Source of the DNA: Rhodospirillaceae bacterium Spongia-Bin9
GTDB taxonomy: Bacteria; Pseudomonadota; Alphaproteobacteria; Bin65
Direction: 5' to 3'
Assembly (NCBI GenBank): GCA_900197615.1
Contig: FZLR01000002.1
Span: 1 to 64,000 of the forward strand
DNA: 64,000 nucleotides
Shown: in pieces, positions 1 to 64,000 of the stretch
Layout: each line of letters begins with the position of its first letter
How positions within the stretch are numbered: the first letter of the stretch is position 1
Made by a program: the position numbers and the translations under genes
The notes under the pieces: model-generated
What the model saw: only the letters and a program-made list of their open reading frames with translations
Told to the model about the DNA's origin: nothing
The model's database searches: none

Positions 1-2
1 TC

Positions 3-614
3 GACATGCGCAGCGGGGCGCCGGCCTTCGGCACGCCCGAATATATGAAGGCCACGCTGGTCGGCGGCCAGTTCGCCCGGCGCTACCGCGTGCCCTACCG
101 CTCGTCCAACGTCAACGCCGCCAACGCCGTCGATGCCCAGGCCGCCTACGAGAGCGTTTTTTCGCTCTGGGCTGCCGTGATGGGAGGCGTCAATCTGGTG
201 AAGCACGCCGCCGGATGGATGGAAGGCGGCCTCCAGGCTTCGTTCGAGAAGATGGTGCTGGATGCCGACCTGCTGGACATGATTGCCGCTTTTCTAGAAC
301 CGTTCCGGGTCGATGAGGCCGAAATGGCGCTGGACGCGATGCGCGAGGTCGGACCCGGCGGCCACTATTTCGGCGCCGAACATACTCAGTCGCGCTACAA
401 GACGGCCTTTTTCGCGCCGATGGTGTCCGACTGGCGCAACTATGAAGCCTGGACTGCGGCCGGTTCGCCGACCGCGGCGGACCATCTGCACCGGCTCTAC
501 AAGGAAAAGCTGGCGCAATACGAAGCGCCGCCGATGGACCCGGCGGTGCGCGAGGAACTCGACGCCTTCGTCGCCCGGCGCAAGGAAGAAGGCGGCGTAC
601 CGACCGATTTTTAG
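3..614 (+). CDS. MttB-family (trimethylamine methyltransferase-like) protein, C-terminal fragment
   Basis: The reading frame is open from the first bases of the window, so only the last ~203 residues are present and the true start lies upstream. The sequence has the glycine-rich TIM-barrel tail typical of COG5598/MttB proteins, including a GGVNLVKHAAGWMEGG stretch near residue 60 and a DAMREVGPGGHYFG segment near residue 115. The family transfers methyl groups from trimethylamine or quaternary amines such as glycine betaine to a corrinoid protein. No in-frame TAG occurs before the terminal TAG, so nothing visible supports pyrrolysine use, but the diagnostic site may lie outside the fragment. 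The next gene, 51 bases on, is a dimethylglycine/sarcosine dehydrogenase, which supports a methylamine or betaine role; the exact substrate is not shown. Confidence 0.85.
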   Translation, partial: DMRSGAPAFGTPEYMKATLVGGQFARRYRVPYRSSNVNAANAVDAQAAYESVFSLWAAVMGGVNLVKHAAGWMEGGLQASFEKMVLDADLLDMIAAFLEPFRVDEAEMALDAMREVGPGGHYFGAEHTQSRYKTAFFAPMVSDWRNYEAWTAAGSPTAADHLHRLYKEKLAQYEAPPMDPAVREELDAFVARRKEEGGVPTDF

Positions 615-665
615 ACTTGGACCGCCGCCGATCGAGACCGGCACGCGGCACACCGGAGCTAGCCC

Positions 666-3095
666 ATGAAATCTCACCTGCAGGCAGCGGTTATCGGCGG
701 CGGCGTTGTCGGCGCCAGTGTGCTCTACCACCTGACGAAGGCCGGCTGGAAAGACGTCGCCCTGTTCGAGCGTTCGGAACTGACCAGCGGCTCGACCTGG
801 CACGCCGCCGGCGGCATGCACACGCTGAACGGCGATCCGGATGTTTCGGCGCTCCAGCGCTACACGATCGAGCTGTACAAGGAGATCGAGGAAATCTCCG
901 GCCAGTCCTGCGGCGTCCACCTGACCGGCGGTGTCATACTGGCCGACACGCCCGATCGCATGGACTGGTTGAAAACCGCCCATGCGATAGGTCGCTACCT
1001 GGACCTCGACACCGAACTGGTAACGCCGCAGGAAGCCTACGAACTGTTTCCGCTGCTCGATCCGGCCCACTTCGTCGGCGGCATGTACGACCCCGTGGAA
1101 GGTCACGTCGATCCGTCCGGCGTGACCCAGGCCTATGCGAAGTCGGCACGGATCGGCGGTGCGGAGATTTTTCTTCATACAAAAGTCGAGGAATTGCAGC
1201 CACGGCCGGACGGCAGCTGGGATGTCGTCACCGAAAAAGGGACGGTCCATGCCGAGCATGTCGTCAACGCAGGCGGCCTGTGGGCGCGTGAGGTCGGCCG
1301 CATGGTGGGCGTGGAATTGCCGGTGCTCGCCATGGAGCACATGTACCTGCTGACCGACGAAATTCCGGAAGTCACCGAATTCAACGAGTCGACGGGGCGG
1401 CAGATGATGCACGCCCTCGATTTCGGCGGCGAGATCTACACCCGCCAGGAAGGGCGGGGCATGCTGATCGGCACCTACGAGCGCGCCGGCAAACCCTGGT
1501 CGCCGAAGACGACACCCTGGGACTTCGGTCACGAACTGCTGCCGCCCGATCTGGACAGAATTACGCCGTCGCTGGAAATCGGCTTCAAACATTTTCCACC
1601 CTACGGACGGGCCGGCATCAGGCAGATCGTCAACGGCCCGTTCACCTTCGCTCCGGACGGCAACCCGCTGGTCGGACCGGTCCGGGGCCTGAAGAATTAC
1701 TGGTGCGCCTGCGCCGTGATGGCCGGCTTCAGCCAGGGCGGCGGAGTCGGGGTGACGCTCGCCAACTGGATGACGGAGGGCGACCCCGGGTTCGACGTGT
1801 TCGGCATGGATGTCGCCCGCTTCGGCGACTGGGCAACGCTGGCCTATACCAACGCCAAGGTTCGGGAGAATTACAGCCGCCGGTTCAACGTCCCGTTCCC
1901 GAACGAAGAACTGCCGGCCGGCCGGCCCCTGCGCACCACGCCGCTCTACGACCGCTTCAAGGCGCGGGGCGCCGTGTTCGGCGCGGCCTACGGCCTGGAA
2001 TACCCGCTCTGGTTCGCGGACGAAGGCGAAGTGGCGGAAGACATCGTCAGCTTCCGGCGTTCCAACGACTTCGCCAATGTCGGGCGCGAGGCCATGGCAG
2101 TGCGCAACGGCGTCGGCCTCTACGAGACCTCCGGTTTCGCGAAATATTCGGTGACCGGCCCGGGCGCGGAAATCTGGCTGTCCCGAATTCTGGCCAACCG
2201 GACGCCGCGGGAAGGGCGGCTGATTCTGAGCCCGATGCTGAACCCGAATGGCAAGCTGATCGGGGACTTCACCCTGGCTAAGACGGGCAATGAGAATTTC
2301 TACATGGTCGGCTCCGGCCCGGCGGAGAAATACCATATGCGCTGGTTCGAAGAGCATCTGCCGAAGGACGGTTCGGTCGCGGTGCGCGCGCTCGGCCTCG
2401 ATCGTGTCGGCCTGATGATCGCCGGTCCGGCATCGCGCGAGTTGCTGCAGGCCGTGACGGATGCCGACGTTTCTGCCGAATCTTTCCGCTTCCTCGATTT
2501 TCGCGCTATGGAGATCGGTCCGGCGCCCGCACTGGTTGGCCGGATTTCGTATACTGGCGACCTGGGGTATGAAATCTGGATGGCGCCGGAATACCAGATC
2601 GCGGTGTACGACCTGCTGACGGAAGCGGGCGCGCCGCTCGGCCTTGAACCCTTCGGTCTCCGGGCGCTGGACAGCCTGAGGCTGGAAAAGAGTTTCGGCG
2701 CCTGGGCGTTCGAATACCGGCCGATCTATGGCCCCTACGAAGCCGGCCTCGGTCGCTTCGTCGATCTCGCGAAGAACGATTTCATCGGCCGCGATGCGGC
2801 GCTCAGGGAAAAGGACGAGGGCGGCGAACGACAGCTCGTCGCCATGGCGATCGACGTATCCGACGCCGATCCGTTCCGCGACGAACCGATCTGGCACGAC
2901 GGCGCCGTTGTCGGCCGGGTAACGTCCGGCGGCTATGCCCATGTGGCGCAGCAATCGGTGGCGCTCGGCTATCTGCCGCGGGGTGTGGTGGAGGCTCCCG
3001 GACGACTGGAAGTCGAATTACTCGGCGAGCGTTGTGCCGCGCGGATACTGGACGAACCTCTGTTCGATCCGGCAGGCGCGCGCATGCGCGGGTAG
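666..3095 (+). CDS. Dimethylglycine/sarcosine dehydrogenase-like FAD protein with GcvT domain
   Basis: This 809-residue protein has the DMGDH/SarDH layout: an N-terminal FAD-binding DAO domain with IGGGVVGAS at residues 10-18, then a folate-binding GcvT-type aminomethyltransferase domain from about residue 420 to the end. His46 in the STWHAAGG motif matches the histidine that binds FAD covalently in characterised dimethylglycine and sarcosine dehydrogenases. The expected reaction is oxidative N-demethylation, with the one-carbon unit passed to tetrahydrofolate. It follows an MttB-family gene by 51 bases and probably shares its transcript, which fits stepwise demethylation of betaine-like compounds. 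Dimethylglycine and sarcosine specificity cannot be told apart by reading. Confidence 0.88.
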   Translation: MKSHLQAAVIGGGVVGASVLYHLTKAGWKDVALFERSELTSGSTWHAAGGMHTLNGDPDVSALQRYTIELYKEIEEISGQSCGVHLTGGVILADTPDRMDWLKTAHAIGRYLDLDTELVTPQEAYELFPLLDPAHFVGGMYDPVEGHVDPSGVTQAYAKSARIGGAEIFLHTKVEELQPRPDGSWDVVTEKGTVHAEHVVNAGGLWAREVGRMVGVELPVLAMEHMYLLTDEIPEVTEFNESTGRQMMHALDFGGEIYTRQEGRGMLIGTYERAGKPWSPKTTPWDFGHELLPPDLDRITPSLEIGFKHFPPYGRAGIRQIVNGPFTFAPDGNPLVGPVRGLKNYWCACAVMAGFSQGGGVGVTLANWMTEGDPGFDVFGMDVARFGDWATLAYTNAKVRENYSRRFNVPFPNEELPAGRPLRTTPLYDRFKARGAVFGAAYGLEYPLWFADEGEVAEDIVSFRRSNDFANVGREAMAVRNGVGLYETSGFAKYSVTGPGAEIWLSRILANRTPREGRLILSPMLNPNGKLIGDFTLAKTGNENFYMVGSGPAEKYHMRWFEEHLPKDGSVAVRALGLDRVGLMIAGPASRELLQAVTDADVSAESFRFLDFRAMEIGPAPALVGRISYTGDLGYEIWMAPEYQIAVYDLLTEAGAPLGLEPFGLRALDSLRLEKSFGAWAFEYRPIYGPYEAGLGRFVDLAKNDFIGRDAALREKDEGGERQLVAMAIDVSDADPFRDEPIWHDGAVVGRVTSGGYAHVAQQSVALGYLPRGVVEAPGRLEVELLGERCAARILDEPLFDPAGARMRG

Positions 3096-3230
3096 GGCGG
3101 GCGTTTTGCCGCCGCGCATTATGCGATGATTGGCCCGCTGGCGCGCAGCGGCGCGGCTGCTATCTCCGTTGCACGGTGAAAGCGGTGCGTTACCGCCGCT
3201 CCGCTGGAGATGATTGCCGGAGTTATCGGA

Positions 3231-3446
3231 GTGGACAGTGTCGCCGAGTTCTTCGCGATGGGCGGGTATGCAGTCTATGTCTGGCCGGCGCTCGGCCTGA
3301 CCGCGGTCGCGATGACCGGGCTGGCCTGGCAGTCGTGGCGCCGGCTGCGCCGCGAGGAAGCGGCAACGGCCGAACTCGAACGGGCCCTGAAAACAGGTCG
3401 CGCGTCAGCGGAGCAGCCGGAAGGGAAGGCCGAAATTGCGGCCTAA
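3231..3446 (+). CDS. ccmD: Heme exporter protein CcmD
   Basis: A 71-residue protein with the family opening (SVAEFFAMGGYAVYVWPA), one membrane helix (roughly residues 14-33) and a basic-to-acidic cytoplasmic tail. CcmD helps release haem-loaded CcmE from the CcmABC complex. I chose the GTG at 3231 because the GGAG at 3219-3222 is well spaced from it; an ATG at 3210 in the same frame would sit directly on its own GGAG. It overlaps ccmE by 11 bases and opens the ccmDEFGHI run. The usual upstream partners ccmA, ccmB and ccmC are not here. Confidence 0.82.
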   Translation: MDSVAEFFAMGGYAVYVWPALGLTAVAMTGLAWQSWRRLRREEAATAELERALKTGRASAEQPEGKAEIAA

Positions 3447-3906
3447 GCGGCGGCGCATGACCTTTCTGGCTGTCGGCCTGTGTCTGCTCGGCATGGCGGT
3501 CGCGCTGGTTCTGGCGGCGCTCGACGATGGTGTCACCTTCTTCTACACGCCGTCCAAAGTCGCGACCGAAGCTGTCCCGGCAGGGCAGCCGTTCCGCCTT
3601 GGCGGGCTGGTCGAGACGGGCAGCCGCAAGACGCTCGACGACGGCGTGAGCGTGGCTTTCCGGGTGACCGACTGTATCCGGAGTCTTTCCGTCGTCTATA
3701 AGGGTGTGCTGCCGGACCTGTTCCGGGAGGGCCAGGGCGTCGTGGCGATCGGCCGGCTGGAAGAGTCCGGCACTTTCCGCGCCGATACGATCCTCGCCAA
3801 GCATGACGAGAATTACATGCCGAAGGATCTGGCGGACCAGTTGAAAGAGCAGGGGCAATGGCACAGGGACGGCGGCGGCGAACCCTGCCCCGAGGCAAAG
3901 TCCTGA
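3436..3906 (+). CDS. ccmE: Cytochrome c maturation haem chaperone CcmE
   Basis: A 156-residue periplasmic haem chaperone anchored by one N-terminal helix (about residues 8-29). It carries the HxxxY haem-attachment motif in LAKHDENYMP: His123 should form the covalent bond to haem and Tyr127 the axial ligand. CcmE takes haem from CcmCD and hands it to CcmF/H for attachment to apocytochrome c. The start is TTG at 3436, overlapping ccmD; no better in-frame start gives the anchor plus the OB-fold. Length is normal for the family. Confidence 0.93.
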   Translation: MRPKRRRMTFLAVGLCLLGMAVALVLAALDDGVTFFYTPSKVATEAVPAGQPFRLGGLVETGSRKTLDDGVSVAFRVTDCIRSLSVVYKGVLPDLFREGQGVVAIGRLEESGTFRADTILAKHDENYMPKDLADQLKEQGQWHRDGGGEPCPEAKS

Positions 3907-3922
3907 CCCGGAGGCCGATGGC

Positions 3923-5908
3923 GTGAGCGCGGAAATCGGTCATTTCGCCCTGATCGTCGCGGCGATTCTGGCGCTCGGCCAGAGTGTTTTCCCGATGGCC
4001 GGGGCAGCGCGGCGCCACGGTGCGCTGATGTCCCTCGGCAACACGCTGGCGACCGGCCAGTTCGTGTTCGTCCTGATCGCGTTCGGCGCGCTCACCTGGG
4101 CGTTCGTGACCTCGGACTTCTCAGTCGCCAACGTCGTCCAGAATTCGCACAGCGGCAAGCCGCTGCTCTACAAGATCACCGGAGTCTGGGGCAACCACGA
4201 AGGCTCGATGGTCCTGTGGTGCCTGATCCTCAGCCTGTTCGGCGCCTGCGTCGCCTGGTTCGGCGGCAATGTCGCGCCCGGCCTGCGCGCCCGCGTCATC
4301 GCGGTGCAGGGCCTGATCGGCCTCGCCTTCCTCGCATTCATCCTCCTGACGTCGAATCCGTTCGACCGGGTAAACCCCATGCCGCCGGACGGACGGGGCC
4401 TCAATCCGATCCTGCAAGATCCCGGCCTCGCCTTCCATCCGCCGCTGCTCTATCTCGGCTATGTCGGCTTCTCCGTTACATTCTCCTTTGCCATCGCCGC
4501 CTTGCTGGAAGGCAGGGTGGACGCCGCCTGGGGCCGCTGGGTGCGGCCTTGGGCGCTCGCCGCCTGGAGCTTTCTCACCCTCGGCATCGGGCTCGGCAGT
4601 TGGTGGGCCTATTACGAACTTGGCTGGGGCGGATTCTGGTTCTGGGATCCGGTCGAGAACGCCTCCTTCATGCCGTGGCTGGTCGGGACCGCACTGCTGC
4701 ATAGCGCCATCGTTGCGGAAAAGCGGGATGCGTTAAAAAGCTGGTCTATCCTGCTGGCGATCCTAACCTTTTCTCTCAGCCTTCTGGGCACCTTCCTGGT
4801 TCGTTCCGGTGTGCTCACGTCGGTCCACACGTTTGCCACCGATCCCGAACGCGGCCTGTTCATCCTCGCTATTCTGGCCGTTACGGTCGGCGGTGCACTG
4901 CTCCTTTACGCCTGGCGCGCACCAACGCTTAAGGGCGGCGGCCTTTTCAGGCCGATCTCGCGAGAAGGCGCGCTGATCCTCAATAATCTGTTGATGACGG
5001 TGGCGGCCCTGACCGTGCTGTTCGGCACCCTCTATCCACTGGTTGTCGATACGTTCGGTCTCGGCAAGATCAGCGTCGGGCCGCCCTATTTCAACGCCAC
5101 TTTCCTGCCGCTGATGGCGCCGATGATCCTGGCCATGGGCATTGCGCCCTTCCTGCCATGGAAGCGGGCCGACCTGATCGGCGTGCTCGACCGGCTGAAG
5201 CTGATCGCCGGCGTCGCGATCGCTCTGGCGGCAGCGGTTGTCTTCATCGAGGACAGGCACAGTTTCGCCGCGGCCCTCGGCCTCGGCCTGGCTGCCTGGC
5301 TGATCGGTGCGGCAGGGTGGGAAACCGCGGGGCGGATCAGGCTGTTCCACGCCCCGCCGGGCGAATCGCTGCGCCGGGCCTCTGCAATGCCGCGCAGCGC
5401 CTGGGGCATGACGATTGCCCATGCCGCCGCCGGCGTGGTCGTCGCCGGGATCACGGTGTCCGGCGTGTGGCAGACCGAGGTCATTCGCACCATGAAGCCG
5501 GGCGACCGCGCCGACCTCGCCGGCTACACAATCGGCTTCGCCGGTGTGCGCGAAGTGACTGTGGGCAACTATCGTGCCCGCAGGGGCCATTTCATCGTGT
5601 CCGAAGGCGGTGTCGCCGTCGACGCACTGTGGCCGGAAAAGCGGCTCTACCTGCCGCAGCGTGTGCCGACGACCGAAGCGGCGATCCGGACCACGCTTTT
5701 TTCAGATCTCTATGTCGTGCTGGGCGATCCGGACGGGAAGGGCGGCCATGCCGTACGGCTCTATCACAATCCGCTGGTGCCGTGGATCTGGATCGGGGCC
5801 GTATTAATGTTTCTCGGCGGAATGATTTCGCTGACCGACCGCCGGCACCGGGTCGGCGCGCCGCGTCGTTCGGCCCGGCCCGCATCGCCCCGGCCATCGG
5901 AAGCCTGA
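3923..5908 (+). CDS. ccmF: Cytochrome c haem lyase subunit CcmF
   Basis: A 661-residue polytopic membrane protein. It has WGNHEGS (residues 89-95), a conserved His in FHPPLLYLGY (His172), and the haem-handling tryptophan-rich WWD segment GWGGFWFWDPVEN at 234-246, all hallmarks of CcmF. It reduces and attaches haem to apocytochrome c in the periplasm together with CcmH and CcmI. Translation starts at GTG 3923, 16 bases after ccmE, with a GGAGG-like site at 3909-3914. The Arg/Pro-rich C-terminal tail is probably cytoplasmic. Confidence 0.95.
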   Translation: MSAEIGHFALIVAAILALGQSVFPMAGAARRHGALMSLGNTLATGQFVFVLIAFGALTWAFVTSDFSVANVVQNSHSGKPLLYKITGVWGNHEGSMVLWCLILSLFGACVAWFGGNVAPGLRARVIAVQGLIGLAFLAFILLTSNPFDRVNPMPPDGRGLNPILQDPGLAFHPPLLYLGYVGFSVTFSFAIAALLEGRVDAAWGRWVRPWALAAWSFLTLGIGLGSWWAYYELGWGGFWFWDPVENASFMPWLVGTALLHSAIVAEKRDALKSWSILLAILTFSLSLLGTFLVRSGVLTSVHTFATDPERGLFILAILAVTVGGALLLYAWRAPTLKGGGLFRPISREGALILNNLLMTVAALTVLFGTLYPLVVDTFGLGKISVGPPYFNATFLPLMAPMILAMGIAPFLPWKRADLIGVLDRLKLIAGVAIALAAAVVFIEDRHSFAAALGLGLAAWLIGAAGWETAGRIRLFHAPPGESLRRASAMPRSAWGMTIAHAAAGVVVAGITVSGVWQTEVIRTMKPGDRADLAGYTIGFAGVREVTVGNYRARRGHFIVSEGGVAVDALWPEKRLYLPQRVPTTEAAIRTTLFSDLYVVLGDPDGKGGHAVRLYHNPLVPWIWIGAVLMFLGGMISLTDRRHRVGAPRRSARPASPRPSEA

Positions 5909-5914
5909 CCCGCG

Positions 5915-6469
5915 ATGGGCTCGCCCCGACTGCTGTACCTAGCGCCGCTCGCTGTCTTTGCCATCGTCGCGGCGGCGGCCGCCTACTATCTCTCGAGCGG
6001 GCGCGATCCGCGCCTGTTGCCCTCGGCGCTGATCGACAAACCGGCGCCGGAATTCACCGCGCAGGGCCTTTCTGTCGCCGGGAAGCCTCTGGCTCGCGGA
6101 TTTTCAAGTGCGTTCTTCGAGAATCGCATTACCGTTCTGAACTTCTTCGCAAGCTGGTGTGCGCCCTGCCTGGTCGAGCACCCGCAGATTACGGCTCTGT
6201 CCAAGGTGCGCGGCGTGACGCTGGTCGGCATCAACTACAAGAACAAGCCGGATGAGGCCGCGGCTTGGCTGGCCCGGCACGGCAATCCCTATGCCCGGAT
6301 CGGTGTCGATCCGACCGGCGATCTGGCGCCCGAGTTCGGCCTGTACGGTGTGCCCGAGACTTTCCTGATCGGGCCACGGGGCCGGATTCGCCTGAAGCAT
6401 GTCGGCCCGATTACCGTTCCGGTTCTGAAAGACAAATTCCTGCCGGCAATACAGGCGCTGAAGCAATGA
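5915..6469 (+). CDS. ccmG: Thiol:disulfide interchange protein CcmG/DsbE
   Basis: A 184-residue membrane-anchored periplasmic thioredoxin. A signal anchor covers about residues 6-26, followed by a TlpA-like fold with the WCAPC active site (Cys82 and Cys85) and the conserved YGVPETFLI cis-proline loop near the C-terminus. It keeps the CXXCH cysteines of apocytochrome c reduced, working with CcmH. It begins 6 bases after ccmF and overlaps ccmH by 4 bases (ATGA), so the genes are translationally coupled. Confidence 0.94.
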   Translation: MGSPRLLYLAPLAVFAIVAAAAAYYLSSGRDPRLLPSALIDKPAPEFTAQGLSVAGKPLARGFSSAFFENRITVLNFFASWCAPCLVEHPQITALSKVRGVTLVGINYKNKPDEAAAWLARHGNPYARIGVDPTGDLAPEFGLYGVPETFLIGPRGRIRLKHVGPITVPVLKDKFLPAIQALKQ

Positions 6470-6957
6470 GGAGGCGAGCCGTCCTGCCCATACTGCTTCT
6501 CGCGCTGATCTTTTCCTCAGGTTCTCCGCCCTTTCGCGCGCAGGCTATCGAGCCGGGCGAAGCCCTGAAAGATGCCGGACTGGAGGAACGCGCGCGCGAC
6601 ATCGGCCGCCAATTGCGCTGCCTGGTGTGCCAGAACCAGTCGATCGACGATTCCGATGCACCGCTCGCGCGCGACCTGCGCCGGCTTGTGCGCAAGCGGC
6701 TGGTCGCCGGCGATACCGACCGCGAGGCCATCGCCTATATCCATACACGCTACGGCGATTTCGTCCTGCTGCGACCGCCGGTCGATGAGCGGACCTGGCT
6801 GCTCTGGTTCGGGCCGGCAGCGGCGCTGTTCGTGGCGCTGTTGTTCCTGCTCTGGCGGCTTCGCCGGTCGCGTGCCGCGCCGCCGGTCGAGGCCTTGTCG
6901 GCGGAAAGCGCCGCGCGTGCCGACGCTCTGCTCCGGGAAGGCGGGGACGAGCGGTGA
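6466..6957 (+). CDS. ccmH: Cytochrome c maturation protein CcmH
   Basis: A 163-residue periplasmic thiol-reductase subunit. It has a cleavable signal sequence (about residues 1-27), the family motif LRCLVCQNQS with Cys52 and Cys55, and a C-terminal membrane helix at about 111-130 followed by a basic cytoplasmic tail. CcmH resolves the apocytochrome disulfide for haem attachment. The start ATG overlaps the ccmG stop; the frame stays open further upstream, but that part is only ccmG read out of frame. The stop overlaps ccmI by 4 bases. Confidence 0.93.
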   Translation: MRRRAVLPILLLALIFSSGSPPFRAQAIEPGEALKDAGLEERARDIGRQLRCLVCQNQSIDDSDAPLARDLRRLVRKRLVAGDTDREAIAYIHTRYGDFVLLRPPVDERTWLLWFGPAAALFVALLFLLWRLRRSRAAPPVEALSAESAARADALLREGGDER

Positions 6958-7838
6958 TCTGGCTGGTCGCTGCGGTCCTGAGTTTCGGAGCCGGCGCCGC
7001 AATCTTATGGCGCCTGTATCCGCGCGGCGTGGCCGATTCGGCGCCGGTCCCGGAACCGGCGGCGTTCGACCTCGAAGTTTATCGCGACCAGTTGCGCGAA
7101 CTCGACCGCGATCTTGCACGCGGCACGATCGAGGCGGCGGAGGCCGACGCGGCACGCGACGAAATCCGCCGCCGGGCGCTCGCCGCCGAAAGCCGGCAGG
7201 CGGCTGGGTCGGCCGGTGCGGCGCAATCCCTTTCGCGCTCTACGGTACTGCTGCTGGCGGCAGCTGTGCCGGTGTTGAGCCTGACGCTCTATGCCGTGCT
7301 CGGCCGTCCCGAACTCGCCGACCGCAACCGGCTGACCGTGCAGGAGCAGCCCCGCGGGCCAACCCAGGAGGATATGCGGGCCGCCGAGCAGATGACGCCG
7401 GAGGAGCGCCAGGAGATGATCCGGGGCATGGTCGACCGCCTGGCGGCACGGCTGGAGGAGAATCCGGGCGATCTTGCCGGCTGGCTGCGTTTGGGCCGGG
7501 CCCAGGAGGTGTTAGGCGAATTGGACAAGTCTGCCGACGCCTATGGTCGGGCTGTCGCGCTTGCGCCGGACAATGTCCGTGTCCTGACCCTCTACACGAT
7601 GTCCGTTTTGCGCCTGCACGATGCCGACAATCCACTCGATCCGCAACTGCTCGATCTCTTCAAACGTCTTCACGCCCTGGAGCCGCGCCATCCGATTTCC
7701 CTCTACTACCTGGGCCGCTACGCCTTCGAGCGGGGGCGCGAGGCCGAGGGCAAGGCGTATTGGCGCAAGCTGCTGCCGCTCGTCGCCGACCGGCCGGATC
7801 TCGCTGCGCGCATCCGAGAGCGGCTGGAGGGGGAATAG
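6954..7838 (+). CDS. ccmI: Cytochrome c maturation protein CcmI/CycH
   Basis: A 294-residue protein with two N-terminal helices (about residues 1-20 and 93-113) separated by a leucine-zipper-like cytoplasmic loop, then a periplasmic TPR region from about residue 150 (LARLEENPGDLAGWLRLGRA and related repeats). CcmI binds the C-terminus of apocytochrome c and delivers it to the CcmFH ligase. It is a separate gene here, as in many alphaproteobacteria, rather than fused to CcmH. It starts at GTG 6954, overlapping the ccmH stop. Confidence 0.92.
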   Translation: MIWLVAAVLSFGAGAAILWRLYPRGVADSAPVPEPAAFDLEVYRDQLRELDRDLARGTIEAAEADAARDEIRRRALAAESRQAAGSAGAAQSLSRSTVLLLAAAVPVLSLTLYAVLGRPELADRNRLTVQEQPRGPTQEDMRAAEQMTPEERQEMIRGMVDRLAARLEENPGDLAGWLRLGRAQEVLGELDKSADAYGRAVALAPDNVRVLTLYTMSVLRLHDADNPLDPQLLDLFKRLHALEPRHPISLYYLGRYAFERGREAEGKAYWRKLLPLVADRPDLAARIRERLEGE

Positions 7839-7846
7839 GAGTAGGG

Positions 7847-7868
7847 GCGGGCGATTTGCCCGCTTGAG
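7847..7868 (+). terminator. Possible terminator after ccmI
   Basis: A perfect 6-bp stem, GCGGGC (7847-7852) and GCCCGC (7858-7863), encloses GATTT nine bases after the ccmI stop and is followed by a short TTGAG. The weak T-tract makes intrinsic termination uncertain. Confidence 0.4.
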
Positions 7869-7923
7869 TATGCTGCCGGACAACGGCTGAACTGCCGCCG
7901 GGCCAAGCCGTTTCCGGGTGACC

Positions 7924-9447
7924 ATGTCCGACAATCTCTATGCGCTGCTTGAGGCGAATTTTCCGGCCGATCCTTCGGCCGTGTTTCTCGATGTCGAGAA
8001 CGGACCGCCGGTGCTGTACCGCGAGATCGACGACCGGACCGCCCGGATCGCCGCAGCGCTGAACGCGCAAGGCGCGGCGGTCGGAGATCGGGTCGTCGCC
8101 CAGGTCGATAAATCACCGGACGCCGTGATGCTGTATTTGGCCTGCCTGCGCGCCGGGCTGGTTTTCGTGCCGCTCAACACCGCCTATACCGTGCAGGAAG
8201 TCGCCTTCTTCCTGGAAGATGCCGGGCCCGCCGTCTTCGTGTGCCGGGAAGCGGATCGCGGGACGGCCGAAGCGATCGCGCGCGATGCCGGGGTCGGCGC
8301 GGTCTTGACGCTGGAGGACGGCGGCGGATCGTTGCTCGACGCTGCTGCCGAGGCGCCGCCCGGCAGCTCCGTTGTCGCGCGAAAAGCCGACGATCTGGCG
8401 GCGATCCTCTATACCTCCGGCACGACCGGAAAGCCCAAGGGCGCGATGCTCACCCATGGCAATCTGTCGTCCAATGCCTTCGTTCTCCGGGACTATTGGG
8501 GCTTTACCGGGAGCGACGTGCTGCTGCACGCCCTGCCTATCTTTCACGTCCACGGCCTGTTCGTGGCGTTCCATTGCGCGCTGGCCAGCGGGTCGCGGGT
8601 GATCTTCCAGAAGGCGTTCGTTGCGCAAAAGGTCATAGCAAGGCTGCCTGAGGCGACGGCGATGATGGGCGTGCCGACCTACTATACGCGCCTGCTCGAT
8701 GCGCCCGGCTTCACCGCCGAGGCCGCCCGCAATGTCCGCCTGTTCATCTCCGGTTCGGCGCCCTTGCTCGAGGAAACTTTCGCTGCGTTCGAAGCCCGCA
8801 CCGGCAAGCGCATCCTGGAGCGTTACGGCATGACGGAAGTCGGCATGGCGTGCAGCAATCCGCTGGACGGCGAGCGGATCGCCGGCACGGTCGGGTTCGC
8901 GTTGCCCGGAGTCGCCGTGCGCGTCGCCGACGACGCAGGCCGGACAGTGCCGCGCGGCACGGTCGGCATATTGGAAATGAAAGGTCCGAACGTCTTTTCC
9001 GGCTATTGGCGCCTGCCGGACAGAACCGCGGAAGAATTCCGGCCCGACGGCTATTTCGTTTCGGGCGACATGGCCCGGATGGACGAGGCCGGCCGCGTCA
9101 CCATCGTCGGCCGGGCCAAGGACCTGATCATTTCCGGCGGCTTGAACGTGTATCCCAAGGAAGTCGAACTTTGCCTCGACTCCTTGCCCGGGGTCCGGGA
9201 GTCCGCGGTGTTCGGTGTGACACACCCGGATTTCGGCGAGGGCGTGACCGCTGCGGTGGTGGCCGACGGCTCAGTGGCGCTCGACCCGGAAACGATGTTG
9301 ACCGGGCTTGCGGAATCGCTGGCCAATTTCAAGCAACCGAAACAAATCCTCGTCGTCGAAGAATTGCCGCGCAATGCTATGGGAAAAATCCAGAAGAAGG
9401 CGCTGCGTGATCGCTATACGAACATTTATACGAATGACGAACAATAG
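7924..9447 (+). CDS. matB: Malonyl-CoA synthetase-like acyl-CoA/AMP-binding ligase
   Basis: A 507-residue adenylate-forming enzyme. The phosphate loop YTSGTTGKPKG lies at about residues 163-174, the A5 motif RYGMTEVGM near 300, the hinge GRAKDLIISGG near 400 and the catalytic-lysine motif RNAMGKIQK near the end. The N-terminal part (DRVVAQVDKSPDAVMLYLA, FVPLNTAYT) closely resembles MatB malonyl-CoA synthetases, which activate malonate with ATP and CoA; a methylmalonate or other short-acid substrate is possible. ATG 7924 is preferred over an in-frame GTG two codons earlier; neither has a strong ribosome site. The dioxygenase gene follows by 68 bases. Confidence 0.75.
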   Translation: MSDNLYALLEANFPADPSAVFLDVENGPPVLYREIDDRTARIAAALNAQGAAVGDRVVAQVDKSPDAVMLYLACLRAGLVFVPLNTAYTVQEVAFFLEDAGPAVFVCREADRGTAEAIARDAGVGAVLTLEDGGGSLLDAAAEAPPGSSVVARKADDLAAILYTSGTTGKPKGAMLTHGNLSSNAFVLRDYWGFTGSDVLLHALPIFHVHGLFVAFHCALASGSRVIFQKAFVAQKVIARLPEATAMMGVPTYYTRLLDAPGFTAEAARNVRLFISGSAPLLEETFAAFEARTGKRILERYGMTEVGMACSNPLDGERIAGTVGFALPGVAVRVADDAGRTVPRGTVGILEMKGPNVFSGYWRLPDRTAEEFRPDGYFVSGDMARMDEAGRVTIVGRAKDLIISGGLNVYPKEVELCLDSLPGVRESAVFGVTHPDFGEGVTAAVVADGSVALDPETMLTGLAESLANFKQPKQILVVEELPRNAMGKIQKKALRDRYTNIYTNDEQ

Positions 9448-9515
9448 TGTTGACGGGCCACGGCTGCCGCGGCTCTAAGGACCGAACGAGGAAACGCAAG
9501 GGCGGGGAAAGACCG

Positions 9516-10379
9516 ATGCGCAATCTGCAGGAAGACAACATCACAGAAGCTGTGCTCGAGACCATGGCGGAGACCGAAGACCCGCGGCTCAAGGAGGTCA
9601 TGACCAGCCTGGTCAAGCATCTCCACGCCTTTGCCCGGGAAGTGGGCCTTCAGCAGGATGAGTGGATGCGGGGCATCCAGTATCTCTACGACGCCGGCAA
9701 GATTTCGACGCCGGAGCGCAACGAGTTCATCCTGACCTCCGACATTCTCGGCCTGTCCTCGCTGGTCGATATGATCAAGGGACGCGGCGTGACGAGCGGG
9801 ACGGAATACAGTGCGCTCGGTCCGTTCTTCGTCGATGGCGCGCCGGAAGTCCCGGTCGAAGGCAATCTCGCCGGCGACGATCCCGGCACGGAGGTGGTGC
9901 TGACCGGACGTGTGCTGAACGAACGATCCGAACCGGTAGAAGGCGCGCGTGTCGACTTCTGGCAGACCCAGTCGAACGGCCTGTACGACGTACAGGAGAC
10001 CCATGAGGGGGCGGTCCCCAACCTGCGCTGCCACCAGCTCACCGGAGCGGACGGCCGGTTCGGCGTGCGAACGGTGAAACCGGTGTCCTACAAGGTGCCG
10101 GACGACGGTCCGGCCGGCGAGATCCTGCGCTCCACTTCGCGCACCGCGTGGCGACCGGCGCACTATCATATCTGGGTCAATGCCGACGGCTACCTTCCCC
10201 TGGTGACCGAGCTTTTTCCCGGCGACGATGCCTGGATCGACCGCGACGCCGTGTTCGCCGTACGCGATTCCCTGCGGGTCGATTTCAACGACGCCGCCGA
10301 TGCCGACGAGGCGGGCTCCTACGGCGTCACCGCGCCGTACAAGAGGGTCGAATACGACTTCGTCCTGGTCGCCGGCTGA
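9516..10379 (+). CDS. Intradiol ring-cleavage dioxygenase (hydroxyquinol/catechol 1,2-dioxygenase type)
   Basis: This 287-residue protein has the N-terminal helical dimerisation domain of catechol-type intradiol dioxygenases (about residues 8-95) and a beta-sandwich catalytic domain. The four non-haem Fe(III) ligands are all present: Tyr157, Tyr192, His216 and His218 (WRPAHYHIW), with spacing like that of characterised catechol 1,2-dioxygenases. It cleaves an aromatic diol between the hydroxyls to a muconate-type product. Hydroxyquinol and catechol cannot be distinguished by reading, and no maleylacetate reductase or muconate cycloisomerase is adjacent. A GGGGAAAG ribosome site lies just before ATG 9516. 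Confidence 0.85.
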   Translation: MRNLQEDNITEAVLETMAETEDPRLKEVMTSLVKHLHAFAREVGLQQDEWMRGIQYLYDAGKISTPERNEFILTSDILGLSSLVDMIKGRGVTSGTEYSALGPFFVDGAPEVPVEGNLAGDDPGTEVVLTGRVLNERSEPVEGARVDFWQTQSNGLYDVQETHEGAVPNLRCHQLTGADGRFGVRTVKPVSYKVPDDGPAGEILRSTSRTAWRPAHYHIWVNADGYLPLVTELFPGDDAWIDRDAVFAVRDSLRVDFNDAADADEAGSYGVTAPYKRVEYDFVLVAG

Positions 10380-10404
10380 CCGGCATCGAAGGACCGCAAC
10401 GAGT

Positions 10405-12039
10405 TCAGCCGCCGCCGCCGTTCGAGCAGCCCCGATAATCCTCGAACGCCGCCGGAGTATCGAGGTCGCGCAGGACGGCGTGGTCCTCCACTTCGACGGT
10501 CACCGTCTGGCCGGCATGATCGCGCAGCATGTCTCGTGCGCCGGCGTCGCCGCCGAGGCTCGCCAGATCCTCGGCGAAGCGCCTGTCCCAAAGGACCGGA
10601 TTGCCCCGTTGCCCGGCGCTGGAGGTCGCGACGATGGTCCGGCTAGCCGCCGGTTCGTAGTTTCGGATCAGCGCGTTGAGCACGGCGGGTGTTATGTCGG
10701 GCATATCGCCCAGGCAGACGATCGCGGCGTCCGGCGGTTCGGCCGCATCGAACGCTGCCCGCGCCCCGGCAGCGACCGAGGAGCCCATCCCCGTCGGGTA
10801 GTCGGGATTGTCGGCAAACCGACACTCCAAGCCGCTCAGCGCGTCCCGGACACGGTCGGCCTCGTAACCGGTCACGACGATCAGGCGGCGGATTTCTGCC
10901 GCGCCGACGGCCGCCGCAACCCGCCGGACCAGCGGCTCGTCGCCAACCGGCTCCAGCAGCTTGTTGCGCGAACCCATCCGTTTCGACTGGCCGGCCGCCA
11001 GCAGGATCGCGTCGACGATCGGTTTCGGTTTCGCTTCGGCCGGCGCCGTGCGGTCGCGCAGCATGGGTCGAGCGCGGATTTCCTTGAGCAGCCCGCCGAC
11101 GCCGAAGCCGGCGATCGTGGCGGAATCGACCGGCAGGCGGGGGGCGAGCCGTTCGAGCAGCCAGTCCGAGCCCTGTTCCCGCGGCGAGCGCGCCGAACCC
11201 GGCATAGCAACGACAGTCGCTTCGCCCAGCCGGGCCAGCAGGGTCAGATTGCCGGGATCGACCGGCAGGCCGAAATGCTCGATTTCGCCGCCGGCCGCGA
11301 CGATGGCGGCGGGCACGACATCGCGCCGGTCCACGATGGCCGAAGCGCCTATCACGGTAATCAGGCCGGCAGAGGTTTTGGCTTCGGCAAGGGCGATCGC
11401 CAGGTCGTCTTCCCGGTGTTCCGCGATGTAGGTCTGCGTGACTGTGGCCTCGATCCGGCGCAGGCGCTCACGCGTCGAGCGTTCGGTTTTCGCCAGCAGC
11501 GCGTCGGTCGTGTGTGGCAGGCGGGTCTGGATCAGCGCGGAGATCTGCGGCCGGAATCCCGCAATCGAAACGGTACCGGCGGCTGCCGCAGCGACCTCTT
11601 CGACTTTGGCCTTCGCAGCGCCGAATGTGATGATTTTGGTAGTCGCTACGAGTTGACCTGCGATGACCGGAGCGAATGCCGGCAGCGTAGCCAGGGTCAG
11701 CGCTTCATCGATCCGGTTGGCTGCTCCGACCCCCGCGCCATCGACAAGGGCCAGACCGGCACGACGCGCATACAGGTTACAACGGCCGTTGGCTGCCGGC
11801 CCTGGCCGCAAGCTGTCCGAGGCGAGCGCCCTGGAGATGAGTGCCGCCGCAGCATTCTCGTCGAGGTCCGCCGGTTCCAGCCGAGCAACCGTGATTGTGT
11901 CGAGCCCCGCCTCGCCAATGGCGGCAACATCCTGTCCGGTCAGCCTGTGGCCTTTGGGAAGTCGTCCGGCTGCCGTCCGGATGGCATGGGCCAGGATGGC
12001 GCCTTCGGCCTTTCGGAGGGGAACGGGGCCGAATTCCAT
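10405..12039 (-). CDS. Molybdopterin-binding domain/MocA-like nucleotidyltransferase fusion
   Basis: A 544-residue two-domain protein. The first ~340 residues resemble MoeA/CinA-type molybdopterin-binding domains (ITVIGASAIVDRRDVVPAAI). From about residue 346 there is a MobA/MocA nucleotidyltransferase domain with the signature LLAAGQSKRMGSRNKLLEPV and a metal-site-like CLGDMPDI. Such fusions accompany molybdenum hydroxylase operons and are expected to make the cytidylylated cofactor (MCD). ATG 12039 is the natural start, two bases beyond the stop of the XdhC-like gene; the frame is open further upstream but only as antisense-type sequence. It is the last gene of the cox-like run. Confidence 0.82.
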   Translation of the reverse strand: MEFGPVPLRKAEGAILAHAIRTAAGRLPKGHRLTGQDVAAIGEAGLDTITVARLEPADLDENAAAALISRALASDSLRPGPAANGRCNLYARRAGLALVDGAGVGAANRIDEALTLATLPAFAPVIAGQLVATTKIITFGAAKAKVEEVAAAAAGTVSIAGFRPQISALIQTRLPHTTDALLAKTERSTRERLRRIEATVTQTYIAEHREDDLAIALAEAKTSAGLITVIGASAIVDRRDVVPAAIVAAGGEIEHFGLPVDPGNLTLLARLGEATVVAMPGSARSPREQGSDWLLERLAPRLPVDSATIAGFGVGGLLKEIRARPMLRDRTAPAEAKPKPIVDAILLAAGQSKRMGSRNKLLEPVGDEPLVRRVAAAVGAAEIRRLIVVTGYEADRVRDALSGLECRFADNPDYPTGMGSSVAAGARAAFDAAEPPDAAIVCLGDMPDITPAVLNALIRNYEPAASRTIVATSSAGQRGNPVLWDRRFAEDLASLGGDAGARDMLRDHAGQTVTVEVEDHAVLRDLDTPAAFEDYRGCSNGGGG

Positions 12040-12041
12040 CG

Positions 12042-12758
12042 CTAAGCCGCGACCGTCGTCGCCTGCGGCCTGCGGAGCGTCGCCGTGATCTCGCCCATGA
12101 TGGCAAGCGCGATTTCGGCCGGGGACCTGGCGCCGATATCGAGGCCGATCGGGCCGTGGATACGACCGATTTCGGCGTCGTCGAAGCCGGCTTGTTTCAA
12201 TCTTTCGACCCGCGAGGCGTGGGTCCGGCGGGAGCCCAGGCATCCGATATAGAAACAGCCGGAGCGCAAGGCACTGTGCAGTGCCGGATCGTCGAGCTTC
12301 GGATCGTGGGTCAGCGTGACGATGGCGGTCCGCGCATCGGGTTTTGACGCTGCCAATGCCTCGTCGGGCCATTCGTCCGTCAGGGTTATACCGGGAAACC
12401 GGTCGGCCGTGGCGAACGAGCCCCGGGGATCGATGACCGTGACAGCGTAGCCGGCGAGCGTAGCCATCGGCGCCAGGGACTGGGCGATATGCACAGCACC
12501 GACGACCATGAGTCGGAGCGGTGGGTTGAAGACATGCAGAAACAGGCGTCGGCCGTCTCCGGTCTCTACGGTCTGACTCTTGTCGTCCCTCTGGGCCGCC
12601 GCGGCGGCGACGAGAACGGCTTCATCGACCGCGACGGATCCGGCCGCCGATCCGTCTTCGATCCAGGTTTTCTTGCCGGAGCCCAGATCGGTCGCAACCA
12701 CGACCGCGCGGTGTGCGGCCCGGGCGGCGGCCAGCCTGTCGATCAATGCCCGGTCCAT
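12042..12758 (-). CDS. XdhC/CoxI family protein, Rossmann (C-terminal) domain
   Basis: A 238-residue protein containing the XdhC C-terminal Rossmann domain: LMVVGAVHIAQSLAPMATLAGY (about residues 83-104), VTLTHDPKLDD and GCLGSRRTHASR near 170. XdhC proteins bind molybdenum cofactor and deliver the sulfurated form to molybdenum hydroxylases. Here the Rossmann half is its own gene: the ATG follows directly after the TAG of the N-terminal-half gene. Read together, the two genes make one complete XdhC. Confidence 0.83.
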   Translation of the reverse strand: MDRALIDRLAAARAAHRAVVVATDLGSGKKTWIEDGSAAGSVAVDEAVLVAAAAAQRDDKSQTVETGDGRRLFLHVFNPPLRLMVVGAVHIAQSLAPMATLAGYAVTVIDPRGSFATADRFPGITLTDEWPDEALAASKPDARTAIVTLTHDPKLDDPALHSALRSGCFYIGCLGSRRTHASRVERLKQAGFDDAEIGRIHGPIGLDIGARSPAEIALAIMGEITATLRRPQATTVAA

Positions 12759-13079
12759 CTAGTCCAACCGCTCGACGAACACTTCGATCCGGCCGCCGCA
12801 GGCCAGGCCGACGGCCCAGGCGTCCGCGTCGGCGACGCCGAATTCGAGCAGCCGGGGCGCACCGCTGCGGATGACCTCCTGGGCTTCGGCGACAACTGCA
12901 CCTTCGATACAACCGCCGGAAACGGAACCGATCATCTCCTGCGCACCGCTGACGGCAAGCTGGCTGCCGACCGGACGGGGCGACGAACCCCAGGTATTGA
13001 CAACCGTGGCGATGGCGACGTCCTTGCCGCTGCTCTGCCACGCCGCGGCCCGCCCCAGCACTTCCTCGCTCGATGGCAT
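12759..13079 (-). CDS. XdhC/CoxI family protein, N-terminal domain
   Basis: A 106-residue protein equal to the PF02625-type N-terminal domain of XdhC/CoxI, with GSSPRPVGSQLAV, GSVSGGCIEGAVV and GLACGGRIEVFVE. The cysteines in SGGCIEG and GLACGG match those proposed to bind molybdenum cofactor. I chose ATG 13079 because it overlaps the coxE stop as TGATG, a coupling arrangement; an in-frame ATG at 13103 would extend it by eight residues into coxE. It should act with the Rossmann-domain protein encoded immediately downstream. Confidence 0.8.
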   Translation of the reverse strand: MPSSEEVLGRAAAWQSSGKDVAIATVVNTWGSSPRPVGSQLAVSGAQEMIGSVSGGCIEGAVVAEAQEVIRSGAPRLLEFGVADADAWAVGLACGGRIEVFVERLD

Positions 13080-14347
13080 CAGCTTCTCAGCATCGGCAGC
13101 CATTCGGTCACGCTCCTGTCCTGCCGGATTCCCGGATGGGCGAACGCCGCGCCCAACTGTTCGAGACTCTCCAGATTGTGCACGGTACGGAAGTCGTCAA
13201 CATGGGGCAACATCGCCCTGATGCCGGCGGATTTGGGCTCGAAACCGTCGTAGCGCAGGAGAGGATTGAGCCAGATCAGGCGGCGGCAGCTGCGGTGCAG
13301 CCGGTCCATTTCCGTCTCGAGACCGGCGCCGCCGTCCCGGTCCAGCCCATCGGTGATCAGGAGGACCATGGCACCCTGGCCGAGCACGCGCCGCGACCAG
13401 AGGCGGTTGAATTCGCCGAGCGTCTGGCCGATTCGCGTGCCGCCGTCCCAGTCCTCCGCAACCTGGCCGATCTTGTCGAGCGCCTCGTCGACATCCTTGT
13501 AGCGCAGATAACGGGTGACGTTGGTGAGCCGGGTGCCGAACAGGAAGGTGTGCACGCGGTCCCGGTCGTTGGTGACGGCGTGCAGGAAGTGCAGCAGCAT
13601 GCGCGAATAGCGGCTCATGGAACCGGAAATGTCGCACAGGACGACCAGCGGTGGGCGCCGGGTCTTGCGCCGGCGCCGGGCGAGCATGATGGTGTCGCCG
13701 CCGCTGCGCACGCTGCGCCGCAGGATCCGGCGCATATCGATGCGCGGGCCGGCCAGGTCTGAGCGGAAACGCCGGGTCGCCACCCGCTCGACCGGCAGGC
13801 GCAGCCGGGCCAATGCCCTCTTTGCGACGGCCATCTCCTCCCTGGACATTTTTTCGAAGTCGCGCGTCTTCAGGACTTCCCGGTCGGTCCACGTCATCAC
13901 TGCGTCCAACTCGATCCGTTCCTGTTCCGGCGCCCGGTCGGCGGCTTCCGACAGGCCTTTCAAAGCCTCCGCAAGGCGCCGGGACATCTCCTCTTTGTCC
14001 TCGTCCGCCGGCGTTTCGATGGTCGGCAGGATGACGGACATCAGCCGCTCCAGCAGCCGCGGATTGCGCCAGAAGACGTGGAAGGCCTGGTCGAACAACT
14101 CGCGCTGGTCGCGCCGGTTCACGAAAACCGCGTGCAGCGTCCAGTAGAAATCCTCGCGCGTGCCGATACCGACCGCGTTCGCGGCTTCGATCGCACGGAT
14201 GACCTGGCCCGGCCCGACCGGCAGGCCGGCTGCGCGCAACACGCGGGCGAAATGCATGATGTTTTCCGGCAATCGGCCGCCGCTGCCGGGAATGCCGCCC
14301 TCGCCGCGGTCGGGCCTTTCCGGATCGGGTGGGGGATCGAACGGCAT
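13079..14347 (-). CDS. coxE: CoxE-like von Willebrand factor A domain protein
   Basis: A 422-residue protein with a VWA domain in its second half. The MIDAS motif DISGSMS lies at about residues 238-244, with a TDGLDRDGG loop further on. In carboxydotrophs CoxD and CoxE act together to install copper and sulfur in the CODH active site. It sits 24 bases after coxD, the usual order. The N-terminal half is helical and unremarkable. Related CoxE-like proteins also occur with other molybdenum hydroxylases, so the gene does not prove a CO dehydrogenase. Confidence 0.85.
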   Translation of the reverse strand: MPFDPPPDPERPDRGEGGIPGSGGRLPENIMHFARVLRAAGLPVGPGQVIRAIEAANAVGIGTREDFYWTLHAVFVNRRDQRELFDQAFHVFWRNPRLLERLMSVILPTIETPADEDKEEMSRRLAEALKGLSEAADRAPEQERIELDAVMTWTDREVLKTRDFEKMSREEMAVAKRALARLRLPVERVATRRFRSDLAGPRIDMRRILRRSVRSGGDTIMLARRRRKTRRPPLVVLCDISGSMSRYSRMLLHFLHAVTNDRDRVHTFLFGTRLTNVTRYLRYKDVDEALDKIGQVAEDWDGGTRIGQTLGEFNRLWSRRVLGQGAMVLLITDGLDRDGGAGLETEMDRLHRSCRRLIWLNPLLRYDGFEPKSAGIRAMLPHVDDFRTVHNLESLEQLGAAFAHPGIRQDRSVTEWLPMLRS

Positions 14348-14371
14348 GCGGACGTCCTGCCCGGATTCGCC

Positions 14372-15325
14372 TCAGGACCCGCGCACCCGGTTGAGGGACG
14401 CCTCGGTCCGGATTTCATCCAGGATGCGCATCGCTTCGCTGCCGCGGATTCGCTCTATATCGTCCTGGTATTTGAGCAGCGTGCCGAGCGTGGCGTTGAG
14501 CGTATCGGGGTCCAGAGCGACGACATCGAGCTGCGCCAGGGCTTGGGCCCAGTCGATGGATTCGGCGACGCCGGGCAGCTTGAACAGGTCGACATCGCGC
14601 AGTCTCTGGATAAAGGCGACAACGTCGCAGCGCAGCGCTTCCCCGGCCTCCGGCGCCTTCTTGCCGAGGATTTCCAGTTCGCGTTCGGCATCCGGGTAGT
14701 CGACCCAGTAGTAGAAACAGCGCCGTTTCAGCGCGTCGTGAATTTCCCTCGTCCGGTTCGAGGTAACGATAACGATGGGCGGATCGTCGGCCTCGAAAAC
14801 GCCGATTTCAGGCACGGTGATCTGGAAATCGGACAGCACCTCGAGAAGAAAGGCTTCGAACGGCTCGTCGGTGCGGTCCAGTTCGTCAATCAGGAGCACC
14901 GGCGGGCCGCTGTCCCGCGGCTCCAGGGCCTGGAGCAAGGGCCGCTTGATCAGGAACTCTTCGGCAAAGACATCGCGGGTGAGCGTGGCCCGCCCGGTTT
15001 GGCCTCCCGCCTCGCCGGTCGCCTCGGCCAACCGGATTTCGATCATCTGCCGGGCGTAATTCCACTCGTAGACGGCGCTGGAAACATCCAGCCCCTCATA
15101 ACATTGCAGCCGGATCAGGTCGCGGCCGAGGCATTCCGACAGAACCTTGGCGATCTCCGTCTTGCCGACGCCGGCCTCGCCTTCGAGGAACAGCGGGCGG
15201 CCCAGCTTCAACGCCAGATACAGCGCCGTCGCCAGCGACCGGTCGGCAACATAGGCCCCGGCGGCGAGCAGCGTCTCGGTCGCATCGACGGAATTGGGGA
15301 TGGCGGTTTTTTCTGTCATGTCCAT
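14372..15325 (-). CDS. coxD: CoxD-like MoxR-family AAA+ ATPase
   Basis: A 317-residue AAA+ ATPase of the MoxR group. Walker A is GEAGVGKT (residues 49-56) and Walker B is LLIDELDR with Asp147 and Glu148; a sensor-like IVTSNRTREI follows. MoxR ATPases pair with VWA proteins as metal-centre maturation chaperones, and coxE lies directly downstream. It is separated from coxM by 299 bases containing a terminator-like hairpin, so it probably has its own promoter or depends on read-through. Confidence 0.88.
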   Translation of the reverse strand: MDMTEKTAIPNSVDATETLLAAGAYVADRSLATALYLALKLGRPLFLEGEAGVGKTEIAKVLSECLGRDLIRLQCYEGLDVSSAVYEWNYARQMIEIRLAEATGEAGGQTGRATLTRDVFAEEFLIKRPLLQALEPRDSGPPVLLIDELDRTDEPFEAFLLEVLSDFQITVPEIGVFEADDPPIVIVTSNRTREIHDALKRRCFYYWVDYPDAERELEILGKKAPEAGEALRCDVVAFIQRLRDVDLFKLPGVAESIDWAQALAQLDVVALDPDTLNATLGTLLKYQDDIERIRGSEAMRILDEIRTEASLNRVRGS

Positions 15326-15574
15326 TCCAGAAAGGGGATCCGCGCAAAAAATCCGAAACGTATTTTGGTCGAATGTTCAATCCGCCACGCAGGCGACGCC
15401 AGTAGCTTGCCATGCGTCGCGCAAGCGAACTTTGTCCAGGGCTCGGCTATTCCCATAAGGCGTGGTATCGGCCGCCGAATCGCAGCGGTATTCCCATTCT
15501 TGCTGCGGCTCAACGCCGGGATATTCGGCAAGTGTAGATCGCCAACTAGACCCGAAAAACAAAAGGGTAAGTGG

Positions 15575-15605
15575 AAAAATCAACCTTCCCCCGCGGGGAG
15601 GAAGG
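15575..15605 (-). terminator. Probable terminator after coxM
   Basis: A stem of CCTTCC (15584-15589) and GGAAGG (15600-15605) with a GC-rich interior lies 20 bases beyond the coxM stop. Read on the minus strand it is followed by TTGATTTTT, which fits an intrinsic terminator separating coxSLM from coxD. The rest of the coxM-coxD gap (15326-15583) holds no gene I can support. Confidence 0.55.
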
Positions 15606-15624
15606 CTAATGTGCCCGGCAGCCC

Positions 15625-16419
15625 TTATCCCGCTTTCGCCACGGCGCGCTTGGCCATCACCGTGACCAGATGGGCGCGGTATTCGGCGCTGGCGTGGATG
15701 TCTTCGTTCATGCCGTCCGCGGAGACCTTGATATTGGCCACCGAGTCGGCCGACCAGTTCGCGGCAAGCGCGGCTTCCATCTCCCCGACCCGGAAGACAC
15801 AGGGGCCGGCGCCGGTCACGGCGACCCGGACGCCGTCGGCGGCCTGGGCGGCGAAGACGCCCACGATCGCATAGCGCGAGGCCGGGTTCGGAAACTTCAT
15901 GTATGCGGCCTTGCCGGCTCTCGGGAACGACACCGAAGTCACGACCTCGTCCTGACCGAGAGCGGTTTCGAACAATCCGGTGAAGAATTCGTCCGCGGCG
16001 ATCGTCCGCTTGTTGGTCTGCACCGTGGCGCCGAGGCCGACCAGCGCGGCCGGATAGTCCGCCGCCGGATCGTTGTTGGCGACCGAGCCGCCGAGCGTGC
16101 CGCGGTTGCGCACTTGCGGATCGCCGATATGGCTCGCCAGATCGGCCAGTGCAGGGATCGCCGCCGCAACGTCGGTCGACGCTGCGACAGCGGCGTGGCG
16201 GGCCATGGCGCCTATGGTGACGCCGTTCCCGTCGACGGCAATTCCGTCCAGACCGCCGATGCCGCCGATGTCGACAACCGTCGTCGGCGCAGCAAGACGC
16301 TGTTTAAGCGTCGGGATGTAAGTCATTCCGCCGGCAAGCAATTTCGCTTCGTCATCTGCGCCGACGATGCCGGCGGCTTCATCGACGCTGCCGGCCTTCT
16401 TGTATTCGAAATTGTACAT
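15625..16419 (-). CDS. coxM: CoxM-like FAD-binding subunit of molybdenum hydroxylase
   Basis: A 264-residue medium subunit of the CO dehydrogenase/xanthine oxidase family. FAD-binding motifs are visible as AGGMTYIPTLKQR (residues 29-41, the AGGxS-type loop) and TLGGSVANNDPAADYPA (108-124). It passes electrons from the 2Fe-2S subunit to FAD. ATG 16419 gives the standard opening MYNFEYKKAGS; the frame extends 13 codons upstream without similarity. It follows coxL by 69 bases, giving gene order S-L-M instead of the M-S-L order of Oligotropha. Confidence 0.9.
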   Translation of the reverse strand: MYNFEYKKAGSVDEAAGIVGADDEAKLLAGGMTYIPTLKQRLAAPTTVVDIGGIGGLDGIAVDGNGVTIGAMARHAAVAASTDVAAAIPALADLASHIGDPQVRNRGTLGGSVANNDPAADYPAALVGLGATVQTNKRTIAADEFFTGLFETALGQDEVVTSVSFPRAGKAAYMKFPNPASRYAIVGVFAAQAADGVRVAVTGAGPCVFRVGEMEAALAANWSADSVANIKVSADGMNEDIHASAEYRAHLVTVMAKRAVAKAG

Positions 16420-16488
16420 GTCTGGGTTCCTTCCTGCCCGGGCCGCAGCCCGGTCCATTCCGTTTCGATGAAGCGTTGCCGGCTGCGT

Positions 16489-18843
16489 TTACGCCGCGTC
16501 CTGAATGGCCTGCCAGACGCGGAGCGGCGTTGCCGGCATTTCGATATGGCTCACGCCGACCTCTCGCAGTGCGTCGTGGACCGCGTTCATGACCGCCGCC
16601 GGCGCCGCAATCGCGCCGGCTTCGCCGCAGCCCTTGACTCCCAGCGGATTGAGCGGGGAAGGCACGCCGTTGAATCCGACATCGTAGCTCGGCACATCGT
16701 CAGCGCGCGGCATCGTGTAGTCCATGTAGGAGCCGCTGATCAGCTGACCGTCGCCGTCGTAGACCGCATGCTCCAGCATGGCCTGGCCGACGCCCTGGCC
16801 GATCCCGCCATGGACCTGGCCTTCGACGATGAGCGGGTTGATCAGCACCCCGAAATCGTCGACCGCAGCGTATTTTTCGATCGAAACGCTGCCGGTTTCC
16901 GGATCGATCTCGACCTCGCAGATATGCGTGCCGGCGGGGAAGGAGAAGTTCAGCGGATCGTAGAACGCCGTCTCGTCCAGCCCAGGCTCCAGGCCTTCCG
17001 GATAGTTGTGCGGCACATAGGCAGTGAAGGCGACCTCGGCGATATTCATCGCCTTGTCGGTGCCCGTGACCGTGAAGTTGCCGCCGGCGAACTCGATATC
17101 GTCCTCCGAGGCCTCAAGGGCGTGGGCGGCGATTTTCCGTCCCTTTTCAATGACTTTGTCGGCAGCCTTGACAATTGCCGAGCCGCCGACCGCAGCCGAA
17201 CGCGACCCGTAGGTGCCCATGCCGAACGGAATCTTGGCGCTGTCGCCGTGAATCACCTCAACCTGCTCGTAAGGCACGCCCAGCTTGTCGGCGACGATCT
17301 GGGCAAAGGCCGTTTCATGGCCCTGGCCGTGGGAGTGGCAGCCGGTGAACAGTTGGACATTACCCGTTGGATTAAAACGGACATTCGCCGATTCCCACAG
17401 GCCTACACCGGCGCCCAGCGACCCGACGGCGGCAGACGGCGCGACGCCGCAGGCTTCGATGTAGGAGGAGAAACCGATGCCGCGCAGCTTGCCGCCGGCT
17501 TTCGATTCCGCCCTGCGGGCCTGGAAGCCGGAATAGCCGGCCAGATCCAGCGCCTGGTCCATGGAGCCGGAGAAGTCGCCGCAATCGTACTGCATGACGA
17601 CCGGCGTCTCGTAGGGGAAGGCGTCGGACGGCACGAAATTGATCTTGCGCAGCTCGGCCGGGTCGCGACCGGTTTCGGCCGCCGCCGCCTCGACCAGACG
17701 CTCGACGACATAGGCGGCTTCCGGCCGCCCGGCGCCGCGATAGGCGTCGACCGGCACCGTATTGGTAAAGACCGCCTTCACATTGCAGTAGATGCCGCCG
17801 GTCGTGTACTGGCCGGCCAGCAGGGTGGCGTAGAGATAAGTCGGTACCGCCGAGGCGAAGGTGGAAAGATAGGCTCCCATATTCGCGATGGTGTTGACGC
17901 GCATGGCGAGGAACTTGCCGTCGCCATCGAGCGCCAGTTCCGCCTCGGTTACATGATCGCGGCCGTGGCAATCGGTCAGGAAACTCTCGGTGCGCTCCGC
18001 CGTCCACTTGATCGGCCGGCCGACATGCCGGGACGCCCAGGTCAGCACGACTTCTTCGGCGTAGATGAAAATCTTCGAGCCGAAACCGCCGCCGACATCG
18101 GGCGCGACCACGCGCAGCTTGTGCTCCGGCGCCAACCCGTGGAAGGCCGACATCACCAGCCGGTGGACATGCGGATTCTGCGAGGTGAGGTAGAGCGTGT
18201 AGTCGCCGGTGCCATCCTCGTATTCCGCGATACAGGCCCGCGGTTCCATGGCGTTCGGCACCAGACGGTTGTTGGCGAATTCCAGCGAGGTCACATGGGC
18301 GGCGCCCTCAAAGGCCGCATCGATGGCGGCCCGGTCGCCGATCGCCCATTCGTAGCTCAGGTTGCCGGGCGCCGTCTCATGGATCTGGATTTGCCCATCG
18401 GCTGCGGCCGTGGCCGGATCGACCACTGCATCCAGTATGCCGTAGTCAACTTCCACAGCCGCCGCGGCGTCCTTGGCCTGCTCCAGCGTATCGGCGATGA
18501 CGACAGCGACGGCGTCGCCGACAAAATTCACCTTGCCGATCGCAAGCGCTGGATGGGGCGGCGCCCGGTGCGGCTCGCCGTTCACGTCCGTGATCGCCCA
18601 ACCGCAGATCAGCGGTCCGACTTCGGCCATGTCCTCGCCGACAAAGATGCCGCGCACACCGGGCATGGCCCCGGCGGCTTCGGTATCGACGCCGTTCAGA
18701 GTCGCATGGGCATGGGGCGAGCGCACGAAACAGGCGTGGGTCTGGCCCCTGCGGTTGATGTCGTCGGTATAGTGACCCTGACCGGTCACGAAACGGCGAT
18801 CTTCGCGGCGCGCAACAGCGGCGCCGATGCCTTGCTCGGTCAT
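16489..18843 (-). CDS. coxL: Form II CoxL-like molybdopterin-binding large subunit
   Basis: A 784-residue large subunit of the xanthine oxidase/CODH family, holding the Mo-MCD active site. The active-site loop reads AYRGAGR at residues 367-373. That is the form II signature; genuine form I CO dehydrogenases carry AYxCSFR with the copper-binding cysteine, which is absent here. The catalytic glutamate is present in [11 protein letters not shown] (Glu741), as are the GFGSK loop and a Q-rich GHETAFAQ motif. The enzyme is therefore a complete molybdenum hydroxylase, but CO as substrate is doubtful; an aldehyde, purine or N-heterocycle is possible. It lies between coxS and coxM. Confidence 0.9.
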
Positions 18844-18929
18844 GAATTCCTCACTGCGCTTGAGACGGTCAAATCCATTTCAATTCGGTCCGTTGTCCGT
18901 CGCGGCGCGACAGGACGGTTCGTCCGAGG

Positions 18930-19400
<471 letters not shown>

Positions 19401-19502
19401 GGAGCGCTTCTCCCAGAAACACGTTTGAAAGACTTTACCGCGACCGCTGCGACCGGTGCCTTTTGGCGCCTGCCCCTTCGACCGCCGTGTAACTCTGGCA
19501 CT

Positions 19503-19530
19503 AGTCTATTGAGGGGGCGGGGAGCGTCAA
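19503..19530 (-). promoter_or_regulatory. Candidate promoter of coxSLM
   Basis: On the minus strand a TTGACG box (19530-19525) is followed after 16 bases by TAGACT (19508-19503), matching sigma-70 -35 and -10 boxes at five and four of six positions. Transcription would begin near 19497, leaving a leader of about 97 bases before coxS. Confidence 0.42.
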
Positions 19531-19606
19531 GCCGCGAATGGCGGTAACGCCGCGGCAAAGCCTGCACTCCGCCGGGCCGGCAGACCGTGCCGCAGTCCTG
19601 TCGCGA

Positions 19607-19765
19607 TTAGAGAGAGATCGTCGACCGGCCGACCGCCAGAAGCAGGAGGACGAGGGCGGCGCTGAGCAGGGGAATCCAGATCCGGCCGGACAGGCCGGGC
19701 CGGGCCTGGATGTCGGGCTCCGAAGATTCGGCCGGCTCGGCCGCGGGTGTGGGTTCGTCGGGCAT
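19607..19765 (-). CDS. Small tail-anchored membrane protein, hypothetical
   Basis: A 52-codon frame encodes an acidic, proline-rich start (MPDEPTPAAEPAESSEPD) and then a single hydrophobic segment at about residues 29-46 (IWIPLLSAALVLLLLAVG) ending close to the C-terminus. The split into a charged soluble head and a clean membrane helix is what makes it look real. I do not recognise a family and assign no function. No convincing ribosome site is visible. It lies between coxS and the NAD(P)HX repair gene, and a 10-bp perfect palindrome lies 16 bases upstream of its ATG. Confidence 0.38.
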   Translation of the reverse strand: MPDEPTPAAEPAESSEPDIQARPGLSGRIWIPLLSAALVLLLLAVGRSTISL

Positions 19766-19780
19766 GGCTGCGACGGCTGT

Positions 19781-19809
19781 ATTCCAGGCGTTTTCTCGAC
19801 GCCTGGAAT
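19781..19809. repeat. Perfect inverted repeat, 10-bp arms
   Basis: ATTCCAGGCG (19781-19790) and CGCCTGGAAT (19800-19809) form a perfect inverted repeat around a 9-base spacer. It lies in the 178-base gap between the small membrane-protein gene (minus) and the NAD(P)HX repair gene (plus). No T-tract follows on either strand, so an operator or a leader hairpin is more likely than a terminator. Confidence 0.6.
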
Positions 19810-19943
19810 TTGCGGGTGGACGAATTGCTGATTGTGCCCAGCCACTCTAGGCGCTTTTCTGCCGGACGGGAACGGGCGGCGGCACGCGGCTCCGGCACCT
19901 GCGGCATCGCGCGGAACGCCCATCGCCTCTGAAGACGTGGACT

Positions 19944-21494
19944 ATGGCAACAGACGACCGGCACGCCCATTGCCTCCTCACGACAGCGGAGATGGCCGCC
20001 GCAGATCGCGCGGCGATTGAGGCTGGAACGCCCGGGATCGAACTGATGGAAGCGGCCGGGGCGGCGGTGGCCCGGGAAATCCGGCTGCGCTGGCGGCCCC
20101 GGCCCGCCGCGATACTGTGCGGCCCCGGCAACAACGGCGGCGACGGATTCGTGGTTGGGAGACTGTTGGTCGAGGCCGGTTGGCCGGTTTCGGTGCTGCA
20201 TGCGCCGCAACCGGAAAGGCTGCGCGGCGACGCCAGGACTGCGTTCGAACGGTGGGTGGCGGCCGCCGGTGTCGACGGACGCATTGCGGCAACTTCTGTG
20301 TGGCAGGACGGCGCGGTCGGGAGCGCCGATCTGATTGTCGACGCGCTGTTCGGCGCCGGCCTCGCGCGGCCGGTCGACGGTCGGGCGGCGCAACTGTCGA
20401 TCGCCGCCGCAGCGCGGGCGCAGGCTGCCGGCGTGCCGGTGATCGCTGTCGACGTGCCGAGCGGCGTGGACGGCAACACGGGTGCGTGCCTGGGACCGGT
20501 CGTTCCGGCGCAGCTTACCGTCACCTTCTTCCGCCCCAAACCGGGACATTATCTGCTCCCGGCAGCGCCGAAATGCGGCGCGCTGGCGGTTCGCGATATC
20601 GGTATTGCCGAAACCGTGCTGGACGCAGTCGCTCCCCAATGCGCGGTTAATGCGCCGGCGCTTTGGCGGCACGTCTTGCGGCCGGCATCGCCCGACGACC
20701 ACAAATATACCCGCGGGCACGTTCTGGTTGTCGCCGGAGAGATGCCCGGCGCCTCGATCCTGGCGGCGCGGGCGGCAGCGCGGTCCGGCGCCGGAATGGT
20801 GACGGTCGCCTGGTTTCCCGACGACAACGCGGTCGCCCCGCCCGTGCTCCATGCGCAGCTCCCGGCTTCGATCCTGAAACGCCCGCTGGCCGATGCGGAG
20901 GAAATGGCGCAGTTCTGCAACGAACGTCGTGTCGGGACGCTGCTCGCCGGACAGGGCTTCGGCCGATCCGCCGACAAGCGGAATCGATTGACTGAAATAT
21001 GCGCATTGCCTGTACCCTGTATACTGGATGCGGATGCACTCTTTTCGGTTGTATCCACTATGGCGGGCAAGCCCGGGAAAAGGGATACATCGGCGGTTCT
21101 TACCCCGCATGCCGGCGAATTCGCCCGAATCGAAAGTGCAGGCGGCGGCGGTATCGAAAACAACGCCGAAGACGGCAAGGTGGAGCGGACACGCCGCGCC
21201 GCTGTGCGCTGGCAGGCTACTATCGTCCACAAAGGCTACGACACGGTGATCGCCGGGCCGGATGGCCGGGCCGTCATCGGTTCGAACGGGTCGCCGAACC
21301 TCGCGACCGCCGGATCGGGCGACGTTCTGGCAGGTACGATTGCCGGCCTGCGGGTCCAGGGAATGCCGGCATTCGAAGCGGCCTGCGCCGCGGTCTGGTG
21401 CCACGGCGAGGCCGCCGCCCGGTCCGGCCGCGGGATGCTGGCCGACGATTTGCCCGACAGGCTGCCCGACGCCATGGCCGCCGCGTTCGGTTAA
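19944..21494 (+). CDS. nnrD: Bifunctional NAD(P)H-hydrate epimerase/ADP-dependent dehydratase
   Basis: A 516-residue fusion. Residues about 10-215 form the YjeF_N epimerase domain (GPGNNGGDGFVVGRLL, VDALFGAGLARPVDG, VDVPSGVDGNTG). From about 230 to the end is the ribokinase-like dehydratase (PHAGEFARIE, then the catalytic NLATAGSGDVLAGTIAG near 450). It repairs hydrated NADH and NADPH back to the normal cofactors in the cytoplasm. Family members usually run about 480-510 residues, so this is full length. The next gene starts 153 bases on. Confidence 0.92.
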   Translation: MATDDRHAHCLLTTAEMAAADRAAIEAGTPGIELMEAAGAAVAREIRLRWRPRPAAILCGPGNNGGDGFVVGRLLVEAGWPVSVLHAPQPERLRGDARTAFERWVAAAGVDGRIAATSVWQDGAVGSADLIVDALFGAGLARPVDGRAAQLSIAAAARAQAAGVPVIAVDVPSGVDGNTGACLGPVVPAQLTVTFFRPKPGHYLLPAAPKCGALAVRDIGIAETVLDAVAPQCAVNAPALWRHVLRPASPDDHKYTRGHVLVVAGEMPGASILAARAAARSGAGMVTVAWFPDDNAVAPPVLHAQLPASILKRPLADAEEMAQFCNERRVGTLLAGQGFGRSADKRNRLTEICALPVPCILDADALFSVVSTMAGKPGKRDTSAVLTPHAGEFARIESAGGGGIENNAEDGKVERTRRAAVRWQATIVHKGYDTVIAGPDGRAVIGSNGSPNLATAGSGDVLAGTIAGLRVQGMPAFEAACAAVWCHGEAAARSGRGMLADDLPDRLPDAMAAAFG

Positions 21495-21647
21495 CCCGGA
21501 TTTCTCACCGGGAACACTCGCGTCCGAAACCCCGTTTTCCCGCCGCGTCGGCGGAACGCGGCCTCCGCCCCACTTTCGATCTGCCCGCCCAAGCAGAATC
21601 GGCGTAGACTGATACCAGTCTCCAGATTCGACGATCGGCCCCGGCTC

Positions 21648-24131
21648 ATGGCGGCAGCACCGAAATCGAGACCGGCTCCTTCCGCGGCGCCCGACACGCT
21701 CGACCTTTTGCGCGCGCTGGAGCGCAAGGTGCTGTGGCTGTCGAGCTGGACGATCCACCACGCCAACCATATCCGGCCGAATCGCGACGGCCTGAAGGTC
21801 GGCGGCCATCAGGCGTCGAGCGCGTCGGTCGCGACCGTCCTGACTGCACTGTACTTCGATATCCTCCGGCCCGAGGACCGGGTCGCGGTCAAGCCGCACG
21901 CCAGCCCGGTGTTCCATGCTATCCAGTATCTGCTGGGCCGCCAGGACGTCGAAAACCTGAAGAATTTCCGGGCCTTGGGCGGCGCGCAATCCTATCCGTC
22001 GCGCACCAAGGATGCCGACGATGTCGATTTTTCGACGGGCTCGGTCGGCCTCGGCGCCGCCATGACAAGTTTCGCCGCGCTGGTGCAGGACTATCTGCAC
22101 GTCAAGGGCCGATTGCCGGAAAGCCGGCCGCGCGGGCGGATGGTTTCGGTCGTCGGCGACGCCGAACTCGACGAAGGCAATGTCTACGAAGCGCTGCTGG
22201 AGGGCTGGAAGCACGATATCCGCAACGTCTGGTGGGTGATCGACTACAACCGCCAGAGTCTCGATTCGACGATTACCGATCAGCTTTACGGCCGCTTCGA
22301 CCGGCTCTTCGAAGCCATGGGCTGGCGGGTCGTGACGGCGAAATACGGCTCGCTGCTCGAGGCCGCGTTCGAGCGGCCGGACGGCCCCGCCCTGCAGGAA
22401 TGGATCGATAGCTGTCCGAATTCGCTCTATTCCGCGCTCTGCTACAAGGGCGGGGCGCTCGCCCGCGGCGTTGCCGGCGATGGACGCACGAAAGGCTGGC
22501 GCGAGCATCTGCTGGGCGACCTGGGCGATCTGCGGGGCATCCGCGCGCTACTCGACGAACTGGACGATGCCGGCCTGCAACGGCTGATGACCAATCTCGC
22601 CGGCCACGACATGGCGACTATGCAGGCGATGTTCCGCGCCGTCGACGGCGACCGGCCGACCTGCTTCATCGCCTACACGATCAAGGGGTTCGGCCTGCCC
22701 TTCGAGGGCCACAAGGATAACCATGCCGGCCTGATGAACCCGGCCCAGATCGACGGTTTCAGGGCGGAATCGGGCATTGCGCCGGGCGCCGAATGGGACC
22801 GCTTCGCCGGACTGGAGTTCGATCCGGACCAAGTGCAGGCTTTCCTCGATTCGGTGCCATTCGCCGCGCGCTATCCGAGGCGCACCGCCGCGCCGCCGGT
22901 TCCGGTGCCGGCCATCGATACGCCGAAGCCGGCCGGACAGGGCGGGGCGGTATCGACCCAGGCGACGTTCGGACAGATCCTCGACGCCCTGGCGCGCGGC
23001 GACGAACCGCTGGCGGATTGCATCGTCACGACCTCGCCGGACGTGACGGTCTCGACCAACCTCGGCGCCTGGGTCAACCGGCGCGGCATCTTCGACCGGC
23101 GCGACCGGGGCGATACCTTCCGCGACGAAAAGGTGGTCAGCGCCCAGCAATGGCGGCAATCGACCGAGGGGCAGCATATCGAGCTCGGAATCGCCGAGAA
23201 CAATCTCTTCATCCTGCTCGCCGCGCTCGGCCTGTCCCACGAAACCTTCGGCGCGCGCCTGCTGCCGATCGGCACGCTCTACGATCCTTTCATCCAGCGC
23301 GGCCTCGATGCGCTCAACTACGCCTGCTACCAGGGCGCGCGCTTCCTGTTGGTCGCGACGCCGTCGGGCGTGACGCTGGCGCCCGAAGGCGGCGCCCACC
23401 AGTCCGTCGGCACGCCGCTGATCGGCATGGCCCAGGACGGTCTGGCGGCCTTCGAACCGGCCTACGCCGATGAACTGGCCGCCCTGATGGCCTGGTCCTT
23501 CGACTATCTGCAGCGCGACGGCTCGGTCCGGCGCGGCCGCGGCTGGCTGCGCGATGCCCAGGGCGGCAGCGTCTACCTGCGGCTCTCGACCCGCGTCCTG
23601 GAACAACCGGACCGTACGGTCGACAACGCTTTGCGGCGGGATATCGTCGATGGCGCCTACTGGCTGAAGCCGCCCGCGACGGGCGCAGAACTGGCGGTCG
23701 TCTATACCGGAGCGGTGGCGCCGGAAGCGATTGCGGCGTGGGACGCGCTCGCCGAGGACATGCCCGGCGCCGGCCTGCTGGCGGTGACCTCCGCCGATCG
23801 GCTCAACGCCGGCTGGAGCGCCGCCCAGCGGGCGCGCCAGACCGCTGCGCCGATGGTGAGCGGGGCGCCGCCGGAAACGCCCCCCCATATCGAAAGCCTG
23901 CTGTCGCCGCTGGCCCAGGACGCCGGGCTGGTCACGGTGCTGGACGGCCATCCGGCGACGCTCAGCTGGATCGGCGCGGTCTACGGCCACCGCACCCACA
24001 GCCTCGGCGTCGAGCATTTCGGCCAGTCGGCGGATATTCCGGACCTGTATCGCGCTCACCGCATCGATACCGACGCCATTCTCGACGCCTGCGCCAAAAT
24101 CGCGCTCGAACGGCTGACTGCCCGAAGGTAG
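21648..24131 (+). CDS. AceE-like homodimeric 2-oxoacid dehydrogenase E1 / transketolase-fold protein
   Basis: An 827-residue thiamine diphosphate enzyme. The TPP motif starts at GDAELDEGN (170-178) and ends at IDYNRQSLD, with Asn201 about 30 residues later, an AceE-like arrangement. The pyrimidine-binding half carries EGQHIELGIAENN near residue 510, supplying the expected catalytic glutamate. The overall layout (N-domain, Pyr domain, C-terminal domain) is that of single-chain E1 proteins such as AceE and MdeB. No E2 (lipoyl acyltransferase) or E3 gene is adjacent, so the substrate (pyruvate, 2-oxobutyrate or other) is unknown. ATG 21648 gives an Ala/Pro-rich start without a strong ribosome site. 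Confidence 0.75.
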   Translation: MAAAPKSRPAPSAAPDTLDLLRALERKVLWLSSWTIHHANHIRPNRDGLKVGGHQASSASVATVLTALYFDILRPEDRVAVKPHASPVFHAIQYLLGRQDVENLKNFRALGGAQSYPSRTKDADDVDFSTGSVGLGAAMTSFAALVQDYLHVKGRLPESRPRGRMVSVVGDAELDEGNVYEALLEGWKHDIRNVWWVIDYNRQSLDSTITDQLYGRFDRLFEAMGWRVVTAKYGSLLEAAFERPDGPALQEWIDSCPNSLYSALCYKGGALARGVAGDGRTKGWREHLLGDLGDLRGIRALLDELDDAGLQRLMTNLAGHDMATMQAMFRAVDGDRPTCFIAYTIKGFGLPFEGHKDNHAGLMNPAQIDGFRAESGIAPGAEWDRFAGLEFDPDQVQAFLDSVPFAARYPRRTAAPPVPVPAIDTPKPAGQGGAVSTQATFGQILDALARGDEPLADCIVTTSPDVTVSTNLGAWVNRRGIFDRRDRGDTFRDEKVVSAQQWRQSTEGQHIELGIAENNLFILLAALGLSHETFGARLLPIGTLYDPFIQRGLDALNYACYQGARFLLVATPSGVTLAPEGGAHQSVGTPLIGMAQDGLAAFEPAYADELAALMAWSFDYLQRDGSVRRGRGWLRDAQGGSVYLRLSTRVLEQPDRTVDNALRRDIVDGAYWLKPPATGAELAVVYTGAVAPEAIAAWDALAEDMPGAGLLAVTSADRLNAGWSAAQRARQTAAPMVSGAPPETPPHIESLLSPLAQDAGLVTVLDGHPATLSWIGAVYGHRTHSLGVEHFGQSADIPDLYRAHRIDTDAILDACAKIALERLTARR

Positions 24132-24165
24132 GGCTCGCCCGTTTCCGGCTACCGTGCAGGCGGAC

Positions 24166-24843
24166 ATGTCCATCGAGGCCGTCATCTGGGATTTCGGCGG
24201 GGTGCTGACCGACAGCCCCTTCGTCGCCTTTAACCGCTTCGAGGCGGACCGCGGCCTGCCGCGGGATTTCCTGCGCAGCGTCAACGCGCGCAACCATCTC
24301 GACAACGCCTGGGCCCGTTTCGAGCGCAGCGAGACCGACCTGGACGAATTCGACACGGCGTTCCGGGAGGAAAGCGCGGCGCTCGGCCATCCGGTGAACG
24401 GCCGGGAAGTCGTCGCCCTGCTCGCCCGCCGCCTGCGCCCGCAGATGGTCGCCGCGCTGAAAGCCTGCAAGGCCCGGCTCAAGGTCGGCTGCATCACCAA
24501 CAACGTCGCCGCCGGCGAGGGCCCGACCATGGTGCTCGGCACCGGCGGCGCCAGCGACGACAGCGGCGGCGGGGCGGCGCTCGCGGCCGGGGTCGCGGAG
24601 GTCTTCGCCCTGTTCGATCATGTGATCGAGAGCAGCAAGGCGGGCCTGCGCAAGCCCGATCCGCGCATCTACCGGCTGGCCTGCGATGCGCTCGGCGTTG
24701 CGCCGGAATATGCGGTTTATCTGGATGACTTGGGCGTCAATCTTAAACCGGCCCGAGAACTTGGGATGACCACAATAAAGGTCGCCGATCCGGACGCGGC
24801 CCTGGCCGAACTGGAAGCGGCCGTGGGATTCCCGGTGCGTTGA
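24166..24843 (+). CDS. HAD-superfamily (subfamily IA) phosphatase-like hydrolase
   Basis: A 225-residue HAD protein. Motif I is WDFGGVLTD with nucleophile Asp9 and glycine in place of the usual second aspartate, as in YihX and ACAD10-like members. Motif II is GCITNN, the motif III lysine lies in SSKAGLRKPDPRIY, and the acidic motif IV is VYLDDLGVNLKPA. ATG 24166 opens directly into the first strand; an in-frame GTG at 24154 would add four residues. It follows the E1-like gene by 34 bases and may share its transcript. The physiological substrate is unknown. Confidence 0.82.
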   Translation: MSIEAVIWDFGGVLTDSPFVAFNRFEADRGLPRDFLRSVNARNHLDNAWARFERSETDLDEFDTAFREESAALGHPVNGREVVALLARRLRPQMVAALKACKARLKVGCITNNVAAGEGPTMVLGTGGASDDSGGGAALAAGVAEVFALFDHVIESSKAGLRKPDPRIYRLACDALGVAPEYAVYLDDLGVNLKPARELGMTTIKVADPDAALAELEAAVGFPVR

Positions 24844-24928
24844 GCACGGCCGCCGTACGGCGGCTCATCTATTCTTGTACGAACGCTCAAACCTTCGTCT
24901 GCGGCCCGACGCCCTTCGCTTCCCCCTT

Positions 24929-25036
24929 ACCCGTCATTCCGACCGGAATTGCCCGTCCTCCACCCCCGCTCCGGCATTCCTCCGCTCCCCTTCGACAGGC
25001 TCAGGGCAGGCTCTCCGGTCGGTCGGGATGACGGGT
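24929..25036. repeat. Palindromic intergenic repeat (MITE/REP-like), about 108 bp
   Basis: The ends are near-perfect inverted repeats of 17 bases (24929-24945 and 25020-25036, one mismatch; the left arm begins ACCCGTCATTCCGACCG). The interior contains CTTCGACAGGCTCAGGGCAG, a word I associate with dispersed intergenic repeats in some alphaproteobacteria. It fills most of the 228-base gap between the HAD gene and the terminase-like gene. There is no coding capacity, so any movement would need a transposase in trans. Confidence 0.6.
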
Positions 25037-25071
25037 TGGATGGCGCTGGTGTCAGGTTCCGTCAGGAATAG

Positions 25072-26091
25072 TCAGGATTCGTCATGTTCCGGAAAAGACC
25101 GCTGTTGCCATTCCTCGAAGCCGACGCGGTCCCTGAGATATGCCTCGTCCGCCCGGGCCCTGAACTCCTTCAACTTCTCCCATTCCTCTTCGTCGTATTC
25201 GATGTAGTCGGGCAGGTTGCGCTCCGGATATTCTTTGGCAAGATCTTTGAAAAAGGGCCACTTGGGGCGTGCTCCGGGTATGCGGACCAGCCTGCGGGCG
25301 CCGCCCTCCGCCGGCATCAGACCGGCCCGGTGTAAGGAAATGTCATGGTCTGTCAGGGTCGGGGCGTCCGGTCCGTCCGGTCGGTCCGCCGCCCGGTCCG
25401 GCGTGCGGAGCCGGCGCTCCTCGACGGTGGCGTGCAGGCGCTGCGCCGTCGCCAGCCAGTCCGCCTCGTCGAAGTCTTTGCGCTTTGCCAGCGCCTTCCG
25501 GCTCGCCCGGTGCAGGGCGAGCGCCCGTTCGGTTCGGTGCCGGCCCCGGCGCACCGCTTCGGCCAAGGGGCCTATGGGTGGGCCGGGGGGCAGAGCGATG
25601 GACGGAGCGGCCGCGCCTTCCGCCGCTGCACCGGTTTCCCCGGCACCGGTCATCGCCTCTTCTCCCGGCATTTCTCCGGGCAGGGGCCACAGGCCGGCGC
25701 GGCGGTGTGCATGGCGCCGGTCGAGGCCGGACAGGTCGGCCTGCATTTTGACGACCCGCAGCATGAGCGCGGCCGAGCCCTTCTCGACCGCGGCGTCCCA
25801 CGCTTGCTCCAGCCGCCCGAGCAGGATCTGCGCCTCCTCGCGCTCGACCGCCCGCCAGGCCGCCCGGATGCCGCGCACCCGCTCGGCAATGGCGGGCCGC
25901 TCCAGCAGGTCGTGGCCGGTCTGGCGCGCCGAGCCTTCGGCATACCCGGCCTCCCGCGCCGCCCCGGCGGCATTGCCGGTGGCGGCATAGTGGCGGCAGA
26001 AATCCTCCTGCCGCAGGGTGAGGGGCGCCGCAAGGGGCGGTGCGGACTCCGGCGCAGTCTCGGCCGGGGCGGCGGGTAGGGGGTTCGGCAT
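25072..26091 (-). CDS. Orphan terminase-small-subunit-like protein with unknown C-terminal domain
   Basis: A 339-residue protein. Residues about 25-75 (LTLRQEDFCRHYAATGNAAG, then AAREAGYAEGSARQTGHDLL) match the DNA-binding helix-turn-helix segment of phage terminase small subunits. The remainder is not recognised: a helical region to about 125, a low-complexity Ala/Gly/Pro linker at about 145-175, an Arg-rich helical stretch, and an acidic, aromatic C-terminus from about 265 (KWPFFKDLAKEYPERNLPDY). No large terminase, portal, capsid or integrase gene is nearby. It could be a prophage relic or a domesticated DNA-binding protein. A GGAG lies 7 bases before the ATG and a good promoter just upstream. 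Confidence 0.68.
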   Translation of the reverse strand: MPNPLPAAPAETAPESAPPLAAPLTLRQEDFCRHYAATGNAAGAAREAGYAEGSARQTGHDLLERPAIAERVRGIRAAWRAVEREEAQILLGRLEQAWDAAVEKGSAALMLRVVKMQADLSGLDRRHAHRRAGLWPLPGEMPGEEAMTGAGETGAAAEGAAAPSIALPPGPPIGPLAEAVRRGRHRTERALALHRASRKALAKRKDFDEADWLATAQRLHATVEERRLRTPDRAADRPDGPDAPTLTDHDISLHRAGLMPAEGGARRLVRIPGARPKWPFFKDLAKEYPERNLPDYIEYDEEEWEKLKEFRARADEAYLRDRVGFEEWQQRSFPEHDES

Positions 26092-26129
26092 GGCGCGTCT
26101 CCGTTCGTTCGATATATGTTCCTTTCGCC

Positions 26130-26157
26130 AATATAGGAAAAAAGACTAATAATGCAA
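26130..26157 (-). promoter_or_regulatory. Candidate promoter of the terminase-like gene
   Basis: In a short AT-rich island, TTGCAT (26157-26152) and TATATT (26135-26130) on the minus strand are 16 bases apart; the -10 box matches consensus at five of six positions. Transcription would start about 30 bases before the ATG at 26091. Confidence 0.42.
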
Positions 26158-26263
26158 GCCTGATATTCCTCAATCCGAAAAGATTTCTCCGCTTCGCGCC
26201 TCCGGCGCTTCGGTCGAAATGACGGAGTTGGGGACATGTCGCATAGCCAGCCCGCCTTCGTAA

Positions 26264-26283
26264 GGGAGGGTTCGAAACCTCCC
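26264..26283 (-). terminator. Weak terminator-like hairpin after aapP
   Basis: GGGAGG (26264-26269) and CCTCCC (26278-26283) pair around an 8-base loop about 33 bases beyond the aapP stop. Only TTA follows on the minus strand, so it may stabilise the transcript end instead of terminating. Confidence 0.3.
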
Positions 26284-26315
26284 CTACACATTCGGCGGGC
26301 GTGGGACCGCCCCCG

Positions 26316-27122
26316 CTATTTGTCCAGAATCTGGCTCAGGAACAGCTTGGTCCGGTCCGATTGGGGGTTGTTGAAGAACTCGGACGGGGTGTTCTGTTCG
26401 ACGATCTGGCCCTGGTCCATGAAGATCACCCGGTCGGCGACCTGGGAGGCGAAGCCCATCTCGTGGGTTACCACCAGCATCGTCATGCCGGATTCGGCGA
26501 GATCGACCATCACGTCGAGCACTTCCTTGATCATCTCCGGATCGAGGGCGGAGGTCGGCTCGTCGAACAGCATGATATTGGGCTGCATGCACAGCGACCG
26601 GGCGATCGCCACGCGCTGCTGCTGGCCGCCGGAGAGCTGGCCTGGATACTTGTCGGCCTGTTCCGGGATCTTGACCCGTTCGAGATACTGCCTGGCGATT
26701 TCTTCGGCCTCTCCGGCGGGCATCTTGCGCACCCAGACCGGCGCCAGGGTCAGGTTTTCCAGCACGGTCAGATGCGGGAACAGGTTGAATTGCTGGAACA
26801 CCATGCCGACCTCGCGCCGGATGGTGTCGATATTCTTCAGGTCGCGGCTCAGCACGGTGCCGTCGATGACGATAGTACCTTCCTGATGCTCCTCAAGCCG
26901 GTTGATGCAGCGGATCAGCGTCGACTTGCCGGACCCGGACGGGCCGCAGATCACGATCTTCTCACGGCGCTCGACCGTCAGGTCGATGTCGCGCAACACA
27001 TGGAACGTGCCGAACCACTTGTTGAGCCCTTCGATCGTAATGATCCGCTTGTATTCCTGCGTCGGATCGGCGGTCGCGGCCGATTTGGCGTCGGGCGCCG
27101 TACCGGGGGTCGCGTCGGCCAT
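26316..27122 (-). CDS. aapP: General L-amino acid ABC transporter ATP-binding protein AapP
   Basis: A 268-residue ABC ATPase of the polar amino-acid (GlnQ/AapP) group. Walker A is GPSGSGKST (60-68), the signature LSGGQQQR is at 163-170, Walker B MLFDEPT at 184-190 and the switch histidine is in VVTHEMGFA. It drives uptake with AapQ, AapM and AapJ. Its first ~25 residues are a family-atypical Ala-rich leader. It starts 3 bases after the aapM stop and ends the operon. Confidence 0.92.
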
Positions 27123-27125
27123 GCG

Positions 27126-28238
27126 TCAGTCCCTCCGTTCGGTATCGAGGCGCTTTTCCAGATGGATCGAATAGCGCGACATGGAAAAACAGGCGATGAA
27201 GAAGAAGAAGGCGATGAAGACATAAGCCTCGGTCGCCAGGCCCAGCCAGTCGGGGTTCGACACCATCGCGTTGCCGATGCCGAGAATATCGAACAGGCCG
27301 ATGATGATGACCAGCGTGGTGTCCTTGAACAGGCCGATGAAAGTGTTGACGATGCCGGGGATCGAGATCTTCAGCGCCTGGGGCAGGATAATCAGCACCA
27401 TGCTCTGCCAGTAGCGCAGCCCGAGCGCCTGCGCCGCTTCGTATTGCCCGCGCGGGATCGCCTGCAACCCGCCGCGGATTACCTCGGCCATGTAGGCCGA
27501 AGCGAAGGCGGTTACCATGACGATGACCCGGATCAGCGAGTCGACCGTGACGTCGGGCGGCAGAAAGATCGGCAGGATGATGTTGGAGACGAACAGCAGG
27601 GTGATCAGCGGCACGCCGCGCACGATCTCGATAAAGCCGACGCATAGTATGCGGATGATCGGCAGGCGCGAACGGCGGCCCAGCGCCAGGAGAATGCCGA
27701 TCGGCAGCGACAGCACGATGCCGGCCAGCCCGACCGTCAGATTGAGCATGAAGCCGCCGAACTTGTCGGTCGGTATTCCCTCCAGGCCGATGCCGCCGAC
27801 CAGCAGGAAGGTCGCGACCACCGGATAGGCGAGCGAGAACCAGCGCAGCTGGCGCGCGAAGGGCACGCCCTCGAACAGCAGCGGCGCCAGCGCCGGGATC
27901 AGCAGGACAACCGCGAGATCGACCCGCCAGGTCTGGTCGGGCGCGTAGAAGCCGTAGAGAAACTGGCCGATGCGCTGGTCGACCCAGGCCCAGCAGGCGC
28001 CGCTGCTCTTGCAGGCGAAGCGGTCGTCGCCGGCCGTATCGGCGTTGAAGTATGCCCAGTCGGCGATAGCCGGGACGATCAGCCACAGTAAATAGAGCGC
28101 GATGAGCGTGAACGCCGTGTTGGCCCAGCTCGAGAACAGGTTGGCGCGCAACCATCCGACAACGCCGGCGGTCGTCACCGGCGCCGCGCGTTCGGGCAGC
28201 ATCTCGGCCTGGCTGCGATGGAAGGGCCGGGCCGTCAT
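27126..28238 (-). CDS. aapM: General L-amino acid ABC transporter permease AapM
   Basis: A 370-residue inner-membrane permease with an N-terminal extension of several helices and the C-terminal BPD transmembrane domain. The EAA-like coupling motif is EAAQALGLRYWQSMVLIILPQA near residue 295. The extended N-terminus is typical of AapM in comparison with the short HisM type. ATG 28238 overlaps the aapQ stop as ATGA, which fixes the start; the frame stays open upstream only as sequence antisense-like to no gene and out of frame with aapQ. Confidence 0.92.
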   Translation of the reverse strand: MTARPFHRSQAEMLPERAAPVTTAGVVGWLRANLFSSWANTAFTLIALYLLWLIVPAIADWAYFNADTAGDDRFACKSSGACWAWVDQRIGQFLYGFYAPDQTWRVDLAVVLLIPALAPLLFEGVPFARQLRWFSLAYPVVATFLLVGGIGLEGIPTDKFGGFMLNLTVGLAGIVLSLPIGILLALGRRSRLPIIRILCVGFIEIVRGVPLITLLFVSNIILPIFLPPDVTVDSLIRVIVMVTAFASAYMAEVIRGGLQAIPRGQYEAAQALGLRYWQSMVLIILPQALKISIPGIVNTFIGLFKDTTLVIIIGLFDILGIGNAMVSNPDWLGLATEAYVFIAFFFFIACFSMSRYSIHLEKRLDTERRD

Positions 28239-29425
28239 CGCTCGACCAGCGCAATGCGCCTGTTGTACCAGTTCATGAACATCGAGGTGAGCAGGCTCAG
28301 GCTGAGATAGACCACCATCCAGATGCCGACGACCTCGAGCGCCTGCCCCGACTGGTTCAGGATCGTACCGCCGATCGACACCAGGTCCTGGTAGCCGATC
28401 GCGATCGCCAGCGAGGAATTCTTGGTGAGGTTGAGATACTGGCTGGTCAGCGGCGGGATGATGACCCGCATAGCCTGCGGGATCACGACCAGCCACATGG
28501 TCTGGCCGGGCCGCAGACCCAGGGCGCCCGCCGCTTCCGTCTGGCCCTTGCTGACCGACAGGATTCCGGCGCGCACGATTTCCGAGATGAAGGCGCCGGT
28601 GTAGGTCGACAGCGCGATCCACAGCGCCACCAACTCCGGCGTCACGTTGAAGCCGCCGCGGAAATTGAACCGGGTCGGCTTGGGAATATCCCAGGCGACC
28701 GGCGAACCGGCGATCCAGTAGACGAGGGCCGGCAAGCCGACGATCAGCGCCAGCCCGCTCCAGAAAACGGGAAAGCGCTCGCCCGATTCGTTCTGGCGCC
28801 GCCTGCTCCAGCGCGCAACGAAGACCGTCGCGACGACCCCGGCCAGGGCGGCGGCAAGGACCCATTCGAAGCCGGATTCGAACAGCGGCGCCGGCAGGCG
28901 TACGCCGCGGTTGTTAAGGAAGACTGCGTCGCCAAGAGCGAGGCTGTCGCGCACCTTCGGCAAGCCGCTCAATACGACCCACCAGAAGATGATCTGCAGC
29001 AGCACGGGCACGTTGCGGGTGATCTCGACGTAGGCGCCGACCAGCCGGCTCAGCAGAAAGTTGGGCGACAGGCGCAGCACGCCGGCGACGAACCCGATCG
29101 CCGTCGCCGCGACGATTCCCATCGCGGAGACGAGAACCGTATTGAGCAGGCCGACGACGAGTGCGCGACCGAAAGTCGACGTCGAGGTGTAGTCGATCAG
29201 GCGCTGGTTGATGTCGAAAAACGCCTGATCGAAAAGAAAACCGAAGCCCGAGGCGAGCCCGGCGCGCTGCAGGTTGGCGATCGTGTTGGAGACGATAAAG
29301 GCGACGAACAGCGCCACGCCGAGGATGACGAGCAGCTGGTAGATCAGGCCGCGCGTGCGCTCGTCGGACCAAAGGCGCTGCCATCCGGGGCTGCCGGGCC
29401 GACGGGCGGATGCGTTGCGGGCCAT
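28235..29425 (-). CDS. aapQ: General L-amino acid ABC transporter permease AapQ
   Basis: A 396-residue permease partner of AapM. It has an extended N-terminal region (helix at about 32-52), several further helices and the EAA-type loop EAAGALGLRPGQTMWLVVIPQA near residue 300. It forms the channel heterodimer for broad-range L-amino acid uptake. It begins 93 bases after aapJ, and that gap contains a strong stem-loop; it overlaps aapM by 4 bases. Confidence 0.92.
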   Translation of the reverse strand: MARNASARRPGSPGWQRLWSDERTRGLIYQLLVILGVALFVAFIVSNTIANLQRAGLASGFGFLFDQAFFDINQRLIDYTSTSTFGRALVVGLLNTVLVSAMGIVAATAIGFVAGVLRLSPNFLLSRLVGAYVEITRNVPVLLQIIFWWVVLSGLPKVRDSLALGDAVFLNNRGVRLPAPLFESGFEWVLAAALAGVVATVFVARWSRRRQNESGERFPVFWSGLALIVGLPALVYWIAGSPVAWDIPKPTRFNFRGGFNVTPELVALWIALSTYTGAFISEIVRAGILSVSKGQTEAAGALGLRPGQTMWLVVIPQAMRVIIPPLTSQYLNLTKNSSLAIAIGYQDLVSIGGTILNQSGQALEVVGIWMVVYLSLSLLTSMFMNWYNRRIALVER

Positions 29426-29475
29426 GATCGGTGCTGGTGCCGTTATGCCGGCGGACCGAAGATCGGCAGCGAATA

Positions 29476-29511
29476 GGGGTGTCCGCGCCCCTCGACCGGC
29501 GCGGACCCCCC
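29476..29511 (-). promoter_or_regulatory. Intercistronic stem-loop between aapJ and aapQ
   Basis: GTCCGCGC (29481-29488) pairs perfectly with GCGCGGAC (29499-29506) and the stem continues, after one mismatch, as GGGG with CCCC. It lies just beyond the aapJ stop and has no T-tract on the minus strand. Such hairpins commonly protect the upstream message and give excess binding protein over permease; that role here is inferred. Confidence 0.5.
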
Positions 29512-29518
29512 TCGACTG

Positions 29519-30541
29519 CTAGCGCATCGGCGGTGCGTAGAGGATTCCGCCATTCGTATACAGCGCGTTCAGGCCGCGCGAGAGACCGAGCGGCGTCTTG
29601 GTGCCGAGATAGCGCTCGAAGATCTCGGCGTAATTACCCTCCGCCTTGATCGCATCGACCGCCCAGGTCTTGCGCAGACCCAGCATAGCGCCGAGCGAGC
29701 CCTCGGTCCCGAGCATCCGGTTGATTTCCGGATTATCGCCGGCCTTGGCGGCGAGCTTGTCGACGTTGGCCGCCGTAACGCCGTATTCCTCGGCATTGAT
29801 CAGCGCGTTGAGAGTCCAGCGCGCGATGTCGGCCCACTGGTCGTCGCCCTGCCGCACCAACGGACCCAGCGGCTCCTTCGAGATGATCTCGGGGAACACC
29901 ATGTGGGCATCGGGTTTCGCGAACGTGGTCTTGGTCGCGGCCAGGCCCGAGGCGTCCGTCGTGTAGACATCGCACCGCTCGGCGACATAGGCCTTGCGCG
30001 CTTCCTCGTTGGTCTCGATCGGAACCGGCTCGTACTTGATCTTGTTGACCCGGAAGAAGTCCGCCAGGTTGAGCTCGGTCGTCGTGCCAGTCTGGATGCA
30101 GACCGAGGCGCCGTCGAGCTCCTTGGCCGACTTTATGCCCAATGCCTTGCGGCCGATGAAGCCCTGACCGTCGTAGTAGCTCACGCCGAGGAACGTAAAG
30201 CCGAGGTCGACGTCGCGCGAGAAGGTCCAGGTCGTGTTGCGCGACAGCACGTCGATTTCGCCGGACGCCAGCGCGGGGAACCGGTTCTTGCCGGTCAGGT
30301 TAACGTATTTCACCTTGTCGGGATCGCCGAATACGGCTGCCGAGAGGGCCCGGCAGTACGCGACGTCGAAGCCGGTCCATTTGCCGTTGTCGTCGGTATA
30401 GGCAAAACCGGGCAGGCCGGTGTTGATGCCGCATTTGAGGACGCCGGCTTTCTTGATGTCGTCGAGCGTGGCGGCATGGGCCGCGCCCGCAACGAGAAGC
30501 GCCGCTGCCCCTGCAAGGGCGCTTTTGAGGGTTGTTTTCAT
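29519..30541 (-). CDS. aapJ: General L-amino acid ABC transporter substrate-binding protein AapJ
   Basis: A 340-residue periplasmic binding protein. A signal peptide (about residues 1-23, cleavage after AAHA) precedes a type II bilobed domain beginning ATLDDIKKAGVLKCGINTGL, with the family segments FPALASGEIDVLSRNTTWT and QTGTTTELNLADFFR. It binds a wide range of L-amino acids for AapQMP. An AGGGAG site is five bases before the ATG. It is the first gene of the minus-strand aapJQMP operon. Confidence 0.93.
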   Translation of the reverse strand: MKTTLKSALAGAAALLVAGAAHAATLDDIKKAGVLKCGINTGLPGFAYTDDNGKWTGFDVAYCRALSAAVFGDPDKVKYVNLTGKNRFPALASGEIDVLSRNTTWTFSRDVDLGFTFLGVSYYDGQGFIGRKALGIKSAKELDGASVCIQTGTTTELNLADFFRVNKIKYEPVPIETNEEARKAYVAERCDVYTTDASGLAATKTTFAKPDAHMVFPEIISKEPLGPLVRQGDDQWADIARWTLNALINAEEYGVTAANVDKLAAKAGDNPEINRMLGTEGSLGAMLGLRKTWAVDAIKAEGNYAEIFERYLGTKTPLGLSRGLNALYTNGGILYAPPMR

Positions 30542-30821
30542 GTTGTCTCCCTATTTTTCAGATTGAGAAACGATTGTGGCCTCGTTTCGAATCGAACCGC
30601 CGAAAAGGGGGTTCGCGCCAACGATCCGGATCGCTTGTCGGACACAGGGCTGCTGCGCGGCCAATTGCCGACGCAACCCGGACCTCAAATCCTTTAGAAC
30701 ACGCCATATCGCCCCGTTCAAGCGGCTTACTGCGCGGATATCCCATTTCACTCTGCCGTTGTCGGGAGAGGAATATCGCCGCCGTACGACGCGATGGCCC
30801 TATCGTTCACCGGGAATTGCC

Positions 30822-31988
30822 ATGAAGACCGAGACCAGGATCGTCAGCGCCGGCCGCCACCCGGAAGACCATTTCGGCGCCGTCAATCCGCCCGTCTATC
30901 GCGCCTCGACCATCACCCGCCGGTCCCTTGCCGAATGGCGGGAGGTCCGTACGCGCCTGTTCGACGACATCGTTTACGGCCGGTTCGGCACGCCGACCAC
31001 CAAGGCGTTCGAGGAAGCGGTCGCTGCGCTGGAAGGCGCAGACCGGGCCGTCGCAGTGTCGTCCGGCATGGCGGGCTGCACGGCGGCCATTCTCTCCGCG
31101 GTCGAGGGCGGCGACCATTTTCTCGTTCCCGACAGCGCCTATCAGCCGGTCCGCAAGCTGGCCGAGAATTTCCTCAAGCCCTTCGGCGTCGAGACGACCT
31201 ACTACGATCCCTCGATCGGCGCCGGAATCGCCGATCTGATCCGCCCCAACACCAGCCTGATCTGGCTTGAGGCGCCGGGCTCCCAGACCATGGAGATGCA
31301 GGATATACCCGCGATTACCGCGGTCGCTCGCGAGCGCGGCATCCGGACCGGCATCGACAACACCTGGGCGACCCCCCTGTTCTTCAAGCCGCTGGATTTC
31401 GGCGTCGACCTCTCGGTCAACGCGGCGACCAAGTATCTGGTCGGCCATTCGGACGCCATGCTGGGCGTCGTCTCCATGCGCGCCGAACTATTCGAGAAGG
31501 TCAAGATCACCGCCAATTCGATGGGCAGCTGTCCCGGTTCCGAGGAGTGCTATCTCGGCCTGCGCGGCGTTCGCACCCTGGCAGTGCGCCTGAAACAGCA
31601 CGAAGCGAACGCCCTGCGGGTCGCGCAATGGTTCCAGAACCGGCCGGAAGTGAACCGCGTGCTCTATCCGGCCCTGCCGGACGATCCGGGCCATGCCCTC
31701 TGGAAACGCGACTTTGCCGGCGCGTCCGGCCTGTTCTCGGTGATTCTGGAGCCGGCGAAAGAAGTCCAGGTCGCCGCCATGGTCGACGATCTGGAGTATT
31801 TCGGCCTCGGCGCGAGCTGGGGCGGCTACGAGAGCCTTGTTATGCCCTTCGACCCGACGGCCTACCGCACCGCCACCGAATGGCGCGCAGCCGGCCCCTG
31901 CCTGCGCTTCCATATCGGCCTGGAGAACCCCGACGACCTGATCGCCGACCTGGAAGCCGGTTTCGAGCGGATGCGCGCGGCTGGATAG
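30822..31988 (+). CDS. metC: Cystathionine beta-lyase (PLP-dependent)
   Basis: A 388-residue Cys/Met-metabolism PLP enzyme. The cofactor lysine is Lys204 in NAATKYLVGHSDAMLG; the N-terminal VNPPVYRASTI and the substrate-binding region SWGGYESLVMP near the C-terminus match alphaproteobacterial MetC. It splits cystathionine to homocysteine, pyruvate and ammonia. ATG 30822 is chosen because the long upstream open frame has no similarity. The 280 bases between it and divergent aapJ hold no gene I can support. Confidence 0.88.
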   Translation: MKTETRIVSAGRHPEDHFGAVNPPVYRASTITRRSLAEWREVRTRLFDDIVYGRFGTPTTKAFEEAVAALEGADRAVAVSSGMAGCTAAILSAVEGGDHFLVPDSAYQPVRKLAENFLKPFGVETTYYDPSIGAGIADLIRPNTSLIWLEAPGSQTMEMQDIPAITAVARERGIRTGIDNTWATPLFFKPLDFGVDLSVNAATKYLVGHSDAMLGVVSMRAELFEKVKITANSMGSCPGSEECYLGLRGVRTLAVRLKQHEANALRVAQWFQNRPEVNRVLYPALPDDPGHALWKRDFAGASGLFSVILEPAKEVQVAAMVDDLEYFGLGASWGGYESLVMPFDPTAYRTATEWRAAGPCLRFHIGLENPDDLIADLEAGFERMRAAG

Positions 31989-32062
31989 ACCCGAACCCTT
32001 GACCCGGTTCCGGCAACGGCGCCGCTCTTGTCTCCGGCCGGGACGATTCCTATGATCCGGCC

Positions 32063-32242
32063 ATGACCGAAGCCATCGTTTTCGATACCCGCCGGTTCAT
32101 CAGGCGCATGACCGAGGCCGGTTTTACCGAGCGACAGGCCGAGGCCTTGGCCGAAATGTACGCCGCCCTGCATAAAGCCAAGCTCGCAGCCGAAGCCGAT
32201 AAATCGTGGCGTTCGGAGTCAACAGCGAATCCCGGCGGCTGA
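32063..32242 (+). CDS. Short DUF1640-like (CCDC90-type) protein, possibly truncated
   Basis: A 59-codon frame begins MTEAIVFDTRRFIRRMTEAG and continues FTERQAEALAEMYAAL, which resembles the N-terminus of DUF1640/CCDC90-like proteins (FDT...F...L..AGF...QAEAL). Full-length members have a further coiled coil and a C-terminal membrane helix, both missing here: the frame ends about 20 residues after the motif, and no continuation is obvious in other frames. It is either a short family member or a decayed gene. It lies 74 bases after metC on the same strand. Confidence 0.45.
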   Translation: MTEAIVFDTRRFIRRMTEAGFTERQAEALAEMYAALHKAKLAAEADKSWRSESTANPGG

Positions 32243-32449
32243 CGGCCGGAGCTGGTCTCAAATTCCCGCGGAAGGAGAGCAGCGCCAAATTCGAGTCGGT
32301 CGGTCCGACCTGCTGGCCCGACCGTTTGGCTGCGCTGCCCGGTCCCTTTCCCGGCCAGCCGGGCAAACCTAAACTATCCGCGAACCCATCGACTGCGCCG
32401 CGCCGGACGCCCCCGGCGGCTGGCGCCCTCTCCCACACAAGAGCCCGCC

Positions 32450-33673
32450 ATGAACATCGCCTTGCCGCCCCGGCAGATCGCAAAGGTCCCGCAGAACGCC
32501 CATCCGCCGTTCCAGTGGGACGATCCGTTCCTGCTCGACAGCCAGCTCACCGAAGACGAGCGGATGGTGCAGCAGACGGCGCGGCAGTATTGCCAGGAAA
32601 AGCTTCAGCCACGGGTGTTGGAGGCGTTCCGGCACGAGCGCTTCGACCGCGAGATCATAAACGAGTTCGGCGCGCTCGGCCTGCTCGGCGCCACCCTGCC
32701 GGAGCGCTACGGCTGTGCCGGCATGAGCTATGTCGTCTACGGCCTGGTCGCGCGCGAGGTCGAGCGGGTCGACAGCGGCTACCGCTCGGCGATGAGCGTC
32801 CAGTCCTCGCTGGTCATGCACCCGATCCACGCCTACGGCACCGAAGCGCAGCGCATGAAATACCTGCCGAAGCTGGCAACCGGCGAATGGGTCGGCTGCT
32901 TCGGCCTGACCGAGCCGGACCACGGCTCCGATCCCGGCTCGATGAAGACCCGCGCTGTCGAGACGGCGAACGGCTGGCGGCTGACCGGCTCGAAGATGTG
33001 GATCACCAACTCCCCCATCGCCGATATCTTCGTCGTCTGGGCCAAGACCGAGGACGGTGCGATCCGCGGCTTCGTCCTGGAAAAGGGGATGGAGGGCCTG
33101 TCGGCGCCGAAGATCGAGGGCAAGTTCTCGCTGCGCGCCTCGACCACCGGCGAGATCGTCATGGACAATGTCGAGGTGCCGCAGGAAAACCTGCTGCCGA
33201 ATGTGGCCGGCCTTGCCGGCCCGTTCGGCTGCCTTAACCGGGCGCGCTACGGCATCGCCTGGGGCGCGATGGGCGCGGCGGAATTCTGCTGGCACGCCGC
33301 CCGGCAATACACGCTCGACCGCAAGCAGTTCGGCCGGCCGCTCGCCGCGACCCAGCTGGTCCAGAAAAAGCTCGCCGACATGCAGACCGAAATCGCCATC
33401 GGCCTGCAGGCCGCCCTGCGCCTCGGCCGGATGTTCGACGAGGGCAGCCTGTCGCCGGAGGCGATCTCGCTGGTCAAGCGCAACAATTGCGGCAAGGCGC
33501 TGGACGTCGCCCGGGTCGCCCGCGACATGCACGGCGCCAACGGCATCGCCGACGAATTCCACGTCATCCGGCACCTGGTGAACCTGGAAACCGTCAACAC
33601 CTACGAAGGCACCCACGACGTCCACGCCCTGATCCTCGGCCGCGCGCAGACAGGCATCCAGGCGTTCTCGTAG
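32450..33673 (+). CDS. gcdH: Glutaryl-CoA dehydrogenase
   Basis: A 407-residue acyl-CoA dehydrogenase of the glutaryl-CoA type. It has the FAD/substrate signature [17 protein letters not shown] near residue 150, [21 protein letters not shown], and the catalytic glutamate Glu386 in [15 protein letters not shown]. It oxidises and decarboxylates glutaryl-CoA to crotonyl-CoA in lysine, tryptophan or aromatic breakdown. The ATG at 32450 follows a 207-base gap with no recognisable element. It stands alone on its strand; the next gene is convergent. Confidence 0.9.
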
Positions 33674-33740
33674 GCATTTCGCCCTTTCTTCTTTCCGACG
33701 CCGCGCCGACGCAAACCAGTCTGTCCCTGCGCAATCCAAA

Positions 33741-34775
33741 TCAACCGCTGCCGCCTCCGAACAACCCCGCCGCCCGCGGATCGGGAATCGTTCGCGCCTC
33801 TTGCCGGTAAGGCGTGAAGCCGGCGCGCTGGTAGAGGGGCAGGGCGCGCGGGTGGTCGAGGGTGCAGGTGTGCAGCCAGAGCCGTTCCGGCTCGTACGTC
33901 CAGGCGATGTCGATCGCCTCGTGCAACAGCCACACGCCCAGGCCCCGGCCGATCGCGTCGGGCATCAGGCCGAAATAGGCCAGCTCGATTTCGCCGGCCT
34001 GCCGCCGGTCCAGTTCGGCGAAGCCGGCCGGCGCGCCGTTGCGGTAGAGCACATAGATTTCGACCCGCTCGTCGGAAACGATGGCGTCGATCGCCTCGTC
34101 CGTCATGGCGCGCCGCTCGTACCACAGCCAATCCGCCCCGACGCGGTTGTAGAGATAGCGGTAGAATCCGGCGCCGGGATCGCCGGCACGCATCAGCGCA
34201 ACGCCGCTCGGCCGCGCGAAGGACGGGTGGGTCGGCCGCACCGTCATCTCCAGCCAGGTGACGGCGATGTCGAGCGTCGCTTCGGGTCCGGTCCCCGAGC
34301 CGGTTCGGCCGGTTCGGGCCGCGGCTTTCTTCTCTCCCGCTTCGCCGTCCAGCCATTTCTCGAATGTCACGACCTCCGAATCCATATAGCCGAGGGTCTC
34401 GTAGAAGGCGCGTACCGGCGCGTTGTCCGCCCGCAGCATGAGCTGCACCTTCGGCGCCCCGGCGTTCTCCAGCCATTTCTCCGCGCGGCGCATCAGGCGC
34501 CGGCCGAGGCCGTTGCGCTGCACATCCGGATCGACCGCCAGATAGTAGACCCAGCCTCTGTGGCCGTCATGGCCGGCCATGACGCTGCCGACCGCTGCAC
34601 CGCCAAGCTCGGCAATGAAAATCTCGGCGTTCGGCGCTTTTCGGCAGCGCTCGAAATCCCGCGCCGGATCGTTCCACGGCCGGGTCAGTCCCGCCTTGCG
34701 CCACAGGGCGGCGATGGCCTTGAAATCGTTGTCGGTGCAGGGGCGGATCCGGGCGAGAACGAGCGCGTCGGCCAT
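33741..34775 (-). CDS. Tandem GNAT acetyltransferase: YpeA-like domain fused to a second GNAT domain
   Basis: A 344-residue protein with two GNAT folds. The first (about 1-145) is YpeA-like: LTRPWNDPARDFERC, GHDGHRGWVYYLAVDP and the acetyl-CoA loop QRNGLGRRLM. A Gly/Ala-rich linker at about 150-168 leads to a second GNAT domain (about 170-344) with IELAYFGLMPDAIGRGLGVWLL and a C-terminal ALPLYQRAGF. Both acetyl-CoA loops look intact, though the second is less canonical. Substrates are unknown. It starts 10 bases after sseA and ends the cysK-sseA-GNAT run. Confidence 0.82.
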   Translation of the reverse strand: MADALVLARIRPCTDNDFKAIAALWRKAGLTRPWNDPARDFERCRKAPNAEIFIAELGGAAVGSVMAGHDGHRGWVYYLAVDPDVQRNGLGRRLMRRAEKWLENAGAPKVQLMLRADNAPVRAFYETLGYMDSEVVTFEKWLDGEAGEKKAAARTGRTGSGTGPEATLDIAVTWLEMTVRPTHPSFARPSGVALMRAGDPGAGFYRYLYNRVGADWLWYERRAMTDEAIDAIVSDERVEIYVLYRNGAPAGFAELDRRQAGEIELAYFGLMPDAIGRGLGVWLLHEAIDIAWTYEPERLWLHTCTLDHPRALPLYQRAGFTPYRQEARTIPDPRAAGLFGGGSG

Positions 34776-34785
34776 TGTCGGCGAA

Positions 34786-35643
34786 TCAGGGGCCGGTGGC
34801 GATCGGCGCATCCGGCTGGGCCGCCCATTCGCTCCAGGACCCGTCGTAGACCGCAACGTCCCGGTGGCCGAGCAAATGCAGGCCGAGCGCAAGCGTACAA
34901 GCCGAAACGCCGGAGCCGCAGGTTGCGACCACCGGCTGCGCGAGATCGATCCCGGCATCCTCGAATGCCGTCTTGAGCCCGTCGGCCGGCAGCATCGTCC
35001 CGCTTTCGGCATCCTGCAATTTCTGGAACGGCAGGCTCCGGCTGCCCGGGATATGGCCGGACGGCAGTCCGGGCCGCGGTTCCTTCGCCTCGCCGGTAAA
35101 GCGGTCGAAGGAGCGGGCATCGGCGATCTGCCGGCGCCCTTCGGCCACGATCCTGCGCATCCGGGGCAGATCCCGCGCCATTGTGTGGTCGACGCGGGGC
35201 GTGAAATGTCGCTCATGGGGCATGGGCGGCAGGGCCTCGGTCGGCCGGCCTTCCTTCAGCCATTTCGGGAAGCCGCCGTCGAGCACGGCGACATCGCCAT
35301 GGCCGAAGCGGCGGAACATCCACCAGACCCGTGGCGCGCTGAAGATGCCGGCGCCGTCGTAGACGACGATCCGGTTGCCGTCGCCGAGGCCCAGCTTGCG
35401 CACCCGGGAGGAGAATTTCTCCGGGCTCGGCAGGGTGTGGGGGTAGGGCGAGTCGGTGTCCGCAATCTCGTCGATATCGAAATAGACCGCGCCGGGAATA
35501 TGGGCGTTGGCGTATTCGGCCTTCGCATCGCGGTTCATCGCCGGCAGGTACCAGGAGGCGTCGACCGTCCGGACATCCGGCGCGTCCAGATGATCGGCGA
35601 GCCAGCCGGTGGAGACGAGCGCGGAAGGGTTTGCGTAAGTCAT
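34786..35643 (-). CDS. sseA: 3-mercaptopyruvate/thiosulfate sulfurtransferase
   Basis: A 285-residue double-rhodanese protein. The active-site loop of the C-terminal domain is CGSGVSA with Cys242; a CG[ST]G-type loop points to the mercaptopyruvate group over classical thiosulfate rhodanese (CRKGVT). The N-terminal rhodanese domain is catalytically silent, as usual. It transfers sulfane sulfur from 3-mercaptopyruvate to an acceptor. It begins 7 bases after the cysteine synthase gene, linking it to sulfur amino-acid metabolism. Confidence 0.88.
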   Translation of the reverse strand: MTYANPSALVSTGWLADHLDAPDVRTVDASWYLPAMNRDAKAEYANAHIPGAVYFDIDEIADTDSPYPHTLPSPEKFSSRVRKLGLGDGNRIVVYDGAGIFSAPRVWWMFRRFGHGDVAVLDGGFPKWLKEGRPTEALPPMPHERHFTPRVDHTMARDLPRMRRIVAEGRRQIADARSFDRFTGEAKEPRPGLPSGHIPGSRSLPFQKLQDAESGTMLPADGLKTAFEDAGIDLAQPVVATCGSGVSACTLALGLHLLGHRDVAVYDGSWSEWAAQPDAPIATGP

Positions 35644-35650
35644 GCGTCGT

Positions 35651-36655
35651 TCAGTTCCCCAGCCATTTCGGCACCGGCAGCCCCTTTTCCCGCAGGAAAA
35701 CGGGATTGAACAGGTTGCTCTGGTAGCGGCTGCCGTAGTCGCACAGGACGGTCACGATGGTGTGGCCCGGGCCCATATCTTTTGCGAGGCGGACCGCGCC
35801 GGCGATATTGACGCCGCTGCTGCCGCCCAGGCACAGGCCTTCGTACTGCAGCAGGTCGAAGCAATAGGGCAGCGCCTCGTGGTCGGTGATCCGGTAGGCG
35901 TGATCGACTTCGAGCCCTTCTATATTCGCGGTGATGCGGCCCTGGCCGATGCCTTCGGCGATCGACGAGCCTTCGGCCTTCAGCTCGCCGTAAACATAGT
36001 AGTGCCACAGCGCCGCGCCCATCGGGTCGGCCAGGCCGATACGGATATCCCTGTTGCGCTCGCGCAGCGCAGTCGCAACGCCAGCCAGCGTCCCGCCGGT
36101 GCCGATGGCGCAGATGAATCCGTCCAGCTTGCCGCCGGTCTGCTCCCAGATTTCGGGGCCGGTCGTGCGGCAATGCATGTCGCGATTGGCGAGATTGTCG
36201 AACTGGTTGGCCCAAACGGCGCCGTTCGGCTCCTTTTCGGCAAGTTCCGCCGCCAGCCGGCCCGACACCTTCACATAGTTGTTCGGGTCCTTGTAGGGCA
36301 CGACTGGAACCTCGATCAGCTCCGCGCCGCACAGGCGCAGCATGTCCTTCTTCTCCTGGGACTGGATGTCCGGAATCACGATGACCGTCCGGTAGCCGCG
36401 GGCATTGCCGACCAGGGCGAGGCCGATGCCGGTGTTGCCGGCGGTGCCTTCGACGATCGTGCCGCCGGGCTGCAGGGCGCCGGAGCGTTCGGCGTCGTCG
36501 ATGATGGCGAGCGCGGCCCGGTCCTTCACCGACTGGCCGGGATTGAGGAATTCGGCCTTGCCGAGGATGGTGCAGCCGGTCGCCTCCGACGGGCCTCTCA
36601 GCTCGATGAGCGGGGTGTTGCCGATGGCGCCGACAAAGCCGTCCCTGATGGTCAT
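35651..36655 (-). CDS. cysK: Cysteine synthase A-like (O-acetylserine sulfhydrylase) PLP enzyme
   Basis: A 334-residue fold-type II PLP enzyme. Lys44 in LNPGQSVKDRAAL binds PLP, VEGTAGNTGIGLA is the substrate loop, and a GGSSGVN motif is near residue 275. It makes cysteine from O-acetylserine and sulfide. I chose ATG 36655, which starts the family-like MTIRDGFVGAIGNTPLIEL; in-frame starts at 36670 and 36685 add unmatched residues. Members with the KAEFLNPGQSVKDRAA variant are sometimes grouped apart from classical CysK, so exact specificity is open. Confidence 0.87.
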   Translation of the reverse strand: MTIRDGFVGAIGNTPLIELRGPSEATGCTILGKAEFLNPGQSVKDRAALAIIDDAERSGALQPGGTIVEGTAGNTGIGLALVGNARGYRTVIVIPDIQSQEKKDMLRLCGAELIEVPVVPYKDPNNYVKVSGRLAAELAEKEPNGAVWANQFDNLANRDMHCRTTGPEIWEQTGGKLDGFICAIGTGGTLAGVATALRERNRDIRIGLADPMGAALWHYYVYGELKAEGSSIAEGIGQGRITANIEGLEVDHAYRITDHEALPYCFDLLQYEGLCLGGSSGVNIAGAVRLAKDMGPGHTIVTVLCDYGSRYQSNLFNPVFLREKGLPVPKWLGN

Positions 36656-36716
36656 CGCTGAGACCCGCATCCGAGAGTCGAACAATGGCGCAACCTAGGC
36701 ATCTGCGCCGAACCTA

Positions 36717-37346
36717 TCAACCTTTCCAGGCCGTGCGCAGGCGCTCCCGGTTCAGGCACAGCCATTGCAGGGCGACGACGGTGATTGCGTTGCGGACGGT
36801 GCGGTTTGCCAGCGCCGCCTCGACCTCCGCCATGCTGCACGGGAAAGCCCGGATATCCTCGTTTTCGCCGGCAATGCCGAAGAGCCCGCCGGCCCCAGCC
36901 AGATCGCAACGCCCGCAGAACAGGGCGATCCGTTCGGTGCAGGCGCCGGGCGTGGTATAGACCTCGGCGATCGGCTCCAGTTCGCCGATCTCGATACCCG
37001 CTTCCTCCATCGCCTCGCGCCGCGCGACGTCTTCGGCGCTTTCGCCCGCCTTGTCGATCATGCCGGCCACGATCTCGATCTGCCACGGGTCCGGGTCGCC
37101 GGCGGCGAGCGGGCCGGGCCGGAACTGGTCGATCAGCAGGGCTTCGTCGCGCACCGGATCGTAGGGCAGCACCCCGGCGGCATTGCCGCGCTCGAGCATC
37201 TCGCGCTCGAACGACGGGCTCATCGTGCCGTCGTGGCGGGTATGGCGCAGGGTCAGCCGGTCGAGGCGGAAATAGCCCTGCCAGCCGGTTTCCCGCGACA
37301 GCAGTTCGGCCTTGCGGGCGGGCTGGCCGTGTCGTTCTAACGTCAA
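36717..37346 (-). CDS. NUDIX hydrolase, AdpP/YffH-like (ADP-ribose pyrophosphatase)
   Basis: A 209-residue NUDIX protein with the Nudix box around GMIDKAGESAEDVARREAME (then EAGIEIG), roughly residues 95-121. The FEREMLERGNAAGVLPYDP and QFRPGPLAAGDPDPW segments are typical of the AdpP/YffH/TrgB group, which hydrolyses ADP-ribose or related sugar nucleotides. I chose TTG 37346 because AGAGAAG lies about seven bases upstream and the protein then has full family length; the next ATG would remove the N-terminal strand. It is divergent from the hydrolase-OsmC gene with a 93-base gap. Confidence 0.84.
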   Translation of the reverse strand: MTLERHGQPARKAELLSRETGWQGYFRLDRLTLRHTRHDGTMSPSFEREMLERGNAAGVLPYDPVRDEALLIDQFRPGPLAAGDPDPWQIEIVAGMIDKAGESAEDVARREAMEEAGIEIGELEPIAEVYTTPGACTERIALFCGRCDLAGAGGLFGIAGENEDIRAFPCSMAEVEAALANRTVRNAITVVALQWLCLNRERLRTAWKG

Positions 37347-37439
37347 TGTGAAACTTCTCTTTCGAATAGGTGGCGGAGATCGGCAGCCGGCAAACCATAT
37401 TCCGACTATCGGGAGCGGCAAGGCGCAAGGTGTCAGACC

Positions 37440-38693
37440 ATGGATAACGGGACCGGGGCAGGCAGAACCGAGCGCATCGAATTCCAGGGCTCGCAGGACG
37501 CGACTCTCGCGGCGCGGCTCGATTTGCCGGACGGCGAACCCCGGGCCTACGCCCTTTTCGCGCATTGTTTCACCTGTTCGAAGGATGTCTTCGCCGCCGC
37601 GCGAATCAGCGCGGGCCTGGCCGGGCGCGGCTTTGCCGTCCTGCGCTTCGACTTTACCGGCCTGGGCGCCAGCGACGGCGATTTTGCCAACACCGACTTC
37701 TCCTCCAACGTCCAGGACCTGATCCGGGCCGCCGACTGGCTGCGTACCCACCGCCGGGCGCCGGACCTGCTGGTCGGCCATTCGCTGGGCGGCGCGGCGG
37801 TGCTGGCGGCGGCCGGCGACATCCCCGAGGCCAGGGCCGTCGCCACGGTCGGCGCGCCGGCGGACCCGGCCCATGTCACGCACAACTTCGAGGCCGATAT
37901 CGGCAGGATCGAGGCTGAAGGGGCCGCAGAGGTCCGGCTGGCCGGCCGCACCTTCACGATTCGCCGGCAGTTCCTGGAGGATATCGAAGGCCAGCGCCTG
38001 GCGGACCGGATTGGCGCCATGAAGAAGGCGCTGATCGTGTTCCACGCGCCGCTGGACGCGACGGTCGGGATCGGGAATGCCGGCGCCATTTTCCAGGCCG
38101 CGAAGCACCCAAAGAGTTTCGTATCGCTCGACGATGCCGACCATCTGCTGACCCGGCGCGCCGATGCGGTTTATGTCGCCGACGTCCTGGCGTCCTGGGC
38201 CGTGCGCTATCTGCCGAAGCCGGAGCGTGCGGCGCAACGGCGCCTGGAGCCCGAACCGGGCGAACTGATCGTTTACGAGACAGGAACCGGGAAGTTCGCC
38301 CAGATCGTCGACGACGGCACGCACCGGCTGCTGGCGGACGAGCCGGTTTCGCTCGGCGGCAGCAACACCGGCCCGACGCCCTACAGCTATCTCGCCGCTG
38401 CGCTCGGCGCCTGCACGACCATGACGCTCAGGATGTATGCCGACCGCAAGAAGTGGCCGGTCGAATGGATCGCCACCCGCGTCCGCCACGACAAGGTCCA
38501 CGCCGAGGACTGCGCGGACTGCGAGACCCGGACCGGCAAGATCGACCGGCTCAGCCGCTCGATCGAGGTGTGGGGCGACATCGATGCAGAACAGCGCGCC
38601 CGCCTGCTCGAAATCGCCGACAAATGCCCGGTCCACCGGACGCTGGAGCGCAGCAACACGATCGAGACGGAAATCCGGCAGGTGGCGGAGTAG
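37440..38693 (+). CDS. Bifunctional alpha/beta hydrolase-OsmC fusion protein
   Basis: A 417-residue fusion. Residues about 10-255 are an alpha/beta hydrolase with nucleophile Ser115 in GHSLGGAA, and CFTCSKDV near 45. Residues about 270-417 are an OsmC/Ohr-type domain; the two peroxidatic cysteines are Cys325 (LGACTTM) and Cys396 (DKCPVHRTLE). The OsmC part should reduce organic hydroperoxides; the esterase may act on a linked substrate. This fusion recurs in proteobacteria, but its physiological role is not established. The ATG sits just after the divergent gap with the NUDIX gene. Confidence 0.88.
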   Translation: MDNGTGAGRTERIEFQGSQDATLAARLDLPDGEPRAYALFAHCFTCSKDVFAAARISAGLAGRGFAVLRFDFTGLGASDGDFANTDFSSNVQDLIRAADWLRTHRRAPDLLVGHSLGGAAVLAAAGDIPEARAVATVGAPADPAHVTHNFEADIGRIEAEGAAEVRLAGRTFTIRRQFLEDIEGQRLADRIGAMKKALIVFHAPLDATVGIGNAGAIFQAAKHPKSFVSLDDADHLLTRRADAVYVADVLASWAVRYLPKPERAAQRRLEPEPGELIVYETGTGKFAQIVDDGTHRLLADEPVSLGGSNTGPTPYSYLAAALGACTTMTLRMYADRKKWPVEWIATRVRHDKVHAEDCADCETRTGKIDRLSRSIEVWGDIDAEQRARLLEIADKCPVHRTLERSNTIETEIRQVAE

Positions 38694-38711
38694 GGCAAGT
38701 GCGCCCCAGGC

Positions 38712-39941
38712 CTATTCCGCCGCTTCCCGCGCTGCCGCCTCGGCCAGCTTCGTATAGCCGTCGCGGGTCTGGGGCAGCTTGCGGTCGAGGATGCGCGAGG
38801 CGACCAGGGTGCGCAGAACTTGCGCGGTGCCGCCGGCAATCGCGAACATGCGGGCGTCGCGGACGTAGCGCTCCATCGGGCTGTTGCGCGAATAACCGGC
38901 TGCGCCCCAGAGCTGGAGCGCGTCGTTTGTCACCTCGATCGCCAGATCGGCCGCCATGACCTTGGCCTGTGCGGCGGCCAGCGGGTCCGGGAAGCCGGTG
39001 CCGCTCGACTCGGCGCTGGCTGCGGCGCGCCACAGCATGAGCCGGGCAGCGTCGAGCCGGATGCTCATGTCGGCCAGCATCCATTGCAGGCCCTGGAATT
39101 CGGCGATCGGCCGGCCGAACTGTTCGCGGCGCTGCGTGTAATCCAGCCCCCGCTCGTAGGCGCCGGCGGCGAGGCCGAGCGCTACGGTGCCGGCGCCGAC
39201 CCGCTGGCTGTTGTAGGCGTTCATCAGGTCGGCGAAGCCCTTGCGCAGGCCGCGCGGCGGAATCACCATCCTGTCCGGCGCGATTTCCATGTCCTCGAAA
39301 TGGATCTCGGTCTCGGGAATGCCGCGCAGGCCCATCGCCGGTTCGCGCTTACCGATGCGCAGGCCCGGCGTCTCGTCCCGGATCGCGATGAAGCCGCCGA
39401 TGCCCTGGTCCTCGCCCTCGGCATCGAACACCCGGGCGAAGATCAGATGCAGGCGCGAGACGCCGCCGCCGGTGATCCAGTGCTTCATGCCGTTGACGAT
39501 GTAACGGTTGCCCTTCAACTCCGCCCTTGTCGTCATGTCGGTCGCTGCGCTGCCGGCGTCCGGCTCGGTAATGCAGATCGCCGGCTTGTCGCCCTCCAGC
39601 ACCAGGCCGGCGGCCAGTTTCTTCTGGTCCTCGCTGCCATAGGCCATGATCGCGCCGATCGCGCCCATGTTGGCCTCGACGGCGATCCGGCCCGACGGGC
39701 CGCACACCTTCGCCATTTCCTCGATCACCAGCACGGTATCGAAATAGCTGCGGCCGCCGCCGCCATAGGCCTCCGGGATCGTCATGCCGAAGAAGCCGGC
39801 CTCGGTCATCTCGCGGACGTTGTTCCAGGGATAGGCTTCCGTCCGGTCGATCTCGGCGGCGCGGCCGGCAAAGGCGCCTTCGGCGAGTTCGCGGGCGCGG
39901 GCCTGGAGGGCGCGCTGGTCGCGGGAGAGCGAGAAATCCAT
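38712..39941 (-). CDS. Acyl-CoA dehydrogenase family protein
   Basis: A 409-residue acyl-CoA dehydrogenase with all three domains. Visible motifs include ICITEPDAGSAATDM near residue 120, GNRYIVNGMKHWITGGG, and REQFGRPIAEFQGLQWMLADM near 280; the C-terminal flavin-binding region reads QLWGAAGYSRNSPMERYVRDA. It removes hydrogens from an acyl-CoA and passes electrons to ETF. Chain length or branching preference cannot be read. It starts 8 bases after pncA on the same strand, so the two are probably co-transcribed. Confidence 0.87.
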   Translation of the reverse strand: MDFSLSRDQRALQARARELAEGAFAGRAAEIDRTEAYPWNNVREMTEAGFFGMTIPEAYGGGGRSYFDTVLVIEEMAKVCGPSGRIAVEANMGAIGAIMAYGSEDQKKLAAGLVLEGDKPAICITEPDAGSAATDMTTRAELKGNRYIVNGMKHWITGGGVSRLHLIFARVFDAEGEDQGIGGFIAIRDETPGLRIGKREPAMGLRGIPETEIHFEDMEIAPDRMVIPPRGLRKGFADLMNAYNSQRVGAGTVALGLAAGAYERGLDYTQRREQFGRPIAEFQGLQWMLADMSIRLDAARLMLWRAAASAESSGTGFPDPLAAAQAKVMAADLAIEVTNDALQLWGAAGYSRNSPMERYVRDARMFAIAGGTAQVLRTLVASRILDRKLPQTRDGYTKLAEAAAREAAE

Positions 39942-39949
39942 GATGCGGC

Positions 39950-40588
39950 CTATCGGATCGATGCGCTGGGGAAGAGGGCGACGCCCTGCATTTCCATCTG
40001 CCCGATGGCGGCGTCGAGCGAGCCGTTACGGTCGATGGCGGCGCAGGCGTCCTCCACGACGACGGTCCCGAAGCCCTGGGCCTGGCTGTCGAGCGCGGAG
40101 AAGGCGACGCAGACGTCGGTCGCGATGCCGGCGAAAAACAGGCGGGTCAGCCCGCGCTCGCGCAGATAGCCGGTGAGACCCGTCGGCGTCTTCCTGTCAT
40201 TTTCGAAGAACGCCGAATAACTGTCTATTTCGCTTCGGAAACCCTTGCGGATCACCAGCTCGGCTCGCTCGACGTTCAGGCGGTTGTGGAACTCCGCGCC
40301 ACGGGTGCCCTGGACGCAATGGTCGGGCCACAGGGTCTGCGCGCCGTAGGGCATGTCCACCGTATCGAAAGGCGTGCCGCCGCGATGGTTGCTGGCGAAG
40401 CTCTTGTGGTTGCGCGGATGCCAGTCCTGGGTCAGCAGGACATGGGCGAAGCGGGCAGAAAGATCGTTGACGACCGGAACGATCGCATCGCCCCTGTCGA
40501 CCGCCAGCGCGCCGCCGGGGCAGAAATCGTTCTGCACGTCGACGACGATCAGGGCATCGCTGTGCCGGTCGATCACCGGATCGCTCAT
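39950..40588 (-). CDS. pncA: Nicotinamidase/pyrazinamidase
   Basis: A 212-residue isochorismatase-fold amidase. Asp17 (VVDVQNDFCPGG) and Cys160 (GIATDVCVAFSALD) are two members of the catalytic triad, and DWHPRNHKSFA with WPDHCVQGTRGAEFH supply the metal-site histidines and aspartate. It hydrolyses nicotinamide to nicotinic acid for NAD salvage. ATG 40588 gives the family start; the frame extends upstream as Arg-rich sequence without similarity. Confidence 0.92.
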   Translation of the reverse strand: MSDPVIDRHSDALIVVDVQNDFCPGGALAVDRGDAIVPVVNDLSARFAHVLLTQDWHPRNHKSFASNHRGGTPFDTVDMPYGAQTLWPDHCVQGTRGAEFHNRLNVERAELVIRKGFRSEIDSYSAFFENDRKTPTGLTGYLRERGLTRLFFAGIATDVCVAFSALDSQAQGFGTVVVEDACAAIDRNGSLDAAIGQMEMQGVALFPSASIR

Positions 40589-40783
40589 GGCCGGCCTCCT
40601 CGCGGGACGCGGTCGACGCCGCGCATCGGAAAGTGGGGCGCCATTGTCCGCCCGACGCCGCCGCGGTTCAAGGCCGGCAAAGCGCGCGGCGGCCTCCCGC
40701 GACATGCGGGCCGAGTTGAAGCTGCCGGGTTTGTCCCGCTATGCTGGCCGCCGGAAACGAGCGGGGAGGGAGGCCGCCCAAAC

Positions 40784-41608
40784 ATGACACCTAAAGGCAT
40801 GACGGACGGGTTGCGGTTCGCCGAGGTCGACGACATCGTCCTCCACTACCGGGTCGAGGGGCCGGCCGACGGGCCGAAGCTGGTGCTATCCAATTCGCTG
40901 GGCACCGATTTCCGCTCGTGGGCCGCCGTTGCGGGCCGGCTGTCGGATCGCTACAGGATTCTGCGCTACGACACGCGCGGCCACGGGCTGACGGTCTGCC
41001 CCGAGGGCGCCTATTCCATCGAGCGGCTGGGCGACGACCTGGCCGGGGTCATGGACGCCGCCGGCTTCGGACGCGCCGTCGTCTGCGGCCTGTCGGTCGG
41101 CGGGGTGACGGCCCAGCAGCTCCACAAGGCCCATCCCGGCAAGGTCCGTGCGCTCATCCTGTGCGACACGGCGGCCAAGATCGGCGACGACGCCATGTGG
41201 CAGGCGCGAATCGACAACGCCCTGGGCGAGGACGGGATTGCCGGCATGGCGGACGCCATCCTGCAACGCTGGTTCTCCGACGGCTTCGCGAAAAACGATC
41301 CGGTGGCGTTCGCCGGCTGGCGCAACATGCTGGTCCATACGCCGGCGGCGGGCTATGCCGGCGTCTCCCACGCGCTCAAGGACGGCGACTTGCGCGATCA
41401 CTGCGCGAGTATCGGCGTGCCCACGCTGGTAATCTGCGGCGCCGAGGACGGCGCGACCACGCCGGCGATGAACAAGGAACTGGCCGAGGCCATTCCCGGC
41501 GCGCGCTATCTGGAGATTCCTGGATCCGGCCATCTGCCCTGCATCGAACAGCCGGTAGCCCTGGCCGATGCCATCGACGCCTTCATGAAGGACCATGCCG
41601 ATGGCTGA
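40784..41608 (+). CDS. pcaD: 3-oxoadipate enol-lactonase PcaD
   Basis: A 274-residue alpha/beta hydrolase. The nucleophile is Ser104 in CGLSVGGVTAQ; the lactonase-typical SNSLGTDFRSW and RYDTRGHGLT precede it and the catalytic His lies in GSGHLPCIEQP. It opens 3-oxoadipate enol-lactone to 3-oxoadipate in the cytoplasm. Start ATG 40784 has a GGGAGGGAGG stretch about 11 bases upstream; ATG 40799 is an alternative. It is the first gene of pcaDCHGB and overlaps pcaC. Confidence 0.9.
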   Translation: MTPKGMTDGLRFAEVDDIVLHYRVEGPADGPKLVLSNSLGTDFRSWAAVAGRLSDRYRILRYDTRGHGLTVCPEGAYSIERLGDDLAGVMDAAGFGRAVVCGLSVGGVTAQQLHKAHPGKVRALILCDTAAKIGDDAMWQARIDNALGEDGIAGMADAILQRWFSDGFAKNDPVAFAGWRNMLVHTPAAGYAGVSHALKDGDLRDHCASIGVPTLVICGAEDGATTPAMNKELAEAIPGARYLEIPGSGHLPCIEQPVALADAIDAFMKDHADG

Positions 41609-42026
41609 GCCGGGCGGTCCGGATGGCGAAGGGGCCATCGAACGGGGCCGGGCGACGCGGCGCGCGGTGCTCGGCGACGCCCATGTCGACCGGTCCGAAG
41701 CCAACGCCACAACCTTCGACACGGCATTCCTGCGCCATATAACGGCGCGCGCCTGGGGCGATGTGTGGAGCGATCCGCAGCTCGACAAGCGGACCCGCAG
41801 CCTGCTGACCATTGCGCTGCTGGCGGCGCTGGGCCATCACGAGGAACTGGCGATGCACGTCCGCGCGACCCGCAACACCGGCGCGACGCCGGAGGACATC
41901 CGCGAAGCGCTGATGCATGTTGCCGTCTACGGCGGCGTGCCGGCGGCCAACCGGGCCTTTGCGATCGCCAAGCGGACACTGGCCGAAATGGCCGAAGAAA
42001 AAGCCGAAGAACAGGGAGACACCTGA
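41595..42026 (+). CDS. pcaC: 4-carboxymuconolactone decarboxylase PcaC
   Basis: A 143-residue all-helical CMD protein. The core from RTRSLLTIALLAALGHHEEL (about 71-90) to EALMHVAVYGGVPAANRAF is the standard decarboxylase region. It converts 4-carboxymuconolactone to 3-oxoadipate enol-lactone, the step before PcaD. ATG 41595 or 41601 could be used, both inside the end of pcaD. The stop shares one base with the pcaH start (TGATG). Confidence 0.91.
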   Translation: MPMAEPGGPDGEGAIERGRATRRAVLGDAHVDRSEANATTFDTAFLRHITARAWGDVWSDPQLDKRTRSLLTIALLAALGHHEELAMHVRATRNTGATPEDIREALMHVAVYGGVPAANRAFAIAKRTLAEMAEEKAEEQGDT

Positions 42027-42736
42027 TGGCCGATCCCGCACCCTACCGCGCCCGCGACTGGAACGTGCATCCGGCCTACGACTATCCGGCCTATGCGTCT
42101 ACGAAGCACCGGGCGCCCGAACAGCCCCTGGTGCCGATCCCGCACACGCTGTCCGAGGTCACGGGGCCGTCCTTCGGCCGCGACGCCGCGCCGGAAGCCG
42201 AGGCGGACCTGACGGTCAACGCCCGGGTCAATGGCGAGCCGATGGGCGAGCGCATCATCGTCACCGGCCGGGTCCTGGACGAAAACGGCAGGGCGGTCCC
42301 GCACACGATGGTCGAAATCTGGCAGTCCAACGCCGCCGGCCGCTACATCCACGAGGTCGACCAGCACGATGCGCCGCTCGATCCGAACTTCATCGGCGCC
42401 GGCCGCACCGTGACCGACACCGACGGGCGCTACCGCTTCGTCACCGTCAAGCCCGGCGCCTATCCCTGGGGCAACCATTACAACGCCTGGCGGCCGGCCC
42501 ACATCCACTTTTCGCTGTTCGGGCCGGGCTTCGCGACCCGGCTGGTCTCCCAGATGTATTTCCCGGGCGATCCGCTGCTCGAATTCGACCCGATCTTCAA
42601 GGGCTCGCCGAGCCCGGAGGCGATGCAGGCGCTGGTCGCGGACTTCTCGATGGACGTCACCCGGCCGGAATGGGCGCTGGGCTACGCGTGGGACATCGTC
42701 CTGCGCGGCCGCGATGCGACCCCGATGGAAGGGTAG
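42026..42736 (+). CDS. pcaH: Protocatechuate 3,4-dioxygenase beta subunit PcaH
   Basis: A 236-residue catalytic subunit. The four Fe(III) ligands are Tyr107 (AGRYIHE), Tyr146 (GAYPWGN), His159 and His161 (WRPAHIHFS); their spacing (39, 13 and 2 residues) equals that of the Pseudomonas putida enzyme. It cleaves protocatechuate to 3-carboxy-cis,cis-muconate together with PcaG. The start overlaps the pcaC stop by one base. Confidence 0.95.
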   Translation: MADPAPYRARDWNVHPAYDYPAYASTKHRAPEQPLVPIPHTLSEVTGPSFGRDAAPEAEADLTVNARVNGEPMGERIIVTGRVLDENGRAVPHTMVEIWQSNAAGRYIHEVDQHDAPLDPNFIGAGRTVTDTDGRYRFVTVKPGAYPWGNHYNAWRPAHIHFSLFGPGFATRLVSQMYFPGDPLLEFDPIFKGSPSPEAMQALVADFSMDVTRPEWALGYAWDIVLRGRDATPMEG

Positions 42737-42747
42737 GGCGGCGCACC

Positions 42748-43353
42748 ATGGCAAAGCAGACCGCATCCCAGACCGTCGGCCCCTTCTTCTTGTACGGCCT
42801 GACACCCGAGCTCGCGGACGGCATCCGCTACAGCGGCTATACGAGCGCCGTGCTGGCGAGCGAGACGACGGCGGGCGAGCACATCGTCGTCGAAGGCCGG
42901 GTGCTGGACGGGGAGGGCAACCCGGTGCCCGATTCGATGATCGAGATATGGCAGGCCAACGCCGCCGGCCGCTACCGGCACGACGAGGACGACCGGAACG
43001 GCGCGCCGCTCGACGACACCTTTTATGGCTTCGGCCGTACAGGCACGGACAAGGAGGGCGGTTTCCGCTTCCACACGGTCAAGCCGGGCGCGGCGCCGGG
43101 CCTGGGCAATGCCTGGCAGGCGCCGCACATCGTCGTCTGCGTGTTCGCCCGCGGCATGCTCTCCCACGCCTATACCCGGCTCTACTTTTCCGATGAGGCC
43201 GAGGCGAACGATGCCGATCCGGTGCTCGGCGCCGTCGATGCCCCGCGCCGCCCCACGCTGATCGCCGAGCGGACGCAGAGCCGCGGAAGCACCGTCTATC
43301 GCTTCGATATCCGCCTCCAGGGCGACGGCGAGACGGTGTTTTTCGATGTCTGA
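42748..43353 (+). CDS. pcaG: Protocatechuate 3,4-dioxygenase alpha subunit PcaG
   Basis: A 201-residue non-catalytic partner of PcaH. It opens with the family-typical TASQTVGPFFLYGL and has the beta-sandwich fold segments GRVLDGEGNPVPDSMIEIWQ and AGRYRH, and as in other alpha subunits the complete iron-ligand set is not preserved (the WxPxHxH region reads AWQAPHIVVCV). It helps form the active-site pocket. It begins 11 bases after pcaH. Confidence 0.93.
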   Translation: MAKQTASQTVGPFFLYGLTPELADGIRYSGYTSAVLASETTAGEHIVVEGRVLDGEGNPVPDSMIEIWQANAAGRYRHDEDDRNGAPLDDTFYGFGRTGTDKEGGFRFHTVKPGAAPGLGNAWQAPHIVVCVFARGMLSHAYTRLYFSDEAEANDADPVLGAVDAPRRPTLIAERTQSRGSTVYRFDIRLQGDGETVFFDV

Positions 43354-43377
43354 CGCGCCGCAAAGTCGCGCCGTTTC

Positions 43378-44697
43378 GTGACGGTCGGCCCCTTCGCAGC
43401 GCGCCCGATCGCGCCGCTGCTGTCCGATCCGGCAGTCAATGCCGCGCTTACGGACGAGGCGGCCATGGCGGCCATGGTGCGGGTCGAGGCGGCGCTGGCG
43501 GCGGTGCAGGGGCGGCTCGGCGTCATTCCGGCCGACGCGGCAGCGCGAATCTGCGAAGCTCTGGAGGATTTTAACGCCGATTTCGATGCCATCGGCGCCG
43601 ACACCGCCGTCACCGGCGTCCCGACCGTCGAATTCGTCGCCCAGCTGCGCCGCCATGTCGGCGGCGATGCCGCGTCCTGGGTCCATTGGGGTGCGACCAG
43701 CCAGGACATTATCGACACCGGATTCCTGCTCCAGGCCCGGACCGTGCTGGAGATCGCCGACCGCCGCCTCGCCAGCATCGTGGCGAAACTGAAGACTCTG
43801 GCCGACGCCCACCGCGCCACCCCGATGGCCGGACGGACCCGGTCGCAACAGGCGCTGCCGATCGGCTTCGGACTGAAGGCGGCGCGCTGGGCGCAGCCGC
43901 CGATCGCCCACCGCGAACGGCTCGCGCAGATGCGCCCGCGGGTCCTGCGCGTCCAGTTCGGCGGCGCTGCGGGCAATCTCTCGGCGCTCGGGCCGGACGG
44001 ACTCGCCGTTGCCGACGCCCTGGCGGAAGAACTCGGCCTGGCGCCGGCGCCGGCGGCCGGCCATGTCGCGCGGGACGGTATCGGCGAGCTGGCGTCCTGG
44101 CTGGCCATGGTCGCCGGCAGCCTGGGCAAGATCGGCCACGACGTGGCCCTGATGGCGATGACCGAAGTCGGGGAACTGGCCGACAGCGCCGGCGGCGGCT
44201 CCAGCACCCTGCCGCAGAAATCCAACCCGATCGCTGCCGAAACCCTGATGGCGCTGGCATCCTATACCGCCGCCCAACTGGCCGGCGTGTTTCAGGCGGC
44301 GCCGCAGGAGCACGAGCGGGGCGGGGCGGGCTGGACCGTCGAGTGGATGCTCCTGCCCCCGATGCTGGCCGCAGCCGGCGGCGCGCTGCGGACCGCCGAC
44401 GACATGCTGGACCGACTGATCGTCCGGCCCGAACGCATGCGCGCCAATCTCGGTGCCTCCAACGGGCTGCTGCTTGCCGAAGCGGCCAGCTATGCGCTGT
44501 CCGCCCATATGCCCCGTATCGAGGCGCAGGCGATCGTCAAATCGGCATGCCGGGAGGCCGTCGAAACCGGGGAGAATCTGATCGATCTGCTCCAGCGCCG
44601 GACCGAAGCCCCGTGCGACTGGGACAGTCTGCGCGATCCGGCAAGGCGCCTCGACACGGACGGCCGGTTGATCGACCGGATCTTCGCCGGCTCCTGA
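43378..44697 (+). CDS. pcaB: 3-carboxy-cis,cis-muconate cycloisomerase PcaB
   Basis: A 439-residue member of the fumarase/aspartase superfamily with the signature GSSTLPQKSNPI near residue 280 and the helical WGATSQDIIDTGF region near 100. It cyclises 3-carboxymuconate to 4-carboxymuconolactone. GTG 43378 starts the protein 24 bases after pcaG; it is the last gene of the operon. CoA-transferase (pcaIJ), thiolase (pcaF) and a pca regulator are not in the window. Confidence 0.9.
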   Translation: MTVGPFAARPIAPLLSDPAVNAALTDEAAMAAMVRVEAALAAVQGRLGVIPADAAARICEALEDFNADFDAIGADTAVTGVPTVEFVAQLRRHVGGDAASWVHWGATSQDIIDTGFLLQARTVLEIADRRLASIVAKLKTLADAHRATPMAGRTRSQQALPIGFGLKAARWAQPPIAHRERLAQMRPRVLRVQFGGAAGNLSALGPDGLAVADALAEELGLAPAPAAGHVARDGIGELASWLAMVAGSLGKIGHDVALMAMTEVGELADSAGGGSSTLPQKSNPIAAETLMALASYTAAQLAGVFQAAPQEHERGGAGWTVEWMLLPPMLAAAGGALRTADDMLDRLIVRPERMRANLGASNGLLLAEAASYALSAHMPRIEAQAIVKSACREAVETGENLIDLLQRRTEAPCDWDSLRDPARRLDTDGRLIDRIFAGS

Positions 44698-44718
44698 TTC
44701 CGCAGAAATCCGCGGAAT
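44697..44718 (+). terminator. Weak terminator-like hairpin after pcaB
   Basis: ATTCCGC (44697-44703) and GCGGAAT (44712-44718) form a 7-bp stem with an 8-base loop starting at the last base of the pcaB stop codon. No T-run follows, so it may be a transcript-end stabiliser. Confidence 0.3.
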
Positions 44719-45025
44719 TGCAGCATAAGACCTCGCATTTCGGGCTTGCCATCGGCCGGTTTGCATCCCACATCGGGGCCGACGGCATACGAAAGCCTGC
44801 TGGTCGACTTTTCTACCGACGGTTCGGGCATGCATTTTTGCGCCCGAATCGTTCCGTTCGAAGGCCTTCCGGAAGATTGAGTGAGTCGTTTCTGCCTTTC
44901 TGCGGCCCGTCCGGTCGTAAATCCTGAACCGTCCGGGCTTTTGGAGAGGATCACTCCGCCATTTCGGCGGATCCGGCAGTCCATCTATTCGGCTGCCACA
45001 ACCAGCATGAAGTGAGTACGCAAGT
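44719..45025 (+). promoter_or_regulatory. Non-coding leader region of cspA
   Basis: No gene is supported in this 307-base stretch. It contains a 7-bp stem-loop, TTCGGGC (44823-44829) with GCCCGAA (44842-44848), and the short palindrome CTTCCGGAAG near 44866. Long structured leaders are usual for cold-shock genes, where they control temperature-dependent stability and translation; that function here is inferred. I could not fix a promoter with confidence. Confidence 0.35.
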
Positions 45026-45229
45026 ATGCAAACCGGTACCGTGAAGTTCTTCAACACCACCAAAGGCTATGGGTTCATCCAGCCCGACGGCGGCGGCAAG
45101 GATGTGTTCGTTCATATCACCGCGGTCGAGCGCGCCGGCCTGGGCCAGCTCTCGGAGGGACAGAAGATCCAGTTCGAAACCCAGCAGGACACCCGCGGCC
45201 CGAAGGCCGTCAACCTGCAGCAGGTCTGA
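45026..45229 (+). CDS. cspA: Cold-shock protein, CspA family
   Basis: A 67-residue single cold-shock domain that binds single-stranded RNA and DNA. RNP1 is KGYGFI (13-18) and RNP2 is VFVHI (27-31). Length and sequence are fully typical of alphaproteobacterial CspA. It is monocistronic: a long leader precedes it and a strong terminator follows 45 bases after the stop. Confidence 0.95.
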
Positions 45230-45274
45230 AGTCGCCACGCCGCCGTTCCGGGAAACCGGAGCGGCTCAATAGTC

Positions 45275-45305
45275 AACGCCCGCCGGTGGAAACCGGCGGG
45301 CGTTT
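45275..45305 (+). terminator. Strong intrinsic terminator of cspA
   Basis: A perfect 13-bp stem, AACGCCCGCCGGT (45275-45287) with ACCGGCGGGCGTT (45292-45304), is closed by the GNRA-type tetraloop GGAA and ends in TTT. Confidence 0.85.
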
Positions 45306-45446
45306 GCATACCGGAGTTACGCCGTCGCCTATCTGCGCCTGTCGCGGACGGCGCAACGCATCTGGCGCCGACCTGGGAGGCGGAGCCGAAAGTTGGCAGT
45401 GGATCGGATCGAAAAATTTGCCGCCCGGCAATCCTCTTCGCGCTCT

Positions 45447-46184
45447 TCAGCTCCTTCCTCGGGATGCCGAGAAAGCCATGAAAGGCGGAATCCTCAGGAA
45501 GTCGTCCCAGAACGGATTGTTGCGTTCGTTCGGGTGCAGCTCGGGTTCGACCCACCGAAAGTCCGCAAAGCCGGCTTCATCGAAGGCTTTCCGATAGGTT
45601 AGAGGCGCGAAAAAGCAGTTTTCGAATTCGAACTCCCGACTGTCATCGTTCGTGATCCGCACCGTGATGACGCCGCCATCTCGGCGTGTCTGCGGATATA
45701 CCTTCACGATGCCGTATTTCTTCCACGAAACAGTCCCCTTGAGCGGGATATGTGTGTTGGCTACGAAACCCACGAATCGTCCTCCCGGGCGGAGCGCGTC
45801 GAGACACGCCCGACAGAACCTTCGAAGCTCTTCGTCGGACTTCGCGTAGTGCAGGAGAAAGGACGCCAGGACGAGGTCGACTCTTGCACACGGCTGGAAC
45901 GTCCGGGCGTCCCGATGCCGATACAGGCATCCGAGGGGACGGCGGCTCTCTTCCTCCGTCGCAAGCCGTATCATCTCCCCGGAGATATCGACGCCTGTAA
46001 CCTCGCCGGCTCCCGCGCGCTTGAGGAGTCGCGTGTAGAACCCGTCTCCGCAGCCCATGTCCAGGACCGTCTTCCCTCCCACATCGCCCAGCATCTCGAA
46101 CAGCGTGTAGGTCTCGATGACGTCGCGAAACGTGAGCTCCTTGGAATCCCGGTAGGCCTCGGCGATCGTGTCGTATCGATCCAT
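45447..46184 (-). CDS. Class I SAM-dependent methyltransferase
   Basis: A 245-residue methyltransferase. Motif I is VLDMGCGDGFYTRLL near residue 40, the acidic residue ending strand 2 is in GVDISGEMI, and the motif IV region reads VDLVLASFLLHYA. The enzyme fold is clear but the substrate is not; nothing resembling UbiE- or BioC-specific motifs is evident. ATG 46184 is preferred over GTG 46193 because GAGGTGAG lies at good spacing. Base composition looks less GC-skewed at third positions than its neighbours, which might indicate transfer. Confidence 0.78.
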   Translation of the reverse strand: MDRYDTIAEAYRDSKELTFRDVIETYTLFEMLGDVGGKTVLDMGCGDGFYTRLLKRAGAGEVTGVDISGEMIRLATEEESRRPLGCLYRHRDARTFQPCARVDLVLASFLLHYAKSDEELRRFCRACLDALRPGGRFVGFVANTHIPLKGTVSWKKYGIVKVYPQTRRDGGVITVRITNDDSREFEFENCFFAPLTYRKAFDEAGFADFRWVEPELHPNERNNPFWDDFLRIPPFMAFSASRGRS

Positions 46185-46292
46185 CGTTCTCACCTCGACG
46201 GATGTGAATCGGTTCCCGCCCGGTCCCGGTTCCCCGGAATCCTGTACGCCCGATAGCGCCGCGCAGACCGTGTCTGCGGCGAGAAATTCGGG

Positions 46293-46829
46293 CTACAGCT
46301 TCAGTTCTTCGATCCGCGCCGGCAGAGCATTTTTCGGCGTGACGAGGGGCCGGCCCTCGCCCTTGTTTTTCTCCTTTTCGAGAGCCCGACGCTTCAATTC
46401 TTCGAAATCTGCGGTGCAACGGGCGAGGCGGAACACGCATTTGCCGTGCTTGGCGCGGCATTGCCGGCGGGCCAGTTTGGTCGCCTCGTCTGCGGTTTGG
46501 CCTTCGGCCGTGGCGTAGCGTCCTTTCGGCGTGACGAACAGGGCCAGGCAGCCGTTCTTCACGGTCACGACATCGGAGCAGCGTTTCTCGCACATCAGCC
46601 ACGCGCGGCTGCGCGCCGAGACCCTTTCCGGATGGTTCATCGAATAGACCCAGTAGCCGGTCAGCCGGCTGAACGCGACGGCGCCCCAGCATTCGCCTTG
46701 CACGCATTTCGCCAATGCCGGTTCCGGGGCCAGCACGCAAGTCAGAAGCAGGAGCGGCGCGGCAAGGCAGCCTGCGGTCCGGCCGGTGCGGAATGCGGAG
46801 CGGGATACGGAACGGGACGGGGCAGGCAT
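46293..46829 (-). CDS. Secreted DUF4189-like protein
   Basis: A 178-residue protein with a signal peptide (about 1-40, ending APEPALA) and a cysteine-containing domain: VQGECWGAVAFSRLTGYWVYS, KNGCLALFVTPKGRYATAEG, ADEATKLARRQCRAKHGKCVF. The GAVAFS...G...A...AL..C pattern is that of DUF4189, small secreted proteins of unknown function. The C-terminus is Lys/Glu-rich. ATG 46829 lies immediately after the stop of the upstream methyltransferase gene, suggesting co-transcription. Confidence 0.65.
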   Translation of the reverse strand: MPAPSRSVSRSAFRTGRTAGCLAAPLLLLTCVLAPEPALAKCVQGECWGAVAFSRLTGYWVYSMNHPERVSARSRAWLMCEKRCSDVVTVKNGCLALFVTPKGRYATAEGQTADEATKLARRQCRAKHGKCVFRLARCTADFEELKRRALEKEKNKGEGRPLVTPKNALPARIEELKL

Positions 46830-46830
46830 G

Positions 46831-47472
46831 TCAGGCCGGTTTCCGGGCGACGATATGAAAAATGTGCCAGTGCTTGGCTTCGCCGCGCGGCGTGACCGAA
46901 TCGGTTTCCTCTTCCTCGACCAGCAGCGGTTCCCATCCGGCCACAAGCGCGTCGACATCGCCGCGGTCGTGAAACGACAAGCTGTTGCCACGCTGCGCCC
47001 AACTGTCGTTCGGCCCGAAAAGATGCCCGGCAAAAAGCCCTCCCGGAACGATCGTCCGCGCAATCTGCGACCAGAGGCCGCCGAAGCGGTCCGGCGGACA
47101 GGCGGGCAGGCAGAAACTGGCGTTGACGAGGCAGGTAGAAGGCAGGTCCAGGCCGTCACGGGCGAAGTCCGCCCGGCGGAAGGTCAGCTGCCCGCAGTCC
47201 CAGGCGGCCGGAAAGCGGTCTTGCAGCACCGTGCCCGCTTCTATGGCCCGGTCGAGCGCGAGCACGGTGCAGCCGGCCTCCAGCAGCGGCGCGGTATCGC
47301 GACCGCCGCCGCAACCCAGATCGACCGCGTGGGCCGGGAGAGGACCGGACGCGACCGGGAGTTCGGCAAGCGCTGTCAGTGTCGTCCGGCGGGGCGGCCG
47401 GCCCGCCGTTATTTCGTAATACCCGGACCAGCCCGAATCGGCTTCGTGTGCCGCCGGGCCGGAATCGGGCAT
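46831..47472 (-). CDS. SAM-dependent methyltransferase (TehB-like)
   Basis: A 213-residue methyltransferase resembling the TehB/thiopurine-methyltransferase-like group: YYEITAGRPPRRTTL at the N-terminus, motif I AVDLGCGGGRDTAPLLEAG (about 48-66) and a C-terminal KHWHIFHIVARK common to this subgroup. Members are often annotated as tellurite-resistance methyltransferases, though the real substrate is generally unknown. It lies 10 bases after the lipoprotein gene and directly before the DUF4189-like gene. Confidence 0.78.
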   Translation of the reverse strand: MPDSGPAAHEADSGWSGYYEITAGRPPRRTTLTALAELPVASGPLPAHAVDLGCGGGRDTAPLLEAGCTVLALDRAIEAGTVLQDRFPAAWDCGQLTFRRADFARDGLDLPSTCLVNASFCLPACPPDRFGGLWSQIARTIVPGGLFAGHLFGPNDSWAQRGNSLSFHDRGDVDALVAGWEPLLVEEEETDSVTPRGEAKHWHIFHIVARKPA

Positions 47473-47482
47473 GGCCGGGATC

Positions 47483-48280
47483 CTAGTTCTGCGCGGGAGC
47501 TTTCAGTTTCTCTTCGGCTGCGGCGACCCGGCCAGCCAGGTCTTCCAGCTGCTTCTTGAGACCGGCCGCCTCGGCGGCACTGGCCGCTGCTGCTGTCGCC
47601 ATGTCCCCGGCTTTCTTCTCCGCCGCCGCGAGCCGGCTCGCCAGTGCCGCGAGCGCGCCATCGGCCTTCTTCATTTGCTCTTCGCGCTGCGCTGCGGCCT
47701 TCCTGGCTTCGGCCATCACGGTGTCGCCGACGCCGGCGACCTGGGCCTGAAGCTTGTCGAGGGCCGCTTTCAGAGAGTCCGTAGCGCCGGCAACCGCGCC
47801 GATCCGGTCCCGGTTCTCCTGAAGCAAAACGGTCAGGGAATCGGTCGCCTTGGCGAGTCCGCCGATTTGCTCCTGATTTTTCGCGACCGCTCCGGTGACC
47901 GCGGTGACCTGCATCCGGTTTTTCCCGATATCCGCGCTCAGGGATTTGGCTGCCGCCCCGACCTGGGCCTTGACCTCGTCGAGCGCGGTTCCGAGCGCCT
48001 TGGTGGCGTCGTCGAGCGCGCCGGCCTTGCCGGCGGTGGCGGTCGCCGCCGCGGCAGCCTTATCCGCCTTGCCCGTGGCAGCGGCGATCTTGGCGTCCAG
48101 GTCCGCCATGCCCTTTTTGAGCCGGTCGCCGAGTCCCTTGGCCGCCGCCGCAACTTCGCCCTTGGTGGCTTCGATCTGGCTGGCCAGCTTCTCGACCGCT
48201 TCCTTGTTGTCGCAAGCGCTGAGCAGGCCGCCGGCCATCAACAGGGCAACCGCCGGGGCGAGCCTTTTGAATTTGTTCAT
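47483..48280 (-). CDS. Ala/Lys-rich coiled-coil lipoprotein, hypothetical
   Basis: A 265-residue protein with a lipoprotein signal: basic MNKFKRLAP, a hydrophobic core and the lipobox LSAC with Cys23 as the lipidated residue. The rest is an almost unbroken Ala/Lys/Glu/Asp heptad-rich helix, strongly suggesting a long coiled coil in the periplasm. The sequence is too low in complexity to name a family. A very good ribosome site, GGAGGAAATC, precedes the ATG. It heads a run with the TehB-like and DUF4189-like genes. Confidence 0.72.
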   Translation of the reverse strand: MNKFKRLAPAVALLMAGGLLSACDNKEAVEKLASQIEATKGEVAAAAKGLGDRLKKGMADLDAKIAAATGKADKAAAAATATAGKAGALDDATKALGTALDEVKAQVGAAAKSLSADIGKNRMQVTAVTGAVAKNQEQIGGLAKATDSLTVLLQENRDRIGAVAGATDSLKAALDKLQAQVAGVGDTVMAEARKAAAQREEQMKKADGALAALASRLAAAEKKAGDMATAAAASAAEAAGLKKQLEDLAGRVAAAEEKLKAPAQN

Positions 48281-48309
48281 GATTTCCTCCAGGACAGGAT
48301 TCGAGGCAG

Positions 48310-48337
48310 GGTATATCGTTTGTTTCGCGCCAGACAA
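48310..48337 (-). promoter_or_regulatory. Candidate promoter of the coiled-coil lipoprotein gene
   Basis: TTGTCT (48337-48332) and TATACC (48315-48310) on the minus strand are separated by 16 bases, placing the transcript start about 25 bases before the GGAGG ribosome site. Confidence 0.42.
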
Positions 48338-48483
48338 GCCGGTCGCAAAACCGCGGCTTCGCGTCAATTCGGCGCGTTACGCGGGCCGTTCGGCCCGGAA
48401 TCGCTCCCCGCTGCGCCGTAATACGCATTCAGGCCTTTATGGGGAGAGAGGCGGTTTTCCGTCGTCCGTATGCGGGAATCGTC

Positions 48484-48513
48484 AAACGGCGGCCGGAATG
48501 TCCGGCCGCCGTT
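48484..48513 (-). terminator. Intrinsic terminator of rpoH
   Basis: A perfect 13-bp stem, AACGGCGGCCGGA (48485-48497) with TCCGGCCGCCGTT (48501-48513), lies about 36 bases beyond the rpoH stop. On the minus strand it ends in TTT. The remainder of the rpoH-lipoprotein gap holds only the lipoprotein promoter. Confidence 0.75.
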
Positions 48514-48548
48514 CGATCGACTGAGGCCCGCTACGGATCAGTTTTGGA

Positions 48549-49433
48549 TCAACTGTCGAACAGGTCTTTCGGCGAACCGCCCATCTGGGCCAGCGACGCG
48601 TGCATTTTCTGCAGCGCCCGGCTCTCGATCTGCCGGATCCGCTCCTTGCTGACGCCGAATTCGACGCCGATCTCGGCAAGGGTGCTCTTGTCCTCTTCCA
48701 GGAAGCGGCGGACGATGATGCGCCGTTCCCGCGGGGTCAGCTTGTCGAGCGCGGTTTCCAGCCACTTCTTCCGTGTCCGCCGGCCGCTGGCATTGGCAGC
48801 CAGTTCCTCCGGCCCGGGGCCGGTATCCTCCAGCAGGTCCTGGAATTGCGCGCCATCGTCCTCCAGGCCGATCAGCGCGTTCAGCGACTGGTCCGGACGG
48901 GTCAGGTGCAGCTCCATGCGCTCGACATCGGCAACGGTCACGTCCAGCTTGTCGGCGATGATCTGCCGTTCGTCGGTGGTCAGCTGGCCGTCGAAACCGG
49001 TGCTGAGCTGGGCGCGCAGCCGGCGCAGGTTGAAAAACAGCCGGCGCTGCTTCGGCGTCGTCGCCGCGCGCACGATGGAGGAATTGCGCAAGATATAGTT
49101 CTGGATCGACGCGACGATCCACCAGGACGCATAGGTCGAGAAGCGGACTTCGCGCTCATGGTCGAAACGCTCGACCGCTTCCATCAGGCCGATATTGCCT
49201 TCCTGCATGAGATCGGCCATCGGCAGGCCGCTCGAGCGGAAGCCGGCGGCGATCCGCACGACGAGCCGGGCGTGCGCCTCGATAATCTCGTGCATCGCGC
49301 GCTCGTCGCGCTTTTCGTTCCAGCGCCGGGCGAGGTCGACTTCGTATTCCCGCTCCAGAACGGGCGCATCCATCGCCGCCGAGATATAGCGCCGATTGCT
49401 CCGTTCCGTTGCGGCAGAGTCTGCGTAAGCCAT
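48549..49433 (-). CDS. rpoH: RNA polymerase sigma factor RpoH (sigma-32)
   Basis: A 294-residue heat-shock sigma factor. The RpoH box QRRLFFNLR is at residues 129-137, region 2 includes DLMQEGNIGLMEAVERFDHE and RFSTYASWWI, and region 4 ends with the helix-turn-helix TLAEIGVEFGVSKERIRQIE. It directs transcription of chaperone and protease genes. Alphaproteobacteria often carry several rpoH copies, so this may be one paralogue. It is divergent from the MarR gene across a 130-base AT-rich gap. Confidence 0.93.
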   Translation of the reverse strand: MAYADSAATERSNRRYISAAMDAPVLEREYEVDLARRWNEKRDERAMHEIIEAHARLVVRIAAGFRSSGLPMADLMQEGNIGLMEAVERFDHEREVRFSTYASWWIVASIQNYILRNSSIVRAATTPKQRRLFFNLRRLRAQLSTGFDGQLTTDERQIIADKLDVTVADVERMELHLTRPDQSLNALIGLEDDGAQFQDLLEDTGPGPEELAANASGRRTRKKWLETALDKLTPRERRIIVRRFLEEDKSTLAEIGVEFGVSKERIRQIESRALQKMHASLAQMGGSPKDLFDS

Positions 49434-49476
49434 GGGGCTACCGCATCCTTTCGTGGATTCCGAATTTCAAGTGATT

Positions 49477-49534
49477 TCGACTCGACAATATATGACACGC
49501 AATATAATTACAAGGAAAAAATATCGACTCGACA
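49477..49534. repeat. Direct repeat in the rpoH-marR divergent gap
   Basis: TCGACTCGACA occurs at 49477-49487 and again at 49524-49534, 47 bases apart, flanking an AT-rich core (about 49488-49523). The placement between divergent rpoH and a MarR-type regulator gene is what one expects for paired operator sites, but no binding is shown. Confidence 0.5.
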
Positions 49535-49563
49535 TCGGTTGGGCGGGGCCTAGTTACGGTTGC

Positions 49564-50238
49564 ATGATCGGCATGCCGTCTGTCCAGGCCTCCACAGAGT
49601 CCGCGCCGGCGTCCAATGGACGCGCCGCCAATGGCTGCGATCCCTGCGCGAACGGCAACGGCAAGACCGACGGCGACCCCTCCATCGACCGTATGACCAG
49701 CCTGGTCGACCGCCTCGGGCGGGCGGTCCATTGCCTGCAGTTTGCCGGCGGCCTCAACCCGGCGCAATGGGCCGCTCTGCGCTATCTCGGCCGGGCCAAC
49801 CGCTACTCGCGCACCCCCACCGCCATCAGCGACTATCTCGGCACGACCCGCGGGACGATGTCGCAGACCATCAAGGCTCTGGAGGCCAAGGGCCTGATCG
49901 GCCGCGAGACGAGCGGCCGGGACAGGCGCGCGGTCCTGCTCCGGCTGACCGGGGCGGGCGAGGCGGCGCTGGAGAACGACCCGCTGCACTGTGTCGCGTC
50001 GGTCGCCGGCGTGCTGGGCGACGAAATGGACGAAGCCAGCCGCTTCCTCGACCGCGTAGTCGATTGCCTGCAGGCGAAAAGCGGCGGCCTCAACTATGGC
50101 GTGTGTACCGATTGCACGCATTTCTGCCGCAACAGCTTCGCCGAGGATGTGCACCGCTGCGGTCTGACCGGCGATCCGCTGTCGGTGGCGGACAGCACCA
50201 AGATTTGCGTGAACTACGGCGACGCGGCAGCTTCCTAG
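49564..50238 (+). CDS. MarR-family transcriptional regulator with cysteine-rich C-terminus
   Basis: A 224-residue protein. Residues about 44-168 are a MarR winged helix-turn-helix unit (LNPAQWAALRYLGRANRYS, ISDYLGTTRGTMSQTIKALE, wing GRETSGRDRRAVLLRLT). The last 45 residues carry a cysteine cluster: Cys181, 184, 188, 199 and 215, with His186 and His198, in the order CX2C, CX3C, CX10C, CX15C. A further CX2C pair is at 25 and 28. The tail looks able to hold a metal or Fe-S cluster, suggesting redox or metal sensing; this is inference. ATG 49564 fits best, but the ribosome site is weak and upstream starts are open. Confidence 0.78.
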   Translation: MIGMPSVQASTESAPASNGRAANGCDPCANGNGKTDGDPSIDRMTSLVDRLGRAVHCLQFAGGLNPAQWAALRYLGRANRYSRTPTAISDYLGTTRGTMSQTIKALEAKGLIGRETSGRDRRAVLLRLTGAGEAALENDPLHCVASVAGVLGDEMDEASRFLDRVVDCLQAKSGGLNYGVCTDCTHFCRNSFAEDVHRCGLTGDPLSVADSTKICVNYGDAAAS

Positions 50239-50247
50239 CCGGCGCGC

Positions 50248-51384
50248 TCATCGCGACGGTTCCACCCGGAGCACGCGCCCGTCCTCGCTGTCCGTCAACA
50301 GCCAGATATAGCCGCGCGGCCCGACCCGCACGTCGCGGATCCGTTCGTCAAGGTCCTCAAGCAGCATCTCCTCCTGCACCGGCCGCGTGCCGTCGAAACG
50401 CAGCCGGACCAGCATCCGGAAGCCGAGGGCGCCGACCAGCATGTCGCCGCGCCACGTCTCGAAGACCGGACCGGTCACGAAGGCCATGCCCGAAGGCGCG
50501 ATCGACGGATCCCAGTAATGGACCGGCTGTTCGAGGCCGGCTTTGTGGGTCCCTTCGCCGATTCTGCCGCCCCAGTAGTGCCGCCCGTAGGCGATGATCG
50601 GCCAGCCGTAGTTGCGGCCGGGCTCGGGAATGTTCACCTCGTCGCCGCCGCGCGCGCCATGCTCGTGAATCCACAGCTTGCCGGTCACCGGATGCAGCGC
50701 CGCGCCTTGCGGGTTGCGATGGCCGTAGGACCAGATTTCCGGGCGAAACCCCTTGCGGCCGACGAAAGGATTGTCTTTCGGAACCGAACCGTCCCTGGCG
50801 ATGCGGATGACCTGGCCGCGATGGATGCTCGTGTCCTGGGTGCGGCGGCGCTCGCCGCGCTCGCCCAGGGTGACGAAGAGGGCGCCGTCGCGCGCGATGA
50901 CGATGCGCGAGCCGAAATGCCGCCCGCCGCGAGATTTCGGCGCCATGCGGAAGACGATCTTCAGGTCGGTGAGGGCATTGCCGTCGAGCCTGGCGCGCGC
51001 AACGGCGGTTCCGGCGCCGCCACGGCCCGGTTCGGAATAGGAAAAGAAGATTGTTCGGTTCCGGGCGAAATCGGGATCGGCGACGACATCGAGCAGGCCG
51101 CCCTGGCCGCGCGCCGCAACCCTGGGCACGCCGCGGACCGGCGCCCCGACGCCGCCGTTGCGGGTCACGATGCGCAGGCGCCCCGGCCGTTCGGTGACCA
51201 GCATCCGGCCCGACGGCAGGAAGGCCAGCGACCAGGGATGGTCCAGGCCGCGGGCGACGGTGACGACCTTGAGCGGGCCGGCGCTGGATTGGAAGGTCCT
51301 GGCTTCTGCCTGCACCGTCGGCGCGAGCACGGCGGCGAACGCGGCGGAAAGAAGGCGAGGGGAGATGCGGGTCGGGCGGCGCAT
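50248..51384 (-). CDS. PQQ-dependent sugar dehydrogenase (soluble aldose dehydrogenase type)
   Basis: A 378-residue periplasmic beta-propeller of the GSDH/YliI family. A signal peptide covers about residues 1-26. Family segments include LDHPWSLAFLPSGRMLVTER, GGRHFGSRIVIARDGALFVT, GHRNPQGAALHP and WIHEHGARGGDEVN; the histidine in the first of these corresponds to the conserved catalytic base region. It oxidises aldoses using PQQ. ATG 51384 yields the signal peptide; the frame remains open upstream into the terminator hairpin, which rules out longer starts. It is convergent with the MarR gene, 9 bases apart. Confidence 0.86.
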   Translation of the reverse strand: MRRPTRISPRLLSAAFAAVLAPTVQAEARTFQSSAGPLKVVTVARGLDHPWSLAFLPSGRMLVTERPGRLRIVTRNGGVGAPVRGVPRVAARGQGGLLDVVADPDFARNRTIFFSYSEPGRGGAGTAVARARLDGNALTDLKIVFRMAPKSRGGRHFGSRIVIARDGALFVTLGERGERRRTQDTSIHRGQVIRIARDGSVPKDNPFVGRKGFRPEIWSYGHRNPQGAALHPVTGKLWIHEHGARGGDEVNIPEPGRNYGWPIIAYGRHYWGGRIGEGTHKAGLEQPVHYWDPSIAPSGMAFVTGPVFETWRGDMLVGALGFRMLVRLRFDGTRPVQEEMLLEDLDERIRDVRVGPRGYIWLLTDSEDGRVLRVEPSR

Positions 51385-51518
51385 GAAGCTGTTCCGGGCA
51401 GTCGTCTCTGTACCGGATATGAGGATTGCCGCCCCGGCGCCAAGCATTTTCCGGTCGCGGTCGGACGCCCGCGGGCGGATAAGGCCGGAAGCCGCTGCCA
51501 GCAGGGATAGAAGCCGGG

Positions 51519-51551
51519 AAAGAAAAAGCCCCGCCAGTATACCGGCGGGGC
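51519..51551 (-). terminator. Strong intrinsic terminator on the minus strand upstream of the sugar dehydrogenase
   Basis: GCCCCGCC (51528-51535) and GGCGGGGC (51544-51551) form a perfect 8-bp stem with an 8-base loop. Read on the minus strand it is followed by TTTTTCTTT; on the plus strand no T-run follows. It must end a minus-strand transcript that begins in the gap upstream of the dehydrogenase gene. Confidence 0.8.
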
Positions 51552-51657
51552 GCAAGTCTCGGTGTCAGACACATTGTTGGGGGAGATGACGGAGGTCAAA
51601 ACCAATGTATCTGGCAATCCCCTTGTAGCAGAATTTCGGCATCGATGTGTGATTTTT
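51519..51657 (-). ncRNA. Candidate small RNA (or attenuated leader) with anti-Shine-Dalgarno loop
   Basis: Between a candidate promoter (51664-51691) and the strong terminator (51519-51551) lies about 130 bases with no convincing gene on the minus strand. It can form a stem ACATTG/CAATGT (51608-51603 with 51576-51571) closing a 26-base loop that contains ACCTCC and CTCCCCC, pyrimidine-rich anti-ribosome-site motifs resembling those exposed in known alphaproteobacterial trans-acting small RNAs. A small 5' hairpin (51649-51662) is also present. An alternative is a conditional terminator in the leader of the sugar dehydrogenase gene, 134 bases downstream. No family match could be run. Confidence 0.5.
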
Positions 51658-51663
51658 ATCACG
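51648..51663. promoter_or_regulatory. CRP/FNR-type palindrome
   Basis: TGTGATTTTTATCACG matches the CRP consensus TGTGA-N6-TCACA with one mismatch; its core GTGAT-N4-ATCAC is a perfect inverted repeat. It overlaps the predicted start of the small RNA, where a bound regulator would block transcription. It could equally be just the 5' hairpin of that RNA. Confidence 0.4.
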
Positions 51664-51691
51664 CTTATGAATTATTTGTGTTCAGAGACAA
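51664..51691 (-). promoter_or_regulatory. Candidate promoter of the small RNA
   Basis: TTGTCT (51691-51686) and CATAAG (51669-51664) are spaced by 16 bases on the minus strand, each matching consensus at four of six positions, in a locally AT-rich stretch. Confidence 0.38.
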
Positions 51692-52036
51692 TACGTCACA
51701 TGGTATTAGCTCGCGAAACTAAACCGCCACGTCGATTTGCCGCGATGCCGTTTCCGTAGACTGTCGGTCTTTCGGCAGTTCGAACCGCGGAACGGCGCGT
51801 CGGCGACTGTCCCGGCGACTATCCGGCGCCGGGTTGCTGGCCAACCGCTGCGCCCTGTGTTATCGGGTCGGGCCGAAGGGCTGGGAGAGCGGTTCGGAGT
51901 GCCGGAAATTTCCGCGTCAAAAGGCGCGTGGCAGGAGAACGCACAGGCACGCATGTCGGAGCTTTCCCGTCGGAGCGTCCTTCGCGCCGGTTCCGCTGGC
52001 GCCCAATCACCGGAAAAGTACCAAGGAAAGAGTCAC
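51692..52036 (+). other. Non-coding leader region upstream of acpP
   Basis: This 345-base stretch carries no gene I can support. The frame of acpP stays open through it, but the translation has no similarity before the ACP start and composition is unlike coding sequence. It presumably holds the acpP promoter and leader; I could not assign boxes confidently. Confidence 0.4.
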
Positions 52037-52273
52037 ATGAGCGACGTTGCAGATCGCGTGAAGAAAATCGTTGTCGAACATCTGGGCGTCGACGAGGCCA
52101 AGGTGTCCGAGGATGCAAGCTTCATCGACGATCTCGGCGCGGACAGCCTCGACACGGTCGAACTGGTCATGGCGTTTGAGGAAGAGTTCGACATTGAAAT
52201 TCCGGACGATGCTGCCGAGAAAATTACAACCGTCAAGGATGCGATCGATTTCATCGGCGAAATGAAATCCTGA
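52037..52273 (+). CDS. acpP: Acyl carrier protein
   Basis: A 78-residue acidic helical carrier. Ser37 in [18 protein letters not shown] is the 4'-phosphopantetheine attachment site. It carries growing acyl chains in fatty acid synthesis and lipid A formation. ATG 52037 starts [12 protein letters not shown], with AAGGAAAG about seven bases upstream. fabF follows after 173 bases, as in most proteobacteria, but fabD and fabG do not precede it here. Confidence 0.95.
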
Positions 52274-52402
52274 TCGCGGAACGATGCCTGCGCCGCCCCG
52301 CGAATTTCCAATGGGGACCGGCGGATGCCCGCCACGCTTCGGAAAATTTCATGTCCGGCCGCTCCGGCGCCGCGACGGCCGCTGCGACCCCGGCCCCGGC
52401 AG

Positions 52403-52439
52403 ACCCTTCGTGCTGACCGGACGGGCGTAGCCGAAGGGT
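52403..52439 (+). promoter_or_regulatory. Inverted repeat just upstream of fabF
   Basis: ACCCTTCG (52403-52410) and CGAAGGGT (52432-52439) form a perfect 8-bp stem with a 21-base loop ending 7 bases before the fabF ATG. It could limit read-through or mask the fabF ribosome site. The CCCTTCG...CGAAGGG ends resemble dispersed intergenic repeats, so it may be a repeat relic. Confidence 0.4.
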
Positions 52440-52446
52440 GCGGGCG

Positions 52447-53736
52447 ATGAGGCGCGTCGTCGTCACCGGTCTCGGTCTGACCACGCCGCTCGGCGTGAGC
52501 GTCGGCGAGACCTGGGACAATCTCGTGGCCGGCCGGTCCGGCATCCGGTCGATATCGCGCTTCGACGTGTCCGATCTGCCGTGCCGGGTCGCGGGTCAGT
52601 TGCCGCGCCCCGACCTCGGAGAAGCGCCGGAAAACGGACCGGATTTCGTTACGCCCTTCGTCGCCGAAGACACGATTGCCCGCAAAGATCTCCGCAAGAT
52701 CGACAATTTTATCGTCTATGCCATCGCGGCGGCGGAACAGGCGATCGCCGACGCCGGCTGGAGTCCCGGAACCGAAGAAGAACGCGACCGCGCCGGCGTC
52801 CTGATCGGCTCGGGCATCGGCGGGCTCGAGACGATCTACGACGGATCGATCGTGCTGCACGAGCGGGGGCCGCGCCGCATCTCGCCCTTCTTCATCCCGT
52901 CGGCGCTGATCAACGAGGCCTCGGGCCACGTCTCGATCAAATACGGCTTCAAGGGGCCGAACCATTCCGTTGTCACGGCCTGCTCGACCGGCGCCCACGC
53001 GATCGGCGACGCAGCGCGCCTGATTATGCTCGACGACGCCGAAATCATGGTTGCCGGCGGCGCCGAGGCGGCGGTGTGCCGCTTGGGCATGGCCGGTTTC
53101 TGCGCCGCCCGGGCCATGTCGACGCACTTCAACGACGAGCCCCTGCGCGCCTCGCGGCCGTGGGACCGGGACCGCGACGGTTTCGTGATGGGGGAGGGCG
53201 CCGGCATCGTCATCCTCGAGGAATACGAACACGCCAGAAAGCGCGGCGCGGCCATCCATGCCGAGATCGTCGGCTACGGCCTGTCGGGCGACGCCTACCA
53301 CATTACCGCGCCGGCCGCGGACGGCGACGGCGGCTACCGCGCCATGCGCAACGCCGTGCGCCGGGCAAAGCTGAACCTGGACGACATCGACTATATCAAC
53401 GCCCACGGCACTTCGACTCCGCTCGGAGACGAGATCGAGCTCGGCGCGGTCAAGCGGCTGTTCGGCGACCATGCCTACAAGGCGACCATGTCTTCGACCA
53501 AATCGGCAATCGGCCATCTGCTGGGCGCGGCCGGCAGCGTCGAGGCGATCTTTTCCATCCTGGCGCTGAAGCATCAGGTGGCGCCGCCGACGCTCAACCT
53601 CGACAATCCGTCCGACGGCTGCGATATCGACCTGGCGGCCCATGAGGCGAAAGAGCGGCCGATCCGCCACGCGCTGTCGAACTCTTTCGGCTTCGGCGGC
53701 ACCAACGCGTCGCTGCTGTTCGCCGCCGCGCCGTAG
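52447..53736 (+). CDS. fabF: 3-oxoacyl-ACP synthase II (beta-ketoacyl-ACP synthase)
   Basis: A 429-residue condensing enzyme. The catalytic triad is Cys179 (VTACSTGAHAIG), His320 (NAHGTSTPLGD) and His357 (SAIGHLLGAAGS), with Lys352 in STKSAIGH. It elongates acyl-ACP with malonyl-ACP. ATG 52447 begins MRRVVVTGLGLTTPLG exactly like the family; an in-frame GTG nine bases earlier is less likely. It is followed by mltG after 50 bases, a common proteobacterial order. Confidence 0.94.
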   Translation: MRRVVVTGLGLTTPLGVSVGETWDNLVAGRSGIRSISRFDVSDLPCRVAGQLPRPDLGEAPENGPDFVTPFVAEDTIARKDLRKIDNFIVYAIAAAEQAIADAGWSPGTEEERDRAGVLIGSGIGGLETIYDGSIVLHERGPRRISPFFIPSALINEASGHVSIKYGFKGPNHSVVTACSTGAHAIGDAARLIMLDDAEIMVAGGAEAAVCRLGMAGFCAARAMSTHFNDEPLRASRPWDRDRDGFVMGEGAGIVILEEYEHARKRGAAIHAEIVGYGLSGDAYHITAPAADGDGGYRAMRNAVRRAKLNLDDIDYINAHGTSTPLGDEIELGAVKRLFGDHAYKATMSSTKSAIGHLLGAAGSVEAIFSILALKHQVAPPTLNLDNPSDGCDIDLAAHEAKERPIRHALSNSFGFGGTNASLLFAAAP

Positions 53737-53786
53737 ACCCGGAGATTCCGGAGACCCCGAAGCATGGTGCCGTCAGGCGGTTAGGG

Positions 53787-54782
53787 ATGGTGCGTTACCT
53801 GACATGGGCCGTCGCAATCCTGTCGCTGTCGATCGTTCTGGCGGCGGGCGCGGTCGGCTACGGGTTCCACGTTTTCACCAAACAGGGGCCGCTGCAGGCC
53901 GCCGCGTCCATCGACGTGCCGAAAGGCGTCGGCATGGACCGGGTGATCCGGGAGATGAAGGAAGCCGGCGTTGTCCGGCATCCCGCCCTGTTCCGGATAT
54001 GGGCGCAGATCCTCGGCGCCGACCGCCGGATCAAGGCGGGCGAATACCGCTTTCCGCCCGGCGTCAGCCAGCGGGAGGCGCTGGGAATAATCATCGCGGG
54101 CCGGACGGTGCTGCGCCGCCTGACCGTTCCCGAAGGCCTGACCACCTGGCAGGTGCTCGAGCGCGTCCGGCAGGTCCCGGAATTGACCGGCCCGATCACT
54201 CTGAAGCCGGCCGAGGGTGCGCTGATGCCGGACACCTACCTTTTTGCCCGGGGCGAGGCGCGCGATCGACTGATCCGGCGCATGCAGGCCGCCATGGACG
54301 AAGCGCTCGACGCGGCCTGGGCGGGCCGGGATTCGAACCTGCCGCTGCGCTGGAAAGGCGAGGCGCTGATCCTGGCATCGATCGTGGAGAAGGAAACCGG
54401 CAAGGCGGGCGAGCGGGCGCGTATCGCCGGCGTTTTCGTCAACCGGCTGCGCCGGGGCATGAAGCTGGAGACCGACCCGACGGTGATTTACGGCCTGACC
54501 GGAGGCAAGTCGCCGCTCGGCCGCCGCCTGCTGCGCAAGGACCTGAAGAAGCCGCACCGCTGGAACACCTATGTTCATTTCGGCCTGCCGCCGACGCCGA
54601 TTGCCAATCCCGGCCGCAAGGCGATCGAGGCCGCCGTCCATCCGATGGCGCACGAAGAATTTTATTTCGTCGCCGACGGCACCGGCGGCCACGTTTTTTC
54701 CAAGACCTACCGGCAGCACCTCAGGGACGTGCGCAAATGGCGCAAAATCCGCCGCAAGCAGGAGCGCGAAGGCAAGCGGTAG
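53787..54782 (+). CDS. mltG: Endolytic murein transglycosylase MltG
   Basis: A 331-residue inner-membrane lytic transglycosylase (YceG family). An N-terminal helix at about residues 7-28 anchors it; the LysM-like region follows and the catalytic glutamate is Glu201 in LILASIVEKETG. The later motifs FVNRLRRGMKLETDPTVIYG and NTYVHFGLPPTPIANPG are standard. It cuts nascent glycan strands in the periplasm and sets their length. It probably shares a transcript with fabF. Confidence 0.93.
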   Translation: MVRYLTWAVAILSLSIVLAAGAVGYGFHVFTKQGPLQAAASIDVPKGVGMDRVIREMKEAGVVRHPALFRIWAQILGADRRIKAGEYRFPPGVSQREALGIIIAGRTVLRRLTVPEGLTTWQVLERVRQVPELTGPITLKPAEGALMPDTYLFARGEARDRLIRRMQAAMDEALDAAWAGRDSNLPLRWKGEALILASIVEKETGKAGERARIAGVFVNRLRRGMKLETDPTVIYGLTGGKSPLGRRLLRKDLKKPHRWNTYVHFGLPPTPIANPGRKAIEAAVHPMAHEEFYFVADGTGGHVFSKTYRQHLRDVRKWRKIRRKQEREGKR

Positions 54783-54829
54783 CGGCCGGCGGGGCGATGG
54801 GCGGCGGCGCGCGCTGACGAACTGACAGG

Positions 54830-55711
54830 CTATCGCGCCCGTTCCGCCGCCTTGGCCTCGGCCCAGTGGCGTTCCAGCGCGTCCATGGACAGTTCGGCGA
54901 TATCGTCGCCGTCCTTGCGTATCCTGTCCTCGACGGCGCGGAACCGGCGCTCGACTTTCCGGTTCGCCTGCCGCAGGGCTTCCTCCGGATCGATACCGAG
55001 ACGGCGGCCGACCTGGGCGACGGTGAACAGCAGGTCGCCCAGCTCTTCTGCGGCGCGGGTTTCGTCGCCGCGGCGGATTTCCTCGCACAACTCGCCGAGT
55101 TCTTCGGTCACCTTTTCGGTAATCGACAGCGCATCCGGCCAGTCGAAGCCGACCCGCGCCATGCGCCGGCCGAGTTTGTGCGCCCGCAGCAGGGCGGGGA
55201 GGGCGGTGGGCACATCGTCCAGCACGCTGGCGGCATCGCCGCTTTGTTGCGATTTCTCGTCCCGTTCCCGCGCCTTGTGCTCTTCCCACGCGGCCGACTG
55301 GGCCTCGACCGAGGCGACCCGTTCCGTGCCGAAGACATGCGGATGGCGTCGCTCCATCTTGTCGGCGATGGAGCGGGCGACGTCGGCGAAATCGAATACG
55401 CCGGTTTCTTCCGCCATCCGGGCGTGGAACACGGCCTGGAACAGGAGGTCGCCCAGTTCGTCCTGCAGGTCGGCCATGTCGTTGCGGCCGATGGCGTCGG
55501 CAACCTCGTAGGCTTCCTCGATGGTGTAAGGCGCGATGCTGGCGAAATCCTGTTCCAGGTCCCAGGGGCAACCGCCGTCCGGGTTGCGCAGCGCCGCCAT
55601 GATGTTCAGCAGACGCCGGACCTGGGTTGCGGCTTCCGCAGCGTCGCGTTCCGGTTCGAGGGCTCGATCGCGGGTTGGATCGTTTGCGGCCGGAGAAGGG
55701 GAAGTCGTCAT
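54830..55711 (-). CDS. mazG: Nucleoside triphosphate pyrophosphohydrolase MazG
   Basis: A 293-residue all-alpha NTP pyrophosphatase with two MazG domains. The first has CPWDLEQDFASIAPYTIEEAYE with the EExxE-type metal ligands near residue 60; the second has EELGELCEEIRRGDETRAAEE and ELGDLLFTVAQVGRRLGID. It removes non-canonical or excess NTPs. ATG 55711 starts MTTSPSPAAN; an in-frame start at 55735 is possible. The N-terminus is about 30 residues longer than E. coli MazG. Confidence 0.92.
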   Translation of the reverse strand: MTTSPSPAANDPTRDRALEPERDAAEAATQVRRLLNIMAALRNPDGGCPWDLEQDFASIAPYTIEEAYEVADAIGRNDMADLQDELGDLLFQAVFHARMAEETGVFDFADVARSIADKMERRHPHVFGTERVASVEAQSAAWEEHKARERDEKSQQSGDAASVLDDVPTALPALLRAHKLGRRMARVGFDWPDALSITEKVTEELGELCEEIRRGDETRAAEELGDLLFTVAQVGRRLGIDPEEALRQANRKVERRFRAVEDRIRKDGDDIAELSMDALERHWAEAKAAERAR

Positions 55712-55771
55712 TGTTTTAAGCCTCACGCGCCGCATCGATGATTCGCATAATATATATTATGGAAAATATAA

Positions 55772-56569
55772 TCAGGATACGGCTGGTGCAGCTGGACGGT
55801 CTATCTTATTGAAAAGACGGTAGAAGTTGTCTGTCGTTACCCGCTCCAGCCGCTCCACCGGCATGTCGCGAACCGTTGCCAGGCATTGTGCGGTATGGAC
55901 GACGAAGGACGGCTCGTTGGTCTTGCCGCGATGCGGGACCGGCGCGAGGAACGGCGCGTCGGTCTCGACGAGCAGCCGGTCCTCGGGAAGATCGCAGGCG
56001 ATCTCGCGCAGCTCCTCCGCCTTCTTGAAGGTAAGAATGCCGGAGAAGGAAATATACAGCCCCAGCGCCACCGCCCGTTCGGCAAGCGCCCGCGAGCCGG
56101 TAAAACAATGGATGACGCCGGGAAAGGCGCCCCGCTCCCGCTCCGCCGACAGAATCTCCATCGTTTCCTTATCGGCGTCGCGCGCATGGACGATCAGCGG
56201 CAGGCCGGTTTCGCGCGCGGCGGCGATATGGGCGAGAAAACTGGCGCGCTGGGCATCCGGGCGGCTGTTCGTGTAGAAATAGTCCAGCCCGGTCTCGCCG
56301 ATGCCGACGACCTTGCCGTTCTCCGTTTTCCCGACCAGTTGCGCAGCGTTGCCGATGCCTTCCTCGTCGGCATTGTGGGGATGGACGCCGACCGAGCAGT
56401 AGACGCGCTCGTGCGCCGCCGCTATCGCCAGAATCTCGCCGAACCGGCTCATGCGCGTGCAGATCGTCACAATGGTTTCGATCCCGGCGCCCCATGCGCG
56501 GTCCAGAACGGCGGCGCGGTCCTCGGCCAGGGAGTCGAAATCCAGATGGCAGTGGCTGTCGACCAGCAT
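55772..56569 (-). CDS. tatD: TatD-family metal-dependent hydrolase
   Basis: A 265-residue TIM-barrel hydrolase (YcfH/TatD). Metal ligands are visible as His6 and His8 (VDSHCHLD), the glutamate in GIGETGLDYFY, the histidine in PLIVHARDAD, and the aspartate in LVETDAPFLAP. Relatives act as 3'-5' DNA exonucleases or RNA-processing enzymes. It lies 23 bases after metG on the same strand, the usual metG-tatD order. Confidence 0.92.
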   Translation of the reverse strand: MLVDSHCHLDFDSLAEDRAAVLDRAWGAGIETIVTICTRMSRFGEILAIAAAHERVYCSVGVHPHNADEEGIGNAAQLVGKTENGKVVGIGETGLDYFYTNSRPDAQRASFLAHIAAARETGLPLIVHARDADKETMEILSAERERGAFPGVIHCFTGSRALAERAVALGLYISFSGILTFKKAEELREIACDLPEDRLLVETDAPFLAPVPHRGKTNEPSFVVHTAQCLATVRDMPVERLERVTTDNFYRLFNKIDRPAAPAVS

Positions 56570-56592
56570 CGTCGGGTGTCTTCAGGCGGGGG

Positions 56593-58143
56593 TCAGGCGG
56601 CGTCTTCGGCGACGAAGCGCGGGAACACCGGCCAGGGCGCCGGCAGCGCCGTGCCGGGTTCGAGACGTGCCGGCAGGGCCGCAAAGTCCCGGGCGCCCTC
56701 CTCGTCCGGCACTGCGAGCTGTTCCAGCAAGGCCGCCGCCGCATCCGGCACAACCGGCTGCACGAAGATCGCCAGCTGCCGGATCGTGTCGGCCAGAACG
56801 TAGAGCACCGTCGCCATGCGCGCCGGATCTGTCTTGCGCAGCGCCCAGGGCGCCTGGGCGTCGACATAGCGGTTGGCGTCGCCGACGACCCGCCAGATCG
56901 CCTCCAGCATCCGGTGGATCGCCAGATCGGCCATTTCGCGCCGGGTTTCCTCCACCAGCGCCGCAGCGGCGGCGAACAGCGCGTCGTCTGCCGCGGTGAA
57001 ATCGCCCGGTTCCGGCACCCGGCCGTCGCAGTTCCGGGCGATCATCGTCAGCACGCGCTGGCCGAGATTGCCCAGGTCGTTCGCGAGATCGCTGTTGATC
57101 CGCTGCACGATGGCTTCGGGCGTCACCGAACCGTCGTTGCCGTACGGCACCTCGCGCATCAGGAAATAGCGCATCCGGTCGACGCCGTAGGTCTCCTTCA
57201 TGGCGTCGGGCGTGACGACATTGCCGACCGATTTCGACATTTTCCGGCCTTCGATGGTCAGGAAGCCGTGGCCGAAGACCTGGCCGGGCAGCGGCACGCC
57301 GGCCGACATCAGGAATGCCGGCCAGAAGATGGCGTGGAAGCGCATGATATCCTTGCCGACGATGTGTATGTCGGCCGGCCAGTAGCGCTGGTAAAATTCC
57401 GAATTTACATGGGGATAGCCGGCGGCGGTGATGTAGTTGGTCAGCGCGTCGAGCCAGACATAGACGATATGGTCCTCATCGCCCGGAACCGGCACGCCCC
57501 AGTTGAAGCTGGTCCGCGATACCGACAGGTCCTTCAGCCCCTGGCGCATGAAATTCATCAGTTCGTTGCGCCGGTGCGGCGGCGCGGCGAAGCGCGGGTT
57601 GGCCTCGTAGTAGGCCAGCAGCTTGTCCGTGTAGGCCGACAGGCGGAAAAAATAGCTCGGCTCCTCGATCCACTCGACCTCCGCCCCGCCCGGCGTCAGC
57701 CAGCGGTCGCCGTCCTTGACCAGTTCGTCCTCGCCGATATACGCCTCGTCGCGCACCGAGTACCAGCCGGCGTAGCTGCCCAGATAGATGTCGCCGGCCT
57801 CGACCAGCTTGCGCCAGATCGCCTGGGTCGATTCGTAATGGCGCGGCTCGGTCGTCCGGATGAAGCCGTCGTTCGAGATGTTGAGCGTCCGCGTCATCTC
57901 CTTGAACTGCGCCGCGATCATGTCGCAAAAGGCCTTCGGCTCCATGCCCTCCGCCCGCGCCGAGGATTCGACCTTCTGGCCGTGCTCGTCCGTCCCGGTC
58001 AGGAAGAAGACGTCGTAGCCGTCCAGCCGCTTGTAGCGGGCGATGACGTCGGTCGAGATCGCTTCGTAGGCATGGCCCAGATGGGGCGCGCCGTTGACGT
58101 AGGAAATCGCCGTCGAGATGTAGAATTTGGGCTTGTCGGTCAT
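56593..58143 (-). CDS. metG: Methionyl-tRNA synthetase (zinc-less type)
   Basis: A 516-residue class I synthetase. The HIGH-type motif is PHLGH at residues 20-24 and KMSKS lies at about 300-304. The CXXC zinc-knuckle insert of the E. coli type is absent between them (the region reads SYAGWYSVRDEAYIGEDELV), placing it in the MetG2-like, shorter group without the C-terminal tRNA-binding extension. It charges tRNA-Met. It is followed by tatD. Confidence 0.95.
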   Translation of the reverse strand: MTDKPKFYISTAISYVNGAPHLGHAYEAISTDVIARYKRLDGYDVFFLTGTDEHGQKVESSARAEGMEPKAFCDMIAAQFKEMTRTLNISNDGFIRTTEPRHYESTQAIWRKLVEAGDIYLGSYAGWYSVRDEAYIGEDELVKDGDRWLTPGGAEVEWIEEPSYFFRLSAYTDKLLAYYEANPRFAAPPHRRNELMNFMRQGLKDLSVSRTSFNWGVPVPGDEDHIVYVWLDALTNYITAAGYPHVNSEFYQRYWPADIHIVGKDIMRFHAIFWPAFLMSAGVPLPGQVFGHGFLTIEGRKMSKSVGNVVTPDAMKETYGVDRMRYFLMREVPYGNDGSVTPEAIVQRINSDLANDLGNLGQRVLTMIARNCDGRVPEPGDFTAADDALFAAAAALVEETRREMADLAIHRMLEAIWRVVGDANRYVDAQAPWALRKTDPARMATVLYVLADTIRQLAIFVQPVVPDAAAALLEQLAVPDEEGARDFAALPARLEPGTALPAPWPVFPRFVAEDAA

Positions 58144-58340
58144 GCCGTCGGAATCGCAGGGCGGCGTTGATTACAGGAGGGCCGGGCGCGCCGGGACGCC
58201 GGACACAGGGGGCTCAGACACATAAGCCATGCCGGCCCGAGGCGCCACAGCGGCCAATCGCCCTTGCGGGTCGATCCAGATAAAGGAGGCACCGTGCGTG
58301 GACTGTTCCCCGATGGGACGCAGGGGAAGGTTTCAAACCC

Positions 58341-58367
58341 TTGCATCGGCGCGCCGGCTGTCATAAT
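58341..58367 (+). promoter_or_regulatory. Candidate promoter of the thi riboswitch transcript
   Basis: TTGCAT (58341-58346) and CATAAT (58362-58367, five of six matches to TATAAT) are 15 bases apart. The predicted start, near 58374, would fall just before the aptamer's first paired bases. The rest of the 233-base metG-aptamer gap shows nothing recognisable. Confidence 0.45.
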
Positions 58368-58376
58368 CCTGTCGCA

Positions 58377-58504
58377 TCACTTGGGGGAGCCCTAGCCAAG
58401 GCTGAGAGGTTCCCTGCCCCGCCCGACCCGCAATTGCAGGCCGGACGGCGCAGCGAACGACCCCTGGAACCTGATCCGGTTCGCACCGGCGTAGGGAACA
58501 GTGA
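58377..58504 (+). ncRNA. TPP riboswitch (THI element)
   Basis: The conserved core elements of the thiamine pyrophosphate aptamer are in order: GGGGGAGCC at about 58383, GCTGAGAGG at 58401-58409 (the CTGAGA bulge), ACCTGATCCGGTT at 58469-58481 and GCGTAGGGAACAG near 58490-58501. TCAC (58377-58380) and GTGA (58501-58504) can close helix P1. The segment between the two cores is a GC-rich P3 extension. AGGGAA of the 3' core is also the ribosome site of thiX, whose ATG is at 58506, so ligand binding should repress translation directly. Confidence 0.93.
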
Positions 58505-58505
58505 C

Positions 58506-59333
58506 ATGGCCGAGAGCCGGATTACACAAACCTCCCCTGCCGATCCGCCGCACGATCCCTTTGCGCCGGACGACGAGGCCGGCGCGCTGGAACGCACCGC
58601 CCGGATCGGCATCGTCCTGTTCGGCGTCGTCGCCTTCTGGTACGCCGCGATCCTGCTGACAGGCGCGCCCGAATTCATCCTGCCGCCGCCCGATGCGGTG
58701 CTGGCCTCGCTGATCGACGACGCCGGCCTGCTTGCCGAAAACGCACTCACCACGATCAGCGAGATCCTGCTCGGCATGCTGTTCGGGCTTACCGTGGGCT
58801 GCGCCACGGCTCTGGCGATGGCGGCAAGCGCGCCGGTGCGGCGCTGGATGTTGCCGGTGCTGGTCGCCAGCCAGGCGGTGCCGGTCTACGCTCTGGCGCC
58901 GGTATTGGTGCTGTGGTTTGGCTTCGGCATCTGGCCCAAGGTCGTCATGGCGACCTTGATCATATACTTCCCGGTAACGGCGGCCTTCTTCGACGGACTG
59001 CGTCAGGCCGACCGGCAATGGATCGATCTGGCGCGTTCCATGGGCGCGTCGCGCGGCGACGTGCTGCGGCTGATCCGCCTGCCCGCGGCCCTGCCCTCGC
59101 TGGCGTCCGGCATCCGCATTGCCGCGGCGACCGCGCCGATCGGCGCCATCGTCGGCGAATGGATCGGCGCCAGCGCCGGCCTCGCCCACGTCATGAACCA
59201 ATCCAAGGCCCAGGCCGAGGAACCGCGGATGTTTGCCGCGCTGGTCGTCATCGCGGTCATCGCCGTCGGCCTGTATTTCGCCGTCGACCGGCTGTTACGC
59301 CTGGCCATTCCGTGGCGTGCCGAAACCGTGTGA
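58506..59333 (+). CDS. thiX: Thiamine-precursor (HMP) ABC transporter permease ThiX
   Basis: A 275-residue BPD-type permease with about six helices. The coupling loop is DLARSMGASRGDVLRLIRLPAALP near residue 185. It resembles NitT/TauT-type and ThiX permeases; the TPP riboswitch directly upstream identifies the substrate class as a thiamine precursor such as formylaminopyrimidine or HMP. thiY follows after 16 bases. ATG 58506 is fixed by the riboswitch-embedded ribosome site. Confidence 0.88.
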   Translation: MAESRITQTSPADPPHDPFAPDDEAGALERTARIGIVLFGVVAFWYAAILLTGAPEFILPPPDAVLASLIDDAGLLAENALTTISEILLGMLFGLTVGCATALAMAASAPVRRWMLPVLVASQAVPVYALAPVLVLWFGFGIWPKVVMATLIIYFPVTAAFFDGLRQADRQWIDLARSMGASRGDVLRLIRLPAALPSLASGIRIAAATAPIGAIVGEWIGASAGLAHVMNQSKAQAEEPRMFAALVVIAVIAVGLYFAVDRLLRLAIPWRAETV

Positions 59334-59349
59334 ACAGGAAGGTAATTCG

Positions 59350-60312
59350 ATGTTGCTTCTGTCCCCGACCCGCCTTTTCCGCACTGTCTGCCTGGCCGGC
59401 GTCCTACTCGCCGCCGCAGCGCCCGCAACCGCCGCCGAAAAGTTCACGGTCTTGCTGGACTGGTTCGTCAATCCGGATCACGGCCCTTTGTTCGTGGCGC
59501 AGGAGCGCGGATATTTCAGGGAAGCCGGGCTGGACGTCACGCTGATCGCGCCGTCCGATCCGAACGATCCGCCGCGTCTGGTAGCTGCCAAACGTGGCGA
59601 CGTCGCCATCTCCTACCAGCCGCAGCTCCATATCCAGACCAGCAAGGGATTGCCGCTGGTCCGGATCGGCACGCTGGTCGCGACGCCGCTCAATTCGCTG
59701 GTCGTGCTGCGCGACGGCCCGGTCAAGCGGATCGCCGACCTCAAGGGCAAAAAGGTCGGCTATTCGGTCGGCGGATTCGAGACCGCGCTGCTGTCGGCAA
59801 TGCTGGGCAAGCACGGGCTGAAGATCGAAGACATCACGCTGGTCAACGTGAATTTCGACCTGTCGTCCAGCCTGATGGCCGGTAAGGTCAGCGCAGTGAT
59901 CGGCGCCTATCGCAATTTCGAGCTTAATCAGATGGATATCGAGAAGCGGCCCGGCACGGCCTTCTACGTCGAGGAAGAAGGCGTGCCGCCCTATGACGAA
60001 CTGATCTACGTCGCCCATCGAGACCGCACGTCGGACCCGAAAATGCGCCGCTTTCTCAAAGCGGTAGAACGCGGCGTTCAATACCTGGTCAACTATCCGC
60101 AGCGCAGCTGGAAACTGTTTATCAGGGGCCGCGAAAAAGAGCTGGACAGCGAACTGTTCCGCCGGGCGTGGCGGGACACACTGCCCCGTTTCGCTCTCCG
60201 GCCGGCCGCGCTCGATACGCAACGCTACCTGGACTTCGCAACATTCCTGAAAGGCCAGGGCATCATCGCGAAAATCCTGCCCGTTGCGGACTATGCGACA
60301 GAACTGAAGTAG
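59350..60312 (+). CDS. thiY: Thiamine-precursor ABC transporter substrate-binding protein ThiY
   Basis: A 320-residue NMT1/THI5-like periplasmic binding protein. A signal peptide (about 1-28, ending ATAA) precedes FTVLLDWFVNPDHGPLFVAQ and ERGYF, the conserved ligand-site opening of pyrimidine-precursor binders. It supplies ThiX. The ATPase ThiZ that should power the pair is not encoded next to it: the following genes are Mrp antiporter subunits. A shared or distant ATPase is therefore needed. Confidence 0.88.
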   Translation: MLLLSPTRLFRTVCLAGVLLAAAAPATAAEKFTVLLDWFVNPDHGPLFVAQERGYFREAGLDVTLIAPSDPNDPPRLVAAKRGDVAISYQPQLHIQTSKGLPLVRIGTLVATPLNSLVVLRDGPVKRIADLKGKKVGYSVGGFETALLSAMLGKHGLKIEDITLVNVNFDLSSSLMAGKVSAVIGAYRNFELNQMDIEKRPGTAFYVEEEGVPPYDELIYVAHRDRTSDPKMRRFLKAVERGVQYLVNYPQRSWKLFIRGREKELDSELFRRAWRDTLPRFALRPAALDTQRYLDFATFLKGQGIIAKILPVADYATELK

Positions 60313-60394
60313 CGATCCGGCGGCCTTGTCACGATTGACCGCGCTCACTAGGGTTCGCCGGGATCGCGTACAACCGGCAGAGGAGTTGATCGTC

Positions 60395-60868
60395 GTGCGG
60401 CTGGTCGGCCTGTATCTTGCCCTGTTCGTGTTCTGGCTGCTGATGTCCGGCCACTACGAGGCGCTGATCCTCGGTTTCGGCATCGTCTCCTGCGCTGCGG
60501 CGGTCTATATCGCCCGGCGCAAGGATATCGTCGATCACGAAACCCTTTCCTGGTACCTCAAGCCGAAGTTGCCCTTCTACTGGCTCTGGCTGCTCGGACA
60601 GATACTGAAGGCCAATTTCGATGTCGCGAAACGGTGCGTCCTGCCGGGCAGCCGGATCGATCCCTGCGTGTTCCTGGCCCCGGCGGATCAGGAGACGAGC
60701 GTCGGGGTGGTAACCTACGCCAATTCGATCACGCTGACGCCGGGCACCGTCTCGATGCAGACCTGGGACCACGAAATCCGGGTCCATGCGCTGACCCGCG
60801 ACGGGGCTCGCGATATCCTGGGCGACGAAATGGGCGCCCGGATCTGCCGGGTGGAGGGCGAGCAATGA
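60395..60868 (+). CDS. mrpE: Na+/H+ antiporter subunit MrpE/MnhE
   Basis: A 157-residue MnhE-family membrane protein with two N-terminal helices and a cytoplasmic domain containing YANSITLTPGTVSMQTW, the most conserved stretch of the family. I chose GTG 60395 because AGAGGAG at 60379-60385 is nine bases upstream; TTG 60386 would touch it. It opens the Mrp cluster, 82 bases after thiY, and overlaps mrpF by 4 bases. Confidence 0.9.
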   Translation: MRLVGLYLALFVFWLLMSGHYEALILGFGIVSCAAAVYIARRKDIVDHETLSWYLKPKLPFYWLWLLGQILKANFDVAKRCVLPGSRIDPCVFLAPADQETSVGVVTYANSITLTPGTVSMQTWDHEIRVHALTRDGARDILGDEMGARICRVEGEQ

Positions 60869-61170
60869 TGTTCGCCGCCGCCATGGCCGGCGTGCTGGCG
60901 GCGATGGCGCTGACGCTGGTCCGCGCCCTGCTCGGCCCGACCGTGTTCGACCGGGTCCTGGCGCTGAATACCTTCGGCACCGTGACCGTGCTGGCGATCG
61001 CCGTGCTCGGCTTCCTGATGGGCCGGCCGCAATTCCTCGATATCGCCCTGCTCTATGCGCTGATCAATTTCGTCGGCACCATCGCGATCCTGAAATACCT
61101 GCAATATGGCGATCTCGGCGCATCCGGCGATTCCGGCAAGTCGCCGGACGCCGGCGAGGGCGGCCGATAG
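60865..61170 (+). CDS. mrpF: Na+/H+ antiporter subunit MrpF/MnhF
   Basis: A 101-residue protein with three helices and the MnhF-typical LLGPTVFDRVLALNTFGT loop near residue 25, followed by FLDIALLYALINFVGTIAILKY. It is a small core subunit of the multi-subunit cation/proton antiporter. The ATGA overlap with mrpE fixes the start; ATG at 60868 is a close alternative. mrpG follows after 2 bases. Confidence 0.9.
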   Translation: MMFAAAMAGVLAAMALTLVRALLGPTVFDRVLALNTFGTVTVLAIAVLGFLMGRPQFLDIALLYALINFVGTIAILKYLQYGDLGASGDSGKSPDAGEGGR

Positions 61171-61172
61171 CG

Positions 61173-61523
61173 ATGGCGCTGGCGGTCGATATCGCAAGCT
61201 GGGCCTGCCTGGTCGCCGGAGCGCTGCTGTGCTTCGCCGGCGGCGTCGGCATGATCCGCTTCCCGGATGTCTATGCGCGCAGCCACGCTGCCGGCGTCAT
61301 CGATACCGGCGGCGCGCTGTTCATTCTGCTCGGCCTGGCGCTTCAGGCCGGGTTCACGCTTGTCACCGTGAAACTGGGGCTGATCGGGCTGCTGCTGTTC
61401 TTCACCAGCCCGACGGCGACCCACGCGCTGGTCAAGGGCGCGCTTGCCGGCGGCCTGAATCCGCTGTGCCATCAGCTTACCGCCGACGAAACCGCCGCAC
61501 TGGCGGACAAGGCATCGCCTTGA
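61173..61523 (+). CDS. mrpG: Na+/H+ antiporter subunit MrpG/MnhG
   Basis: A 116-residue three-helix protein with the MnhG signature GGVGMIRFPDVYARSHAAG (about 25-43) and LLLFFTSPTATHALVKGAL. It is an essential small subunit of the Mrp complex. Its stop overlaps the following TTG start (TTGA). Confidence 0.92.
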   Translation: MALAVDIASWACLVAGALLCFAGGVGMIRFPDVYARSHAAGVIDTGGALFILLGLALQAGFTLVTVKLGLIGLLLFFTSPTATHALVKGALAGGLNPLCHQLTADETAALADKASP

Positions 61524-62155
61524 TTACCGCCACCAATCTGGCGCTGCTCGCATTCCTGGCGGTGCTGGCGTGGGCCATCGCCCGGATCCGCAACCTGTTC
61601 GTCGTCACGATGCTCGCGGGCATCTACAGCCTGCTCACCGCCACGGTCTTCGTGTTGCTGGACGCGGTCGATGTCGCCTTTACCGAAGCGGCGGTCGGCG
61701 CCGGCATCACCACGGTGCTGTTCCTCAGCGCCCTGCTGCTGACCGACCGGGAGGCGAAGCCGCGCAAGAACCGCCTGGCGAGTCTCGGGCCGATGGTGCT
61801 GGTCGTTCTCCTCGGCGCGGCGCTGGTCTACACCACCCTGGATCCGCGGATGCCGCACTATGGGGATGCCAAAGCCCCTGCGCACGGCCGCCTGGCGCCG
61901 GAATTCCTGGCGGATACGGTGAAGCAGGTCGGCGCGGACAAGCCGACCGCAACCCATATTCCGAATGTCGTGACGACGACCCTGGCGAGCTATCGCGGCT
62001 TCGACACCCTGGGCGAGGTCGTGGTGATCTTCACGGCCGGGGTCGGCGTGCTGATCCTGCTCGGCGGCAACGCAACCCGCCGGCGGCGCCGAAATCCGGC
62101 GCCCCGCGAAGAATCATCGGGCGCCGGGTCGTCGGGTAAGGGGGCCGGCGCATGA
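61520..62155 (+). CDS. MrpA C-terminal-like subunit (MbhD/MbhE-type domains)
   Basis: A 211-residue membrane protein equal to the C-terminal part of MrpA as a separate gene. Residues about 5-75 match the DUF4040/MbhD domain (IRNLFVVTMLAGIYSLLTAT, DAVDVAFTEAAVGAGITTVL), and residues about 140-180 match the MbhE-like end of MrpA (IPNVVTTTLASYRGFDTLGE then VVVIFTAGVGVLILL). The large NuoL-like part of MrpA is absent. Start TTG 61520 overlaps the mrpG stop. A basic, Gly/Ser-rich tail ends the protein. Confidence 0.85.
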   Translation: MITATNLALLAFLAVLAWAIARIRNLFVVTMLAGIYSLLTATVFVLLDAVDVAFTEAAVGAGITTVLFLSALLLTDREAKPRKNRLASLGPMVLVVLLGAALVYTTLDPRMPHYGDAKAPAHGRLAPEFLADTVKQVGADKPTATHIPNVVTTTLASYRGFDTLGEVVVIFTAGVGVLILLGGNATRRRRRNPAPREESSGAGSSGKGAGA

Positions 62156-62619
62156 TCGAACATGTCGTCCTGCGGGTCATCGCCAAGCTGCTGGCGCCGT
62201 TCATCGTCCTGTTCGCGCTCTATGTGCAGTTCCACGGCGATTTCGGACCGGGCGGCGGCTTCCAGGCCGGGGTGATCTTCGCGTCGGCCTTCATCCTCTA
62301 CGCACTAATCTACGGCGTCGAAAACGCCCGGCAGATTGCGCCGCCGGCCGTCGCCCAGGCCGCGATCGGGCTGGGCGTGCTGATCTATGCCGGCACGGGC
62401 GTCGCCTCCATGCTGCTGGGCGGCAAGTATCTGGACTATTCCCTGCTGGCCCACGATGCCGGCCACGGCCAGCATTACGGCATCCTGATCGTCGAATTCG
62501 GCGTCGGCGTGACCGTGGCGGCGGTCATGATCACGGTATTCTTCACCTTCGCCGGCCGGCGCGGGGTGCTGGAAGCGCGCGAGGACGTCGCGACTACCGA
62601 AGACGACGAAGATCGGTAG
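62152..62619 (+). CDS. mrpB: Na+/H+ antiporter subunit MrpB/MnhB
   Basis: A 155-residue MnhB-family protein with four helices and the conserved FALYVQFHGDFGPGGGFQAG segment (about 20-39), plus GILIVEFGVGVTVAAVMITV. It is an integral Mrp subunit. It overlaps the previous gene by 4 bases (ATGA) and precedes mrpC by 8 bases. The C-terminus is acidic. Confidence 0.92.
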   Translation: MIEHVVLRVIAKLLAPFIVLFALYVQFHGDFGPGGGFQAGVIFASAFILYALIYGVENARQIAPPAVAQAAIGLGVLIYAGTGVASMLLGGKYLDYSLLAHDAGHGQHYGILIVEFGVGVTVAAVMITVFFTFAGRRGVLEAREDVATTEDDEDR

Positions 62620-62627
62620 CCGGCGCC

Positions 62628-62987
62628 GTGTGGGAGAGTTTTCTCGGCCTCTACAACTACTGGATCGTCATCCTGCTGATGATGGCGGGCTTCTACATCG
62701 TGATGTCGCGACACAATCTGGTGAAGAAGCTGATCGGCCTGAACATTTTCCAGTCCTCCGTGTTCCTGTTCTACATCAGCGTCGGCAAGGTCGCGGACGG
62801 CACGGCGCCGATTATCGAAAAGGGAATATTCAGTTATTCCAATCCCTTGCCCCATGTCTTGATCCTCACGGCCATTGTCGTCGGCGTCGCCACGACCTCT
62901 CTCGGGCTGGCGCTGGTCGTCCGCCTCAAAGAGGCCTACGGCACGATCGAGGAGGACGAAATCAACGAGATGGATGCCGCCGACTGA
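62628..62987 (+). CDS. mrpC: Na+/H+ antiporter subunit MrpC/MnhC (NuoK-like)
   Basis: A 119-residue NuoK-like subunit with three helices: YWIVILLMMAGFYIVMSRHN, IGLNIFQSSVFLFYIS and the C-terminal PLPHVLILTAIVVGVATTSLGLAL, the typical conserved HALxLTAIVI-type region. Translation starts at GTG 62628. Its stop shares one base with the mrpD start (TGATG). Confidence 0.92.
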   Translation: MWESFLGLYNYWIVILLMMAGFYIVMSRHNLVKKLIGLNIFQSSVFLFYISVGKVADGTAPIIEKGIFSYSNPLPHVLILTAIVVGVATTSLGLALVVRLKEAYGTIEEDEINEMDAAD

Positions 62988-64000
62988 TGGGGGAACATCT
63001 GCCCATCCTGCAGGTGATCCTGCCGTTGATCGCCGCACCCGTGTGCCTGCTCGTCCGTCATGCCGCGACCTGCTGGCTGATCGCGACGCTGGTCAGCTGG
63101 TTCTGCCTCGCCATCGCGATCCTGCTGCTGCTCCAGGTGCTGGACGGCGGCGCAATCCGCTACCAGCTCGGAAACTGGGTCGCGCCCTGGGGCATCGAAT
63201 ATGTCGTCGACCGGCTGAACGGCTTTATCCTGGTTATCGTCGCCGCCATCGGCGCAGTCGTTGCGCCCTACGCGTTGCGCAGCGTCGAGAGCGAACTGCC
63301 GGAACGGCAGATCGGCCTGTTCTACGTCATGTATCTGCTGTGCCTTGCCGGCCTGCTCGGCATTACGATCACCGGCGACGCCTTCAACGTCTTCGTTTTC
63401 CTGGAAATCTCGTCCCTGTCGTCCTACGCGCTCATCAGCATGGGGCGGCACCGCAAGGCGCTGCACGCCGCCTACCAGTACCTGGTTATGGGCACGATCG
63501 GGGCGACCTTCTTCCTGATCGGCGTCGGCCTGCTCTACATGATGACCGGCACGCTCAACATGGCCGACCTGGCGGAACAGCTGAAACCGCTCGCCGGCTC
63601 GCGCATCGTACACGCCGCCTTCGGCTTCATCGTAGTCGGCATGGGCCTGAAGCTGGCGGTTTTCCCGCTCCATCTGTGGCTGCCCAACGCCTACGCCCAC
63701 GCGCCCTCGGCGGTCAGCGTCTTCCTCGCCGGCACGGCGACCAAGGTGTCGCTCTATGTCGTGCTCCGGTTCATCTTCACGGTGTTCGGCTTCGAGTTCA
63801 GCTTCGTCGGCCAGCCTCTCGGACCGGCATTGCTGGTCCTCGCCGTTGCCGGGATCGTCGTCTGCTCGCTGGTGGCGATCTACCAGGACAATGTCAAACG
63901 GCTTCTCGCCTGGTCGTCGGTGGCGCAGATCGGCTACATGCTGCTCGGCCTGTCGTTCGCGACGACGCTCGGCCTGCAAGCCGGGCTGCTGCACATCTTC
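62987..64000 (+). CDS. mrpD: Na+/H+ antiporter subunit MrpD (NuoM/L-like), cut by window end
   Basis: The frame is open to the last base, giving the first 338 residues of a proton-pumping NuoM/NuoN-like subunit that normally runs about 490-510. Visible are the conserved glutamate in FNVFVFLEISSLSSYALIS, the lysine-bearing VGMGLKLAVFPLHLWLPNAYAHAPSAVS and the later VKRLLAWSSVAQIGYM. These residues line the proton path in complex I homologues. The 3' end lies outside the window. Confidence 0.92.
   Translation, partial: MGEHLPILQVILPLIAAPVCLLVRHAATCWLIATLVSWFCLAIAILLLLQVLDGGAIRYQLGNWVAPWGIEYVVDRLNGFILVIVAAIGAVVAPYALRSVESELPERQIGLFYVMYLLCLAGLLGITITGDAFNVFVFLEISSLSSYALISMGRHRKALHAAYQYLVMGTIGATFFLIGVGLLYMMTGTLNMADLAEQLKPLAGSRIVHAAFGFIVVGMGLKLAVFPLHLWLPNAYAHAPSAVSVFLAGTATKVSLYVVLRFIFTVFGFEFSFVGQPLGPALLVLAVAGIVVCSLVAIYQDNVKRLLAWSSVAQIGYMLLGLSFATTLGLQAGLLHIF

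Follow-up and report, generated by a model that had tools for sequence, protein, structure and literature searches.

In the window (the whole stretch of 64,000 nucleotides of DNA from Rhodospirillaceae bacterium Spongia-Bin9 that was analysed), the minus strand of the gap between acpP and the gene for a PQQ-dependent glucose/sorbosone dehydrogenase (GSDH) is best read as a stand-alone gene for a small RNA (sRNA) with a C-rich loop complementary to ribosome-binding sites. We favor this reading because sequence, structure, promoter and terminator are conserved, and because copies occur away from GSDH in sister genera. Judged from the sequence, the product is probably a stand-alone trans-acting anti-Shine-Dalgarno sRNA of about 97 nt, under the control of a Crp/Fnr-family protein and assisted by Hfq. 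The features on which the analysis is based are the following.

50251 to 51384, minus strand: GSDH gene (PF07995, 464.6 bits), conserved neighbour
51519 to 51527, minus strand: U-tract TTTTTCTTT, read from the sequence
51519 to 51615, minus strand: small-RNA gene, predicted transcript of about 97 nt, start deduced from the position of the -10 hexamer
51528 to 51551, minus strand: rho-independent terminator stem-loop, 8 perfect base pairs, 10 with G-U
51566 to 51576, minus strand: 3' arm of an 11-bp stem, CAATGTGTCTG (fold, pairs counted)
51577 to 51586, minus strand: UCUCCCCCAA, unpaired in the MFE and centroid folds, candidate target-pairing (anti-Shine-Dalgarno) seed
51587 to 51598, minus strand: inner hairpin UGAC-CUCC-GUCA with a CUCC tetraloop (folds; helix invariant)
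51603 to 51613, minus strand: 5' arm of the 11-bp stem, CAGATACATTG (fold, pairs counted)
51622 to 51627, minus strand: predicted -10 hexamer TACAAG within the invariant block TCTGCTACAA (alignment)
51648 to 51663, minus strand: CRP/FNR-like operator CGTGATAAAAATCACA (TGTGRCAAAAATMRCA in relatives), with its centre some 40 bases upstream of the predicted start (alignment)
51687 to 51702, minus strand: second conserved block CATGTGACGTATTGTC (CATGTGACRWATNGTC), 36-37 bases upstream of the operator, with 10/20 bases invariant around it
52037 to 52273, plus strand: acpP (PF00550), conserved neighbour on the side opposite to GSDH

The gene, its fold and its conservation

Computationally, the gene is conserved together with its structure, its terminator, its operator and the spacing of the latter. 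Covariance model R1 matches at 51520-51615 with 109.6 bits. The terminator reads GCCCCGCCGGTATACTGGCGGGGC-TTTTTCTTT on the minus strand from 51551 to 51519; the perfect 8-bp hairpin followed by a U-tract, which the original prediction had recognized, is thus present and extends to 10 bp if G-U pairs are counted, and it is equally correct that no minus-strand gene reads into this terminator or ends there. The long minus-strand frames opposite acpP and fabF (a neighbour confirmed through its ketoacyl synthase domains) are antisense frames. A coding reading of the minus-strand ORF that crosses the region (51165-51662) was ruled out, because a single base is deleted from the loop of one relative (G005) and the frame encloses the terminator. 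Beyond GSDH, and convergent with it, lies a gene for a MarR-family regulator (49432-50235, plus strand).

The main hairpin is built on an 11-bp helix, CAGAYACAUUG/CAAYGUGUCUG, of which the ACATTG/CAATGT pairing proposed earlier is real and constitutes the inner part. Of the ACCTCC motif, formerly thought to be exposed as a whole, CUCC is indeed in a loop but AC belongs to the inner helix UGAC/GUCA, and the long unpaired stretch is instead UCUCCCCCAA. The z-score of the fold is -5.4 for the window and -6.7 for a relative (G001), with none of 200 shuffled sequences equally stable. The anti-ribosome-site character of the loop is suggested by its complementarity.

A DNA search of 61 genomes recovered the segment in six of the seven members of the window genus (the window's own genome included), all six of which preserve the acpP-GSDH synteny; among the other genomes searched the only match was one of 29 bases to the terminator. 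In relatives acpP is 95-99% identical. The seventh genome (G006) belongs to the most diverged member of the genus (GSDH 71% identical); both neighbour genes are present there and the RNA is absent. Alignment of the syntenic gap, which had been suggested as a check, shows loop and terminator conserved between acpP and GSDH in all six species: the number of invariant bases reaches a maximum of 18/20 at 51589-51570 and falls to 0-2/20 on either flank, and both the loop TCCGTCATCTCCCCCAAC and the unpaired UCUCCCCCAA are invariant. All 11 pairs of the outer stem are formed in every species, three of them varying through G-U exchange, and the terminator helix contains one compensatory change; within the genus all stem changes keep pairing. 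Covariation at this level is weak because the sequences are close. Overall, with sequence, structure and terminator conserved in six species, the suggestion of a candidate small RNA is supported. A scan of GTDB genomes yielded matches in four contigs (VXNK01000162, JAJEGH010000004, WTGH01000022, MPMX01000012) of metagenome-assembled genomes whose records are titled Rhodospirillaceae bacterium or Alphaproteobacteria bacterium, and which, judging by isolate names such as bin65, are presumably from marine-sponge metagenomes.

Operator, regulators and related units in sister genera

TACAAG is found 12 bases before GCCAGAYACATTG, and the palindrome another 28 bases upstream, a placement predicted to be class II-like for a Crp/Fnr-family site. 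The promoter pair originally put forward, GTGACG/AATAAT at 51699-51671, does exist in the sequence, but since its -10 half, AATAAT, is not conserved we dropped it in favor of the operator and TACAAG; the predicted 5' end consequently moves from about 51691 to 51615, and the transcript shortens from about 170 to about 97 nt. The block at 51702-51687 overlaps the -35 half of the discarded pair and is similar to the operator's left half (CATGTGRCAAWAA); it may represent another activator site, or belong to the acpP promoter on the opposite strand.

The operator of the window genus deviates from the CRP consensus at one or two positions, and the distance from its centre to the -10 is 28 rather than 29 bases. 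The Crp/Fnr-type proteins of this genus have only FNR-type recognition helices (VETVSR, KPETFSR, TPESVSR): no RETVAR-type protein was found in it, and each genome has 0-1 consensus CRP sites. The protein with the TPESVSR helix is listed for every one of the six genomes with the sRNA but not for G006, which amounts to a single contrast. The operator would thus be read either by an unlisted regulator or by an FNR-type protein.

Units of like architecture occur in three sister genera, and in two of these they are in tandem. Genome G007 has three tandem units directly upstream of GSDH, each consisting of TGTGACGGCCGTCACA, a ACACAUCGG/CCGAUGUGU hairpin, loops such as UUCCCCAUCUCCCCUCCUUCCCCGCC and a terminator. 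Genome G009 has five units, each with a CRP-type operator, four of which stand in a row on one contig (L137, C110:10900-12700) while one is separate (L124, on C76). Genomes G008 and G010 have one unit each, at a locus other than GSDH. The operator of the sister genera is TGTGAC-N4-GTCAC(A/T) (TGTGACNNNNGTCAC(A/T)); the pattern TGTGAYNNNNRTCACA occurs 30 times in G007-G010 (13, 7, 6 and 4 by genome), and the reversed control pattern 0 times. In 11 of 58 oriented sites, some of which precede genes and some sRNA units, a TAnnnT stands at exactly 29 bases from the centre of the palindrome, with 0-3 occurrences at each of the other offsets; this peak therefore points to class II promoters. The hexamers of G007 at +29 (CATGGT, CACAAA) are weak. 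Each of the four genomes has a gene for a Crp/Fnr protein whose helix, TTRETVAR, is of the CRP type, and GTGACNNNNGTCAC fits the published consensus of Sinorhizobium Clr, GTNNCNNNNGNNAC (PMC10127613).

Across genera the outer stems have in common an ACACA/UGUGU core, and the unpaired UCUCCC recurs in the sister-genus units. Comparison of the stems of the window genus with those of G007, for which the arms were entered by hand and which is indicative only, reveals that both sides have changed, from G-C to A-U and from U-A to C-G. Homology of the window-genus RNA to the G007 units, which are also syntenic, is likely, while homology to the G009 units is uncertain; primary sequences have diverged too far between genera for homology to be told from convergence. 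A scenario that we offer as tentative is that of a new family of CRP-regulated anti-Shine-Dalgarno sRNAs, multiplied in tandem across the order. After losing its CRP-type regulator, the window genus would have put its sRNA under an FNR-type protein, leaving an operator intermediate between CRP/Clr and FNR sites. Tandem units with a shared operator, together with the absence of a CRP-type protein where the operator has drifted, would make a concrete example in which to study how regulators are exchanged at sRNA promoters.

Relation to known RNAs and alternative readings

At Rfam gathering thresholds the sole match in the window is a TPP riboswitch (RF00059, 58373-58515, plus strand, 57.7 bits, above the gathering score), with no match at the sRNA; there is likewise no match at threshold in the relatives of the genus, and the units of the sister genera match only below threshold. 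The original prediction, which had proposed this search, was therefore right to claim no named family. Among papers accessible without subscription, a literature search found no description of this RNA. The best sub-threshold match at the sRNA is suhB/alpha-r8 (RF00519), at 27.0 bits versus a gathering score of 41, and the RNA might accordingly be a diverged member of that family (alpha-r8, suhB/MmgR) and not of a separate one. Four of the five G009 units reach 25-30 bits with the same model, and the overall arrangement, with a hairpin, a C-rich stretch and a terminator, is alike; a rho-independent terminator is present at the sRNA as in alpha-r8, although, being common to most sRNAs, it does not discriminate. 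All of these scores, however, are far under 41, and those of the genus orthologues are only 18.9-21.1 bits. What defines alpha-r8 is a 10-mer, UUUCCUCCCU, that is internal and single-stranded and comes after a weak hairpin (PMC12559287); this invariant 10-mer is absent from the sRNA alignment. A genuine alpha-r8, with GGGCGUUUCCUCCCU and the diagnostic UUUCCUCCCU, is found elsewhere in every species of the genus (44-49 bits), in the window genome at C314:3723-3796 on the minus strand (L232, 45.5 bits). The sRNA is thus not the alpha-r8 orthologue, since it scores below 41 and the genuine one is present in the same genome, and we regard its being a diverged member of the family as unlikely. The ar14 model (RF02344) gives at most 26.5 bits versus 58.8, and only in the units of G010 and G008.

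Slightly less probable still is that the segment is a 5' leader attenuator of GSDH, in which transcripts would stop at the terminator unless a signal permits read-through, an alternative already raised in the original prediction. The segment is on the same strand as GSDH, whose start (51384) is 135 bases downstream of the terminator in the window genus, and the three units of G007 are also directly upstream of that gene. This alternative is disfavored because equivalent units occur away from GSDH: those of G008, G009 and G010 are at other loci, and the GSDH genes of these genomes have no unit in front. Furthermore, in the tandem series of G007 and G009 every unit has its own operator and terminator, as expected from a small-RNA layout, and neither a conserved antiterminator pairing nor a leader ORF nor an Rfam riboswitch was seen at the sRNA locus. 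Finally, that there is only a terminator beside unrelated conserved acpP promoter DNA, with no functional small RNA, is very improbable: the segment does lie between two genes, an acpP promoter has to be somewhere between them and the block at 51702-51687 could be part of it, but conservation peaks in the hairpin loop and not in the promoter, the fold is far more stable than shuffled sequences, and the sister copies are away from acpP.

The small RNA is best read as representing a separate family, analogous in its predicted workings to CyaR and alpha-r8. CyaR is CRP-activated and Hfq-dependent and targets the Shine-Dalgarno sequences of mRNAs such as ompX (PMC11795201), and we propose the RNA described here as a counterpart: a CRP-type operator is found at the class II position before the -10, matching the consensus and with a spacing of 29 in the sister genera. 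The two differ in that Rfam scans detect no sequence relation and the order of the hairpins is not the same; moreover, what is seen here is the spacing of the operator, from which activation is deduced, and in the window genus the activator is only putative. The sRNA resembles alpha-r8 and the Caulobacter SisA-D RNAs in having a terminator and a C-rich anti-Shine-Dalgarno stretch that is exposed; unlike alpha-r8, it lacks UUUCCUCCCU, and its C-rich stretch is contained in the first hairpin and does not follow it. SisA-D also exist as multiple siblings per genome, but their promoters are unrelated (PMC12559287), whereas the sibling units described here have a common CRP-type operator. Hairpin loops with an anti-Shine-Dalgarno motif are known also from SmelA075 and SmelA099 (PMC3927594; compare ar14, RF02344), which have three or four hairpins each with CCUCCUCCC, as opposed to one main hairpin with UCUCCCCC.

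Proposed action, candidate targets and wider searches

We infer the following about how the RNA is transcribed, which protein activates it, whether Hfq binds it, what it targets and in which direction it regulates them. Transcription would start near 51615 from the -10 hexamer TACAAG, with the -35 region overlaid by the CRP/FNR-like operator in a class II arrangement; given this position of the operator, a Crp/Fnr-family activator probably switches the sRNA on. In the predicted fold, a long hairpin that displays CUCC and UCUCCCCCAA precedes the terminator, whose U-tract could load Hfq (an hfq gene is present in 10 of 11 genomes, the window's included). The C-rich stretch UCUCCCCC would then pair with the G-rich Shine-Dalgarno sequences of several mRNAs and repress their translation. 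The loop is the complement of GGGGGAGA, a sequence that few genes have ahead of ATG, and the sets of such genes differ between the six species: a search for GGGGGAGA-N-ATG found no target common to all six, the maximum being four, which was reached by a 7Fe-type ferredoxin and a DUF1330-like protein; among those matched in three species are a livG-like ATPase and rpsR. G000 (the window genome) and G005 share none of these recurring matches.

If this reading is correct, the uncultured and apparently sponge-associated order has an sRNA family so far without a name, and this family is tied to a regulator of the cyclic-nucleotide/oxygen type (Crp/Fnr), as in enterobacterial CyaR and apparently independently of it. 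The covariance model can be used at once for searching metatranscriptomes. Outside the genus it identified no locus in an acpP-GSDH gap except the G007 units; its class-wide matches of 28-40 bits, for the most part GC-rich terminators that follow genes, were excluded as homologues.

When 387 members of the class were scanned for the combination of operator, spacing, TANNNT and CTCCCC, six genomes matched, and the reversed control pattern gave none among the matches listed. Three of the six belong to one genus (g37) of a family (f34) in another order, and have a near-identical conserved unit with a terminator. Finds of this kind outside the order are leads, not homologues. If they are true analogues, such RNAs may commonly be produced under CRP-type regulation in Alphaproteobacteria. 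The candidate sRNA of genus g37 (L069, L070, L071) is led by a CRP site and comprises TGTGANNNNNGTCACT, TATAGT, the loop GCUCCCACUCCCC and a terminator; a tRNA gene, called in L069 and L070, lies about 120 bases upstream. A search of a plasmid collection with this candidate gave no match. A further CRP-site-led segment, with UUUCCCUCCCUCCCC, was observed at L067 (G160, C10) and is possibly another anti-Shine-Dalgarno sRNA.
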